A stretch of 64,000 nt of DNA, from NCBI GenBank assembly GCA_033398695.1, contig CM065811.1:119560001-119624000 (forward strand). Direction: 5' to 3'. The translations under genes were made by a program, and so were the position numbers. Of this stretch, positions 1-64,000 are shown piece by piece (position 1 is the stretch's first letter; every line of letters begins with the position of its first letter). The notes beneath the pieces were generated by a model. It saw only the letters and a list, made by a program, of their open reading frames with translations, was not told the DNA's origin and did no database searches. The DNA comes from Orobanche coerulescens. Its lineage: Eukaryota; Streptophyta; Magnoliopsida; Lamiales; Orobanchaceae.

Positions 1-10
1 AACTATCGTA

Positions 11-265
11 CTAGTCAATATAGTAATCTTGACATGAACATGTATGCATTTGTTTACTTCTGAAAAGGATGACAATAATTCGTCCCTGGTCATTTTTATA
101 AGAATTCATGGGCAAGAAAGGAATAAGCCCATCAATGTTGAACGTTGAGCAATACAAGCCACCAAATTTATAATATACGATGTCTGGTGAAGTCCATGAC
201 TCTGAGGAAATGTCATCAACCCTGGGAGCAACAACTCCCAATGTTTTAAAAAATGCGAGAGGCAT
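11..265 (-). pseudogene. 3' continuation of broken bHLH-like reading frame
   Basis: This is an open stretch on the minus strand. Positions 238 down to about 200 continue the frame of the bHLH fragment at 2842-2986 if the hAT element (239-2841) and one copy of its target duplication are ignored. The first residues (VAPRVDDISSE) fit the segment just after the bHLH domain in the plant UNE12/LRL-type subgroup. The rest, up to the stop near position 11, I do not recognise. The methionine near 265 lies inside the hAT end, so it is not a real start. It may be a captured or decayed exon rather than a working gene. Confidence 0.5.
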
Positions 266-2434
266 ACGCCTCGAGGCGCGGCAAAAATGCTTCGGGGCGT
301 TGTAATTCAGACTAAATCTGAGGCGACCGCCTCAGTCGATCGAGGCGGCGGAAGAAACGCATGCTTCGAAGCGTGCGTTTGAGGCGCGTCCTTTTTTTTT
401 TTTTTACGGGCTGTTTAATAACCTGACCTTTAATAACTCTCACCCACCAAAAGAAACCTCACCTGCCTAACCTAACCTAACCTTCAACACCGAAAAGAAA
501 AACTGCCCGCTATTCAGGGAATATCAGTAGAGATAGCGGCGAATTTCCGACCGCGCACAGAAGTTCTGAAGCGGCGACGGTAAGCTAAAACTAGTTTTTG
601 ACTCATTTTTTATATTCAGTTTTTTTGTTTCTTTTTTTCCGCTAAACCAGAACCAGATTGTCTCACTATTGTTTTTAGTGTTTCAATTTTTTGGTGTAGA
701 TTGTCGAGTTTGTCAATTTTTTTTGTTCATCGTTTTTTTAGTTATCACAATATTTATTGAATATTGTTCTGAATGCTCTTTTTAATCGTAGTGATTTGTG
801 CTTTATGGCTGCTCGAAAGGATCCTGCTTGGAAGTATTGTACTGAAGTGTCGGAAGGAATGGATGGGAAATCGTACAAGTATTTTTAGGTGTCTCATTTT
901 ATATATAATCACGGATGGGTATTGGCATTAATGCGAAAATATGCTAATAGAGAGCTTGTTCGCCCCGCGGCCACGAGGTTTGCTACGGCTTATTTGACAT
1001 TGGAAAGTATGTCTATTTCAAGAGAATCTTTAGAGCGAATGTTCACCTCTCCAGAATGGGGTAGGTCTAGTTGGGCTAAAAATCAAGAAGGGAAAAAAGT
1101 GAAAGGACATCATTTTGAGGGACAAAAACTTCTGGGGGAGCTTGACATATGCAATCAAGTCGACGAAGCCTCTGGTTGGTGTATTGAGAATGGCCGATTC
1201 AGAAAAAATGCCCGGGATGTGATTTTTATATGGTGCCATGGATTAGGTAAAAGAGGAAATAGCCAAAAAATTAGGAGGTGGAGAAGGAGCTTACAAAGAG
1301 ATTTGGAGTATCATTGATGCCAAGTGGGACTTTCAGATGCATCGACACTTGCATGCGGTCACAGATTTTTAATCCCTACTATCAGTATGATGACGACTTT
1401 TCGACACATCCAGAAGTAAAGGTTGGCCTTTTAACTTGTATGACAAAACTTTATCCAGACCCACGAGTTCAAGAAAAAATTGATCTTCAAATGGATGCTT
1501 TTCGGCGTAGAAAAGGATTATTTGGCTTCGAAACAGCAAAAGGAACATGTAAAAAACGCAGTCCCGATACTTCCCTTAATCTTGCAGTTCTTTACTTTAT
1601 TAAATGTCACCCTCTTTTTTTTCTGATTATTGTTTACTCCTAAATTCCTTAGTTGATTGGTGGCTTCAATATGGAGACGATACACCAGAACTTCAAGGCT
1701 TTGCGGTTAGAATTTCGAGTCTCACATGTTCATCATCAGCTTGTGAACGTAACTGGAGTACCTTTAATCAGGTATATGTTGATATCTTACTTAGATTTTA
1801 AATTAATTTACTAGTCTAGGTGTATAAAATTATTTTATAATTGGATAATAATGACTAGTTTTCGTAAATAAAAATGTAGATACATACGAAGAAAAGGAAC
1901 CGTTTGTCTACGATAAAGTTGAATAAGTTAGTTTATGTATTGTACAACAAAAGATTGAAGTTAAGGTGGTTGAAGAAAGCGTCAGTTAAGGAGGATGACG
2001 ACCCACTACTTCTTGATCATTTGCCATCCGATGATGAATGGATTGTTGACGAAGATTCATCAGATGCTAGTGGATCATCGGGGTTGACTGTCAATCTTGA
2101 TGATACAGTGGATATTGAATTTGGAGATGATGTGGATGGTAATGAAGGTAGTGAAGATGGTGATTTTGGGCGTGGCCGCGGTTCCCAGATTACGCGTGGA
2201 CATGGACGTGGTCGTGGACGTGTATGTGGACAAAAGAGAAAGATAGCGGCTTTAGGTTAGTGTCAACAACTGCTATTATAGTAATTCACTAGATATATTT
2301 TATTAATATTAACACTTCTCATATATTCATGTCACAGAAAAAGGAAAAGGACTGCAATTATTTGATGAGGAGTTAGCTGAGGAGGACTATGGTGAAGAAG
2401 AAGATCTACAATTTACTAATGATTTGATTCGAAG

Positions 2435-2472
<38 letters not shown>

Positions 2473-2841
2473 ATGCACTGGATATGATCCGTATTTTAGA
2501 CCACTTAATACGGATTCACTTGATTTACTAGCAAAATAAAAATATTATTATTATCTTATTTATGTAGTAATTTAGTTATTTCTTGATGACTTTTTTTATG
2601 TGGTGACTTTGTTATGTTTGTGTGATGACCATCGATTTCTATGTTGATGTAATGATGTTTTATGTGATGATTTGAGTTTGTTATTGCTTCTCTAGTAAAT
2701 TCGGTGGATAATATGATATTTTAGTGAGATTTATATGTATTTTTTTTAATTGAGGCTTACGCCTCAATGCGCTTCGAGGCTTACGCCTCGCCTCGTCCAA
2801 CCAAAACGCCTCAAACTCGCCTCGCGTTTTTTAAAACATTG
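239..2841 (+). mobile_element. hAT DNA transposon, internally deleted (2.6 kb)
   Basis: The terminal inverted repeats begin CAATGTTTTAAAAAA at 239 and are matched by the reverse complement of the bases ending at 2841. The flanks form an 8-bp target duplication with one mismatch, ACAACTCC (231-238) and ACAGCTCC (2842-2849). The 8-bp duplication and the transposase remnant (805-2260) place it in the hAT superfamily. About 140 bp inside the left end and 90 bp inside the right end are filled with repeated and inverted GAGGC/GCCTC words such as GAGGCTTACGCCTC, which look like subterminal transposase-binding sites. The element interrupts a bHLH-like frame on the opposite strand. It is probably non-autonomous because the central transposase domain is missing. 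Confidence 0.9.
805..2260 (+). pseudogene. hAT transposase remnant (BED / hAT C-terminal)
   Basis: The putative start at 805 opens with MAARKDPAWKYCTE, typical of the BED-finger N-terminus of plant DUF659-type hAT transposases, but a stop follows after 27 codons. The next stretch (889-1317) already holds the later segment ELVRPAATRFATAYLTL, so the region coding for most of the finger and the DUF659/catalytic core has been deleted. The C-terminal part is spread over shifted frames at 1278-1643, 1604-1801 and 1904-2260 and includes the dimerisation signature TCSSSACERNWSTF near 1722-1765. An acidic tail with a GAT-repeat run follows and may continue to about 2530 after an intron-like gap. At least three frame breaks are visible, so it cannot encode an active enzyme. 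Confidence 0.88.
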
Positions 2842-2986
2842 ACAGCTCCAGCTCCACATAGTTTGCTCATGCTCAGAACTTTGACTTGTAGCTGCAGGAA
2901 TTCGACATAGTCAAATTCTCCTCCTTATTAGCACTGGGGACAGACTCCTGCAGAGATTTCATTCTCTTTGCAGTTTTCTCTAAAAG
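2842..2986 (-). pseudogene. bHLH transcription factor fragment
   Basis: Reading down the minus strand from 2986, the frame gives LLEKTAKRMKSLQESVPSAN and then, after a frame change near 2905, DYVEFLQLQVKVLSMSKLCG. These are the first helix and the loop-second helix junction of plant bHLH proteins of the UNE12/LRL type, whose consensus here is ERIAERMKxLQELVPxANK followed by DYVxFLQLQVKVLSMSRLGGAGA. About nine loop codons are missing at the frameshift. The frame runs through the hAT target site into position 238 and below, so the hAT landed inside this exon-like sequence. No basic region, upstream exon or promoter is visible. It is either an old pseudogene or a captured gene fragment. Confidence 0.82.
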
Positions 2987-3007
2987 TAATTAGGGGGTAC
3001 CACAAGA

Positions 3008-3008
<1 letters not shown>

Positions 3009-3039
<31 letters not shown>
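3009..3039. repeat. (AT)n microsatellite
   Basis: An uninterrupted alternating AT/TA run of about 30 bp. It lies between the DENR-like and bHLH-like fragments. Confidence 0.95.
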
Positions 3040-3157
3040 CAAAATACTAAGGAGTCATTTGCATATATTCCTAATGTAGAAAGTCTAGTGTTTAGACAGC
3101 AATTAGCATATAAAAGTGAGATATGAGGTACGTGGTTGTGGATTGTAACACTCGGTC

Positions 3158-3535
3158 TTATAAAACTTCAGAAAGTTGGACTTCTGGCCAGGTCTCTGTA
3201 ATGAAGTCCACAACATCAAAAGATATGTCACCCTGAACATTAATTTGCTTCTTTCCAGTTGGTTCCTGAGATCATTCAAACCATATGAATAGTAATCTTA
3301 CTACCAAAAAGGAATGTCATATTGCCAAAAATAGTACCTTAACAAAGGAGGCCCCTATAGCAAACTTTTACCAAACTTATCAGAAGCATCGGTAAATTTG
3401 ACACCTGAAACGTTATAGCATAACTTAACAATGCCAGTATGCACCACTGTAAATGCACATATATATGTATGTCGAAGCCACAACAACTTTCTTACCAAAA
3501 AGTTCCAGCCCTTTAACAATTATAATACTTTTCCT
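3158..3535 (-). pseudogene. DENR (density-regulated protein, SUI1 domain) fragment
   Basis: Three consecutive minus-strand exons match plant DENR, a SUI1-domain factor that works with MCT-1 in ribosome recycling and re-initiation. The first exon ends at 3496 with IIIVKGLELFG before a GTAAG donor. The second, 3404-3338, is preceded by TTTCAG, starts GVKFTDASDKFGK and holds KFAIGASFVK in a shifted frame before a GT donor. The third, 3265-3158, follows CTCAG and reads KKQINVQGDISFDVVDFITE before a premature stop. The conserved ending of the SUI1 domain is absent and exon 2 has a frameshift, so it is not functional. Keeping introns excludes a processed copy. It lies upstream of, and in the same orientation as, the bHLH fragment. 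Confidence 0.82.
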
Positions 3536-4692
3536 TTTTTTTTTTTTTGCGTGTAACCCTTTTAATAATATCCTCTGGTTTCTCCTGTGAAAATTAGAAG
3601 TCCAGACAACATTAGTTGTACTTATATCTACCTAAATCCACTAATTGCTCAAGTAAGGAACGAAGAATCTAATAAACATTCATAGGGTTTTTAAGTGCCC
3701 AGTAAACCGACTGTCCCAATATTCCTCTTATGGGAGGTACAAGTATGTATCCAATCAGTCACTAGGAACCATATAGAATCCAGTCTCGTTATGTTATGTA
3801 ATATTGCAATCTGCCCAGATTTCTGCAGATTTATAATTCTGCAGGTTTTGGATTCTGCAGTTTTTCTGTTTTCAGGATTTTATTTTGTCTACAGATTCTG
3901 TTCTCTTCATTAGGTTCTGCATTTTATTGCATTCCCTATGATTTTCTGGTTTCTGCTCTGTTTTCTGCATTGAAACTGCTCTGTATTTCTGCATTCTGCT
4001 CTGTTTTTCTCAAAGTCAATTACATGTGGGATGTGGCTATGGTTGCAATTGTTTTTCCTTCAATCAACTATTAATTGTTAACTCTAGTTGATCTTTTTAT
4101 TACTCATGTATCAAAAATGTGGCCACGGCTTTAATTAATTTTTGTTTTTCATATATAAGGCTACATATGACAAACATTTACTCTAGGGCAACCTAAAGAT
4201 TGCACTTAGTTTATAGGGCAAATGAAGGTTGCTAAAAAAATCTAACTACAGTTATATTTGCAAAAGTATTTATATTATAATCAATTAAAGTTGAAGCCCA
4301 TTACAGAAATATTAGGTAAGTTTTGTAAAGCGTGGTCCAAGTATAATATACAAATATCTAAAAAATTAATGTAAAAGGAGGGTCAGGTGGTGACAATGGG
4401 AGACTCATCTTCTTCTACTACATATTAAAATTCTACCATTTGATAATTCGTTGCATATATTAATATACGCTAAAAGTTATGACATCTAAGTTTATTGTAC
4501 CGTTTTTGCCAGTAATGGGTGTTCGAAAAATTTGAAAACTTAGTTGTAAGTTTGATTTCATCGAGATCGAGTGAATGATAGTTGAAAATTTTAAATCTAG
4601 ATTTTAGTGTCAGTTATATAATGAATGCTGGAAAAACATGATGAAATACGATCGAAAGTAATATATTTTAGGATCCACAATAATGTTCTTTC
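3536..4692. other. Non-coding stretch with TTCTGCA-rich segment
   Basis: No convincing ORF is visible. Positions about 3820-4015 are a degenerate low-complexity stretch built from TTCTGCA, TTCTG and CTGTTTTCTGC words. The remainder is AT-rich sequence in which I see no recognisable element. Confidence 0.6.
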
Positions 4693-4870
4693 TGTTATAA
4701 AACCGAAATATTATAGAGAGAATTTAGAGAGAGAATAGAGAGAATGATTCTCAGGTATGTTTTTCATTAATAACTGAAGTCCTATTTATAGGAAAATTTC
4801 AGATGGCACAATCGTAATTACATAATTACATCAGGGGTATAATTCACATATTATAATACATTATCTTATT
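4693..4870 (+). repeat. Left copy of terminal direct repeat
   Basis: It starts TGTTATAAAACCGAAATATT, followed by an AGAGAGAATTTAGAGAG-type purine block, then TTTTTCATTAATAACTGAA and ACAATCGTAATTACATAATT. The segment CCTATTTATAGG could be a TATA element. The copy at 10478-10630 shares these blocks in the same order with small deletions. Confidence 0.75.
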
Positions 4871-5099
4871 ACGCACTACGAGAAGTGCGCATTTCAACGA
4901 TTCTTAACACTCCCCCTTGAATGACTATTTACATAAATATTTGTTGAACTAGTTTGAAGAAAAACCTAATGGGAGAAAAACTCTCAAACTGTTTGTATTG
5001 GAGCGTGTGACAATCATATCATGTTGCATCATAACGTTGGTAGAAAACCTCTGTTGGATAAAACTTCAGCAATCTGTAATCTCGTAAATTTGCTCCCCC

Positions 5100-5745
5100 C
5101 TTATCTTGATAGTTCTTTTATGAGTATTCTTGTGTCGTCTCAGTAAAACCTCGTGGGACAAAAACTGAGTGAATCTGTCATGTATGTCATTCATTATTGG
5201 AGTATCCACGTGTTGCCTCATTAAAACCTTGTCAAGAAAACTCAGTGGGAAAAAACTTGATCGAAGGAAAAAGAGTACAACTACCCCTTCTGTTTTTAAA
5301 TCTTTGAGTAATAATCTTGATCTTTATAATTTTCCTCATTATGCCATGAATATGCCTCGTTAAAATCTTATTAGGAAAAACCCAATGGGAAAAATCATAA
5401 CGAAGGGAAAAGAGTACATTATTCATACTAATACGCCATTCGTGTTGCCTCATTAAAAACCTTGCTAGGAAAACTCAATAGGACAAACCTCAGTCAAGGG
5501 AAAAAGAGTGCAACGCATATTTTATAAATATGCCCCAGGCATTTCAATAATCCTCCAAGGATTAGTACGACTATCGTATTCAGTGCAATTTGTAATTCCG
5601 CACTCATATTCTTTGCAGTACGTTTCAAATCTCTTTGGAGATTCCATATTAGTTGTGATTAAGCTGCCTCGTTAAAAACCTTGCTAGGAAAACCCAGTGG
5701 GATAAAACCTCAGTCAAGGAAAAGAGTACAGCATATAATTTCCTT
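5100..5745 (+). repeat. Dispersed ~65-bp direct repeats in leader
   Basis: Four clear copies of a block that starts GCCTCRTTAAAAMCTT, continues GGAAAACYCARTGGGA and ends AAGGAAAAAGAGTACAAC lie at about 5215, 5355, 5446 and 5666, with a partial copy near 5141. Spacing is irregular (about 90-220 bp), so this is not a simple tandem array. Between copies the text is AT-rich with no long ORF. Confidence 0.85.
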
Positions 5746-6873
5746 TCACAACGCCTTATTTTGGGTTATTGCGCGCACTGATAATACTTTTAGAATCTCT
5801 TCAGGAGTCACTTTCAGTAAGCCCATATGTTTCATTTTGTTATAAGGGCATATATTTCAATTTTGATGAATTTCAATATCCTCATTTCCAATATCCATAT
5901 TTCACAATCATGGATTTCAATATCCTCATTTCATTCATAGCATTGTATTGTGTCGACAATTTCAACATTTATTTCCTGTAGCAACATAACTTGCCGAGAT
6001 ATCTCATTATCTTCCTTTATAGTTATGTCTATATACTTCAAAAGTATATGCCTCCTTTTATCATTTACTTTGATTTATATTCGGGAAATTATTATGTATT
6101 TATCAAAGCAGTTGTAGTTGGTACCAAAGATTAATAATTTATCATTGTGAGGATATAGTGTGATGCATTTCACATATTTCCAACTGCTAATACTCCCCCT
6201 CATGCTAAGAGATTTCTTGAGCACCAAACTCATATGCCAGTACCTCAGTATTCATCTTCAGTCATGGGGATTATATATTATGTTCTCGATATTGGCAGGA
6301 GGACTTCGAATAGTATGCCAATTAACATCCCACTTGTATGCGCATATCTTGATCCTTTATGGGATCTATTCAAGTTTATTTGGGATATATTACTAGCTTA
6401 ATCTGATATGGAATATATGCTCCAACCATGAGCAAATCATCTCGTAAATTTCCGATTACGAGTCATATACACATGTGACTATCTAGTGGATCCATAATAT
6501 CTAGTAGTTCACATATAGAGGAAGTGGGCCCATACTCCCCCTTAATATATTCTAAATTTATTAGGAATTCATTTCCAATATTGGCTAGTAGTGATATTAT
6601 TCGAGAACAAATATTTGAAGACATGATGTGTCTATATCACCATATAGATATTTTACCGACATATCACATCATCTTTCAGTGCCATTATTGCACATCACTA
6701 TCAACATGGAGTCGCTGCTCCCACATGTCATTTTATGTTCATTATTCAAATATAGAACCGTAGTTCATATGCTTCGGGATATGAATTATTCAAACGCGGA
6801 GTCAAACCTCATACGCGTAATTCCAATCTATAAATAGATTAGCATTGTATTCACAATCACCCATATCGAGGGC
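5746..6873 (+). other. Long leader with only short ORFs
   Basis: About 1.1 kb upstream of the NABP-like ORF. Short ORFs of 60-80 codons occur (for example 5769-5981, 6160-6396, 6524-6763), but none shows a recognisable domain. CATAT-rich words and inverted repeats are frequent. A long leader with upstream ORFs is seen in several retro- and pararetro-elements; here that is only an analogy. Confidence 0.5.
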
Positions 6874-7425
6874 TTGATTATCATAATGGATTCAATGCTT
6901 TCTAGTCTTCGCAAATATTACCCATCTCTTCCAGTGAATATCATAAAAAGAATTTATCGAGCTCGACTCGAAGGATTAAGGGTGCTAATGAGGAATGGCA
7001 TCCCAGAAGATATTCGATGGTTGATCGAAGCACAAGTTCGATTATCTGGCAAATTTTTAAATTCATTTAAGTACATTCCAGGTACAGGTAGGAGTAATTT
7101 TGCAAAGAAACGGAGAGCAAAAAGATTAGGTGGATGCTATAAATGTGCTCGGTGGACATGTGACATACGGTGCAAATCGGTGGGGTTTGTATCCAAAAAT
7201 CGAGAAGATAAAATCGCATTTATCAAGGATGGATTGAGTAAGGAATCTATGGATCACGATATCCAACAGATTCTTGATACACATCCCAGTGGATACGTTC
7301 ATCGTGAACTATTGGCTCTGTGGACACAATGTAAGGATGAACTGGAACACTATAGTCATGAAAAATTAGCCTCAAAAGATCCAGTTTGTAAGTCCGTTCT
7401 GTCAAAGTTGGTACAAGGTAAATAG
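6874..7425 (+). CDS. Carlavirus-type nucleic-acid-binding (cysteine-rich) protein homologue
   Basis: This is an intact 183-codon ORF. The centre (about residues 70-110) carries GTGRSNFAKKRRAKRLGG followed by CYKCARWTCDIRC, a basic stretch next to a C-x2-C-x4-C-x3-C cluster. Carlavirus NABPs (Pfam Carla_C4) and their relatives have the same GRSxxAxKRRAxxxGxC order, an arginine-rich nuclear localisation/RNA-binding segment next to a zinc-finger-like motif. The viral proteins bind nucleic acid, affect silencing and in some species act in the nucleus on host transcription. Residues 1-65 and 115-183 are longer than the viral protein and unrecognised. The preceding in-frame methionine at 6886 is an alternative start. 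A 284-bp spacer separates it from the LOG-like ORF on the same strand. The intact frame beside a broken neighbour is notable. The motif match is clear; virus ancestry is inferred. Confidence 0.6.
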   Translation: MIIIMDSMLSSLRKYYPSLPVNIIKRIYRARLEGLRVLMRNGIPEDIRWLIEAQVRLSGKFLNSFKYIPGTGRSNFAKKRRAKRLGGCYKCARWTCDIRCKSVGFVSKNREDKIAFIKDGLSKESMDHDIQQILDTHPSGYVHRELLALWTQCKDELEHYSHEKLASKDPVCKSVLSKLVQGK

Positions 7426-7709
7426 CAAAATAATGCAAGTTTATGAATATTGTTCTCCAATATTTAAATTTTTCAGCTGCCGATAGATAACGTCATTTCC
7501 ATTGAAAATATAATATCATTTCTTTCGTTTTCTTCTGCAATTTTGTCAAAAAGAAAATAGTAAAAGCAGTGACTTATCTGCTGCTCATTTTTCAATGAAA
7601 ATAGTGAAGTCATTTGTCTTCTAGTAAGAAGTTTGTTCTTTAAATTTGGGATCCACAAATCAAAAATTGTATATCTCATAAAAATACTTTGAAAATCTAG
7701 TGTAGAGAG
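7426..7709 (+). other. Spacer between NABP-like and LOG-like ORFs
   Basis: AT-rich, non-coding. A minus-strand ORF here shows no domain. No obvious intron signal links the two ORFs. Confidence 0.5.
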
Positions 7710-8376
7710 ATGGAGTTCTCAGAATCCTCATACAGATCTCATCCAATTAAAACCATATGTATTTTAGGTGGATCCAAACTGATAGGTCATATCCAGCATA
7801 TAGATAGGTCATATCAGTTCGTAAAAGAATTAGGAAAACACAAAATCGATATATTGTATGGTGGGAGTAATCATAGATTTTGGGTTATCTTTTAGAGGAT
7901 GCACAAAATAGGAGAGTAAGAGTAACAAGTGCCTCACACTTTCCCACAGTTAGAACCAGTAGTATAGGAGGTTCAACTGGGTTGATGCTTCAAGCACAGT
8001 CTGTGCATGATAGTATGATGTATATGGTGAATAATAGTGATGCCTTTATTGTTCTTCCAGGTAGTTATGGCACACTCAATGAGATTTTCAATATCACGTC
8101 ATGGGCTGAGTGGGACTTCCATACCAAACCTATTGGTTGTTGAATATTAATAATTTCTTCAACGATTTGCTTGCCTTTCTGGATCAAGGAGTAGATCACA
8201 AGTTTATCTCTCAACCATCAAGAGATATTATTATATGTGCTGATACAGTTGTTGATCTACTTATAAAGTTTCAGGCATATATTTCAGTTAAGAATTTGGA
8301 AGTCAAAGCTCATCAGCCACTGACTATTGGTGTCAAACGAAAAAGAAGTTTAGATCCTTTAGATCTTTCATTATAA
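7710..8376 (+). pseudogene. LOG-like cytokinin riboside 5'-monophosphate phosphoribohydrolase, frameshifted
   Basis: Three overlapping frames (7710-7895, 7880-8143, 8110-8376) together cover about 222 codons, the usual size of plant LOG proteins. In order they show a Rossmann-like start (KTICILGGSK), KIDILYGG, then SDAFIVLPGSYGTLNEIFN matching the LOG signature PGGxGTxxE, then KPIG and LLNINNFFNDLLAFLDQG and a C-terminal helix. LOG enzymes release active cytokinin base from the nucleotide. The catalytic glutamate of the signature is kept. The second signature glycine is serine, and the conserved MHxRK segment before it reads VHDSM, so the catalytic arginine appears lost. The C-terminus has a basic KRKR. 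Frame breaks lie near 7870-7890 and 8140. Activity is unlikely as it stands. Family assignment is firm; how it joined this element is unknown. Confidence 0.8.
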
Positions 8377-8859
8377 ACCCTAATGTCAGGGGGTGGCAGA
8401 GTTACGGAGTTTTATACTCTCGAGACGCACCCCTTTTTATGGGTTTCATATGTATTTTCTTTTCGCGTTTCATATTGTCGAGTGTTTACTGCATTTCGGC
8501 TAGTTTCGATATTTTTTACTTCGACTACTTTGTGCTTCTTCCAGAGTAATAATATGATCACCTTTTGCCTTTATGCAAATACACTATTCTCACGAATATG
8601 TGACATATGATTCTCCATGAGCATTGTCATATCAATATGATTTCATATGGTCTCACCATGACATATAATCAACATGAGATTTATTGACCAATTATTTTCC
8701 AGTGATAGTTTCCGATATCACTTTTCAGATGATCCCACCATGCAGTGTATTTGCATGGGATTTTTTTTAATTTGATCGATTATAACTTCTGGTATCGCTT
8801 GCTCAATTTTCTCTATTCGCATTTAATAATCATGGAAATCGGATATTATTTCTATCAAC
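8377..8859 (+). other. 3' region after LOG-like ORF
   Basis: No recognisable coding sequence. It is rich in CATATGA and TCATATG words around 8600-8700. Confidence 0.45.
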
Positions 8860-9030
8860 TGCTTCTTCTTTCGAGAGTAGGATTTGAATCATTGATCAAC
8901 TACTTCTTCATAGTAGGATTTATTTCTTTCAACTGATTCTTCAAGAACAGGATTTAAATAATTGATCAACTATTTCTTCAGAGTAGGATTTATTTTTATC
9001 AACTGCTTCTTTGGGAGCAGGATTTATGAA
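8860..9030 (+). repeat. Degenerate tandem repeats (ATCAACTGCTTCTT...AGCAGGATTT)
   Basis: Three to four imperfect copies, each starting with TCAACT(G/A)CTTCTT and ending with a GAGYAGGATTT-like word. A further copy (AACTGCTTCTTCTGGAGCAGG) lies near 9490. The best copies can form a short hairpin because CTGCT pairs with AGCAG. Confidence 0.75.
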
Positions 9031-9091
9031 CCATTCACATGGAATAACCAACCATGATGGTGGTATATAATATATATAAATTGCATATATG

Positions 9092-9400
9092 TAAAACCAT
9101 TCGTCTTGTGATAATTGAACTCATCACATAGGAGGTACAGTAAATATATAAAACCGTCCGTCTTGTGATAATTGAACTCATCACATAGGAGGTATAATAA
9201 ATATGTAAAATCATCCGTCTTGTGATAATTGAACTCATCACATAGGAGGTATAATAAATATGTGAAACCATCCGTCTTGTGACAATTATATTTATCATAT
9301 AGGAGGCATCGTCATCCATCTTGTGATAATTAAACTTGTCACATAGGAGGTATCACCATCTATCTTGTGGTAATTAATTATCATATGAGAGGTATAGTAA
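9092..9400 (+). repeat. 57-bp tandem repeat with internal hairpin, ~6 copies
   Basis: CGTCTTGTGATAATT recurs at 9102, 9159, 9216 and 9273, an exact 57-bp period. Two shortened 44-bp units follow, at about 9317 and 9361. Each unit holds TGTGAT and ATCACA separated by about 10 bases, so each can form a stem-loop. The minus-strand ORF over this array only reflects the repetition. Confidence 0.9.
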
Positions 9401-10477
9401 TATTTACATAATGTAAGCTCAACAAATAGATGGTTTCAACCACCACTTGGAGAAAAATATATAAAGTCAGGAATTAGATTAGTAAATATTTAACTGCTTC
9501 TTCTGGAGCAGGTTCATCCAACCATTTTCTCCAAGTATAATCAAGTGGTATTAGGTTGGATGATTAAAAGTCATCATCAACCCCAATTGTCGGCATCAAT
9601 GCCACTTGGCCGTCCCGTAATATTACACATACCATTTTGTAAATTTTCGCAGAACAGGGATATATATTCACAAGTCCTTTAATTTTTCAAAATTATGGTA
9701 CTAATTCGTACATTTTAATAAGTTTTGATAATGATAAATATTAAAAGAATTATAATCAACATATTAATATTAGTGTCAAATTGAAGCTCTCGTAAAATGG
9801 ATCATGACGGTGTCAATAAAAATTAATTCCGATATCATATGTATCATGTAAGAAAAACGAATATATAATTTAATAAATTAAAAGAATATTTTACTCTTTT
9901 ATATATTATTTATTTATTCTTACCATCATCCTTTTCTTTCCTTTTGCCACTTTCTTCGTCTCTTCATTGTTCTTCACAATTTTTTTTGTTGTTGTTTACG
10001 GCTGTTCTTATCTTAGGTGGTTCCAAACAGCTTCGCAATCTTATCCCTTTTTTTTTTGTTTGTCCCTTTTTTTTTTCAGCCATTATCTCTATTTTTGTTT
10101 CTGTGGTTTTTTTTTCGTGGAGTAATACAAGGATACAGAAAATATTAAAATAAACGTTTACCTGATGGATGCAAACTGTTTCCGCTTGGTCAAACGTCTC
10201 TCCTGTTGTAAAAAAAATCATCGCCTCCAACAGCATCACCATACTCACGGTGCAGACTCCTCTTATCGACGTGATCAGTGGTGGAAGCAGAGCATTTATT
10301 CAGGAGGATCCGGAACTATAAAAATTACGGAGATCGGATAACTATATATATAGTTTTTTCTATTTTATAAGGAAATTTCTATCCATTTGAAGTCAGTGGC
10401 CATGCCTCCTCCTCCGCCTGGACGTGAGGGAAAAGTAATGTCTTGGAGTTATACCATGTTGAAATTCTTTAGTAATG
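9401..10477. other. Non-coding 3' part of the element
   Basis: AT-rich with a pyrimidine-rich block near 10030-10120. I see no domain-bearing ORF. Confidence 0.45.
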
Positions 10478-10630
10478 TGTTATAAAACCGAAATATTATA
10501 GAGAGAATTTAGATAGAGAATAGAGAGTGATTCTCATGTATGTTTTTCATTAATAACTGAATTCAGATGATACAATCGTAATTACATAATTACATGAGAG
10601 TTATAATACTCATTCACGTATTATAATACG
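10478..10630 (+). repeat. Right copy of terminal direct repeat
   Basis: It repeats the left terminal sequence (4693-4870) from TGTTATAAAACCGAAATATT through ACAATCGTAATTACATAATT in the same orientation, then diverges after about 10630. About 20 bp of the left copy around CCTATTTATAGG is missing here. Confidence 0.75.
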
Positions 10631-10640
10631 TATTATACCA

Positions 10641-11589
10641 CTTTCTTAGATTATCAAAGAGGTGAACCATAACACTGCAATTCCAGTATCTGAGGACGGA
10701 AGAGAGTTTTACTCGAATCGCACTTCCATTCTCTTCTTTTTTTTCAACCCAGGGTATACTTGTAGACTTCACCATTAATTATTAGAGTTACCAAAATTAG
10801 GTTTCTTAGTATTGAAATGCACCTTTACTACTAGTCGTCTTAGGGTAACAATGCAATATGAGATCTGGTGTAGCCGTTGTGATTTAAGCAGTTTTAGGAC
10901 TAAGAATCCTTATTCTCCAGAATAAGAGGACCATATGCTAAGTTCTTAGAAAAGGTAAAAAGAAGACCAGATGTGCAAACTTATATAGTTCTATTTCAAG
11001 TCTCATTAGCAACAAACACATTTTTAATTAAGATCCTCCAATTTTCTATATTTTGAGGATTCTCGGAAACGAAACTCAAGCTCCAATCTCTGTTTTAGGG
11101 TTTTAATAGCGATGAGTTCAACATTTGATCATTTTTTTAACTTCGATAATTTATAAAATTATAATGTCCTGAAACTATTAATTTACAGTATATAGTTTTG
11201 TTAACCAACCATAGTAAAGTTAGTAGGGTTACTAAAATACTCCCCACTTTAGATTGTTTGCTTAAATGGATATATTGTTCACATGTGGTTTATGTTTTTG
11301 TAGGGAACTGGAGCAATACTTAATTTACTTTTAAAATCTCCCTAATATTTTTGATTAAATTACAATAGTCGTGATAGATAGTTTATAGTTATATACTGTT
11401 AGTCTAATATAAATCTGTAGGTATTTTCATGGTATATTATCAAGTAAATATTTTTTGAATAGCAGCCATAATTTTTATTTATTTATTTATGTGGTTGATG
11501 ATATATGTAAAGGTTACCTTATTTTTTTGTTGTTGCACAATCGATGTATAATCTTGTCCTCATTACATGGTTTTGTTTCTTATCTGCAG
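10641..11589. other. Intergenic / putative 5' UTR and intron of the membrane-protein gene
   Basis: No ORF of note. It ends in a good splice acceptor (TTATCTGCAG at 11580-11589) just before the ATG of the next gene, so at least its last part may be an intron following an unseen non-coding first exon. Confidence 0.5.
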
Positions 11590-11597
11590 ATTTCGAT

Positions 11598-12257
11598 ATG
11601 GAGATAACTAACCAAGATTTTAATGGTTTTCTTGATTGGAAAACAAAAACTAAGAACCTGAAAGAAAAAATATCGCAATTAGAGTCTAAAGAAATGAAGG
11701 ATGTAATGGTCTGTTTTACTCAGTTTGGGGGTTTTGTCGCTGTATCTATTATCATGCCAAGTATATTTCGAAAGTTTAAATATTTTTTGGTTCTAGGCAT
11801 GGTACTTACCTTCATCTTATACATAATTTATCCTTTGTACTTTGGGATTAAAAAATTGCAAAGGCTGAAATGTTCAACTCGTGAGGTTATTGTTGAGAGA
11901 AAAAGGCTCTACAAATCTTGTATCAGTTTAATGGGTGAATATAACAAAATGTGTGTTGTTAAAGACACTCAAGATTTGTTGCTCAAGGAATTAGGAGATG
12001 TTGAGATTAAGAACTTTAAAAAGGAGGATGCTGATCTAGTATACCAAACCAAATATTATCAGAAGTTTCTGTTACTTATGGGTATTGTTGTGGGCGTCAT
12101 ATATGCAGTCGGATTTATCGGTGCATTTTACGTATTCTTTCAGGTAATCTTATATGTTTTCTTATTATATCTTAATAAAAACGTAATTTCCTTATACTTA
12201 TAATTAGATAGATAGGTTTGATTACAGGATGTACTAAGAATTCACGCGGTGTACTAA
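11598..12257 (+). CDS. Small multi-pass membrane protein, unknown function (two exons)
   Basis: Exon 1 runs from ATG 11598 to 12143 (182 codons, ending CAG before the donor GTAATC). Exon 2 is 12228-12257 after an ATTACAG acceptor and adds DVLRIHAVY and a stop, giving 191 residues in phase. Visible features are a hydrophilic start with a short coiled-coil-like Lys/Glu/Leu stretch (about 18-33), hydrophobic segments at about 36-53, 63-82 and 160-181, and a charged loop of about 75 residues between the second and third. The downstream acceptor restores a stop within ten codons, which supports the exon model. Reading without splicing gives a longer hydrophobic tail (219 aa counted from 11544). 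I do not recognise the family. Codon use and intact frame suggest a host gene. Confidence 0.6.
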
Positions 12258-13028
12258 TAATAAAAGCCAAGCGAGTCAGTTATCCTTCTGACCACCGCCG
12301 CTGTTAAAAGGTAACCTTATTTATTGTAGCTCTGTTCTTTTTTAGAAGTTTTTATTGAAGATATGACTTATGCAACATATACTCTTTTTATTTATAGATC
12401 TAATCGATGTGGGACAAACAAATTCCTAGTGCCTTGTGCTCTTAAGGTTATGCTGTTCAACCAGATCATATACATTGCTGTTTGTCGTTTCTTTCAGCAT
12501 TGATCTTGATAACAAAATGCACGTCATGTTGGTGCTGATCTTGTCATGTTAGTGTGGCTAATTAACAATTAAAGTATGTATTGACCGTTTGTACAAAGCC
12601 GGAGGATAACAATTGAAATGCTTTTCAGGTTATTGTTTGGACATATTCATCAGCGGATATTGGTGATCTGCAGCTGGTCTAATGTGTTGAGAATTACGTC
12701 TAGTTTCGAAATAGTGTGTATTTATTGCCTTTTTTAAAAATCTTTTCAGCTACTGGTTGCAAGTAAAATTTGTAAGCACGACCCAAGTAAAATACCTCCT
12801 CGTACATGCTGATTCTAATTTTCTGCTTGACTGTACACTTATATTTTTAATGGCACTGGTTATAATCCTCCTTTGTTCTCATTAGTGATTTATTTTAGAT
12901 TTCATAAAATGCTGTTGCTGTGTCATTCATTCCTACAGACTACAGTAGTTATTGAACTTAACAAGGCTTTTCTTTGTTTCTTAACATTCCTTGGTGTGTT
13001 TCGATGTCAAATTTTCATGCTGTCTTTG
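12258..13028. other. Non-coding, possible 3' UTR
   Basis: T-rich sequence without a supported ORF. It ends at the target site of the second hAT element. Confidence 0.5.
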
Positions 13029-13036
13029 GAGGAGAG

Positions 13037-16000
13037 TAGACGTGCTGCCGGGCCGGAACCGCCGGTTTCGGGCCTCGAACCGGCGGTCCTCGGTCCCCAA
13101 AACAAGGGACCGAGCCCGGCCCGTAAACTTGCCCGGCCTCCCGTGCCGGGCTAGAAACCCGCCGGTCCAGAGCCGGGCTAAAACCGGCGGTCCCGGGCCG
13201 GGCCGCCCAGTTTTTTTTTTTTTTTTTAACTTTTATTATTATTTTTTTATTTTATTCTTGTATATTTATTACTTTTATGAATAGAAAATGATAATTCTTA
13301 ATGTTTTGATTTTTTTTTTTAAATATTTAAAAACTCATTAAATTGTTGAAAAATGAATAAGGAAAATTATAACAAATAAGTTTGCATTAAGAAAGAGGAA
13401 AATTACAAATTAATAAGGACACAATAATTTTGCAAATAAATAAGGACAATAATTTTGCATTAAAAATGAGGAAAAGTACAACAAATAAGTGAAGCACAAT
13501 TTAAGAAGTTTTACACTTGAATTCTTGAAATGAAAAAATAATAATACTAAAGGACTTGAGCTCTCTACTCCACATCCGATCGATCCGTCTCGGTGAAGGC
13601 TTCATCTTCGCTCTCATTTGCATCGTCCCATTCCGGTTCTTGAGCTCTAAGGTCGGTCCTACACCAATCGTCGAGCAACATGGTAGCTTCAATGTTCGCC
13701 GGCTTCATCCTTGATCTTCTTTGATCTAGCATAAGTCCTCCGATGCTAAAGGCTTGTTCTACGGACACGGTGGATGCCGGGACGGCAAATAACTCCTTTG
13801 CAATGATGGAGAGTATTGGGTACTCCTCTCTCTTCGACCACCACTTTAACACATCGATCGACGGACCACTATCTTCAACACCAAATACAAAACGAGTTTG
13901 CAAGAACATATCTAATTCACTATTACCTTGCCCCATTGGAAGTTCATTGCTTCTATTTTGCATCATTCCATGCATTTGTTGAACTAAAGGATCACTTTCA
14001 TTCATCTCAAAAGGAAAATCACATGAAGGCATCATAGATGAAGGCATTGTAGAAGAAGGAAACTCACTACCATGTTTTAATCTATATTCTTGAAAAATAG
14101 ATCTCAAACTCCTATCAAGATCTATCTTGATTTGTGGCACGGAAGGAAGATCAAAGAAGACCCTTCACCATCAATTACAACATCACTCAAGTCCATTTGA
14201 GCAAAAGCATCATAATAAATACCAAGCATTTGACAAACACCATCATACTTCCATTTAGGATCTAAGCACTTAGCAAGTAAGAAAACCATAGGAATCTCCC
14301 TAAAATACTTGAGCCATTTTTGAACCATAAAATAAATCACACCTTGCATGTTTGGCCTACTAAAACAACTCTTAAAAGACAAGGCAATATACATGCAATG
14401 TTCCAACACTTTAACGGAAGTACAATAATAAACACCCGATAATTGTTTAGTAGCATTATGAAAAACTTTTAACAAACGATACAAATCCATACATGAATCC
14501 CAATGACTCTCATTAAGAACTAATTGCATGTTTGAGAACTCTTTCCTAAAAAATCGCATAAATAACTCTTATACTCTAGTGTACTATTAATCATCTCATA
14601 AGTAGAGTTCCAACGATGAGATACATCTAATTTGAAACAAGTATAAACAATACCCTTTGCACGACAATATTTTTGCCATTTTTTCCCCAATGTTTTTGAT
14701 TTGTGCAAATACTTAACGACATTTTTAATAGGAACAACGGAATCTTGAAAAATACTAAGCGCATCTTGAACACATAAATTTAAAATATGACAAATGCATC
14801 TAGAATGAAAATATTTTCCTTCAAATGATGGTGCACATGCTTCAACAAGTTCCGGAATACTAGCGGTGTTCGCCGATGCATTATCAAAACCAACGGAAAA
14901 TACCTTGTTAACCAAACAATACTCATTTAAAACCGTAATAATAATTAAAGCAATATTTTGAGCCGTGTGAGGCTCTTCAAACTCCCTAAAGGCAATCAAA
15001 CGTTTTTGCATAATCCATTTTGCATCAATCCAATGACAAGTAATTCCCATGTAACTATTTTTATTATAAGCATCGGTCCAAACATCGGCACAAATAGAAA
15101 CTTTTTGAGACAAACGAACTAAATATTTCATTAAATCTTGTTTTTTTGTCAAAGCATTGTCTCCTAATTCTCTTAAGCATTTGAGTTCTAGCTACCTTGC
15201 TAACATTAGGCCCCAAACCATCTTTATAAGAAGCTTCATACGTTATTCTATCCGCATAATTAAAAGGTTGTTTTTCCATGGCACAATATCTAGCACAAGC
15301 ATCTTCATATCGATTTAATTCAAATTTAAATAAAGCGGAAGAAGACATACCCGTCGCCGAATTTGAACTAGTAGTACCTCGAATTTGCGTTTGAGTAGTA
15401 GATATTCCATACTCGAATGGATGAAACCCCTCCATGTGCCTTTGTAGTGTTCCGTAGCCTCCCTTCTCGATCCATTTGTAGTGCTTTGTGCAATAGTTGC
15501 AATAAGCAATGAATCTCTTTCGACCATCGGATAAAGGAGGTTCTCCTTCGTTGATAGGAGCCAATTCTCTTTTAAAATGTTTAACGAAGATTTCGGACTT
15601 GAGAGGCTTAGGCTTACTTGTTGGCGGAGGAGGAGGTTGGTTTTGTTCGTCTTCTTCGTGCTCTTCGTCCTCTTCATGTTCATCATCATTTGTTGAGCCA
15701 CGAAATTCGTATCCCGTGCTCTCCATCGTATGAACCATTTCTTCAAATCGGGCATCTTCTTCGGCTTGAATTCGTTCGGCGACTTGTCTAGAAATTTTCT
15801 CCGCCAAATCGGCCCTTCTAGGCCTTTGAGTTTGAGGTTGAAAATTTCCTCCTCCACTTCGTTGGCCAAGTTCAATGGCCTTGCCCTTGCCCTTGTTAGT
15901 GTTATTCTTTGAGGTAGACATAGAGATAGTAAATAGAGAGTATAGTAGAGAGAGTAGAGATTGAATTTTTAGAGAGAATTAGAGTGTGATTATTGGTGAA

Positions 16001-16380
16001 TTTTGAGTTAGGAAGATGTAGTATTTATAGGGGGGATGGGTAGGGAAAATGGGGGATTAATGGGGAAGTTTGGGGGTGGGGAAGGGGCGCCAACGGCTAA
16101 AAAGGACATAGCCGTTAGCAATTGGCGTGATCACTCACCGGATTCTGCCATTTTTTTCGAATTAGCCGTTAGGCGTCAGTCGGCCCCGGCCCGCCGGCAT
16201 GCAAACCAGGCCTTTTAGGACGTGAACTGAGCAATGATCCAGCGGTTCCAATTCCCCCGGCCCTAGCTTTTCGGTCCCGGTCCGGTTCGGGCCCGTTGAC
16301 CGGCGGTCCCGGGCTAAAACTGTTGACTTAGGGCCGATTTAGGGCCAAAACCGACGGGCCTGAAAGCCCAGGTACGTCTA
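13037..16380 (-). mobile_element. hAT transposon with RICESLEEPER-like transposase (3.3 kb)
   Basis: A perfect 8-bp target duplication GAGGAGAG flanks the element (13029-13036 and 16381-16388). The ends are inverted copies starting TAGACGTGCTGCCGGGCC on the left and TAGACGTACCTGGGC on the right strand. The outer 150-200 bp at each end are strikingly GC-rich with many GGGCCGG/CCGGCCC words, unlike the AT-rich surroundings, and probably serve as subterminal binding sites. The minus-strand transposase covers 13565-15921. A perfect duplication suggests a fairly recent insertion. Confidence 0.93.
13565..15921 (-). pseudogene. hAT transposase, BED zinc finger, three frame breaks
   Basis: The start codon at 15921 opens a basic N-terminus followed by an acidic DEEHEEDEQ stretch and a proline run. 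A BED finger follows (CNYC then HMEGFH, near residues 135-165). The catalytic core (15152-14520) includes SICADVWTDAYNKNSYMGIT and FDNASANTASIPELVEACA, and the next frame (14559-14122) holds LAKCLDPKWKYDG. The C-terminal frame (14140-13565) carries the hAT dimerisation domain with FAVPASTVSVEQAFSIGG. Overlapping ends of the four frames place single frameshifts near 15110, 14540 and 14130. All domains are present and in order, so the copy is recently inactivated, or some breaks are sequence errors. Plant RICESLEEPER/DAYSLEEPER proteins are domesticated relatives, but TIRs and a TSD mark this one as a transposon. Confidence 0.9.
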
Positions 16381-16388
16381 GAGGAGAG

Positions 16389-16642
16389 ACGATTGAAAGA
16401 AAGAGAACTAATAATGTACAGTTGAGAGACGCGTACTTATAAAAATTCATTCGTGCCTTTGATGCCTGTCAAATAAGTTGCCATTTTACACACTAGTAGT
16501 AGTAGTCGTCGTCGTCTAGTAAAATTATAGCCCACATCTTGGTTTGTTTGAACATTGTTATGACCGTTAAAGTTCATAATCCATCCATTTGCTTTTCTTT
16601 TCTTTATTCTATTTAATTAATTTCATTACCCCCTCGATCGAT
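16389..16642. other. Intergenic
   Basis: It contains a short GTC/GTA trinucleotide run near 16495-16516. I see nothing else. Confidence 0.4.
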
Positions 16643-17001
16643 TGTTGGGGTATAAGGGTTTTATGGAGATTCGGATTTTCCAATGGATCGTGTAAACACT
16701 TTCAGGCGATATTTCTACGCATCAGGGTTCTGAAATTATTTCAGGATAATCCGATGGAGCACTTACGAATCTAGGCACAAAACGTAATTTAAATTCTAGA
16801 GAAATCTGTGTTTATCGGAAAAATCGAGAGCTCGGAAAAGGGTGTGTTTAGGACTCATGAGAGGCCCTATTTATACATGTCGGATTAGGGTTACAAGTAG
16901 GTCGATTTTAGGGTTTTGAGAGCAGCGCCGTCATTAGTGGTCCGAAATTAGGGTTGACGGGTGGCTTAACAAAATTGACGAAATTAATCAATTTTACCAC
17001 A
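16643..17001 (-). mobile_element. Possible short LTR (359 bp), minus orientation
   Basis: On the minus strand it starts TGTGGTAAAATTG after a purine-rich tract (AGAGGGAGAC, just right of 17001) and ends CCCAACA at 16643. A TATA-like TGTATAAATAGG lies near 16870-16881 on the minus strand. The terminal TG...CA, the polypurine tract outside the 5' side and the TATA box fit a 3' LTR or solo LTR of a small retroelement. No second copy or target duplication was identified. Confidence 0.4.
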
Positions 17002-17489
17002 GTCTCCCTCTAAAATTCGGAAATATCTCTAAATCCCCAGTCAATTTTACCACTGAAGGGCTCTGCCCGACTTCGACATATCAGAGAACTTATAATTCGA
17101 TCTTATATATGTGTGCACTCCGCACATACCCGAACATATATTAGAATACGAATTATAAACCTTTTAGCTCACATATTAGTTCCAATTACACAAAATGAAT
17201 GGTGACACTAAAATCACCAACATCGATGTCACTCATTTAAAATTTTCAGTTTCACACTTTTTAAGTTTTTATTAGTACTTTTATCATTTTCCTTTAAATG
17301 GGCCACCTTCGGCCCATCTAATCAAGTTTCCACCGCCCTTGATCAACCAAATCTCAGTCTGTGTAGGCCAATTTGCTCCCCAGCCGCTTTCAGTTATATA
17401 TATTTATGTGACTCATAAAATTAATACACCAAGCCCATCACAACCAAGCCCGTGATATAATAAAAAGTGAAAACAAAACCCCGTAGATT
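17002..17489. other. Intergenic, possibly remnant of the same retroelement
   Basis: It follows the putative polypurine tract. No ORF or domain can be recognised. Confidence 0.35.
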
Positions 17490-17500
17490 AAATCATTGAA

Positions 17501-17820
17501 TTTCTCATGCCCAATGATCGCTTAGTCTTTGACTAAGGGTTAGGGCCTAGTCCTCTGAGATACGCTGATGGAACAATTAAATATTGAGGGTTTCAAGCGG
17601 CAGTGTGGTAGGCCAGATCTCGGTGGGAACGTGCGGTTGGATTTTGGGGTGTCCAGCATGGAGCAATCACTTGGGGGACGACTCCTTGTGCACGGTAGTT
17701 GAGGATATTTAAGAACCTGTGAGCCAGATACATATCTCGCGATTTAAGCGATACACCGTCTTTGTGGGAAGATTTGTTATCTGAAGAAGTCAGTGTAAGT
17801 TTGGATCAAAAAAAAAAAAA
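17501..17820 (+). mobile_element. Poly-A retroposon (short LINE or SINE), ~320 bp
   Basis: The insert ends in a 13-base A run (17808-17820) and is bounded by the direct repeat AATCATTGAA (17491-17500 and 17821-17830), the hallmark of target-primed reverse transcription. The body has higher GC content than its surroundings. I do not see clear pol III A and B boxes, so it may be a 5'-truncated LINE rather than a SINE. Confidence 0.75.
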
Positions 17821-17830
17821 AATCATTGAA

Positions 17831-18352
17831 AGGCCAAGTTTGACCCGTTTATAAAATCATTGTCCATTCTAGTCAAAATCAAACAAGGCCCACAAGTTAT
17901 ATTTTTTTTTTCAATACCACTATTTTTTTATCTTTTAGTACAATATTAAGTACTGCTATATTTATTAGTACAATATTTAGTTTTCAAATCAATAAAATTT
18001 TAATAAACAACTAATAAATGATATTTTAATCAAAATGAGTAATTTTATAGGAATTGATAAATAAACTCCTACTTTTACTATTTTAGCCTCGACTTTTATT
18101 TTTAAACATTTTAATGACCTAACTACCCATGATTTCTCTTGAATGAAGTTAATTGATCTTACTCATATCAAGGATAATTATATAATATACATCAAATTGG
18201 AGTTTAAATAGTAAAAGCACGAGCTTATTTATTTAAAATAATCTTTTGAAGTGAGTTGGGGCGAAGTGGGCTCGTAACATCTCAGTTGATTTTCCTCCCT
18301 TTTCTACACGCTCCAAATTAAGGGTAATTATACAAATTAACTCAATTTTAAT
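17831..18352. other. Intergenic AT-rich sequence
   Basis: I see nothing recognisable. Confidence 0.4.
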
Positions 18353-18360
18353 GACCCAAC

Positions 18361-18563
18361 CAGTGTTCTAGAAATTCCCGATTTATTGAAAAATCCTCAA
18401 TTAATCTCCGATTAATCCTTATAAAATATTTTACCGATTTACCGAATAGTCTATGATTTAACTAAAAATTCCCGATTTATCGAAAGATCTCTAATAAATC
18501 CCCGATTAATCCTGAATCGGTAGGTCAACCGATTAGTTACGGTTCCTGCTTTCTACAACCATG
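18361..18563 (+). mobile_element. hAT-like MITE (203 bp)
   Basis: The near-matching 8-bp duplications GACCCAAC (18353-18360) and GACTCAAC (18564-18571) flank inverted ends of the form CAnnGTTnTAGAAA. The interior repeats CCCGATTWAT and TTAATCC words many times in both directions. It has no coding capacity, so it must be mobilised in trans. Confidence 0.75.
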
Positions 18564-18571
18564 GACTCAAC

Positions 18572-19617
18572 TATAGTAAGGTTTGTGATTCGGTTCGATT
18601 ACTTTAAAAAAATAGGTTATAAGTCTTATCGATTTTAACTTAATCCAACTCGATTTTATCTTGAATGTATATATATATATATATGTTATAATTTTATATT
18701 AGTAAATATATAATATATAGCTAATCTTATAAATTACAAACTATAATATGGCAAAGACATATTAAAAAATCATTTTCCACACATGAGTTGGTCGCTCCTA
18801 ATCTATACAACTTATAGCATATTTGGCATTTGCGAAGACTTTTATATTATTATTGATACCAAGCGTTAACTTATTATAATTAAATTAGCTTTTTAGCCCG
18901 GGAAAGACACCGATAGACTCTATATACCGAATAGATTACTTATTTTAATATAATATATTGTATATTTGCATGTTAGTAGTGCAACGAATGAGTTAACGAT
19001 AATTAATACGTACATATGTATGTGTTGCGAGGTTAATAATCCCTTGACTTGTTAAAGTGTTATACTCGTATATATGAAAATTAGATATTTTTTATTTCCA
19101 CATGAATTTAAGTTTTTACTATAATGAATGTCAGATGCGATAATTCTACTATTGTGAGTATCAGTATTCTTTGTTGTTTAGTTAATCTTCCAGAAACATA
19201 ATTAACATTATAGGTCAGTGATCTTATTATATTTTTACTTATACTAGTTTTACATTTGTATTGATAAAACCGCTGTAGATTGCTGTTTGATTATGAATAG
19301 CCTTCGCTTGTTGCAAATTTTATTGAATATCGTGTTATTTTTACACTATGTTTATTGTAAAAATTAGAATGATGTAAATATAACTAATATATGTATATTT
19401 AATTATATATTTCTAACAAATAATGAAACATTAATAATCATTAAATAATTACTATGTAATAATGAGTTCACCGCTACTAATACTTGCATATTAAATTTAA
19501 ACATATTGATCATTAATATATAGTAATAAAGGATAATTCAGTAATTTTAAGTGGAATAAGATGATTCACATATTCCCTCTCTATTAGATATATAATAATA
19601 GATAGATCAAGAGTTAA
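18572..19617. other. AT-rich intergenic DNA
   Basis: More than 1 kb of very AT-rich sequence with a short (TA)n run near 18667-18685. No ORF or known element is visible. Confidence 0.5.
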
Positions 19618-21785
19618 CCAAACTAAACATACCCAGTATATCCCGCACAGAGCAGGGTCTGGGGAGAGTAAGATGTACGCATACCATGCCCCTACTTTTT
19701 CCGGTAGGGGGATGTTTCCGTGAAAACCTTCAGCTTAGTGCACAACAAAGTAATAAGTGATATATACAAAAAAGCATATGATTCGAAAAAGCTCAAAACC
19801 ATATCTGAGCCCATGACCTAATTCACATGAGATTTACCTAAGGGACTTTGGCAACTACACTCTCGATGAACGCTGCTCTAACAGAAGAGAGGTTGACTCT
19901 GCGCACAGCTCCCTGTAGAAAATACACCACACGCAAAAGACAATAGGATAAAATATGCAATAAGAGTAAAAGTAAAAAATGCAATGCTCTAGGCCAAAGC
20001 AAACCGAGACAACCCAACCCTGAGACTCTCTACTACAGCACCGCTCCCTACCAAAGAATCCACAACTCTGATCGGACGCCTCCACGAGCACCTATCCACA
20101 GTCATGGTCTCGGAAAGGTTTAAGTCCTTCAAATCTAATCTCACTTGCTCCTCTCACGTCCTCCTCGGTCTGCCTCTCCTCCTCCCCTAGACAACCAATA
20201 AACTCTGGACCCTCCTCACCGGAGCAGATGCCTGCCTCCTGCGGACGTGGCCAAATTATCTCAATCTCCCTTCCCTAACTTTCGCAGAAATTGGCGCCAC
20301 TTCTAGCGCGTTCCTGAAAACCCCGTTCGAGATTCTATCCAACATTGACCTCACGACCAACGTAACATTCTCATTTCAGCAGCTTCCAACTTGCTCTCAA
20401 GCGATTTCTACATCGCCCAACATTCGGAGCCATACAACATTGCAGGTCTGATTGCCACTCTATAGAATTTACCCTTTAACTTTAGAGGGACTTTCTTGTC
20501 GCACAGGACTCCTGTCGCTGCTCTGCACCTTAGCCACCCCGCCTTGATATGATGAGTGACATCATCTTCACACTCACCTTCCTTCTGAATACTCGAACCC
20601 AAATAGTTGAACTTATCCGTACGGGGTACGATTTGATCCGCAATCATTACCTCTACTTCTTCCTCGTTGGCCTCACCACTAAAGTTACACCAGAGATACT
20701 CGGTCTTAGACCGGCTCACACGCAAGCCCTGAGATTCTAACTTAGACCTCCACAGCTCCAACTTCGAGTTCACCTCCCTCCTCGGCTCCGCCACTAACAC
20801 AATATCGTCAGCAAAAAGCATGCACCACGGGATGCCATCCTGTATCCCCCACGAAATGACGTCAAGGATTTGAGCAAAGAGAAGAGGGCTAAGCGCCGAC
20901 CCCTGGTGTAGCCCTACCTCAACCAAAAAATACTGGGCGTCATCAACTGGGGTTCTAACGCAAGTCCTAACTTGGGAGTACATGTCTTGGATCGCTCTAA
21001 TGAACGGCAACGACACCCTCCTCTCTTCTAGGCTCCTCCAAATAACATCGCGCGGAATGCTATCATAAGTCTTCTCTAGATCAATACACCATATGGAGAT
21101 CCTTACGCCGCTCTCTAAACTTCTCCATAAGGCGTCTGACGAGATGAATGGCCTCAGTCGTGGACCTCCCCGGCATGAAGCCAAATTGGTTCTCTCAGAT
21201 CTCAACTTCTCTTCTAACCCTGCATTCCACCACTCTTTCCCAAAGTTTCATAGTATGACTGAGGAGTTTAATACCCCTATAGTTACGACAACTCTGAGGA
21301 GGATGTTGAACTCTGCTGGCCACTAAACTCCAACTTCCCCCAGACAAAGCCACACCTCAATATGGATCTGATATGGGCCTATAGCCTTAGCTCTACCCAT
21401 TTTCATTAGGGCACCCTTTACTTCCTCCTTGCTAATGCTTTCAGGAACTAAACGAATGAGCAAAAGATAGACTAACTCCTTGCACCACCGAGTCGCTTCC
21501 CCTAGCCTCATTGAAAAGGTCAAAAAAATACCTATTCCACCTCTCCTTAATAGCCACATCGTTTACTAAACTTGATCAAAATCATCCTTAATAAACTTAA
21601 CGGGGCCCAGGTCGCGCCGCCCTCTTTCCCTAGCTTTCACTAGTTTAAAAATAACATTCGCTCCTTCTTTTGTGTCTAGGCGCTTGTACATCTCCTCGTA
21701 TGCTTCACCTTTAGCCTTAGCCACTGCCTTCTTAGCCTTTCTTTTCACCACCTTGTACGCTACAATCTTCAAGATTCTCTCCTCT
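19618..21785 (-). mobile_element. RTE-type LINE, 5'-truncated by Athila insertion
   Basis: The minus-strand remnant runs from a 3' end near 19618 to 21785, where the Athila LTR starts abruptly. The 3' end (GGGTATGTTTAGTTTGG on the minus strand) and about 500 bp of 3' sequence are shared with the second copy at 47508-48133. The RT region is at 20408-21772. The 5' part with the endonuclease lies beyond the Athila element and is not in the window. Confidence 0.85.
20408..21772 (-). pseudogene. RTE LINE reverse transcriptase, broken
   Basis: In order, 21772-21566 is a basic helical linker typical of the region between endonuclease and RT, and 21559-21323 holds KEEVKGALMKMGRAKAIGP, the RT entry motif. 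21205-20408 carries ISIWCIDLEKTYDSIPRDV, GLHQGSALSPLLFA, the catalytic LFADDIVLV (YADD-type box) and FNYLGSSIQKEGECEDDV, a clear RTE signature. The end at 20408 (LYGSECWAM) runs out of frame; thumb-domain remnants continue to about 20100. Non-LTR RTs copy their own RNA at a nicked target. Several frame breaks make this copy dead. Confidence 0.9.
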
Positions 21786-23106
21786 TGTTTTGTATATTTT
21801 GATTAATATTTTTATTAGTATTTTATGTATATAATTGTGTGTTTTGTGTGATAATTTATTATTTTTATCATATATTTATATTACTTAATTTTATTAGAAT
21901 TTTCTATAATTTTGTGTCATTTTTGGATAATTAATCAAGAATTAAATTATACCTGCAGGTTAACCAACCGGTACAAGACAGATCAATGAGTTCAAGGACG
22001 ATATTTTCACAAAATTCAAATATAGTCACGACCGGTCTCATTTTATTCGTCTCGTCGAGATGATCGTTTTAAAAAAAAATCATCTGAATCCGAGTTCGTA
22101 TGAAGAAGTTATGACCGTTCGAAGTACAATTAAATAAATGGACCATATTGGGCCACGTGTTAACACCGGATTGGACCAGAAATCCAACTCTCTGCTGACG
22201 TCATCTATGACGTCAGCACCCCTTGACAGTCGTGAATGATTGAAATGGTGGGATTTAAATATTTTAAAATTATTAGTTTATTAATTTTGAAGTAGTATAA
22301 ATAGGGGATGAATGTGTAGTGTTTTGGAGGTGAGAAAAAAGAAAATAGAGAAGTTATTGTAAGAGAGAAAAATAAAAATATTGTGTAATAAAATTATATT
22401 TGAGTAATAATATTATGAAATATTTATTTATTTGTGTTGTTATTATGAGTGAGTAATTTTCTTTTAGTGGGGTTATGATGAAACCATGTCTATATTATTA
22501 TTAATATTTATATAATAATTCCAAATAAATATTTTTAACGATTATGATTTTCGTTTCAATAGGGGAATATTATTTCATCAATTATATCACGTTATTTTGA
22601 TAGTTATAAATTCCCCATTGCTTTGTGATTATTGATATTAGTTAATTTCTTTGATTGTTTATTTTCCATTAAATTGGATACATATAATGCTTAGAAATTA
22701 CATTTTTCAAGCGAAGTAAAATTTATATTTGAATTATAATTTTGTACTTATTGTCAAATCTATAGGGAAATAGTAAGACTGATTTCGGAATCTATTCCCT
22801 GAATTTCTTGGAATTAAAATATAAAATAAATAATAAATAGACATTGGTTGATTCTAAACCCAAGTAAATTATGTAAAATCAATTTATCTAAAATCTACTT
22901 AAAAATTACTGTTATTTGTTGCAATTATTATAACCAATCAAAAATCAAATTATTTGGACTAGGCTAGAATTTAATATAATTTGGTTCAAAACGATAAGAA
23001 TATATTTACTTCACTATCATAGTCCTTCCTGTGGAATCGACCTTGCACCGCATATCTATATCGAACGAATCGTGCACTTACGAGTATTAGACTAAATAAA
23101 TCAACA
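21786..23106 (+). repeat. 5' LTR of the Athila-like element
   Basis: It starts TGTTTTGTATATTTTG and ends TCAACA. A TATA box (AGTATAAATAGGGG) lies at about 22293. The exact left border is inferred from where the LINE homology stops. Confidence 0.75.
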
Positions 23107-23112
23107 AGTTTT

Positions 23113-23130
23113 TGGCGCCGTTGCCGGGGA
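23113..23130 (+). promoter_or_regulatory. Primer binding site of the Athila-like element
   Basis: TGGCGCCGTTGCCGGGGA, seven bases after the LTR end; the standard PBS motif seen in Athila/Tat Gypsy elements. Confidence 0.9.
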
Positions 23131-23893
23131 GGCGCAAACGAAGTACAAGAAGACTGTCGTCACCAAGTTAGTTAAATTCTTCTACTAGTTATTTATTTTA
23201 CTGTCTTTTCTTTATTATTATTATCTATCTTTTTAATATCCATTTTAGATTTTGTTAGTTTAAATAATAATTAATAGTAGAATTTATTTTCTTTTTATGT
23301 TTATAAAAAAATTCTGAAAAATAGTAGTGGTAAATTTATATTGTGTTTTTAGTTGTTATTTTCTATTTACAGTATTCTTAGACATTTCGTTTAATTGCAA
23401 TATTTCTCGTCGTACAATTTAGTTTAACAAATAGATACTATTTCCGTAGATCAATTAGTAAATTTATTCCTTTGCAATTTGTTACATCCTACAATATTAG
23501 TAATAATTATAATAATTATCATTATCATTATTAATAATAAAAAAAACTCAAAAATAATTAAAACAATAAAATCCTTTAAAAGATTCAACAAGGGATTGAT
23601 ATTTTTCACTCACTACTTTGTTCGATTTGAATAAAGAAAAGCTAAATATCAATCTTATACAAACTTATTTTGAAAACCGACTGAATTTTGGCAAAAAGGC
23701 CTATGTTGTACATTCCGAAGAAAGTTGGATTTTTAGTGCGATCGTTGTGACGCCTCCAACGATCTGGAAGTTCGATCGACTATCATAATTTGATTTGTAT
23801 GCAAAGTTAAAAAATTGAAATATTGGTGAATGCAAGTTTGGTAATGAAATAATAAAAGTCGATTAACGAGAAAAAGATTGTCCTTAACTAAAA

Positions 23894-24905
23894 TTGAAGT
23901 TCAACAAACGAACCGATACCAAAATGGACGAAATCGAAAATTGGAATAATCAAGTTGCAAAAGAGAAAACTTTAATAGAATTTTTTTCTCCAGTAAGTGC
24001 TAATTCTCCTTCTTGCATAGTGTTGCCTATGACTAATGCAACTCATTTCGAACTTAAACAATCAATAATTCAACTTCTTCCATCTTTTCATGGTTTGGAA
24101 AGAGAAAATCCCTATATGCATGTCAAGAAATTTCTCGACATTTGTTCTACTTTCCGATTCCAAAATTTCTCTGATAAATCTGTCAAACTTAGATTATTTC
24201 CATTTTCTCTCAAAGATAAAGCAAAATCTGACTAAATTCTCTTCAAGCAAGAACAATTACTAGTTGGGACCAACTAGTGAATAAATTTCTAGCAAAATTT
24301 TTTCCAATATCCAAAACTGATAGTCTTAGAAGAGAAATATCAGAATTTTTCCAAAAAGAAAATAAAGAATTTTATGAGTGTTGGGAAAAATTTAATGATT
24401 TAATTCTTAAGTGTCCCCATCATGGTTTTGAAATATGGCGTTTGGTAAAATATTTTTATGACGGTTTAACTCCAAACAATCACCAATTAATCCAATCAAT
24501 GCATGGTGGAAAATTTCTTCACCTTATTGGAGACGAAGCTTGGAATGCACTAGAAAATATGTCAATTAATTCACAACAATGGAATTCACTCGACTCTAGA
24601 GCCAAATCAATGCATACGACCCAAAAAAAAGTAGAATTTACGAGGTTAAACAAGATGTTTAAATAAAATCTACTATAGATGATTTAGTACGAAAAGTGGA
24701 CGCGTTAGTTTTGAAGCAATCCATCACCTCGTCAAACTCAAAAAATGAATTTTGCATTTCATGTGCGGAATCATTTCATTCATCTCAATCTTGTCCCTCT
24801 GGTCCACAAAATCAAGAAATTTTTAATGAAGAAGTCAATGTGTTCCATTAATATGGAAAATCTTCGGACAGTCCATTTGCTCCAACTTATAATCCAAATT
24901 GGAGG
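23894..24905 (+). pseudogene. Athila-like gag, N-terminal part
   Basis: The retrotransposon gag domain extends over 23894-24666 with FELKQSIIQLLPSFHGLE, YMHVKKFLDICSTF and SWDQLVNKFLAKFFP, followed by a CCHC knuckle CISCAESFHSSQSC at 24753-24794. A frameshift plus a TGG-to-TGA change lies near 24225-24236, and another stop at 24664. The frame is cut at 24905 by the Copia insertion and resumes at 37147. Gag forms the particle and binds RNA. Confidence 0.85.
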
Positions 24906-26058
24906 TGTTGGCCACTAAGTATACTGGATACAGTTTGGAAAATAGTTTGAACAACAAACTGTACGGATTCTAAATCTGAGTGCGTAGCGGAAGTCTTGGA
25001 TACAGTAGGTTGCTGTGGATACAGCAACTAAGTGTATAGTGTATACTTAATATATCACAGTAATTTAAAACAGTAAAAGCTGAAGGTAAATAACACAGTA
25101 ATTAAAGTTTCGAGGTAAACCCCTCTACGTCCACTGGTCCTCCACACAGGAGTAAAAAGTTTATTATAATTACTGCGTACACAACTACGTAATTATAATC
25201 AAACCTATCCTTGTATCGTTCACACAGATTGATACAAAGAATGTTGCTTTCAACCGTTCACACACATTGGTTAAAGCTTCCTTCTTGACTAGCTTCTTCA
25301 CACACAGTTCCAAAGCTTCGTCCTTATTCGTCCCACACAGTCGAATAACTTGTTGAGTTCACACAGAGCTCGCTTTTACACAGAGGTAAAAGGTAGGTAA
25401 CCAGGTAAGAACGTGACTTTGAATATGAAGTTCTTGAGCTGATGATGGCTGTTCTTGATGTTGAGCACTGTATATCTCTTTCGTTCTTAATAGCAGTAAG
25501 CTTTGGAGATATGTTTGCTCTGATGATAACTTTTGATAGCTTGAGAGTTAGGTTACTTGGTAACTGATCTTCAATGTCTTCATAAGATATATATAGTCTC
25601 TGAAGAAAGTATCCGTTGAGATGTATCCGTTTGAATGAGATTTCGTTTCAACGGGATTATGACACGATCCGGATTTCGCGGGATTCTGAAGATCTGAAGA
25701 CTGACAGTATTTAAATACTTTATCCTTGAGTATTTAAATACTTCTTTATTCAACGGGACTTGACTTGTGTTCCTTCTTTGTCCTGTTGTGAGCTGTATGG
25801 AAGATAACTGTATTTTGAGTATCGAGACAGTTTCCATACTTGGTGTTTTTACAAGTCTTCTTCTTTATCTTGAAGAGCTTCACTATATCTTTGAATCGAG
25901 GCGGAGTCTTCGATACTGAGATAAAGCCTTAAAGCCTCGTCTGCTTTCCTTTCTGTATTCGGATTGGCATATATGTCAAAACCTCTTTATCAAATATCAT
26001 TCGATACAGGGATCGGGTATCCCGGCTATCTCGATACAGGGTATTTGTTTTCCCAACA
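24906..26058 (-). repeat. 3' LTR of SIRE-like Copia element 1
   Basis: It has TGTTGG...CCAACA ends. On the minus strand a TATATATA box lies near 25590, and several CTGTATCGA words lie between it and the LTR start. It matches 35991-37141 almost throughout. Confidence 0.92.
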
Positions 26059-26076
26059 ATTTCCCCCTTTTTGACA
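26059..26076 (-). other. Polypurine tract of SIRE-like Copia element 1
   Basis: On the minus strand AAAAAGGGGGAAATT directly precedes the 3' LTR; it primes plus-strand DNA synthesis. Confidence 0.85.
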
Positions 26077-26550
26077 ATTTGCCAAGACTAACTTTCTTAA
26101 CCCTTCAAGTCTTCTTGATGATGCCAAAACCTTCTTCATGAAGCGATCTTCTTTGATGACTTCTGGCAGATTTCTTGGTCTTTTGTCAAAGGTCGACTTA
26201 GTGACTTAGTCTACAATAATGAGCGCTCATGAGCAAGTTAAATCTGATTTAAGATTTATTACAACTTAAGCCTATGATTGGCGCGCAGGCACAATCTTAC
26301 AATGTATTCTAAGTTTACAACTGAAATTTAGAACTGTTCGTAGACTAGTTCGTACAGCTTATTTTTCAATCAAGTGTATCTAACTTGAGATTTCTATCAA
26401 ACAATTTAAGTAATCATACATTAACACAGTAGATTACGAGTTGTAATCTTTCAAGACAAACAAATGTTTTTATTGATGTTCAAAATGATTGAGTACAGAG
26501 TTTGCTGTTTCGAATAGAAATTACAAAAAATATACATAGATTTCATCTCC

Positions 26551-28272
26551 TTATCTATAATCCGCATGCCTCCATGGTCTTTTCTCTGGTTCATTCTCGA
26601 TGCCACGCCACCAGTTTTGAAGAGAATCATTGCCTCGATCCTGGTATATCACTCTTCCTTCATATGATCGATCAAAGGCAAGTATCCAATCTTCTGGATG
26701 GGTGACCCGATCTCCTCTTCTGTGTTTGAATTTCATTTCGATTTGGAGAGGGAGTTTACCTTCTTCTAGCATCTTCGTAAATTTATCTGCGGCCTCCGCT
26801 AACGTTTTATAGTTCTTGAAGATGGCGGGTTCCCTGATGAGTCTGACAAAGTATCTCATCAGTTCGTTCTTCCTCTAGTGCTTCACTTCGTCGGCAGTTG
26901 GGTTGCGGTTGGTCGGCAGACGAATTTCCGAAGGTCTCTGAATAAGAGTTTGCCAAGGGACATTGGGATCATGAAATTCCGGTCTGGAGCCTGAAATTTT
27001 AAAACTTTGGGATGGAGGTGCTAGCTTGTTCAATTCGGCGGTAATCTTACAGCGGACCTCAAATTCCCTTTCTTGTTGCAGCCTTATTCTCCTAGCAGCT
27101 TCTCGTGCCTCTTCCCCCTTTTTGGCTTCATCAAGACTTTGCAGGATTTCTAGAGCAGCGTCCTGTTTTGTCTCGATGCTGGTCATTCTTTCAACAAGGG
27201 AGGAAAGAGTCTGCGACATTTCCTGAATACATTTGTCGTGAGCATGCAGTTGAGAGCTGTTCTCAATCATAGCACAAGCGGTCTTGGCTTCAGCTATCCT
27301 CGTCTTTGTAGCTTCTTCCTTCAGCAGTTGCTCCTGCTTATCTTCCATGATCTTCAAGGCTTGCTTGAAAACTTCTGGCAAAAGAATGAATGCGTCGACA
27401 ACACAAGATACTTCATGTTGAAGAGTAGTCATTTCTTCGACGGCAGAAGTATGCATCCAATTCAATGCTTTTTCAACAGAAGATAGAGCATTTACTGCAT
27501 CCTGGATAAATACAGTCTGAAGGCCAAGAGCTCGCAGGCGCTCTTTTCGTGCGGCAGAGATCGGAGAATCTGGTTGGGCAAGGTCTGCAACGCTGTTCAA
27601 CCTTCTTACATTCACGGATGGGCGTGAAGTAAGTTGGACATCCTCAGGTTCGATACCGTCCTCGGATTCCACGGTTGAAGGGGCGGGAGCAGCTTCTTGT
27701 GGTTCGGCGACAGTGGGTTGAGAAGCGTCCTGTTGTGAAGATTCTTCAGCAATCATGGATGCAGGAGGGACTGAATCCTCCTGTTGGCTTTCAGGAATGG
27801 CTTCTTCTTCGGTCGCAGCAGGCTCAGGTGCCTGTTCCAAAATTTCTTGTACTTCCTCGACTGGAGGGACTGATTCCTCTTGGTCGGGAATATTCTCAGG
27901 CTGTGGCGAAGGGGGATTGGCCTGGGTAGAGGGCCCTTCGTCTTCTCTTGGTGGAGAGGCGTCTCGAGCTTCAGCCTCTTCACGACTCATTCTCAGACCT
28001 GCTTGTAAAGCGTCGTCGTCGTCGTCTGAGTCATGATTTTCGTCATCTTTTGGATTGGTGGGAGAATCCTCTGACTTATTCTTTCCTTTCCTCCTGGCGT
28101 CAGATTTGTGCAGAAGATGGCTTTCAATTAAATCCTTGCAAGAGGGGTTGTCCCATCGAAGCAGGGCCTTAATTCGATTGAGTGCATTACTTGAGACGAA
28201 TCTCTCTTCGTGGCTCCAATCGCTCCGGTTATGCAGGTGTATAAATGCGGAGCTAGCACGTAGCCTTTCCAT
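26551..28272 (-). CDS. SIRE accessory ORF (second part): acidic, coiled-coil protein
   Basis: The main ORF runs 28272-26875 (465 codons) and is followed by 26859-26551 in another frame, probably its original C-terminus behind a frameshift. Visible are an N-terminal helical region, an acidic DDENHDSDDDDDALQAG stretch (about residues 75-95), a Glu/Pro/Ser/Gln-rich linker to about 220, then a long helical coiled-coil region (about 250-430). It lies between RNase H and the 3' LTR, the place of the envelope-like or accessory ORFs of SIRE elements. I see no signal peptide or membrane segment, so a true envelope role is not supported. Related sequence occurs at 52082-52372 and a similar layout at 58127-60053. 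Function unknown. Confidence 0.65.
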
Positions 28273-28322
28273 TGCGTAAATCTTTCGTAGGCATGTTCAA
28301 TTTGAACCGAAAGAAGGGTCGA

Positions 28323-28739
28323 TTAATGATCGAGTCGGGGAGGGACTTGAATAACGTGCGGAGGCTGTTTTGAGGATTCTGTGCGGTATGGGATCTGTGC
28401 GGAAGAGGACTCCTTACGAGGGATGGTGCCTCGAAGGAAGATGGATCTGTGCGGGTGTGGGATCCGTAGAGGAGAAGTAGCTTTTGGCTCCGAATGGGCG
28501 TGACTCGCTAAAGTCTTGAGCGTTGGCGGATGTCTCAATATCCGTCCTAGCCGCCAGGCTCGGGATCTCTTGTCGTCTGATAGGAGACACCTCTTCCACG
28601 GGGTTGGGCCACAGGGTTCTTCATCGATGGGTTGCGCCACGGGGAGACTTCCTTGGAGTGCTTGGCGATTTGATTTTGAAAGCCTCCCGAGTCTCTTCTT
28701 GGGCTTCTCACAGTGAGTGTTTCTTCTTTGTGAGATCAC
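28323..28739 (-). pseudogene. Linker part of accessory ORF, shifted frame
   Basis: A 138-codon stretch rich in Arg, Ser, Pro and His. It overlaps the end of the upstream accessory ORF by four bases and ends 50 bp before the next. It is probably the middle of one originally longer ORF split by frameshifts near 28736 and 28300. No domain is recognised. Confidence 0.45.
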
Positions 28740-29632
28740 TTTCGCTTCTTTGAAGATTCCATTTCTGGGACCTTCACGGATTCATCTCTTGGGTTGTCAG
28801 AAATTGGCATGTGCCTGGTTCTCGGGTGGTTGCAATGCATGGTGCTCTGGTTATACGCAGTGGGCTTGACGCCTCCTAAGTATATCCTCGAGCTATTTTT
28901 CTTCGCGTCGGCGGATTGCGTCAGTCCGCACTTCGTCAGGATGTAGTTCAACATTAAACCGAAGGATTTCTTCTGGGTGGCTGGTTTGCACACCTCTTCT
29001 TGTAAGCGTTTCAGAATTATTTGGCACCAATTGACCTTTTCACAGGTCAAAATAGCCACCATCATTCTGAACCTTAAGTTTGTGCACATCTCGAACGCAC
29101 CGGTTCGGTTTTCAATAATCCTGGAGCAAAAGTCATGAAGATACACAAAATGAAGAAGAAAGTTTTTCTTGTGACAAGTAGTTGTCACCATATCAACCAC
29201 TTTGGACCCTGTAAATAGTCCATAAAACTTTGTAATGAGCTCTTGAGACCCGAACGTCTCAAGTTGGTCCATGGTCAGGCCATCAGCGGGTAGCCTGTAA
29301 ATTCTCTGGAGCAGATCGCGATCGATACAGATCTCCACTCCCTGGACTGTTGCAGTGATGTCAGCAACATGACCTCCCTGGGCTAGTGACAGAAAACGGA
29401 CGGCGGCGTTGAGGTAGAATTCCTCAACCAGATGGGCGTCGAATTTGTCGGCGGTCTTGCTCCCAAGGCGATAGAGGCCTTGTTGTTGAAGACGAGTAAT
29501 GATATATTCCATAGGTTCTGCGTCGTTGGTTTCTGAGAGAATACGCTCGATGATGACAGGTTTGGAGAAGATCCGGCCATCAATGATGTTGGCGGATTTC
29601 TTCAGAACAGGGGAAGAAGATTGACCAGCCAT
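28736..29632 (-). CDS. SIRE accessory ORF (first part): putative plant transposon protein
   Basis: The likely start is the internal methionine of MAGQSSSPVLKK at 29632, nine codons inside the longer frame from 29659. The protein is mostly alpha-helical and globular in look, with VEEFYLNAAVRFLSLAQGGH, TVQGVEICIDRDLLQRIYRL and a C-terminal basic tail (SSKKRK). Spacing of these motifs resembles the putative plant transposon protein family found in Copia and Gypsy accessory ORFs; the same pattern (DISRESIRTVFGM) occurs in the second SIRE-like element at 60506-61192. No transmembrane segment is visible. Function unknown; it may act in particle or nuclear steps. Confidence 0.65.
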   Translation of the reverse strand: MAGQSSSPVLKKSANIIDGRIFSKPVIIERILSETNDAEPMEYIITRLQQQGLYRLGSKTADKFDAHLVEEFYLNAAVRFLSLAQGGHVADITATVQGVEICIDRDLLQRIYRLPADGLTMDQLETFGSQELITKFYGLFTGSKVVDMVTTTCHKKNFLLHFVYLHDFCSRIIENRTGAFEMCTNLRFRMMVAILTCEKVNWCQIILKRLQEEVCKPATQKKSFGLMLNYILTKCGLTQSADAKKNSSRIYLGGVKPTAYNQSTMHCNHPRTRHMPISDNPRDESVKVPEMESSKKRK

Positions 29633-30402
29633 TGATGTTTTCTTAAGAAGAAAGTGCAAGAAAACAATCGAAATACGCAGTGAAATGCAGAAAAATATGT
29701 AGGTTGTTTGCTTGAGAACTCTTGTAATTGCATAAAGCGTAAAGAGTCTCTAATGGCAGATTCAGTTCTTTTATAGTTGGGCGGCGAAATAGGGTTTTGC
29801 AGAGTACGAATGGTCAGATTTTAAGGGACGGGAACCGGTTTTGAAATCAACGGTTAAGATGGATTGAGTGTAACTGGTACGCTAATCCATTAAAAGGTTT
29901 AAAAATAGAGCGGGTCCCACTTCTGACATAGGTTGATACCCTAAAATGCCTAAAACGGCGGTTTGAAAATAATAAACAATTTAGAAACATCGCGGCTTTT
30001 GAGATTCAGTTGTCCAGATGTCGTGTAAGGCATTTAATGAACATGACGTTTTGATGTAAAAACAGGGCACGTGGACAAAAATTATTTTAAAAGGAAATAA
30101 TATTATATTATATACTGAATCGAAATCCTATAGCATGTGCTGTTTTCCGCGTCGATACAGCGTTCCCCCTCAAAAAGGTACTTATAGGTTTTGAATTCCA
30201 TACAGCAATATTTGGATTAATCTTTGTATTCATGGGTCCTGATATTCCCCCTTAATTATTTCACACACCAATTGTAGGATTCATATGCCTTCGCTCGCTA
30301 CTGATCTTGTATTGATGATTACGAGTGTACGGATAATTAATGTTGAATCTGTATTCACGGGTCTTCTGACATTCCCCTCAATTGTTGAGTAAAAGCGAGA
30401 AA

Positions 30403-33400
30403 TTACTTACAGGGAGTCTGCGTAGCATTCCCAATTCTTGTCCGAGCATGTTGAATCTTGCTGTGTCGAGAGGCTTGGTGAAGATGTCGGCCAGTGAACG
30501 TCTGTATGAACTTTTTCGAGGCGAACATCCTTGTTCTCGACATGATTCTGATAAAATGATGCTTCATGTTGATATGCTTAGTGCGCGAGTGCGAACGAGT
30601 TGTGCGTGATTGCAATTGCACTCGTGCTATCACACATGATTGGAGTCTCTCTAGCATCGATTCCATAGTCGGCATTGTTCTTTGCATCCAAGGATCTGCA
30701 TGCGGCAGACTACCGGCGACATAGTACTACGATTCGGCCGTGGAAGAGAGTTAGCCAATTGCTTCTTCTTGAACCAAGAAACAAGTCTAGGTCCGAGAAA
30801 GTGACAAGTTCCACTTGTACTCTTCCTATCTAGCTTGCGACCTCCGAGATCCAGTCAGTATCGACTAAATCGAATCCGCCTTCCTTAGGATACCACAGTC
30901 TGCATCATTGTTCCTTTAATGTACTTCGATTCGTTTAGTTTGTATTGAAGTGTGATTCCTTAGGTGCAACTTGGTATCTCGCACACACTCCAACAAAGCT
31001 GGATATCGGGCACGCTGGCCGTTGGAGTACGGAGCGAACCAATGAGCTTCCTGTAGAGTGATTGGTCAAACGGCTTTCTGGCTTCATCAGCACTAATTTG
31101 CACGGAAGTGCTCATGGGGGTTGGCAAGGATTTGTAATTGTTCATTCCAAATTTGTTGAGAAGCTCCTTGCTGTATTTCTCCTGGTTGATGAATATACCT
31201 ATAGGCAACTGCTTTACCTGCAAACCTAGGAAATAACTAAGTTCCCCCATCATACTCATTTCAAATTTACTTTGCATGAGATGAGAGAATCTTTGACATA
31301 GAGCAAGGTTAGTTGAACCAAAAATAATATCATCCACATAGATTTGTACCATTAGAAGGTCATCACCTTCCTGTATCTTGAACAAGGTTTTGTCCACAGC
31401 ACCCTTCTCAAATCCGTTCTTTGGTTAGATACTGGGACAGGGTTTCGTACCAGGCTCTAGGGGCTTGTTTAAGTCCGTACAGCGCTTTCCTTAGCCTGTA
31501 AACTAGATCGATACCGTATGTGTTGGCAAACCCTGGTGGTTGTTCAACATAAACTTCTTCTGCAAGATCTCCATTCAGGAAAGCACTCTTGACGTCCATT
31601 TGGTATACGATAAAACTCTTATGGGCGGCAAAGGCTAAAAATATCCTAATGGCTTCTAGTCTCGCTATAGGTGCGAAGGTTTCATCATAGTCGATTCCTT
31701 CTTCCTGACAATAGCCTTGTGCTACTAGTCTGGATTTGTTCCTTATAATAAGTCCATTTCGATCCTTTTTGTTTCAAAATACCCATTTGGTTCCTATAAC
31801 CGATTGGTGTGTCGGTCTGGGTACAAGATACCATACATTGTTTCTTTCGAAACCGTTAAGCTCTTCTTCCATAGATGTTATCCAATGAGAATTGTTAAGA
31901 GCGTCTATGGTCGAAACAGGTTCGGACTGGGCTAAGAATACAGCGATAGTGCACATATTGAGTCTTCTAAGTTCGGATTGAGATTTCCATTCAGGAAACT
32001 GTGAAACTTCAGCATTAGATTCTTCTTGTGCACAAAGTACATTTCCTTGTGTACTCTGTATTCTCCTACGAGTAGAAACACCGGCATTAATGTTTCCAAT
32101 GATCAGCTCTTGCGGGTGATCTCTCAACCATCTTCGGTCGGGTTCTAGTTCGGGATCCGTCTTGTATCGAAAGTTTCGTGGATCTGACTTGGTTTGTCTG
32201 GCGTCGACTTCATCCACATCGATTTTTACGGTGCGGGGTTGATTTCTAAATCAACGATGTGTTCTATGGGTGTAGGTGGATCCAAGATAGATAGATGGTG
32301 AATGTCTGAGTGATATCATCTACTCTGTAGGGTCATGGTGTGGTTCGTCGAACACTACATGAATCGATTCCTCGATCGTCGACTTCCTTTTATTAAAGAT
32401 TACGAAAGTTTCTTTGACGGAGGAGTATCCTACGAATATTCCTTCATCGATTTTTCATCAAAGGTTCTAAGTTGGTCCTTCCCATTGTTCAATACATAAC
32501 ACCTGCATCCAAAAATGTGAAAATACGAAACTAATGGAGTTTTGTTATTCCATACCTCATAAGTTTGTTTTGTTGTGGTGCTTGTTGACGATACAACGGT
32601 TTTGAGTGTATATTTGTATTGGTTGCTTCACCCGAAGCCTTGTGGCAATTTGCTTGCGGCAATCATTGTCCTTGTTGCTTCTTTCAACGTCTTATTCTTT
32701 CGCTCGGCAACACCATTTTGTTGAGGTGTACGGGCGGTGAGTATTCGTCTTTGTATTCCATTCTCCGACAGTATTGCTCTATAAAGCGGTTAGTAAATTC
32801 GGTACCTCTGCCGGAGCGAATGCATACGATACTCGATGCTTTTTCATTCGCAACTTTCTCGGGAGCTCGGGCGGCCTTGATGTTGTTTCCTTCTTCTTGC
32901 TAAGAAAGATCGTCAAGCATACGGAATAATCATCAACAACAACCATGCAATATTTCTTACCTCCCAAACTTAATGGATCTACAGGACCGTAGAGATCCAT
33001 GTGTAGCATTTCCAACACTCTTTGGGTTGAAAGGTAGGATTTGCTTTTCGGGGTTGACTTGATTTGCTTGCCTTTACGGCATGGTCATGAGACGCTATCT
33101 TTCTTGAATGACACATCCGCAAACCTCTAACCATACCTGTCTTGAAAGCTTGTTGATCGTCTTGAAGTTGACGTGAGACATCCTCTTGTGCCATAACCAC
33201 TAATATCTGCAGTGCCTTTGGCAACAAAACATGGAATTGAGGAGCTCATAGGCTTCCAACAAGAATGTACATATTACGATCTCGCTTCTGTAAGCACAAC
33301 TTCCTTGGTTTGGGTGTTCTTGACTCTACCGATCTATATAGAACTTCACCGAGAACTGTTTATCACGTAATCGGCTAATACTAAGTAGATTATACTGTAA

Positions 33401-33610
33401 GCCTTCAACATATGCAACGTCGGTGACCTTGAATTTCCCGACAAGTAGGTTTCCTTTCCCTCTTGTTCTTCCTTTAGACTTATCACCGAAGCGAACTTTT
33501 GGACCGCGACCTTCTACAAAATCAGATAGCTTGCTCCTATCTCTGGTCATGTGACGAGAGCATCCACTATCGAAGTACCAGGTATCCTCCTCTAGAATGT
33601 CCTGTAACAA
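30403..33610 (-). pseudogene. Copia pol of element 1 (protease-integrase-RT-RNase H), fragmented
   Basis: N to C along the minus strand: 33610-33326 holds the pre-integrase region (WYFDSGCSRHMT zinc-binding/protease-like box, NLLSISRLRDKQFSVKF). 33227-32779 has integrase core remnants (HMDLYGPVDPLSLGGKKY with catalytic D, VVVDDYS). 32217-31774 and 31599-31408 are the RT fingers ([23 protein letters not shown]). 31397-30960 has the catalytic [10 protein letters not shown] box and [10 protein letters not shown]. 30687-30403 keeps RNase H end remnants (KHINMKHHFIR). Ten or so frame breaks are packed into 3 kb, so it is dead or the consensus is poor. Confidence 0.88.
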
Positions 33611-34035
33611 AGAAATTAGGTAGATTTAGGTCCCCTTTGGTTTTTGGGTCCATGTATGTTAGTTCCTTTAGGTACCCAAGCTTTCTGACGGCAATTGGTT
33701 TCTGTAGGACATACTCTGCATGGTGTTGCGATATCTACAGGGGCATATCCGTAGTTGTTATAATCATGATAATTACTATGCATGTAAAATTCAGTGGTTA
33801 TTATTATTATTCGACGAGTGCCGTGTAGGAGGTGGAGCCATTTTCTTAGGCCTAATGACTTGTCTTACGGGTCTCCGGTTGGATTCCCAATGCCGTTGTT
33901 GATACCGAATCGCATCTCATTGTCTTGAGGGATAACGGGCTCTCGTATCTAATACCTAGGCGCGCCAGATCGAGAGTACTGCCGTGCGGGCCTTTGGTGG
34001 TTGGATACCGCCTTCTTTACGAATAGTGTCGGCGT

Positions 34036-35877
34036 TTATGATATGCTTGTGGAGCATCCGTTGATTACGCCTTCGAGTGGCCATTGGTTCCACTGTCTCG
34101 AATAGTAGAGTTGCGGGGGCGGAATTGCAGCCTTCGGTTTTCTCGGTACAGCAGGTTCCTTTATGGGACTAGGAGTATCTTCCGATTCTGGAATGTGTTC
34201 CACACTCTTGACGAACACTGTACTAGTTTTCCCTTTGTTAGAACATGAGCTGTATCCTAAGCCACTTTTATCATGAGCATGTTGCCCAGTGCTCAGAATT
34301 TCTTCCATTCTTTTGGACGATTTTTCAAAAGACTTCAGAATGGTCTCAAGTTCAGTTTCTCGCTTTTCGAGAGTTGTGATTTTGGTTTGTAATAGAAACA
34401 AATCATTTGTCTTGCTCTCATTGTGGGTTTTAACCTCATTTAGTTCATGAGCAAGTTGATGATTGCTCTCCATGAGTTTTTCAAAATCGACCTTGCTGGT
34501 TTCACAATCAAGAGACATATTTTCATAGTTTATTTTCAGCAAGTCATTCTCATCTTTCATCTCTAAATTTGTTAATTGAACCTGTATATTCTCAGTTTTT
34601 AGAGTCTCATGGGCCTTTTGAATGTTTTTAAACTCATTCATCATATTTTCGAAAGTATGAGATGCATTAGATGGAATAGCTGAGGTTGAACTTACCTCAT
34701 CGTCGCTGTCTTCACCTTCTGGAACATCTTTGGCCATAAAGCACATGTATGCTTTATCATCGAATTCATCGTCAGATGAATTACTTTCAGTGAACACCTG
34801 AAGACATTCTGCTGATTTGGATGGAGTGGGGGAGGCTTCTGATTCTCCAATCAGGGCCTTGAGCTTGTCTTTCCAAGCACGTCTTCTTTCATCTCTCTCT
34901 TGTTGCTCGGCCTCAGGCAATCTTTGGACTTTAGGATGAGGACATTTGTTTGCATAATGGCTCGGTTTCCGCAGATTATAGCACGAGTTAGCATCACCGA
35001 GATGATGTTTGGCATTTACCTTGTGGACAGTTTGGGCACGTAGGAGTCTTTCCGCATCGCTTTGATGAACTTTTGAATTTATGCATTAGAAGCGCCATTT
35101 CATCTTGGGACGGATGTCGCTGCCATGTCGGCATTCTTATGATCTGGCTTGACGAGCTAGGCATCTTTGTGTCGGCTTCGATACGGCCGAGAGTCATTAC
35201 CTTTGAAGGAGATTCTTGACTTTCTCTCTTCACAATGTCATACTCAAAAGCTTTGAGGTCGAGAAGAGATCAAAAGTGGATATTTCATTAAGATTACACG
35301 ATACACGCATAGTGGTCTTAATGTCCCATCGGCCGAGAGATCTGAAAATTTTTAAGTTCTTCTCCTTTTGGGTGTAAATCTTGCCCAACGCTTCAAGTTC
35401 ACCAACAATACCAGTAAATCTGAGGTCAAGTTCCTCAAGTGTTTCCGTTGGTTTCATTTCAAAGGATTCAAATTGCTGAGTTAGTTTTGAAATCTTGTTT
35501 TCTTTTGAGAGCTCAATTCCCTCACAAATTAACTTGAGTTTATCCCAGATTTCTTTGGCTGTTTTGCAGCTCTTTACCTTTGAGAACATGCCTTTGTCAA
35601 GAGTGATAAATAACGCGTTCTTAGCCACGTTGTCGAGATTGGCTCGCTTCCTTTCATCTGTTGTCCATTGCTCGCGTTCTTTCTCGAGCATTTCAGCATG
35701 GGCTTGGCCCTCAATCCTTGCGGCCGGATTGACCTTCATGATCTTGATAGGACCATCCTGTATAACAAAAATCATCTCTTCGTGCATTGCTGCAAGATGA
35801 GCTTCCATTCTAATTCTCCAGTCGTCAAATTCGTTAATAGAGAACATAGGGACTTTGTTAATCATAGAAGTATCCAT
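34036..35877 (-). pseudogene. Copia gag of element 1
   Basis: 35877-35230 is the gag core (MDTSMINKVPMFSINEFDDW, IWDKLKLICEGIELSKENK, TLEELDLRFTGIVGELEALG). 35233-34994 is a shifted-frame middle piece. 34920-34036 is a long coiled-coil C-terminal part. A CCHC knuckle is expected near 34930-34990; GDANSCYNLRKPSHYA-like coding is visible there only in broken form. SIRE gag proteins are unusually long, as here. Confidence 0.82.
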
Positions 35878-35976
35878 ACTGATAATATAGGAATGAAAGA
35901 GACTGTTTTGAAAAATAAGTGATTTGAATCTGATTCGGTTAAAAAGAAATACGACTGATTCTTTTTAGAATCAACC

Positions 35977-35988
35977 GCTCTGATACCA
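35977..35988 (-). promoter_or_regulatory. tRNA-Met primer binding site of SIRE-like element 1
   Basis: TGGTATCAGAGC on the minus strand, just inside the 5' LTR. Confidence 0.92.
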
Positions 35989-35990
35989 CT

Positions 35991-37141
35991 TGTTGGCCAC
36001 TAAGTATACTGGATACAGTTTGGAAAATAGTTTGAACAACAAACTGTACGGATTCTAAATCTGAGTGCGTAGCGGAAGTCTTGGATACAGTAGGTTGATG
36101 TGGATACAGCAACTAAGTGTATAGTGTATACTTAATATATCACAGTAATTTAAAACAGTAAAAGCTGAAGGTAAATAACACAGTAATTAAAGTGGTTCGA
36201 GGTAAACCCCTCTACGTCCACTGGTCCTCCACACAGGAGTAAAGTTTATTATAATTCTGCGTACACAACTACGTAATTATAATCAAACCTATCCTTGTAT
36301 CGTTCACCGCATTGATACAAAGAATGTCGCTTTCAACCGTTCACACAGATTGGTTAAAGCTTCCTTCTTGACTAGCTTCTTCACACACGCCTAAAGCTTC
36401 GTCCTTATTCATCCCACACAGGTCAGAATAACTTGTTGAGTTCACACAGAACTCAGTTTTTACACAGAGGTAAAAGGTAGGTAACCAGGTAAGAACAGCA
36501 GCTTTGAATATGAAGTTCTTGAGTTGATGATGGCTGTTCTTGATGTTGAGCACTGTATATCTCTTTCGTTCTTAATAGCAGTAAGCTTTGGAGATATGTT
36601 TGCTCTGATGATAACTTTTGATAGCTTGAGAGTTAGGTTACTTGGTAACTGATCTTCAATGTCTTCATAAGATATATATAGTCTCTGAAGAAAGTATCCG
36701 TTGAGATGTATCCGTTTGAATGAGATTTCGTTTCAACGGGATTATGACACGATCCGGATTTCGCGGGATTCTGAAGATCTGAAGACTGACAGTATTTAAA
36801 TACTTTATCCTTGAGTATTTAAATACTTCTTTATTCAACGGGACTTGACTTGTGTTCCTTCTTTGTCCTGTTGTGAGCTGTATGGAAGATAACTGTATTT
36901 TGAGTATCGAGACAGTTTCCATACTTGGTCTTTTTACAAGTCTTCTTGCTGTACTGAAGAGCTTCACTATACGCTGAATCGAGGCAGGTCTTCGATACAG
37001 GATAAAGCCTTAAAGCCTCGATACAGTTTCCTTTACTGTATTCGGATTGGCATATATGTCAAAACCTCTTTATCAAATATCATTCGATACAGGGATCGGG
37101 TATCCCGGCTATCTCGATACAGGGTATTTGTTTTCCCAACA
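35991..37141 (-). repeat. 5' LTR of SIRE-like Copia element 1
   Basis: Pair of the 3' LTR at 24906-26058 with TGTTGG...CCAACA ends. Small indels distinguish the two copies, mainly around 36305-36400 and 36945-37000. Confidence 0.92.
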
Positions 37142-37146
37142 GGAGG

Positions 37147-37680
37147 AATCATCCAAATTTTTCCTGGAAGCAAAACATGCCTCCAATGAATCAAGGAGGA
37201 CATCAAATGAACATGTCAAATCAACAAAATGTCCGTCCTAATCAATATCCTCCAAATACTTATCAGTATCCTTCTACAGTGCCAAAGAAACCATCTTTGG
37301 AAGATACGTTGCAACAATTCATGCAATCTACTCGACAAATGTTCCAATTAACTCAAAAGTCGCATAATCAAACTCATGTGCTATTTTTAAGCTTGAAACA
37401 CAAATTGGTCAACTTGCAACAACTTTAGCTGAAAGAGAAAAGGGAAAATTTTCGAGTCAGTCCATCCCTAATCCTAAAGGACAATATGAAATAAATGCTT
37501 CTAATGCAGAAGTTCAGTCCATAACTACCCTTAGAAGTGGAAAAAAAACACAAAAGCCTGACTATGATCCGGAATAAAAATTAAATGAACCACAAGTTTC
37601 AAAACCAAAATATTCTAAGGAAAAAGAAAAGCCTTACGTTCCAAAAGCTCCATTTCCTGAAAGACTTATTCCAAAAGATA
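37147..37680 (+). pseudogene. Athila-like gag, C-terminal part
   Basis: It continues the interrupted gag: NPNWRNHPNFSWKQNMPPMN spans the insertion point at 24905/37147. A Gln/Asn/Pro-rich region follows, with TLQQFMQSTRQMFQLTQKSH. A frame change near 37400 and a stop near 37576 break it. Confidence 0.8.
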
Positions 37681-37685
37681 AAAGT

Positions 37686-39437
37686 GTGCAATACAAACAT
37701 ATATTTGAAATATTTACACAAGTTCAAATAAATATTCCATTCCTTGATGCTATTAAAAAAGTGCCTGCTTATTCTAAGTTCTTGAAAGATCTTTGCATTG
37801 TAAAAAGAAGAAAAACTGTTCCAAGAAAGGCATTTTTAGCTGAACATGTTAGCTCAATAATCCAAAATAAAACTTCTGTTAAGTATAAAGATCCTAGTAG
37901 CCCTACAATATCTTGTGTCATTGGAGATCACATCATTAAACGAGCCTTGCTTGATTTAGGAGCCAGTGTGAATTTATTACCATATTCTGTTTATATACAA
38001 CTTGAATTAGGGGAGCTAAAATCAACATCTGTGATACTCCAACTAGCTGATAGATCTATAAAAATAACTTGAGGAATCGTTGAGGATGTTCTGATTCAAG
38101 TAGATAAATTCTACTTTCCTGTTGATTTTATAGTCATAGACACTGAACCTGTTGAGAATACCAAAGATCAAATCCCTCTCATTTTAGGAAGGCCATTTTT
38201 AACTACTTCAAATGCATTAATTAACTGTAGAAATGGCATCATAAAATTTTCTTTTGGAAATATGACTGTTGAACTAAATATGTTTAACATTTGTCAACAA
38301 CATGATGATTATGATGATGTCTGTGAGGTAAATATGATAGAGAGTATGAGTCTTTATTTCTTTCCAAAAATAGATGATGATGATTTTTTTGAAAGTTGTC
38401 TTGCTCATTTTGGTTCAGATTTTGACATTGACAGTTCAATTAATGAATTAAATTCTTTACTAGAGTCTACACCATTATTGGATAATGATAAATGAAAAGC
38501 TAAAACTGAACCACTTGAGAGTCAAATGAATAGAAAAGTACCTATTGAAGATTCAAAGATAGAGTTCAATCCATTACCTGAATCTCTAAAATATGCATTT
38601 TTAGGACCATCAAAAACCCTGCCTGTCATCATAGCATCTGATTTAGATGAAGAACGAGACGATAAGTTAATCAATGTTCTTAAAGAACATAAAGAAGCAA
38701 TAGGATGGACCATCTCCGATATTAAAGGTATTAGTCCTTCAATATGCATGCATTGAATTCACCTTGAAGAAAATGTGAAAACTTCCCGAGAATTTCAAAG
38801 AAGACTAAATTCTAATTTGAAAGAAGTTGTAAGAGCTGAAATAATCAAACTCTTAGATGTAGGGATCATCTACCCTATTTCCGACAGCTCTTGGGTTAGT
38901 CCTGTTCATATAGTTCCAAAGAAATCTGGCATAACTGTAACCACGGATGAAGAAAATGAACTTGTTCCAATCAAAATTCAAACTGGATGGAGAGTCTGTA
39001 TAGATTACAGAAAATTGAACTCTGTTACAAGAAAAGATCACTTTTCACTTCATTTTTTGATCAAATGCTAGAAAGGTTAGCCGGTCATGCTTATTATTGT
39101 TTTCTTGATGGATATTCCGGCTATAACCAAATTCCCATTGCTCCTGAAGATCAAGAAAAAATCACTTTTACCTGTCCATTCGGCACTTTTGCCTACCGAC
39201 GAATGCCATTTGGTTTGTGCAATGCACCTGCTACTTTTCAGCGGTGTATGATGAGCATTTTCTCTGACATGGTTGAGCGGTTTTTGGAAATTTTTATGGA
39301 TGATTTTTCTGTATTCGGGTCTAGCTTTGATGAATGTTTACACCACTTAACCCAAGTGTTGATTAGGTGTAAGGAGAAGAATCTTGTCATAAACTGGAAA
39401 AAATATCATTTTATGATTAAAAAAGGAATTGTCTTAG
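37686..39437 (+). pseudogene. Athila-like protease and reverse transcriptase, truncated
   Basis: The protease region (37686-38260) shows LLDLGASVNLLPYSVY with the active-site D-[ST/L]-G-like triad and ILGRPFLTT downstream, with one in-frame TGA at 38070. The RT begins near 38775 (LLDVGIIYPISDSSWVSPVH, GWRVCIDYRKLNSVTRKDHF), shifts frame near 39050 and continues with HAYYCFLDGYSGYNQIPIAP, FAYRRMPFGLCNAPATFQRC and the catalytic box FMDDFSVFG at about 39294-39320. It stops at 39437 where the TR-GAG LTR starts. The rest of pol is absent. Confidence 0.92.
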
Positions 39438-40635
39438 TGTTGGAGCAAGATCGGAATATGCGCCGTGTTGCGGAAGCGTAAAATAAGTGCGGAAATTAAA
39501 TGACACACGGATTTATAGAGGTTCGGCCAAACGTGCCTACGTCCTCTCTCGATGTATCTTTTTCTATAGGTTGAAGATCAAAATCTCTGCACCTCTCTTC
39601 TATCGGTCGAGGGATTACCGTTACAAGCTCGTCTTCTATTGGTCCGAGTAAAACCGTTCTCTTACTTGTCTTTTTGTCGGTCCAAGTTAAACCGTTTTTC
39701 TTTTCTATTGGACAAGGAATCAACCACTCTAGCTTTATATCGGTACTAGATAAACCTCGCTAAGATAGCAATTGCGATTCTAATAATGTGAGATCCTTGA
39801 TCCTAATAACACCGAATCCAATCGTATCTTTTCTTTTACCTCTCGTGTATATGTTGAATGTATAAACACTCAAACTAACAATATAAGCTCAAGATCACAA
39901 CAACAATGTAATGTAAATGAATATAAGATCAATGTCTTGATTGCTTGAAGTTGTTGTATAATTTGATACCAAGGATGTGGTATTTATAGCCTTCTTCATC
40001 AAACTAGCCGTTATTGACTTCTGACTTGCTAGCGTGCGCTAGCCCTTCTTAATAGCGTGCGCTAAGCCTCTTTACGTACGTTATCGATGTCCATTTCTAG
40101 TCTAGTGGCTTCGTTTCTTCCCTTACGTACGTTATGCCGTCTTGCTACGTACGTTATCCTCTTGCTGTAGCGTACGTTAATTATGCAATGTAGCGTGCGC
40201 TAATCAAATATATCCGTTGCCTTCATTTGTCAAACTATCCGCTCCAACTTTATGACTTTGACCGTCTTTTCCCAACGTTCATCTGATTTGAAATATCATT
40301 ACGTACGTTAACATCTTTGTGTTACGTACGTTAATCTGCTTCGATAGCGTGCGTTAATCATTACGTGTAGCGTGCGCTATCCCCATCAGGTAGGTTGACT
40401 GAACTGCAGGTAAGTACTTGTTACGTACGGTATCCTGACCGAATTACGTACGTTAACATTGCTCGATTGCATGCGCTATTCAATATAAATAGCGTGCGTT
40501 ATGCATGTATTTTGTTCTGCTTTTTGCGTCTTCGTCTGCTTCGATGTTTTGCTTCGCCTCGATGTTGTTTTGCTTTGTTTAGCAACTTAATCATCAAAAC
40601 ACTATTTATTAATATGTGGAATAAATATTCCAACA
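39438..40635 (-). repeat. 3' LTR of TR-GAG-like element
   Basis: It has TGTTGG...CCAACA ends and is 1198 bp long. On the minus strand a TATA box GCTATAAATA lies at 39990-39981, preceded by the 12-mer array (40030-40501). Confidence 0.9.
40030..40501. repeat. Array of ~15 self-complementary CG-rich 11-12-mers in U3
   Basis: Copies of TAGCGTGCGCTA, TACGTACGTTA, TAGCGTACGTTA or TAGCGTGCGTTA lie at 40030, 40053, 40073, 40124, 40146, 40168, 40191, 40300, 40323, 40345, 40368, 40422, 40445, 40468 and 40490. Many copies are 22-23 bp apart, about two helical turns. The nearest is 40 bp upstream of the TATA box in the element's own orientation. Confidence 0.95.
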
Positions 40636-40650
40636 ATCTCCCCCTTTTTG
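40636..40650 (-). other. Polypurine tract of TR-GAG-like element
   Basis: AAAAAGGGGGAGATT on the minus strand, immediately before the 3' LTR. Confidence 0.85.
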
Positions 40651-41322
40651 ATGATTACAAAACAACTCTTGAATTGGATAAGACCTGCAAAATAGAAATA
40701 TATATATGTACGTTTCAAAGTTTTCGGCTTTGATTGTTTCGTTAGTTTCACCCATTTTCTTTTCTTTTGTCATTTTCGACTTCTTCGTTTTTTATTTTTC
40801 AACTCCTTCGTTTCTCGCCCATTTTGTATGCTTTTTTCCCTTTTTCGACTTCTTCGATTTTTATTATTTTCTCCTCCTTTTTATTTTTTATTTTTCTCGT
40901 CATATCTTTCATGACGCTTTTGTCCGATTCAACTTCTTCTCTCCCTTTTTGTATTCAGCAAAAAGTGTAAAAAAAAATATAGAGGATACAATTATTGAAT
41001 ATAAAAAAATATGCATGAATAGGAAATATCTCCCCGTGAAAATATTATCTCCCCCTTTTGTAAAATATCAATTTGATAAAAATTAATTTTTGGGGATCCA
41101 ACCGAAAGTTGGTTTTTGTTTGGAAACATAGACGATATTTGAAACAATTGTTCCTTTAGGAACCCAAATTTTCTTAACTTTAATCGTCCGTCTTGGGCTT
41201 TTGCAATTTGAAATGTGATGCCCAATTTTCAAACATTTTTCACACCGGAGTATTTTGAAATTTACGGATTCGTTTTTAAAACGTGGTTTGAATCCTAACC
41301 CCTCTTTATTTAACGTGTATTT

Positions 41323-42618
41323 TTAAACCGATAGCATATTTTCAAATTTCTCGTTTCCGAGAGAAAATTTCTTCGTTAAATTTTTGAGCTCGGTTTGAAT
41401 TTTAACAAGATCATTCTTTAAAATATTTTCGTTTTCAACACACTTTGAATGATCGATTTCAACAAATTTTTCCTTTTCAAGAATTTTGGAATTTTCATTT
41501 GCCAAAGATTTATATTTAGATTTAAGGGATTTAATCTCATTTAAAGCATTTTGATAGCCCGTATGTAATAACTCGAATGCTTCAAAAAATACGTCGTAGG
41601 AATTACTTACTTGGCTTTCGACGTCGCTATCGTCGAATGAACTCCGGGCCATAAATGCAAGGTTATTTTGATTGATGAAATCATCATCAATATCTTCGTC
41701 ACTCCATGTTGCAATTAAAACCTCATTGGGTTTAACCCGACAATTCTTAGCAAAGTGGCCTGGTTTACCACATAATCGACATGTGTTGTTGAATTTCTTA
41801 GATTCGCCCACTTAGATGTCCTTCTTTCTCCGGTTTAATAAGTGTTGGAACTTATTAATATTTTTGGCATAATATGCCGATTCTTCGTCGCTTTCGTCCA
41901 CCGGGATTTCTTCCTTTCTAGACATCTTAGCCTTCATGGCTATCGATCTTTCCTTCGGCTTCACTTTGGCATTCCGAGATTTTAGAACAATCTCGTAGTT
42001 GATAAGAGAACCAACGAGAGCACTAAAATCAAGAGTATTTATATTTTTAGACTCCATTATTGTCGTCACCGTACTGTCCCATTCTCGAGGTAGTGATCGG
42101 AGAATTTTCTTTACTTTCTCACTACTCGAAAGTGGTTTCCCGAAACATGTTAATCCATTTGTGATGACCGAAAATCGGTCGAGCATTATAGTGATGGATT
42201 CGTCGTCCTTCATTTGGAATAACTCATAATCGTAAAGGAGCATGTTAATTTTCGTCTCCTTGACTTGAGACGTACCTTCGTGTGTTATCTCAAGCATTTT
42301 CTAAATTTCTTTGGCACTATCACACGATGATATCCAGTTGTGTTCTTCCGGATTTAAGGCACAATATAGAAGTTGAATTGCCTTACAATTGTAATGGTCA
42401 TTTTTCCAATCAGAATCATCATATTCTTCGAAAGTTTTAAGCGTACCGTTGGAATTCGTCGGAATTTTCGGACCAAGACAAATCACCTTCCAAAGCTCGA
42501 TGTCATATGCTCGGATGAATATTGACATCTTCTTCTTCCACGTCATAAAGTTCGAGCCAACAAAAAATGGTGGTCGGTTAAGAGCGAGGCCTTCGACGGG
42601 AGCATATTGAAACGCCAT
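41323..42618 (-). pseudogene. Copia-type gag of TR-GAG-like element, two in-frame stops
   Basis: A single frame of 432 codons from 42618 (MAFQYAPVEGLALNRPPFFV) is broken only by two in-frame stops, TAG at about 42301 where tryptophan is expected after KEI, and TAA at about 41814. The gag core shows WKKKMSIFIRAYDIELWKVI and ILRSLPREWDSTVTTIMESK. The knuckle CRLCGKPGHFAKNC fits C-x2-C-x4-H-x4-C. A Lys/Glu-rich coiled coil closes it. Gag would package the element's RNA into partner particles. The frame is otherwise intact, so loss of function is recent or the stops are read through. Confidence 0.88.
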
Positions 42619-42661
42619 TTGGATCGATTCCTCGGATGTTAAGCAGCTTATTGGAGGTACC

Positions 42662-42673
42662 GCTCTGATACCA
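42662..42673 (-). promoter_or_regulatory. tRNA-Met primer binding site of TR-GAG-like element
   Basis: TGGTATCAGAGC on the minus strand next to the 5' LTR. Confidence 0.92.
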
Positions 42674-42675
42674 AT

Positions 42676-43714
42676 TGTTGGAGCAAGATCGGAATATGCG
42701 CCGTGTTGCGAAAGCGTAAAATAAGTGCGGAAATTAAATGACGCACGGATTTATAGAGGTTCGGCCAAACGTGCCTACGTCCTCTCTCGATGTATCTTTT
42801 TCTATAGGTTGAAGATCAAAACCTCTCCACCTCTCTTCTATCGGTCGAGGGATTACCGTTACAAGCTCGTCTTCTATCGGTCCGAGTAAAACCGTTCTCT
42901 TACTTGTCTTTTTGTCGGTCCAAGTTAAACCGTTTTCCTTTTCTATTGGACAAGGAATCAACCACTCTAGCTTTCTATCGGTACTAGATAAACCTCACTA
43001 AGATAGCAATTGCGATTCTAATAATGCCGGATCCTTGATCCTAATAACACCGAATCCAATCGTATCTTTTCTTTTACCTCTCGTGTATATGTTGAATGTA
43101 TAAACACTCAAACTAACAACATAAGCTCAATATCACAAGAACAATGTAATGTAAATGAATATAAGATCAATGTCTTGATTACTAGAAATTGTTGTATGGT
43201 TTGATACCAAGGATGTGGTATTTATAGCCTTCTTCATCAAACTAGCCGTTATTGACTTCTGACTTGGTAGCGTGCGCTAGCTCTTCTTAATAGCGTGCAC
43301 TAAGCCTCTTTACGTACGTTATGCCTTCCATGTAGCGTACGTTATCGATGTCCATTTCTAGTCTAGAGGCTTCGTTTCTTCCCTTACGTACGTTATGCCG
43401 TCTTGCTACGTACGTTATCCTCTTGCTGTAGCGTACGTTAATTATGCAGTGTAGCGTGCGCTAATCAAATATATCCGTTGCCTTCATTTGTCAAACTATC
43501 CGTTCCAACTTTATGACTTTGATCGGCTTTTCCCAGCGTTCATCTGATTTGAAATATCATTACGTACATTAGTCTGCTTCGATAGCGTGCGTTAATCATT
43601 ACATGTAGCGTGCGCTATCCCCATCAGGTAGATTGACTGAACTGCAGGTAAGTACTTGTTACGTACGGTATCCTGACTGAATTACGTACGTTAACATTGC
43701 TCGATTGCGTGCGC
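42676..43714 (-). repeat. 5' LTR of TR-GAG-like element, truncated
   Basis: Matches 39438-40478 of the 3' LTR closely, then stops at 43714 before the outer U3 end. Its 12-mer array (43268-43713) differs from its sister by one gained and one lost motif unit. Confidence 0.9.
43268..43713. repeat. Second 12-mer array (truncated 5' LTR)
   Basis: Same motif family as 40030-40501, with an extra TAGCGTACGTTA unit around 43333 and one fewer TACGTACGTTA unit near 43560. Confidence 0.93.
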
Positions 43715-43876
43715 TATTGATAGACAAAAGGAGAACAACATCCTACAAAAATATTTCCGTCCCTAGCTGAAGCCGACAATATTGGTGATTCAATAGTAAA
43801 TCATCTAGGTAAACACGGTACTTAAATAGTAATCCAACCTTAGGGGCCTTAAGCCAACAAAAAGTAAACTAATAAT
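43715..43876. other. Sequence after the rearrangement breakpoint
   Basis: It shows no similarity to Athila pol. I see nothing recognisable. Confidence 0.4.
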
Positions 43877-44067
43877 CCCTCCGTACTCAAAAACTTGTCC
43901 CAATTTCCTGGGATGTCCGCCAAAAACTTACCCCACTTATAAAAGAAAAATTTCTCTCTTTTTTTTTCTCAAGAAATGGGATCATTTCTACACTAAAATC
44001 ACTTTATAACAATTTTTCTTAAAACTCGTGCCATCCCAATTGGGGTAAGTTTTTAACGGACGGAGGG
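43877..44067 (+). mobile_element. Stowaway-like MITE (~190 bp)
   Basis: The ends CCCTCCGTACTCAAAAACTT and, inverted on the right, CCCTCCGTCCGTTAAAAACTT-like sequence match the CTCCCTCCGT termini of Stowaway (Tc1/mariner) MITEs. Flanks are TA-rich, so the TA duplication cannot be singled out with certainty. Non-coding. Confidence 0.8.
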
Positions 44068-44185
44068 AATAATAATTTACAATATTAGTAATTAATAGAT
44101 CAGCCCACAATCATTCCAGTCCGACGGCTAGGCCCGACCCCTCGGCTGCCAGCCAATTTCTCCTTTCTCCCGCCCACGATCTATA

Positions 44186-44335
44186 TTATAAAGCAACCAG
44201 TGAAAGTGGTCTTTTCCTAGCAACTACTTTTCTATATTCACGATCTATGCATATATTACTTCTGGTAGTTTTATAAAGCAACCAGTGAAAATGGTCTTTT
44301 CCTAGCAACTACTTTTCTATATTCACAATCAAATG
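44186..44335 (+). repeat. 85-bp tandem duplication
   Basis: TATAAAGCAACCAGTGAAA and the following ACTTTTCTATATTCAC recur with an 85-bp period (44187 and 44272), with about two substitutions in 60 bases. Confidence 0.9.
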
Positions 44336-45220
44336 ATTATTAGTATAGTACAGAGACTTGTAATGGATCTCCACTTAACTTGGAGGTACTTTTTTTTTTT
44401 AACTTGGAGGTATGGGGTTTAAGCCTTGGAAATGTAGAAATCTGCGCATAGGTGCAGTGTAACACCGTGAATTGACGGTCGGGTTCACAAACCACCATCA
44501 ACAACAAACTGTTTAAATAGTATAACAAAATGTACTTGTAAACTTAAAGCCCAAATATTATAATGGATCAAGACTGGGATGATGTTACCAAAATTGCATT
44601 GAAACATTTGCCTCTTTTTGTGTCAAGTACTGTGAAGTAAATCCACCTGGCACAAGCAATATAGGACACATACAACGTGCATCGTCGAGTCGTGGCGATA
44701 GTTACAGCAGCTGATTCTGCTTATTCAGATGGCCAGCAAGAAAAAAAAAAAATGGTTGAAATTTCAAAGGGATAATTCTTAGTTTAGTACCTAAACTACA
44801 CCACGTTTTCAGTTTTGGGACCTCCTCTAATGTTTTACAATTTAATCACTTCCACACATTATCATAAGTGATTAAAAAGTCAAACATGAGGTACCAAATT
44901 GATAAAGTAAAATTTGGGATACCAAAATTGAAGAATGTTTGACATGAGGTACTAAAATTGATATGTCCTAAAGTAATAACATGTTATAATTTAAGTACTA
45001 ATACTGTAAATATCATAAATCCAAGATTGGACAAAATTTTTGTACAAATATATAAGATTTCATGAAGAAACGAAACCACATAATACAAGATTAATGTTAT
45101 TACATATCTTGAATATTCAACTGGAGCTTAAATAGATGAATATTCTTGAATAAGATATTACTTTAAGATGAACAACATGCTCCTGGGGGATCACCTACAG
45201 AGAGGCACATATAGAATATA
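44336..45220. other. 3' flank of NQR
   Basis: No ORF is supported. Repeated GAGGTACYAAATTGATA words around 44880-44970 hint at another degenerate MITE. Confidence 0.4.
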
Positions 45221-47162
45221 CTATCCACACTTACGTTGGAGTCTCAGTGTGAATGCATACAAGGATAAGAGAACACCTTTCAACTTCGCCTTGGCTATAT
45301 CATCGATCAAGTTGCCGTCACCATCAAATTTTGCAGGAGGCTGAAATGCGTTCAGGAAAAACTCAGGCTTATTGATGAAATGAAGATCAAGGTAAACCCC
45401 TGTTTGACGGAGATGATATTGAGACTGGCCACCGCCGAAACCTCCTCCAGCACTCACAATTGCAGCTACTTTGTCGGCCCAAACATTTGGGGGCCTGGAA
45501 GCCCAATCAATTGCATTTTTCAGAGGTCCTTGTAAAAACAGAAAGTTACTAACAAGCAGCACTGCACGGCTTTAGTATTAACTTGACCAAGTGAAGATGA
45601 TTATTCAGATATCTCCCAAAGAACTGGTGGAACTGTTGATAACAGACCATAGTGGACCTTAACAGAACTCATATACCAAGTTTCCACCTAGAAATCATTT
45701 GGAAGTTTTTAAGATGCACATTCCTAAACTTTCTATTCAGAACCAATAACTTATTTCTCTCATTCTTTTTTCCTTTCAATTCTTCAATGAGATACCCAAG
45801 AAAAAGTTATAGCATTTCATTACGGTGATGCAAGTTAGATGCCTAGGAAGCCATAACGATGGTTGCTTCCATTTTTTGTATTATTTACCGATTAAATACA
45901 ACTGTAAAACATTGGAAAGATGTGAAGTCCGAAACTCAAACTAGATACTGTAAAGCATATTCATCATCAGTTTATCAAAAACTCCAATTACCTCTTTGAC
46001 TATCAAGAACTGATTTCAATGATGCGTGATAGGGACTTATTTTCCATTAACTTCCTTATTAATATATATTTATACTGGTGGATTAGGATTCAGGATAAAT
46101 AGGAGGAGGGGGAGTAATTTGCCACGAGGACAGACCACTACGAGAATTAGCTGTTATATAAACCATGAATAATATCCTGCTCCTTGTCCCTAATTCCATT
46201 TTTCACATTACATAATAGAGTTGTTAAAGCAGGCATACATATACTACTAACATTTGGTGAATGCACCATATAATTTCACCATCCAACTCTAAAAGTTCAT
46301 TTGAATCCTCAATAAGCAAGACATGCATCAGAACTCTTTATAACCTGGTATTAATCATTAGGAAACAAAACAACAATATTACCATTAATTAGTATTAATA
46401 TGAAGAGTTTCAAATGAATAAAAATCAATTCATAGAAAAGGCAAATGCATAGCCCTCATAAAAAAAAAAAACAGACATAAACATTTTATGAGTTTAATTG
46501 AGATAAAAGTTTCGGATTTAGCACCAGAGACAGAGTAGTTGTACTCTGGTGAAGCGAAGAGTATGCTATCAGCAGAAAGGATCTTCCGCCTAAACGCCTC
46601 CACAACCGGTCGGTAAGTCCCATTCACCTCAAGATCTGTGTTGAGAAATGGTAATGGTGATATGTCGACATACTCCATCTCCAAACCATTGATTGCACTT
46701 GATAAATCCATGGCTGAGTATTGATCGATTCAGGCAACAGCAACAGAAAAAAAAATTAGAGAAGGGGAAAAAGGCGGCAAAAAAGCAGTTACAGAAATCA
46801 AATGTAAATTTCAGTTCCTTCAACGAGAGAAGACAAACAAACAAAAAAAAAATATAACGTCGAGTGTCCAGATGTAAGCATTCTGGAATGCGAAAATAGT
46901 TACTAAATGAAGCATGAGCAGAAAGTACTACACGAAGATGGAGCAGCAAAAGCTCAAAAATTGTGTTACTAGTTAAATCGAAATTCGAGCAAGGAACAAC
47001 CAACAAAGCACAATGTCCAACAACTCCATGCAGAACTACAAAAAATAGGGGAAAAAAGATCTTACCGGCACGGAGGAGGCCGCGATTGTAGGAACCTTTG
47101 CGGAGGGAACCGCAGAGAGCAGCAACTTTGATGACTTGAGAAGGTGCTGAGACCGCCGCCAT
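45221..47162 (-). CDS. NQR: NADPH:quinone oxidoreductase (FMN-dependent, flavodoxin-like)
   Basis: Three exons on the minus strand: 47162-47066 (start codon in a CCATGG context), 46713-46525 and 45528-45221, total 594 nt, 197 residues, close to the usual 196. Donors and acceptors are GTAAG/CTCAG and GTGCTA/TACAAG. Exon 1 encodes AALCGSLRKGSYNRGLLRA, the FMN-phosphate loop. Exon 2 has EYVDISPLPFLNTDLEVNG and ILFASPEYNYSVS. Exon 3 has LKNAIDWASRPPNVWADK and the GGGFGGGQSQYHLRQ loop. The enzyme reduces quinones by two electrons using NAD(P)H and protects against redox cycling; the plant protein is soluble. The last codons (RLQRKCG) coincide with a good donor (AACGTAAGT near 45234), so a short further exon giving another C-terminus is possible. 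Clearly a host gene. Confidence 0.93.
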
Positions 47163-47507
47163 GGATTCTGTCTTCTCTACGGCAAAGTCAAAAACAAAAA
47201 TTTTTAATCGGACAATTAGAACATAGCTCAATGAATACACTATAAACACCAAAAAAGGGCTTGCTGAATACGATCGTAGTTTCATGGTGTTTGGGTATGC
47301 TCTCGAATGCTAGGATGTTGAATGAGGGCATTATATTTGTAATTATGTAAATTATTAATATAAAATAATGAATGTTTCTTTATTTACCTGTAGTTACTGA
47401 TATTTCTAACTCGTAAATATACATATAAAAACTAATCACAGATTTGAGAAAGAAATGCTCCACTCTTATTGGATAAGGGTCAAGACGGAAATGTTTACAC
47501 CTAAAAT
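47163..47507 (-). promoter_or_regulatory. Remaining upstream region of NQR
   Basis: Only about 345 bp separate the NQR start codon from the RTE LINE fragment. No unambiguous TATA box was picked out. Any further upstream control sequence has been displaced by the LINE and LTR. Confidence 0.45.
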
Positions 47508-48133
47508 CAAATCAAACCAAACATACCCAAAGATATCCCGCCAGAGCAGGTGCAGGGAGGATAAGATGTCTGTGCACTACGCCCTACTTATTACTAGAGG
47601 AGGCTGCTTCCAAGACTTCAAACAAGCACAGAATCTTGTGTGATAAATACAAAAGAAAACATATGATTCGAAAAAGCTCGAGACCATACCTTAGCCCATG
47701 GCTTGATCCACATGGGACTTACCTAAGCGGAATTTGGCTACTTCACTCCCGATGAACGCTGCTCTAACAAAAGAGAGGTTGGCTCTGCGCACAGCTCCCT
47801 CAAATATACACCACACGCAAAGACAATAGGATAAAATATACAATAAAAGTAAAAATGCAATGCTCTAGGTCAAAGCTAACCGAGACAACCCAACCCTGAG
47901 GCTCTCAACTACAACACCGCTCCCTACAAAAGAGTCCACAACTCTGATCTGGCGCCTCCAAGCGCACCTATCAACAGTCATGGTCTCGGAAAGGTTTAAG
48001 GTCTTCAAATCTAATCTCAGTTGCTCCTCCCACGTTCTCCTCGGTCTGCCTCTCCTCCTCTCCCCGACAACCATTAAACTCTAGACCCTCCTCACCGGAG
48101 CAGATGCCTGCCTCCTGCGGACGTGGCCAAACT
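47508..48133 (-). mobile_element. RTE LINE 3' fragment (second copy)
   Basis: Same family as 19618-21785: shared 3' end, shared ATATGATTCGAAAAAGCTC block, and a C-terminal RT/thumb remnant encoding GRPRRTWEEQLRLDLKTLNL and DRCAWRRQIRVVD. It ends at 48133, where the Gypsy-type LTR begins inside GTGGCCAAA, so the LTR inserted into the LINE. Confidence 0.88.
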
Positions 48134-48704
48134 TGTAATATCCGCAATTTCGGATTTCGGTGATTTTCTTTTTTTTTTGGTGAGAGTCCGTTTTGACGAC
48201 TCGCTTGGGACCGATTCATCATTCTGAGAATGATTAATTCTGCACTTTTTGTCATCCGAGTTCGTTTCGGTGTCGTTTTGTTGAGTTCCGTACTTTTTAG
48301 CGACTTTTCCGCACTTGAGTTCGATTCTTGCGAATCTCGTTCGAAACTGCTATTTCGAGTTTCCCGTAAGTCCGTTTAACTTTGTTAGATGTGTTGTGAA
48401 CTTCGGTTTGGTTATTCGATCACGTATCATGATTTGCGGGCATTTTGGGCCATTTTGTATTTTACCCAAAGTTATGGGTATCCGTATCTGTAATTGTTGT
48501 CTCGACCCGTTTCTTGGTCGCGTATAATTAATTATTGCATTATGTTTTCATTTCGGGTCGTTGATGTCGTCCGCGAACTTTTCGTCGTGTTCGCCTGCGG
48601 CGTTTTGAAATCGAGTCGTCGAGCCCTCGTGTTCGAAAGACCGGCCGGACGGTTGCGGATCGGCCGGATGATTGCGGGCCGGTCGGACGGTGCGGTAGAA
48701 CCGC

Positions 48705-48995
48705 GAGCGCACGCTACGGTTGGAAGGTCGCGCGCGCTAACTGCAGGTGTAGCGACGCTATCGGCCGCTTTAACGACGCTTATCGGTGCAGACAGTGGAG
48801 TCTCGGGTTCTCGAATCGGTTAGGATCGGCAGTAGCGCACGCTATCGTGCGGCATTGCGCACGCTACGACCGGCTGTAGCGCGCTACGGCCGGAAGGCTG
48901 CGACGCTACTCGCCGAAGCCGCAGGGAAGTGTGGGCACTGGACTTCGGGCCTGGGCCGATAGCGCACGCTAGCTCGGCAGCCTAGCGCGCGCTAG
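48705..48995. repeat. 12-mer array in LTR A
   Basis: TAGCGCACGCTA and close variants (GCGCACGCTA, TAGCGCGCGCTA) recur between 48705 and 48995, in GC-rich DNA. The last copy is 12 bp upstream of the TATA box. Confidence 0.9.
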
Positions 48996-50070
48996 TCCGG
49001 CCCAGTATAAATGTGACAGAGCAGTCACATTTCCTCTCGTTTTTCATTTCCTTCCTTTTCTTTCCGCGACTGGCGATTCGGAGGTGGCGAAGCCATGTTT
49101 TTTAACAACAAATCCATGAAGTTCTTGAGTTCATAACATGAATCAATCATTCGTTATCATCCTTTGATCCAGCGAATCAAGGTAATCTTCCTTAGAACCC
49201 TAATTTCGTGAATTTGGGGTTTTTTGTATTTTTGTCCGATTCGTTCCGTGTTGTTGATTAATTCATGATGGGTATGATTAATCTTGGTAGTATTCTTGTG
49301 TTTAACATCATTTAATCCATTGTTCTTCGTCGAATCGAAGTATATTTCTTGATTTCCTTCGAATCGACTTTTTGGGGGATTTGTTCTCGATCTCGTTTTC
49401 CATCCGTTTTTGTTGGATAGATTGTGGTTAAATGATGTTGTTAAACATATTCTATGGATTGTATATCCATATTTCGACTTGGAATTCCATTTTCGTGTTT
49501 TGTCGGTACGAATCGTGTTCTTGGCCGTTTTGGGGAAAACACTTGAACTTTCGTCATTCGTTCTTTGAATTCAATGGCTTTGAGTCGTGTTATGGAATTC
49601 ATTTCATTTTTGTTCTTGTCCTTCGTAGTTTATGACTGCGAGTTGGCATTCAGTGGAGACGGCGGGTTCTTAGTCGGTTCGTGTCAACCTATTTCGGTCG
49701 ATTCTCCGCGTTGTTCTTATTCGAGGCAAGTACCTTGTCCATACTATTCTTGTTTTGTGGATATGATGATTGGTGATCATCTTGGTGTGTTTGTTTGTTT
49801 GTTTGAAATGAGTTTTCAAAAGAATTGGTTAGCCTTGTTAAAGGCCCTCTTTCAAAACCGTGTGTGTTTTGTGATTGGTGTGATTCGTGAACGAGTATGT
49901 GAATCTTATGGACATGTTTGGTGTTGATGATGCACTTGGTATTTGCGTGTGGACGTATATTGTTTCATTTCGGTGCATTGTGGTTTGACGTGTTGTTTTA
50001 CTAAGTGTTTGATGCCTCTGGGTGAATTGTTTGGATATCCTTGGTGTGATATGTTACTCGTGCTTGAGTT

Positions 50071-50690
50071 TGATTCGCTAGCCAGCTCGGGAGGGTCCTC
50101 CGAGGCCTCGAGTGGGATTCGTGGCTTCGTCCCGGTCCTAGGTGACGTGTGGTGCTTGTGTTGTTTTGTGATATGTTATTTGTGCATGATTGATTCGCTA
50201 GCCAGCTCGGGAGGGTCCTTCGAGGCCTCGAGTGGGATTCATGGCTTCGTCTCGGTCCTAGGTGACGTGTGCTGCTTGAGTATTTCGCTAGCCAGCTCGG
50301 GAGGGTCCGACGGGATCACGGAGTGGGATTTGTGGCTTCGTACCTGTCCTAGGCGATGTGAGTACGTGTTTTGTGAATGTGTTTGCTCACCTCGGGAGGG
50401 TTCGACGGGACCACGGAGGGAATTCCAATGGCTTCTACCTGGGTTCACGAGTGAAACTTCACCGCTACGTGTATATATTTTGTGATTGTTTTTCGCTCAC
50501 CTCGGGAGGGTCCGACGGGATCACGGAGGGAGTCCAATGGTATAGCCCTGGATTCACGAGTGCGGTTGCTTATGTTTTGTGAATGTGTTTGCTCACCTCG
50601 GGAGGGTTCGACGGGGCCACGGAGGGAATTCCATTGGCTTCGACCTGGATTCACGAGTGAAACTTCACGGGTGCGTGTGTATTTCATGTC
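50071..50690 (+). repeat. Six tandem units (~90-120 bp) in LTR A
   Basis: The core CTCGGGAGGG recurs at about 50086, 50206, 50296, 50391, 50501 and 50597, each followed by GTYCGACGGG or TCCGAGGCC-like text. ORFs across it (for example 49943-50485) reflect the repetition and are not taken as genes. Confidence 0.9.
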
Positions 50691-51425
50691 CGTCGAGGAC
50701 GCATGACGTGGGTTTTTAACCTTGTGTATTATGGTTGGTTTTATTTGCGAAAACAAAACCTTTGGGCTGTGACCCTGTTGATTTTTGGAAAGCGAAGGAT
50801 TCGGTAATCCTAAATTATTTCCTATTAAAACTCTGGATGGCAATTCAAACTGTTTTATAAATTGTTTTCCCTTGATTTGCGACCTTTCGGTTTTAGAATG
50901 TTTTACCAAACTCTTGCCTCGGGAAGTACTTTTCGCCACGTTTGGATTTTTGAGGATTCCTGATTATTGTTATTCGTGGAATGTGAATTGTATGGCTCGT
51001 ATTTGCACTTTATCCTTGCACTAGCAAAACAGTGGAGTTTTGCTAACCCCTGAGTATTCGGGGGGTGGATGTCTATTTTTGCATTCAGGTTTTGGAGCAT
51101 AACACAGGGTCGACACGAAGGATGATGAAAGATGATCGATACTAATCACATGAGGAACCGTACTTTGTTTATTGGTTCAGTTGTACTTTATTTTCCGCTG
51201 CTATATTTTTCCCATTGTACGGGTGTGGTTGTATTTTGACCCCTGCGTGGGCATGAGTTGTATTTGAGTTGTATGTATTTATTGAAAGACCAAATCGGTC
51301 TACTGAGTCATTTTAGCCTTAAAGGCATGGTTGAGTTGTTTTATGTTGTTACCAGCCTGGTAGATCCTTGAGTAAAGGTTCTACGGCGTGTAATATCCCT
51401 GAGCGGATTGGGGGTGTTACAAATA

Positions 51426-51436
51426 TGGTATCAGAG
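51426..51436 (+). promoter_or_regulatory. tRNA-Met primer binding site after LTR A
   Basis: TGGTATCAGAG just inside the LTR, showing that LTR A is a 5' LTR in plus orientation. Confidence 0.85.
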
Positions 51437-52081
51437 ATTTAGGTTGTGAAAACCTAGGCTGTCGGGTTAGTCGTGTTGTTTGAGTCTTGTTTCATCGGAT
51501 TTTATTTGACCGAGTCATGTCGCGACGCGTCGTCTGAGTTTGTTGGTCGTGATTAGTATCGTGGGGCGATCATCATCTTCGTGCGACCTGTGGATGTAAG
51601 TCTCCCTTCCTTGTGTTGTGCCTAGTGTGACACGAGCCATTTTTATGATTATTTGTTAAATGACGGAATCCTCTTAAGGATTTTGATTTCTTGATATGTG
51701 GTTATTTGACCCTCATATTTCGTTCATATGAGGAGTAGTGTTGCTGGATTGTGCATGTTTGACTTTATTTCTTTTATCCGCTGCGTGAGTTCTTTTGTAA
51801 TGGTTTTCGGTATTTTACCGACTGAGTTTTATTTCGAAAATCGATTCCATTAACCGAGTTTTTGATATTATGGTCTCGATCATTTTAGCGAAATTCTTAT
51901 GACGGTATTTAGTATTTTGTAAATGGCTTTTGTAAGTTTTTGAAATATTACCGTCATCGGCCTTTTTAACGTTGTAAATGGTTTCTAGCCTGGTGAGTTC
52001 CGGCGCGGGACCCATGGCGCTATAATGTTTCGTGTAATTACCTGAAATCTTCGGGCATTCTAGCCCATTGAATTATCTTTG
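51437..52081 (+). other. Leader of the LTR A element
   Basis: No coding domain is visible. The expected gag-pol does not follow; the sequence passes into an accessory-ORF remnant and then another LTR. Confidence 0.5.
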
Positions 52082-52372
52082 AATAGCTCCTTGACCTGGC
52101 GTCCGGCCAGTCTCCTTATTACAGCAGGTACACTGTCATCTAGTAGTGCTTCAGTCTCCCTTTCTCTCTCTAACCTCCATCTACTTCTAGCTTTACAATA
52201 CTCTTCCCCCTTTTTGGTATTATCAAGCTACATGACTTTACCATGAATATCCCGGAGAATATCCATAGATTCAGCCTACTTGTTCTGAATTTCTTTCATC
52301 GAGTCCACAAGACTTGCAACTGCTGTAGTCAGGTCATCAATCTTATAGTCATGGATATTGCATCTAGACCTG
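52082..52372 (-). pseudogene. Orphan remnant of a SIRE-type accessory ORF
   Basis: The minus strand reads KIDDLTTAVASLVDSMKEIQ, then AESMDILRDIHGKVM and DNTKKGEEYCKARSR with two stops. It parallels the coiled-coil part of the accessory ORF at 26875-28272 (SSLVERMTSIETKQDAALEI, then AKKGEEAREAARR). It has no LTR of its own, so it is a displaced fragment. Confidence 0.7.
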
Positions 52373-52377
52373 GTATA

Positions 52378-54522
52378 TGTAATATTCGATTGTAAATTCA
52401 TTCATTATCATTCCGTAAATTGTCACTCAGTAATTTTTTTCACTCATTGATAGTCATTCATCATTCATGTTCGTTCATTGTGTTCACCGTTTGGCGTATT
52501 TGGTACCTTGGATCAGTTATCATTCACCTTTCATCATTGTTTTAGATTCGAGTCGAGAATATTATCATTATCGTCGTTGTTGGCAGCCTGTGTGTGTTGA
52601 GTAGCACACGCTACATACTATTTATAGCGCGTGCTAATTGTGTACTGGTAGCACACGCTATCGGACTTCATTAGCGCATAATACTAGTGTATTTGTGGCA
52701 GGCAGTCCAGTAGACACTGGACTGAATTGGAGAATTGTAGCGCACGCTATGAGTTAGAATTAGCGTACGCTAGTTGTGGGTTGTAGCGCACGCTATCGCT
52801 TCATCAACTACGCAAACGTTTTGGAGACAGACAGTCCAGTAGGTACTGGACTGAAATGAGAAAATGTTAGCGCACGCTAAGCAATCAGTGTAGCGCGCGC
52901 TAAGGCTCGATCAGACTTTGGACAGTAGGTTCTGGACTCCAGTTGTTGGGTATCAAACATCAGTTAGCGCACGCTAATTTTGGGTAACGCACGCTAAGAG
53001 GAGGGTGTTAACACACGCTACCAAGTTCGTAGTGCACGCTAATGAGGCAGGTAAAACTCACTGGTCTACATGATACACCCGCTAGTGCACGCTAATATCA
53101 GGAGCTAGCCCGCGCTAAGCTGGGTTTAGTATAAATAGGAAAGTTTAGCCCCATTTTGTAATTTCTTCATCTCTCCTCCTTCCTTGGACGATTTTGGGCG
53201 ATTTTGGACGATTTGAGAAGATCTTTTCGAGCTGCAATCATATAGCATCATCTTCAGGCTTCTAGTCAGGATTAATAATCATTTAATCCTCTCCATCTCA
53301 CCAAATCAAGGTAAACATTTCTTGAATCTAGAATTGAGAGATTTGAGTGTTTTCCTTCTGATCTCTTCAAGTTATCTTGCTATTATGTTGGAATATGAAG
53401 AATATGTATTATCTACCTAGGATACATATGATTCCTACGGATTTGTTGGTATTTTTCGGAATTGTTGAGTATTTGGGGAATTATTCAAGAACCCTTGATG
53501 GTTGACTTTGGTAATTTTGGGGATTTCTGATTTGATGTTGTCGTAATCCCGAGTTGTGCATTCCTATTGGATTATTGATGTCATTGAAGATGTTTTGTTG
53601 GATTAAATCACTCGTTGGGAGGTTGGTGTTAGATATATTTGAGATTAGTCGTAAACAATTGGGGGTTGTTTACAACGTATTTGTTAGAATGCCCCAATGA
53701 GTTTGGATTGTTGTAGCGACTCTTTGAGTTGGTTGTAATCATGCTTGATTCATATATTTAAGAGCGTTGTTGGTAATTGTGTTATTCAAGGTTGTTCGAG
53801 CGGCCGATAATTCTTTTAAGGATGTTTGTTCGAGGAAGGACTTTTCTTCACCGGTATTTGTGTAAGTTAATTCTTACTTGGTTAAAAGGATACTCATTCC
53901 TTTTGTGGTTGTTCATTCATACATATAATTCATTCATAGTGTATCAATCATGTTGAGACTTATACTTATCAAACTAATCATTCAATTCATGAGGAACAAC
54001 TGTTCCAATTATTTCATTTGAAGCTATCACTCATTGCATCATTATTTCACATCGGTGAGTCATTCTTGACCCTTGTCGGATTTCTATTCATTATTATTCA
54101 TCATGGTCGATTTTGTTCGTGTGACCTTCTGGGATTGTATAGCGTTCCGGGTGGTATATGTGTGGAATTTTTAGTCGGGCACACTAAGGTCATTGTGTTT
54201 GTAGGGATCCAGACACATTGTACTGTGCAAACGGTAACCTGCCTCCGTGAGACTAATTAGGCCAAGTTTTGCGGGTGTTTATGCGAGACGTCGGGCACTC
54301 GGCAGTCTTGTGCACTTGCACATCCCATTCGTGGCGTACTATGATGCCCATCATTCAACTTGATTTCATAACTCATTCATGTGATTATTGTATTTTGTTC
54401 AACTCTTGAGGATTGTTGTTCTGTGTAACTGACCCCGTTGGGGGATATTGTTTTCAGGTCATGGAAATACAAAGGCATGGGAAGAGAACGTTGATGGCGA
54501 GGAGTCCCAATGATACTACTAG
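52378..54522 (+). repeat. Partial Gypsy-type LTR (LTR B)
   Basis: It starts TGTAATATTCG, carries a 12-mer array (52602-53117), a TATA box TATAAATAG at 53130 and a donor-like CAAGGTAAAC at 53309-53318. It is cut at about 54522 by the start of LTR C. No ORF in it is supported. Confidence 0.65.
52602..53117. repeat. 12-mer array in LTR B
   Basis: Roughly 15-20 copies of TAGCRCACGCTA, TAGCGCGTGCTA, TAGCGTACGCTA and TAACGCACGCTA, the last about 13 bp upstream of the TATA box. Confidence 0.92.
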
Positions 54523-56483
54523 TGTAATACCCTGATTTTTAGTATGTAATATCCGGAGTTTCAGTATAAATTTTTCGCGTTATTTTATCTGAGATGTACT
54601 GGATAGCTTGGTGTCTATACAGTATGGATAAAATAGATTGAGAACTGAGACAGCTGTATTGGTATAATTGTCGTATTTGGTCAATAATTACATTTGAGGA
54701 TATCGTGTATCAGGTTATCGTACTTTTGATATTGGGTATATCATATGGGAATGTTATCGAATTGAGTATATGTATTCAGTATGCCGTATGTTCGTATTCT
54801 GTATGTCGATACGTTGGACGAGAATAGCTGTAAATGGATAAGTACTGCCACGTTAGCGCACGCTACAATGTATGCCTAGCACACGCTAATATGTATGCTT
54901 AGCGCAAGATACGATGTATACTTAGCGCACGCTAAGAGGTTTGAATTGCGTACACTAAGGAGGACCCCTAACGTACGTAAGGCATTCTGGGTAAGGTTCG
55001 GAAGGTGGCCGGCAGGTAGGCCAGGCTAATTATTATCGGCATTTAGCGCACGTGAGTGCATATGGTTAGCGTACACTAATATCAGATTGGTCAAAAGGGA
55101 ATCTTGTCTTTGTCAGGTTACTTTCGGCGTGTGGACCCCTGGCATCTTCGGGGAAGGTGCAGAATGTCGGGTCAACGAGGAATAGCGCACGCTATTGTTG
55201 GAGAATAGCGCACGCTACTGGGCATTTCACTATAGTAAGTCAACGCCTATTTGCATACGCTATTACATGTACATTACGTATGTAAGATGATGTGCGAAGC
55301 AAGGCAGTAGCCCCTGGACTGCCCGATAGCGCACGCTATCAAGGAAGGATAGCGCACGCTATGGATGTAGCGCACGCTAAATACAAGTTTTAGCGCACGC
55401 TAGTAATGTGCAGTATATAAAGAGACAGCCGGGTGTTAAGATGCATTTTCGGCCATTCTTTCCCTTATTTCGATAGAGAAAATTCTTAGAAAGAAGTTTG
55501 AGGTTCCAAACACTTGAGTTGATCGTCCATAACAACATTGGAGTTTGGAAACGATTGGAAACGGATTCAACCTTGGGATTCAATCCATTCCTTCAAAGAG
55601 GTAATTACTCTTCACTTTGGGATTTCGTTTTGAATTGTATAGGATGTTCTTGAGTTGATAATCTTCATGTATATGAGCTGATGAGTACATGATTATGAGA
55701 TGGATTACTGAGTTATGTTGATGATATTGTTGATATGCGGATATTGATATGATTCGTGTGGTTTGGAATGTGTTGTTCTTCTTCAAGAGATATGTTGGTT
55801 AATATCTCCCTTCATTTCGGGTTTTGATCTTGTCATTATTAGTTACTTCGTATGATGATGATCATGCAAGTGATTATGATTCTTGGTTTATATGATATGA
55901 TTAAGAAGATTATATGTTGAAACGTTAGTAGAAATGAGATTTGGACACTTGTTTGGAAAGTAATGCGTATAAGGTTCGACTTTGGAAAATCGCCACTGAT
56001 TCTTCAAAACTCCAAAAATTTTGAAACATAACAATATGATAGAGCATCGAGTTATCTTTCTAATGGTTCAAACGGTGAGTTAATCGGAGTCCGGATGAGT
56101 GAGTTATGCTCAAAATGGCAAAAACTATATTGTCTGTATTCTGAGAACAGGTAGCGCACGCTATTGATGAAGTTAGCGTACGCTAACGTGCCTGGACGTA
56201 TTAAAACGTACAGCAGTCGGGAATTTCATTCCCCAACCCTTCCTACACGATCCCCTTTCGTCCCAAATCACCCAAACTCTATTTTTAACCCTAAACCTCA
56301 GATTTTGAGTTGGTTTATCAAGTGATAACGTCTAGGAAAGCTTGGAACAACGGATTATAACATCATTCTTGATTCTTTTGCCGGATTGAAGGTAATTGGC
56401 TTGAACTCTAATATTTTGCGATGTTTGAGATTCTTGATATATTTGGGTTATTTAGTTCGTATCGATGGCTAGAATCATATAAT
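54523..56483 (+). repeat. Partial Gypsy-type LTR (LTR C), with a second promoter-like module
   Basis: LTR-like starts TGTAATACCCTG (54523) and TGTAATATCCGG (54545) lie close together. A 12-mer array (54854-55402), a TATATAA box at 55414 and a donor-like AGAGGTAATT at 55600 follow. A further module with two 12-mers (56152, 56174), TATTAAAA near 56199 and AAGGTAATT at 56391 suggests part of another LTR. It is cut at 56484 by the Copia LTR. Confidence 0.6.
54854..55402. repeat. 12-mer array in LTR C
   Basis: TAGCGCACGCTA and variants at 54854 and repeatedly up to 55391-55402. The last copy is 12 bp upstream of the TATA box. Confidence 0.92.
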
Positions 56484-57898
56484 TGTAGGTCACAAGTCGT
56501 CCAGGAACAAGTCTAGAGGGGGGGGGGTGAATAGACTTGTTGAAACTCTTAAACTCTTTTTCTCAAAGAGTGAGTTTCTTCAGTTGATAGGTAAACAAAT
56601 GACTTGGAGTCATTTGTTCTTAATATGTGCGGAAGTCAGCTGATGACGAATATAAAGCAACTAATGAAACACTTAACAATGAATGCAGCAGTTAAAATAT
56701 GATGCTATAAAACAGTAAATGACGCAGGCAGTTATAGTGGTCTCAGAGGTGGGGCAATCCTCTACTAATCCACTTTTCTCCAAACCAGTTGGAGATGAAT
56801 TCACTATAATTCTCAACCAGTGATAAATATTACAGTGATTCAAACAAAACTACAACAGCTTCCAACCAGTGGAAATCCGTGCCGTTGTACCACACTTGAC
56901 TGCCTTGCACCTCTTGATCCTCGATCCTTGGATTCCTTTACAGTCTCTTAACTTCAACCAGTGAAGTACCCCGAACTCAGGATTATAGACAAGAGTTTTT
57001 TTGTCTTCTCCAACTAAGAGCTTCTTCAAGTATGAACTTTTTAGAACCGCTCTTTTCACGATGCTGTATTTTGCTTTTTGATAGCTTGAATGCTTTGATC
57101 GCTTGAAAGTATGTTCGCACCGGTTGTTGCTCAACTTCAAATCTTCGGATATATATATAGGTGTTGATCCATGAGCATTCCTTCATAGCCGTTGCAGATC
57201 TGTAACAAATCAGTCCGTTGGAGGGAGACTTCTTTGTTTAATCTTTTCTGAACGTTGCAAGGTTGGATTCCCATATTTTAATCTATCTTCCGACCGTTGT
57301 GAAGACTTCTGCATGTGATGTGCCGAATCTTTTGAATATAAAACGATTAAAGTCTTCAAGGTGGGTCTGGATAGCTTATTTAATTCATATCTTTTGCGGG
57401 AATCACTCCAATTTGTCTCTTCACGTTGCATGTGACTTTCCGTAATACTTGACTTTTCAACGCATGCTGACGTGGACTTGGAGTACTTGGCTGATCTCGA
57501 CTAGGCTGATATGCAGTTAACATCTCTGCAGTCTGGACCTCTCTGATGTTCCCAGTTTAGGACTTGTCTGATCAGGTGACTTGTCTCAGGTACCTTGGCT
57601 GCAGTCTGGTCAAACATCCCTGATAATTTTTGTTGACCAGAACTACTCTGACTTGACTCGGTTGATCCTCTCTGATGGACTTAGCTGTACTTTAGTACTT
57701 AGCCGATTTTTAGCCTAACTTATTTTTGGCCTATAGAAGATACTCATTTGGTTCTTCTTTACATTTTGCCAAGTTTTATACTTAACATATTTGGCCTATG
57801 GAAGATACTCATTTGGTTCTTCCTTACATTTTTGCCAAGTAATAAACATTTGAATTTATATTAATGACATCATCAAAATCTAACAGGTATTTCTAACA
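56484..57898 (-). repeat. 3' LTR of SIRE-like Copia element 2
   Basis: On the minus strand it runs from TGTTAGAAATACCTG to GACCTACA. It includes a run of ten G on the plus strand (AGAGGGGGGGGGGTG near 56516) and a TATATATA box near 57151. U3 is rich in CTCTGATG/TCTGATCAGG words. The left border is inferred. Confidence 0.7.
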
Positions 57899-57915
57899 AA
57901 TTCCCCCTATTTTGA
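57899..57915 (-). other. Polypurine tract of SIRE-like element 2
   Basis: AAAATAGGGGGAATTTG on the minus strand, next to the 3' LTR. Confidence 0.85.
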
Positions 57916-58126
57916 TGATGGCAAAACTTTAAACAAGTAATCAAATGATCAAGTCTGCACTTGAGTGCAAGACACAAAATCAAAATCAGTCTTGTTTTGA
58001 GACAACTAGGAGTTGTCATTCAAATGACTGTTATATATTAATTTTCTGTTGATTACAAGTACATGGCTTGAATAAAATAAATGCAGAAAATTAATCAATT
58101 ACAAAAATTACAATTACATCCAAAAA

Positions 58127-60405
58127 CTATCTGCCCCTTCCTCTGCGAACCGTTTGCTTGGGAGGTCTAAATAGTTTTGCACCGATTGGTCTATTTTTGA
58201 TGGGTGCAAGACCATATTTCCTCCTTATGACGAGGGCAGCAAAGTCTTGATCTTCTTTTGAAGAGAACTTGTGCTCTTCACATAGCTTTCTAATTTCTTC
58301 TTGAAGCTCTAGCTCGTTAAGCTCATTATCCAAATGGGTCGGCGCTTCCACTGCTCTGAATGGAGGAATCATAGGATAAGCTTGCCATTTGGCTGCATAT
58401 TTAAGCATTATCTTCCACAGAGTAGGCCATCTAGCATCCATGTAGTTGATGAATGACTGTTGGGGCGAGCATTCTTTATCATCGAGTATCTCCCAGAGGT
58501 AGAACTGCTCTATGAATTATTTCTTGGCATTCACCCAATTGTTCATGAATTCTGTTGGCAAGAATTCTTCAACATACCACAACTGTTTGCCTTCCCATTC
58601 GAATCTTTGTTCATCTTTTTCTTTTGTTCTTCTCTTCTTCTCCTGATCGCTTCTCCACGCTGCTCTTGGGTTGGGTGAGGCGAATATCTCCTTTCTTTTC
58701 AGACTTGATGGTCCTCCTTCAATTTGAAGAATATCTTGCCTCTTCTTTGTTCTTAGCTCTGCCCTTATTTCTCCTTGAGTACTTCCTTCCCCCTGACTTC
58801 TATCTTCCCCCTTTTTTCCAGCATCAACTAAGGTAGTCAATTGCTGCTCTATTCTGCTCATCTAGTCAGACATGCCAAATGGCATTATGTTGTTGGTAGG
58901 GGGAGGAGGCGGAGGTACTTCTCTCTGCAGCAAAGTGTCAATCTTTGCATTGATGGTTTGGAGGTTAGGATTGACCTGAGATGCCAGCATCTCTCCAATC
59001 GTATCTTTCACTGTCTGCGTGATCAGCTCAGTCACTGCAGGTGAGATCTGAGCTGGTGGAGAGTGCTCGCCTGAGCCTTCTGCAATTGAACCACCAGACT
59101 GCAGGCTCCTATCTGCAGCTGGTACTCCAGATGGGGTCTTTTAAGGGTCCCGATCCGAGTCTCGGCTAATCTGCGTCAGTGGTGTGCGGGCGGCGCCCGA
59201 TCTATCTGCAGCCTCTTGTATTGGCTTTTGCTCCTGCTCTCCTTCCTTCTCTTGCTCTTTTTCCTGCTCTTCCTCCTTTTCTCCTTCAATATTTTCTTTT
59301 TCTTTCTCAGCTCCTTGATCTCCTCCTTCATCTTTATCATCATCCTCCTCATCATCATTATTGTCATCATCTTTTTTCTCATCTTTTTCTCCTTCATCCT
59401 CATCATCTTTTTCTCCTTCATCATCCTTCTCTCCTTCATCTTGTTCTACTTCTTCTTCTCCTTCTTCTTCTTCTTCTTCTTCTTCAATCACCTCTTCTGT
59501 TTTCTCAACTTCCTCAGAATGTTTTTCAACTAAAATCTTTTCTTCTTCTCTTTTCTCTTCTTGCTCCTCTTCTTCGTCGACTAAAACAATAACATCTTCC
59601 TCTCCATCTACCTCTTCAATCCTAATTTCTTTCTCTTCTTCCTCCTCCTCCTCTTCTCCAATCAAAAATACTAAACATAATGGAATGGATGAATTGGTCC
59701 ATGTTGGTTTTAAAATGAGACATGAACCAATTCTCCTGGAGGATTAAAACTAAGTCTGATTCTTTACAAAACTGAATCAGTACATCCTCTGTGGCTTGGG
59801 GATATCCCCAACCACTAGTTTCAATATAAGGCTGAAGATCTGTAAATGACAGAGATTTGAAAAACTTCCACTCTTCAAAAATATTGACAAAAGAGTGTTT
59901 TAAGGCTTGTGGCTTAACAAGCTGTAATTGTTCGATGGATAGATTGAAAACATTATTTTCCAGTAGGTTAAAGATATAATTGGCTTCAGGGATTGAGATG
60001 ATTAGACCTGCTTCTTCTTCCCCTGGAATGTATGTTGGGGTGAGGACAGCCACTGATCGAGTTTCAGTGCTGGGCAGTGGTCTTCTAGGTGAGTAGGTGA
60101 CACAGGTGTAGGTGGCATGATGATCTCGCTGCTCTTCCTCACTAAAGCTATGATGCTTTGGGCCTCTTGGGAGAGGGTTCTGGGGATGACTGCATGATAG
60201 ATGGCTCTCCAGGGGCTGGTCCCCTTCTCTTAAATCGGACAGCTATGGGAGTGTTATCTGACTCAGAGTCTGACTCGACTGCAGTTGGGTCGTCGGCTGC
60301 AGGTCGGTCCGACTCACCTGATGAAATATATCTCGGGTAGGTCCTTGTGTCAGGCAGCTCCTTCAACATCTGGGCTGCTCTCCTATTGTTCCCTAACCTC
60401 CTCAA
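58127..60405 (-). pseudogene. Accessory ORF (second part) of SIRE-like element 2, frameshifted
   Basis: Pieces in several frames: 60405-60148 (Ser/Asp/Pro-rich), 60053-59622 (globular, with SFVNIFEEWKFFKSLSFTDL), 59665-59141 (extremely Glu/Asp/Lys-rich, with E8 and E/D runs), 58861-58517 and 58441-58127 (helical, ending RRGRGR). The order globular, acidic, coiled-coil parallels the accessory ORF of element 1. The acidic run is a low-complexity GAA/GAG tract and a likely site of slippage, which may explain the frame breaks. No membrane segment is visible. Function unknown. Confidence 0.6.
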
Positions 60406-60505
60406 AGTTTCTTAGTCCAGATGACCAAGTCTCTTGTTGGTATGGAAGGGGTCAATACTTCCCTTCGCCATACCTGTCTTTTCCAGAATCCAACTCAGCT
60501 GCGTT

Positions 60506-61192
60506 CTAACGCGCGACTGATTTAAATCTTTTTTCATCAGAAAGCCATTCGGCTTTGTTGACTTCTCGAACAAGTTGCCTAAAAATGTAATCCACCCAAT
60601 CAATTTCCTCATCTTGAATCAGTGCTCCCAGCACCATGAACTTCGCCGACAACAGTTGGTCGTAACTGCCGGCCATCCCCATGATGATTTTATTGGTTAT
60701 ATCCAACGCAAAACGATAGACCTTTTTAATCTCACTCCTTTTAGCGGTGAGTTTCAGCTTTTCCGGCAGATTCTCCACCTTGATCTTCTTCCAGGTTTCG
60801 GAGGCTGACTGTTTGAGAGCTTCGACAGCTATACCGCGGTGTTTCATACCAAACACTGTACGAATCGACTCCCGCGATATGTCGACTTGTCTTCCGCCAA
60901 CTGTGCTCCGAATTCCATCCTGAATCAAATAGGCTTCGTGGTAGAACGCGATAACATCTTCCTTGTACAAATGTTGGGGGTTGATGTCCAGGAATGGGTA
61001 GATCCCATTTAGCTTCATCGTGCGGATTAGGTCAAGCACGTCGTAATTCTCCAGATTTGCTTCCAATAAGCCTTCGAAATCGACGACCAGGGAGAAGATA
61101 ATCTGGTCCTTGACCGCCTTCAGGTTGACGCCTTCAAAGTACGATTCCATTTCTGCAAACAAAGGATTTTTTTTAGTGTATTTGGAGTTCAA
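60506..61192 (-). CDS. Accessory ORF (first part) of SIRE-like element 2
   Basis: An open frame of 228 codons; the start may be the internal methionine of MESYFEGVNLKAV (about 61150) rather than 61192. Motifs include FEGLLEANLENYDVLDLIRT, YKEDVIAFYHEAYL, VDISRESIRTVFGMKHRG and MGMAGSYDQLLSAKFMVLGA. The overall pattern matches the element 1 protein at 28736-29632 (AVRFLSLAQGGH, EICIDRDLLQRIYRL) and the putative plant transposon protein family. No membrane segment. It sits directly downstream of RNase H, separated by a 250-bp spacer. Confidence 0.65.
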   Translation of the reverse strand: MNSKYTKKNPLFAEMESYFEGVNLKAVKDQIIFSLVVDFEGLLEANLENYDVLDLIRTMKLNGIYPFLDINPQHLYKEDVIAFYHEAYLIQDGIRSTVGGRQVDISRESIRTVFGMKHRGIAVEALKQSASETWKKIKVENLPEKLKLTAKRSEIKKVYRFALDITNKIIMGMAGSYDQLLSAKFMVLGALIQDEEIDWVDYIFRQLVREVNKAEWLSDEKRFKSVAR

Positions 61193-61727
61193 GAATTTTT
61201 GCTCTGTAGATCTGGGGTAAGCGTAAAAGGTAAAGTGAAGAGATTCTTTCCTTATAAAGAAGATGAAAAGACGTATGGATTAAATTATTATATATTTGAA
61301 ATGGTGGTACGCCTTTTGAGATTCTTTTAAATTTCAAATTTGAATCGGTGGTCCATTTTAAAATTTGACGGTTGGTTTTGATTGGCCACCGTGGAGGTCG
61401 ATTTAATAAGCGATTGCCACGTGTATTTAAAATGCCACTTGTGAGCCGAACATTAATATATTTAAATGCCATTTGTGAACCAAAATTAATATAATATTAT
61501 TATACATATGGCAGATAATAATTAAATATTCAGAGGTCGGTTGAGTTTAGAAAACTTAGTTGGTCTGACTTGTTGACTGTTGACCGCTCTGCATCAAGTG
61601 AGTTGACTCCGTGGACTTCTCACCTGAGATTCTGATCAGCTAGGTTCCTTTGTCCGTCCTTCGTCCTCTTGTCTGCATCAACTAGGATCTGATTTCCTTA
61701 ATCAGCTGGGTCCTTCTCTGAGATGCT
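61193..61727. other. Spacer between RNase H and accessory ORFs (element 2)
   Basis: AT-rich non-coding region with GTTGACT/GTCTGACT words. It may carry the signals for expressing the accessory ORF. Confidence 0.4.
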
Positions 61728-63989
61728 TCAGCTTGCTTCTGTACTAGATTCCCAATCTAGTAGACCAAGATCTCTGCTCAGCTCCAAAAACCTTTCTTCT
61801 GGCAAAGGTTTGGTAAAGATGTCAGCTATCTGATAGTCTGTGCTGACTCTTTCAACTCTAACTCTTTTGTTAAGCACATGGTCTCTGATGAAGTGGTGCT
61901 TAACATCAATGTGCTTCATCCTTGAATGCAAAACCGGATTGTTGGTTATTGCAATAGCACTATTGTTGTCACACCAGATAGGAACTTCATTGGCAATGAT
62001 ATTATAATCCCTTAGGCCATTATCGATCCATAAGATCTGTGCACAACAGCTACCTGCAGCTAGGTATTCTTACTCTGTGGTGGAGATAGAGTTAGAAACC
62101 CGCTTCTTGCTAAACCAGGATATCAGTCTGGTTCCTAGGAATTGGCACGTTCCACTAGTGCTTTTCCTATTGATTTTGCATCCTGCGAAATCTGCATCTG
62201 AATATCCTGACAGCTCGAAGTTGTCATCCTTGGGATACCATAGTCCAACATTGACTGTAGACTTAAGGTATTTTATTATCCTCTTGGCTGCATCTAGGTG
62301 TGATTGCTTCGGCTTGGACTGGAATCGTGCACAAACTCCTACGGCATAATTATGTCTGGCCTGCTTGCAGTGATGTACATAAGTGATCCAATAAGTCCTC
62401 TATAGTGGGTTGAGTCCACAGATATTCCTGCCTCGTCTGCATCTAAGTAGTGCTTGTGCTCATAGGGATTCTTGCTGGCTTGGCTGATTCCATTCCATAT
62501 CTCTTGATCAGATCTTTGGTATACTTGGCTTGGTTGATGAAAATTCCTTTTTCCATCTGCTTAACTTGTAGTCCGAGAAAGAAGTTAAGCTTTCCCATCA
62601 TACTCATCTCAAATTCTCCTTGCATGAGGTTGGAGAATTTCTTGCATAACTCTGGATTGGTTGAGCCGAATATGATGTCATCCACATATATCTGGACTAT
62701 TAATATGTGGCCTTCGTGCTCCACTCTGAATAGGGTCTTGTCCACCTTCCCTTTGCAAAAACCATTCTTCTCAAGAAACACAGACAATGTTTGATACCAC
62801 GTTCTTGGTGCTTGCTTAAGTCCATAGAGAGCCTTCAACAGCTTGTAGACTTTGTCTCCTTTGACAAAACCTGGGGGTTGCTCTACATAGACTTCTTCTT
62901 CTAGGATGCCATTTAGAAAAGCACTCTTTACATCCATTTGATAGACTTCAAAATCTTTGAATGCAGCATATGCGAGGAATAGTCTGATGGCCTCTAATCT
63001 TGCAACGGGTGCATAGGTTTCATCAAAATCTATTCCTTCACATTGTGCATACCCTTTTGCTACAAGTCTGGCTTTATTCCTAACAACAACTCCGTCTTCA
63101 TCACTCTTGTTTTTGTACACTCATTTGGTGCCAATAACCTTCTTGTGATCAGGTCTGGCTGTTAGTTCCCAAACTTTGTTTCTTTCCATCTGCTCCAGTT
63201 CTTCTTGCATGACATTTATCCAAGAATAATCTTCTAGGGCTTGTTCTATTGTCTTGGGTTCAATCTGTGACATAAAGCATGAGAACATAGCCATTCCTGC
63301 TGGTAGAGTTGACTGTATTGTCTTGACTCCATCAATCAGCTTTCCAATGATTTGCTGGATTGGGTGATCTTTGAGCCACTTGGGGATATCATCTTCTTCT
63401 GGGTCTGTTCCCCCTGTTGGATTGCTCTGGTTGATTTCTGCATCAATTTGGGTTACGTGCCATTGGATCAGCTACCGTCTTGTCATCTGCAGCTTGGGTC
63501 TGATCTGCAGATGAGTCTTTATCAGCCACAGCTGGGTCTTCATCAGCGGAAACTGGATCAGATAGGTTTGGTGATCCTTTCTAATCTGCAGTTGGGTCTT
63601 GGCCTCTGATTGAATCTTGGTGAGTCTGCAGGTGAGTCCACCATTCCAGTGTCATGTACAATGACTTCTTCAAGGGTTGCTGATTTTAGCTTGTTCTCAA
63701 TTAACTCAACTTGCTTCCTGTAGTCAACAGTATATTCATCAAAAACAACATGGGGTGTTTCCTCCACAACTAAGGTTCTTTTGTTAAATACTCTATATGC
63801 CTTGCTTCTTTGTGAGTATCCCATAAAGAGACCGTCATCAGTTTTAGCATCAAAGGCATTTAGTTGTGTTTTATCGTTGTTGTGGATGAAACACTTACAA
63901 CCAAAAACATGAAAATAAGCAACAGTAGGAGTTCTATTATTCCAAACCTCATAGGGAGTTTTGCCATGTCTCCCTACTATCATACTCAT
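61728..63989 (-). pseudogene. Copia pol of element 2 (integrase end, RT, RNase H), partial
   Basis: 63989-63558 is the integrase C-terminal region (HGKTPYEVWNNRTPTVAYFH, FGCKCFIHNNDK, GLFMGYSQRSKAYRVFNKRT). The RT follows with a frame break near 63120. 63120-62443 includes [51 protein letters not shown], the catalytic [10 protein letters not shown] and FFLGLQVKQ. RNase H ends at 61931-61728 with KHIDVKHHFIRDHVLNKR and ADIFTKPLPEERF. Intact over long stretches, so younger or better preserved than the pol of element 1. It runs off the window. Confidence 0.9.
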
Positions 63990-64000
63990 GTTCTGACTAT

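Follow-up and report, generated by a model that had tools for sequence, protein, structure and literature searches.

The window, a stretch of 64,000 nucleotides of Orobanche coerulescens DNA, contains an old member of an LTR retrotransposon family of high copy number, in which gag-pol is undetectable. Very probably, this copy is non-autonomous and carries an accessory module with kinship to a version present in Ty3/gypsy elements, made of a gene for a viral-type nucleic-acid-binding protein (NABP) and a gene resembling the cytokinin enzyme LOG. Its features are the following.

4693..10674, minus strand: whole LTR element, an old non-autonomous copy, with an LTR pair; sister copies L040, L041 and L043 have all of its parts and matching 5-bp target-site duplications
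4693..4909, minus strand: 3' LTR by the element's own reading direction, homologous to the LTRs of L040, L041 and L043
4910..4919, minus strand: polypurine tract CAAGGGGGAG, adjoining the 3' LTR, at the same location in L040, L041 and L043
5033..5733, minus strand: a 37-73-bp motif, present as 4-5 imperfect copies within the element's 3' part (repeat families D3-D5)
6829..6836, plus strand: TATAAATA box ahead of NABP, putative antisense promoter
6886..7425, plus strand: NABP gene, intact ORF of 179 aa, from the ATG at 6886 to the stop at 7425, with Pfam matches
7388..7767, plus strand: putative intron GTAAGT...TTTTAG, from NABP to LOG, as in the fused public models P0074, P0125 and P0130
7710..8373, plus strand: LOG-like gene with frameshifts near 7880 and 8137; PF03641 matched on pieces (E 2.6e-11 and 6.2e-6)
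9087..9306, no strand: 57-bp tandem repeats, 3.9 copies, internal to the element
10464..10477, minus strand: decayed primer binding site, homologous by eye to CGTTATCAGCACGA of L040 and L043
10478..10674, minus strand: 5' LTR by the element's own reading direction

The two related direct repeats pointed out by an earlier, sequence-only reading of this DNA proved to be an LTR pair, in the same orientation and 84% identical over 191 aligned bases. No matching target-site duplication was found at the window copy. Among four sister copies fetched at 10 kb, three (L040, L041 and L043) had both LTRs, 95.6-97.7% identical within a copy, and perfect 5-bp target duplications; they have the TG...CA LTR ends and the duplication that define LTR retrotransposons. 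The polypurine tract and a primer binding site (CGTTATCAGCACGA in L040 and L043, CGTTATCGGCACGA in L041) adjoin their LTRs. All three align to the window across the gene pair, which their target duplications enclose. Complete copies with the same ends, which the earlier reading had asked for, were thus obtained for three of the four sisters, the window copy being without duplication, and the earlier proposal of one mobile unit for both genes was borne out by a pair that is enclosed by repeats and recurs in sister loci. An alternative would be that the repeats are unrelated LTR remnants, between which the gene pair inserted independently. The limited identity of the window LTRs, the missing duplication and the decayed primer site would fit such a history, but the three sisters are coherent elements that enclose the pair within matching duplications, and we rejected this explanation as highly improbable.

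The LTRs and polypurine tract of the family have what we take to be a copia-like look, and its primer binding site appears complementary to the anticodon arm of tRNA-Ile, inosine 34 being read as G. ARAGORN reported no tRNA gene in the 64-kb window or in any of the loci examined, and a literature search on half-tRNA priming turned up nothing on point. In six frames of positions 3501-11498, no Pfam match was obtained to gag or pol, to a replicase, triple gene block or coat protein, or to any domain beyond NABP and LOG. The family may be copied in trans by the enzymes of another element. A search with the LTR-PBS junction identified no polymerase donor, since the locus retrieved, L061, is a different element, with no Pfam match in the part examined.

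The intact carlavirus-type ORF announced by the sequence-only reading was confirmed: both Viral_NABP (PF05515, E 1.2e-8, 35.7 bits for a cut-off of 23) and Carla_C4 (PF01623, E 3.7e-6, 27.3 bits for a cut-off of 20.9), the latter being the profile it had singled out for a check, were matched significantly. A scan of 16 family members at E <= 0.01 gave Carla_C4 in 16 and Viral_NABP in 15. Like the carlavirus and allexivirus NABPs of these two Pfam families, the window protein has a basic zinc-finger core, with 92 residues aligned to the profile. It differs from them in being encoded by LTR elements and in its conserved flanks, such as NREDKIxFIKDGLSKE; its finger spacing, CX2CX4CX3C, also differs, we believe, from that of the viral finger. 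A protein search returned 267 matches at E <= 10 (best 2e-104), scans of viral contigs gave no NABP relative, a PDB sequence search gave no match, and PHROGs gave a single one (E 0.048). The structure was predicted with a mean pLDDT of 52.6 and a pTM of 0.28. In most of the sister copies listed, the ORF stops at residue 176.

The two Pfam matches are what one would expect if the region were a piece of the integrated genome of a carlavirus or related RNA virus, and the earlier reading had inferred a viral origin. In contrast, the LTRs, the polypurine tract and the target duplications of the sister copies make it an LTR retrotransposon, the region holds no further Pfam domain, and NABP adjoins a retrotransposon integrase in the loci described below. 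An integrated carlavirus was rejected on the LTR and duplication structure, and an endogenised virus of any of these kinds is exceedingly improbable.

The LOG-like gene is present as the earlier reading had claimed, but not as a single full-length ORF: it spans the full 222-residue length of its relative P0121 only across three frames, and an intact LOG was rejected because of the two frameshifts. The intact P0121 aligned over 185 residues with a plant LOG, or cytokinin riboside phosphoribohydrolase (At2g37210, PDB 2a33, E 2.6e-29). A basic tail rich in leucine sets element LOGs apart from P0156, the sole full cellular LOG inspected. The catalytic residues of LOG are, we assume, the Arg of MHxRK and the Glu of PGGxGTxxE. 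In the window family, the Arg position was N or S in all 27 aligned sequences, a difference from plant LOGs, and the Glu was kept in 29 of 29; in a list of 120 gypsy-type LOGs, R was present in 102 and E in 111. Since the window LOG is frameshifted and its family lacks the catalytic Arg, production of active cytokinin, as proposed earlier, appears unlikely for the window family. The gypsy-type LOG is possibly active and could release cytokinin. The window-type protein is probably a pseudoenzyme, which may be retained as a partner of NABP or as a domain fused to it.

In the window family, the two genes are oriented antisense to the LTRs. Of 30 loci, 29 have a TATA box 51-60 bp upstream of the NABP start, and the cassette may be transcribed from this promoter of its own. 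The GT and AG of the putative intron were retained in 25 of 25 aligned loci. LOG adjoined NABP in 29 of 30 loci selected for NABP, with only an N-terminal piece in three of them, and NABP adjoined LOG in all 12 loci selected for LOG. The NABP-LOG association is beyond chance, and the co-occurrence demonstrated concerns Orobanche. The proposed unit was to fall if the two ORFs never occurred together elsewhere or if the first had no significant match to viral NABPs; the match was significant and the pair recurrent, so it stands on both counts.

A divergent version of the pair was found in the same genome, directly 3' of a Ty3/gypsy integrase and in sense, in the four integrase loci opened, always in the order integrase, NABP, LOG. 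For 21 of 91 integrase matches, a listed LOG followed at 900-1100 bp on the same strand, and no listed LOG was on the opposite strand within 20 kb of the 91. In L066, an RNase H domain precedes the integrase, as the Ty3/gypsy pol order requires. L001 has rve and H2C2 domains, with integrases 72-75% identical to it in the genome of the window, and a NABP, while LOG was absent from the following 980 bp. NABP had a stop codon in three of the four loci opened. L044, a non-autonomous gypsy derivative with the target duplication CGGGT, has the pair in sense. By domains and their order, these sister elements are Ty3/gypsy; their primer binding site TGGCGCCGTTGCCGGGGA and 1.6-kb LTRs beginning TGATAAGTG are, in our understanding, hints of the Athila/Tat lineage. 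The polymerase-bearing partner sought by the earlier reading is thus present in this genome, as a sister gypsy family and not within the window family. The NABP beside the gypsy integrase would suit the reverse direction of transfer, in which carlavirus-type NABPs derive from a plant retrotransposon gene and not vice versa, as would the presence of NABP, within elements or as a protein, in several plants (Orobanche, Striga, Populus, Rhamnella and numerous further contigs); we hold this direction to be somewhat unlikely.

In LOG-selected copies, pN/pS of NABP was 0.42, and pooled LOG gave 0.54, for a neutral simulation benchmark of 0.80 (sd 0.10). As far as codon comparison goes, this shows that NABP is under constraint and LOG under a weaker one. 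The few gypsy-type loci compared gave ratios of 0.57-0.95 for LOG and 0.25-0.86 for NABP, so that constraint is weak there. Could the two genes be passengers, caught by LTR elements and copied without benefit, with an apparent constraint due to few recent sources or to biased sampling? Passenger genes do occur, since one copy, L040, additionally contains an aquaporin piece; LOG was strictly intact at only 5 of 32 loci, and the window type has lost the catalytic Arg. Against this, the pair occurs in identical order in two element types, the NABP ratio far below neutral expectation comes from a sample that was not chosen on NABP, and NABPs from distant sources keep 53-65% identity. We judge the passenger explanation rather unlikely and favour NABP-LOG as an accessory module of LTR retrotransposons, not a chance pick-up.

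NABP, which is basic, has a zinc finger and is subject to purifying selection, would have a nucleic-acid role for the element; by its viral relatives, it is a candidate RNA chaperone, nuclear factor or silencing suppressor. The joint action of the two genes on cell proliferation, suggested by the earlier reading, is a conjecture. A bolder proposal, to which we give less credence still than to passengers, is an old, selected two-protein module, in which the viral-type NABP and a LOG that releases cytokinin and bears a nuclear or EAR-like tail would drive host cells to division with weakened silencing, allowing the element to multiply and to enter the germ line; such a module would have moved between unrelated element types and share ancestry with carlavirus NABPs.

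The view that no plant element with this pair had been described held in our search: no earlier report of a NABP-LOG pair in plant LTR retrotransposons was found in the accessible parts of the open-access literature, including PMC7264820, PMC11963269, PMC9289625 and PMC11728184. The nearest systems there are Grande, RIRE2, Retand and PvRetro13, whose extra ORFs lie 3' of pol, ahead of the 3' LTR, in sense or antisense and in many copies, as here; an own promoter is reported for Grande gene23, and the portion of the review consulted describes no clear protein similarity for antisense ORFs and notes no viral similarity (PMC7264820). Unlike those reviewed elements, both extra genes here belong to recognisable families. 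In orchids, Ty3/gypsy elements carry an AlkB m6A demethylase domain and likewise combine gypsy with an added domain shared with plant RNA viruses (Betaflexiviridae), but the protein is another one and LOG is absent, according to the part consulted (PMC9289625).

The origin and function of extra ORFs in plant retrotransposons are mostly unknown. Here, a family linked with RNA viruses of plants and another linked with hormone activation are joined across two element types, which is relevant to the exchange of genes between such viruses and retrotransposons; as two recognisable families travel paired in both, the function of accessory ORFs becomes directly testable. A warning for annotation also follows. 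The large LOG clusters P0242 (328 members) and P0236 (244) of public Orobanche proteomes look like element genes, so that an expansion of the Orobanche LOG gene family may be an artefact.

The unit in the window is an LTR element that carries a gene pair on the strand opposite to its own:

4693-10674, minus: LTR element, with LTR pair, polypurine tract and decayed primer binding site
4693-4909, minus: lower LTR, adjoined by the polypurine tract CAAGGGGGAG
10478-10674, minus: upper LTR, adjoined by a primer binding site that is a decayed form of the one in sister copies
6886-7425, plus, antisense to the LTRs: NABP, the ORF with matches to carlavirus-type nucleic-acid-binding proteins, 179 aa, intact
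7710-8373, plus, antisense to the LTRs: LOG-like gene, in three frames with two frameshifts

The NABP frame is intact, as the sequence-only reading had claimed; the LOG frame, which it took to be of full length, is broken by the frameshifts. No gag or pol domain was detected by Pfam (E <= 1) in the six frames of 3501-11498. The two LTRs differ by a K2P distance of 0.176 which, at a substitution rate of 1.3e-8 per site per year, would place the insertion about 6.8 My ago. At the same rate, LTR ages of about 0.9-1.6 My are estimated for three sister copies and one copy of the gypsy type, a divergent NABP-LOG pair borne in sense orientation by Ty3/gypsy elements of this genome.

Matches at the protein level indicate Orobanche, the best being in O. 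hederae (92%). A NABP search of the plant's own genome (3.65 Gb) yielded 10,476 first-look candidates, of which the 150 best were scored; none of these fell below 88% identity. Four copies were fetched at 10 kb, and three of them had both LTRs and matching 5-bp target duplications (GCTTT in L040, GGGTT in L041, GATGG in L043); a single LTR was visible in the stretch of the fourth, L042. Complete copies, which the earlier reading had proposed to look for, exist, and the window unit is a single mobile element. Across the genome the LTR-end/primer-site junction was counted 1718 times (reversed control pattern, 0), a figure that is not the copy number of the family because, of the two junction loci opened, L060 belonged to it and L061 was another element. 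Copy L040 also holds an aquaporin piece in the element's own sense (7768-8397, minus; MIP, PF00230, E 4.8e-51), for which tblastn was negative in the window and all other loci compared.

The NABP-LOG pair is real, and its recurrence at other loci agrees with the unit proposed earlier. Among 30 NABP-selected loci (L010-L039, window included), 29 carried a LOG match oriented like NABP, with L033 as the sole exception; LOG was reduced to an N-terminal piece in L020, L037 and L038. Conversely, NABP lay about 280 bp upstream of LOG in 12 of 12 LOG-selected loci. About three quarters of the LOG matches among the best-scoring 150 lacked an internal stop. LOG was strictly intact in five of 32 loci not chosen by LOG, and NABP was intact in 26 of them, a count favoured by the choice of locus. 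In public Orobanche gene models P0074, P0125 and P0130 the two are fused via a GTAAGT...TTTTAG intron. Its GT and AG are kept in every one of the 25 loci, out of 30, that entered the alignment, which is weak evidence for an intron, since the surrounding DNA is about 92-97% identical anyway. Many other public Orobanche models (P0236, P0242, P0145, P0254) resemble element-borne LOGs, and some are named cytokinin-activating enzyme.

Pooled pN/pS of NABP was 0.42 (bootstrap 5-95%, 0.29-0.55) in 12 LOG-selected copies, and 0.24 in NABP-selected copies, a biased sample; that of LOG in the latter was 0.54 (0.41-0.77 by part). Sixty neutral simulations with the observed transition bias gave a mean of 0.80 (sd 0.10, minimum 0.63). 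Pairwise values for the gypsy type, from up to six loci, were higher (LOG 0.57-0.95, NABP 0.25-0.86). In window-type LOGs, N or S replaces the catalytic Arg in 27 of 27 aligned, and D replaces G in the PGGxGT loop in 17 of 29; the Arg is kept in 102 of 120 gypsy-type LOGs, in a list that includes non-Orobanche rows. The terminal tail of element LOGs is basic and leucine-rich (e.g. KRKLDLSLTL) and may be nuclear or EAR-like. The predicted structure of NABP was too poor for use.

Of 30 window-type loci, 29 have a putative promoter motif, TATAAATA, 51-60 bp upstream of the NABP start, as against 81 of 3000 pieces drawn at random from these loci; given the kinship among the copies, the 29 do not count as independent events. 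In all four gypsy-type copies examined, CTATAAATA is found about 85-90 bp before LOG. Internal promoters of such kind are described for Grande in PMC7264820.

A Carla_C4 search gave 27 matches, and none in 14 control genomes. Divergent NABP followed by LOG was seen in L003, L006, L008 and L009 from this search; L005 and L007 had no LOG match. In L044 with L047 the divergent pair lies in sense, NABP then LOG, inside an element whose LTRs, about 1.64 kb long, are 97% identical and which has a CGGGT duplication and the primer site TGGCGCCGTTGCCGGGGA. L046 has a LOG frame that stays open for 218 aa; two LTRs were not seen in stretches L045 and L046. In L001, NABP stands about 200 bp after a gypsy integrase, with no LOG within 980 bp downstream of NABP. 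This contig (DAIEQH010000041.1), whose gypsy integrase is of plant type, is binned in a Nomurabacteria MAG, where it is likely plant contamination.

Used as a query against the genome of the window, the L001 integrase gave 91 matches (72-75%). For 21 of these, one of 150 listed gypsy-type LOGs lay on the same strand, 900-1100 bp downstream; another six same-strand pairs, all within 20 kb, were spaced differently, and no opposite-strand pair occurred in that range. The order integrase, NABP, LOG held in all four loci opened (L062-L065), with a stop in NABP in three and LOG pieces broken or with stops. From the integrase end onwards L062 is 88% identical to the non-autonomous L044, which for this reason looks like a derivative of the integrase-bearing element. 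In L066, RNase H domains precede one such integrase and are separated from it by a chromovirus piece. The polymerase-bearing partner element suggested earlier has a candidate in this gypsy-type carrier, but it is not of the window family.

The NABP tree joins the window family to Striga (100/98), then to two further sequences (96/97), and places the gypsy type apart with one other sequence (85/87). For LOG, the tree puts the window family with P0146 (100/99), on a long branch (1.57), and the gypsy type with Paulownia, Rehmannia and other sequences (100/99); deep forks are weakly supported (70/57). Given these separate placements, neither family's pair is a recent copy of the other's. The pairing would be either old or have arisen twice.

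Elsewhere in the window, a broken hAT transposon (13568-15921, minus) has its domains in three separate ORFs: a hAT dimerisation domain (4.6e-20), together with RNase-H-like and BED finger matches, both weak. By eye, minus-strand ORFs resemble a LINE reverse transcriptase (20408-21205), a copia gag (35230-35877) and a copia reverse transcriptase (62443-63120). A tandem repeat of 120 bp in 1.9 copies (50045-50278) lies within the open frame 49943-50485.
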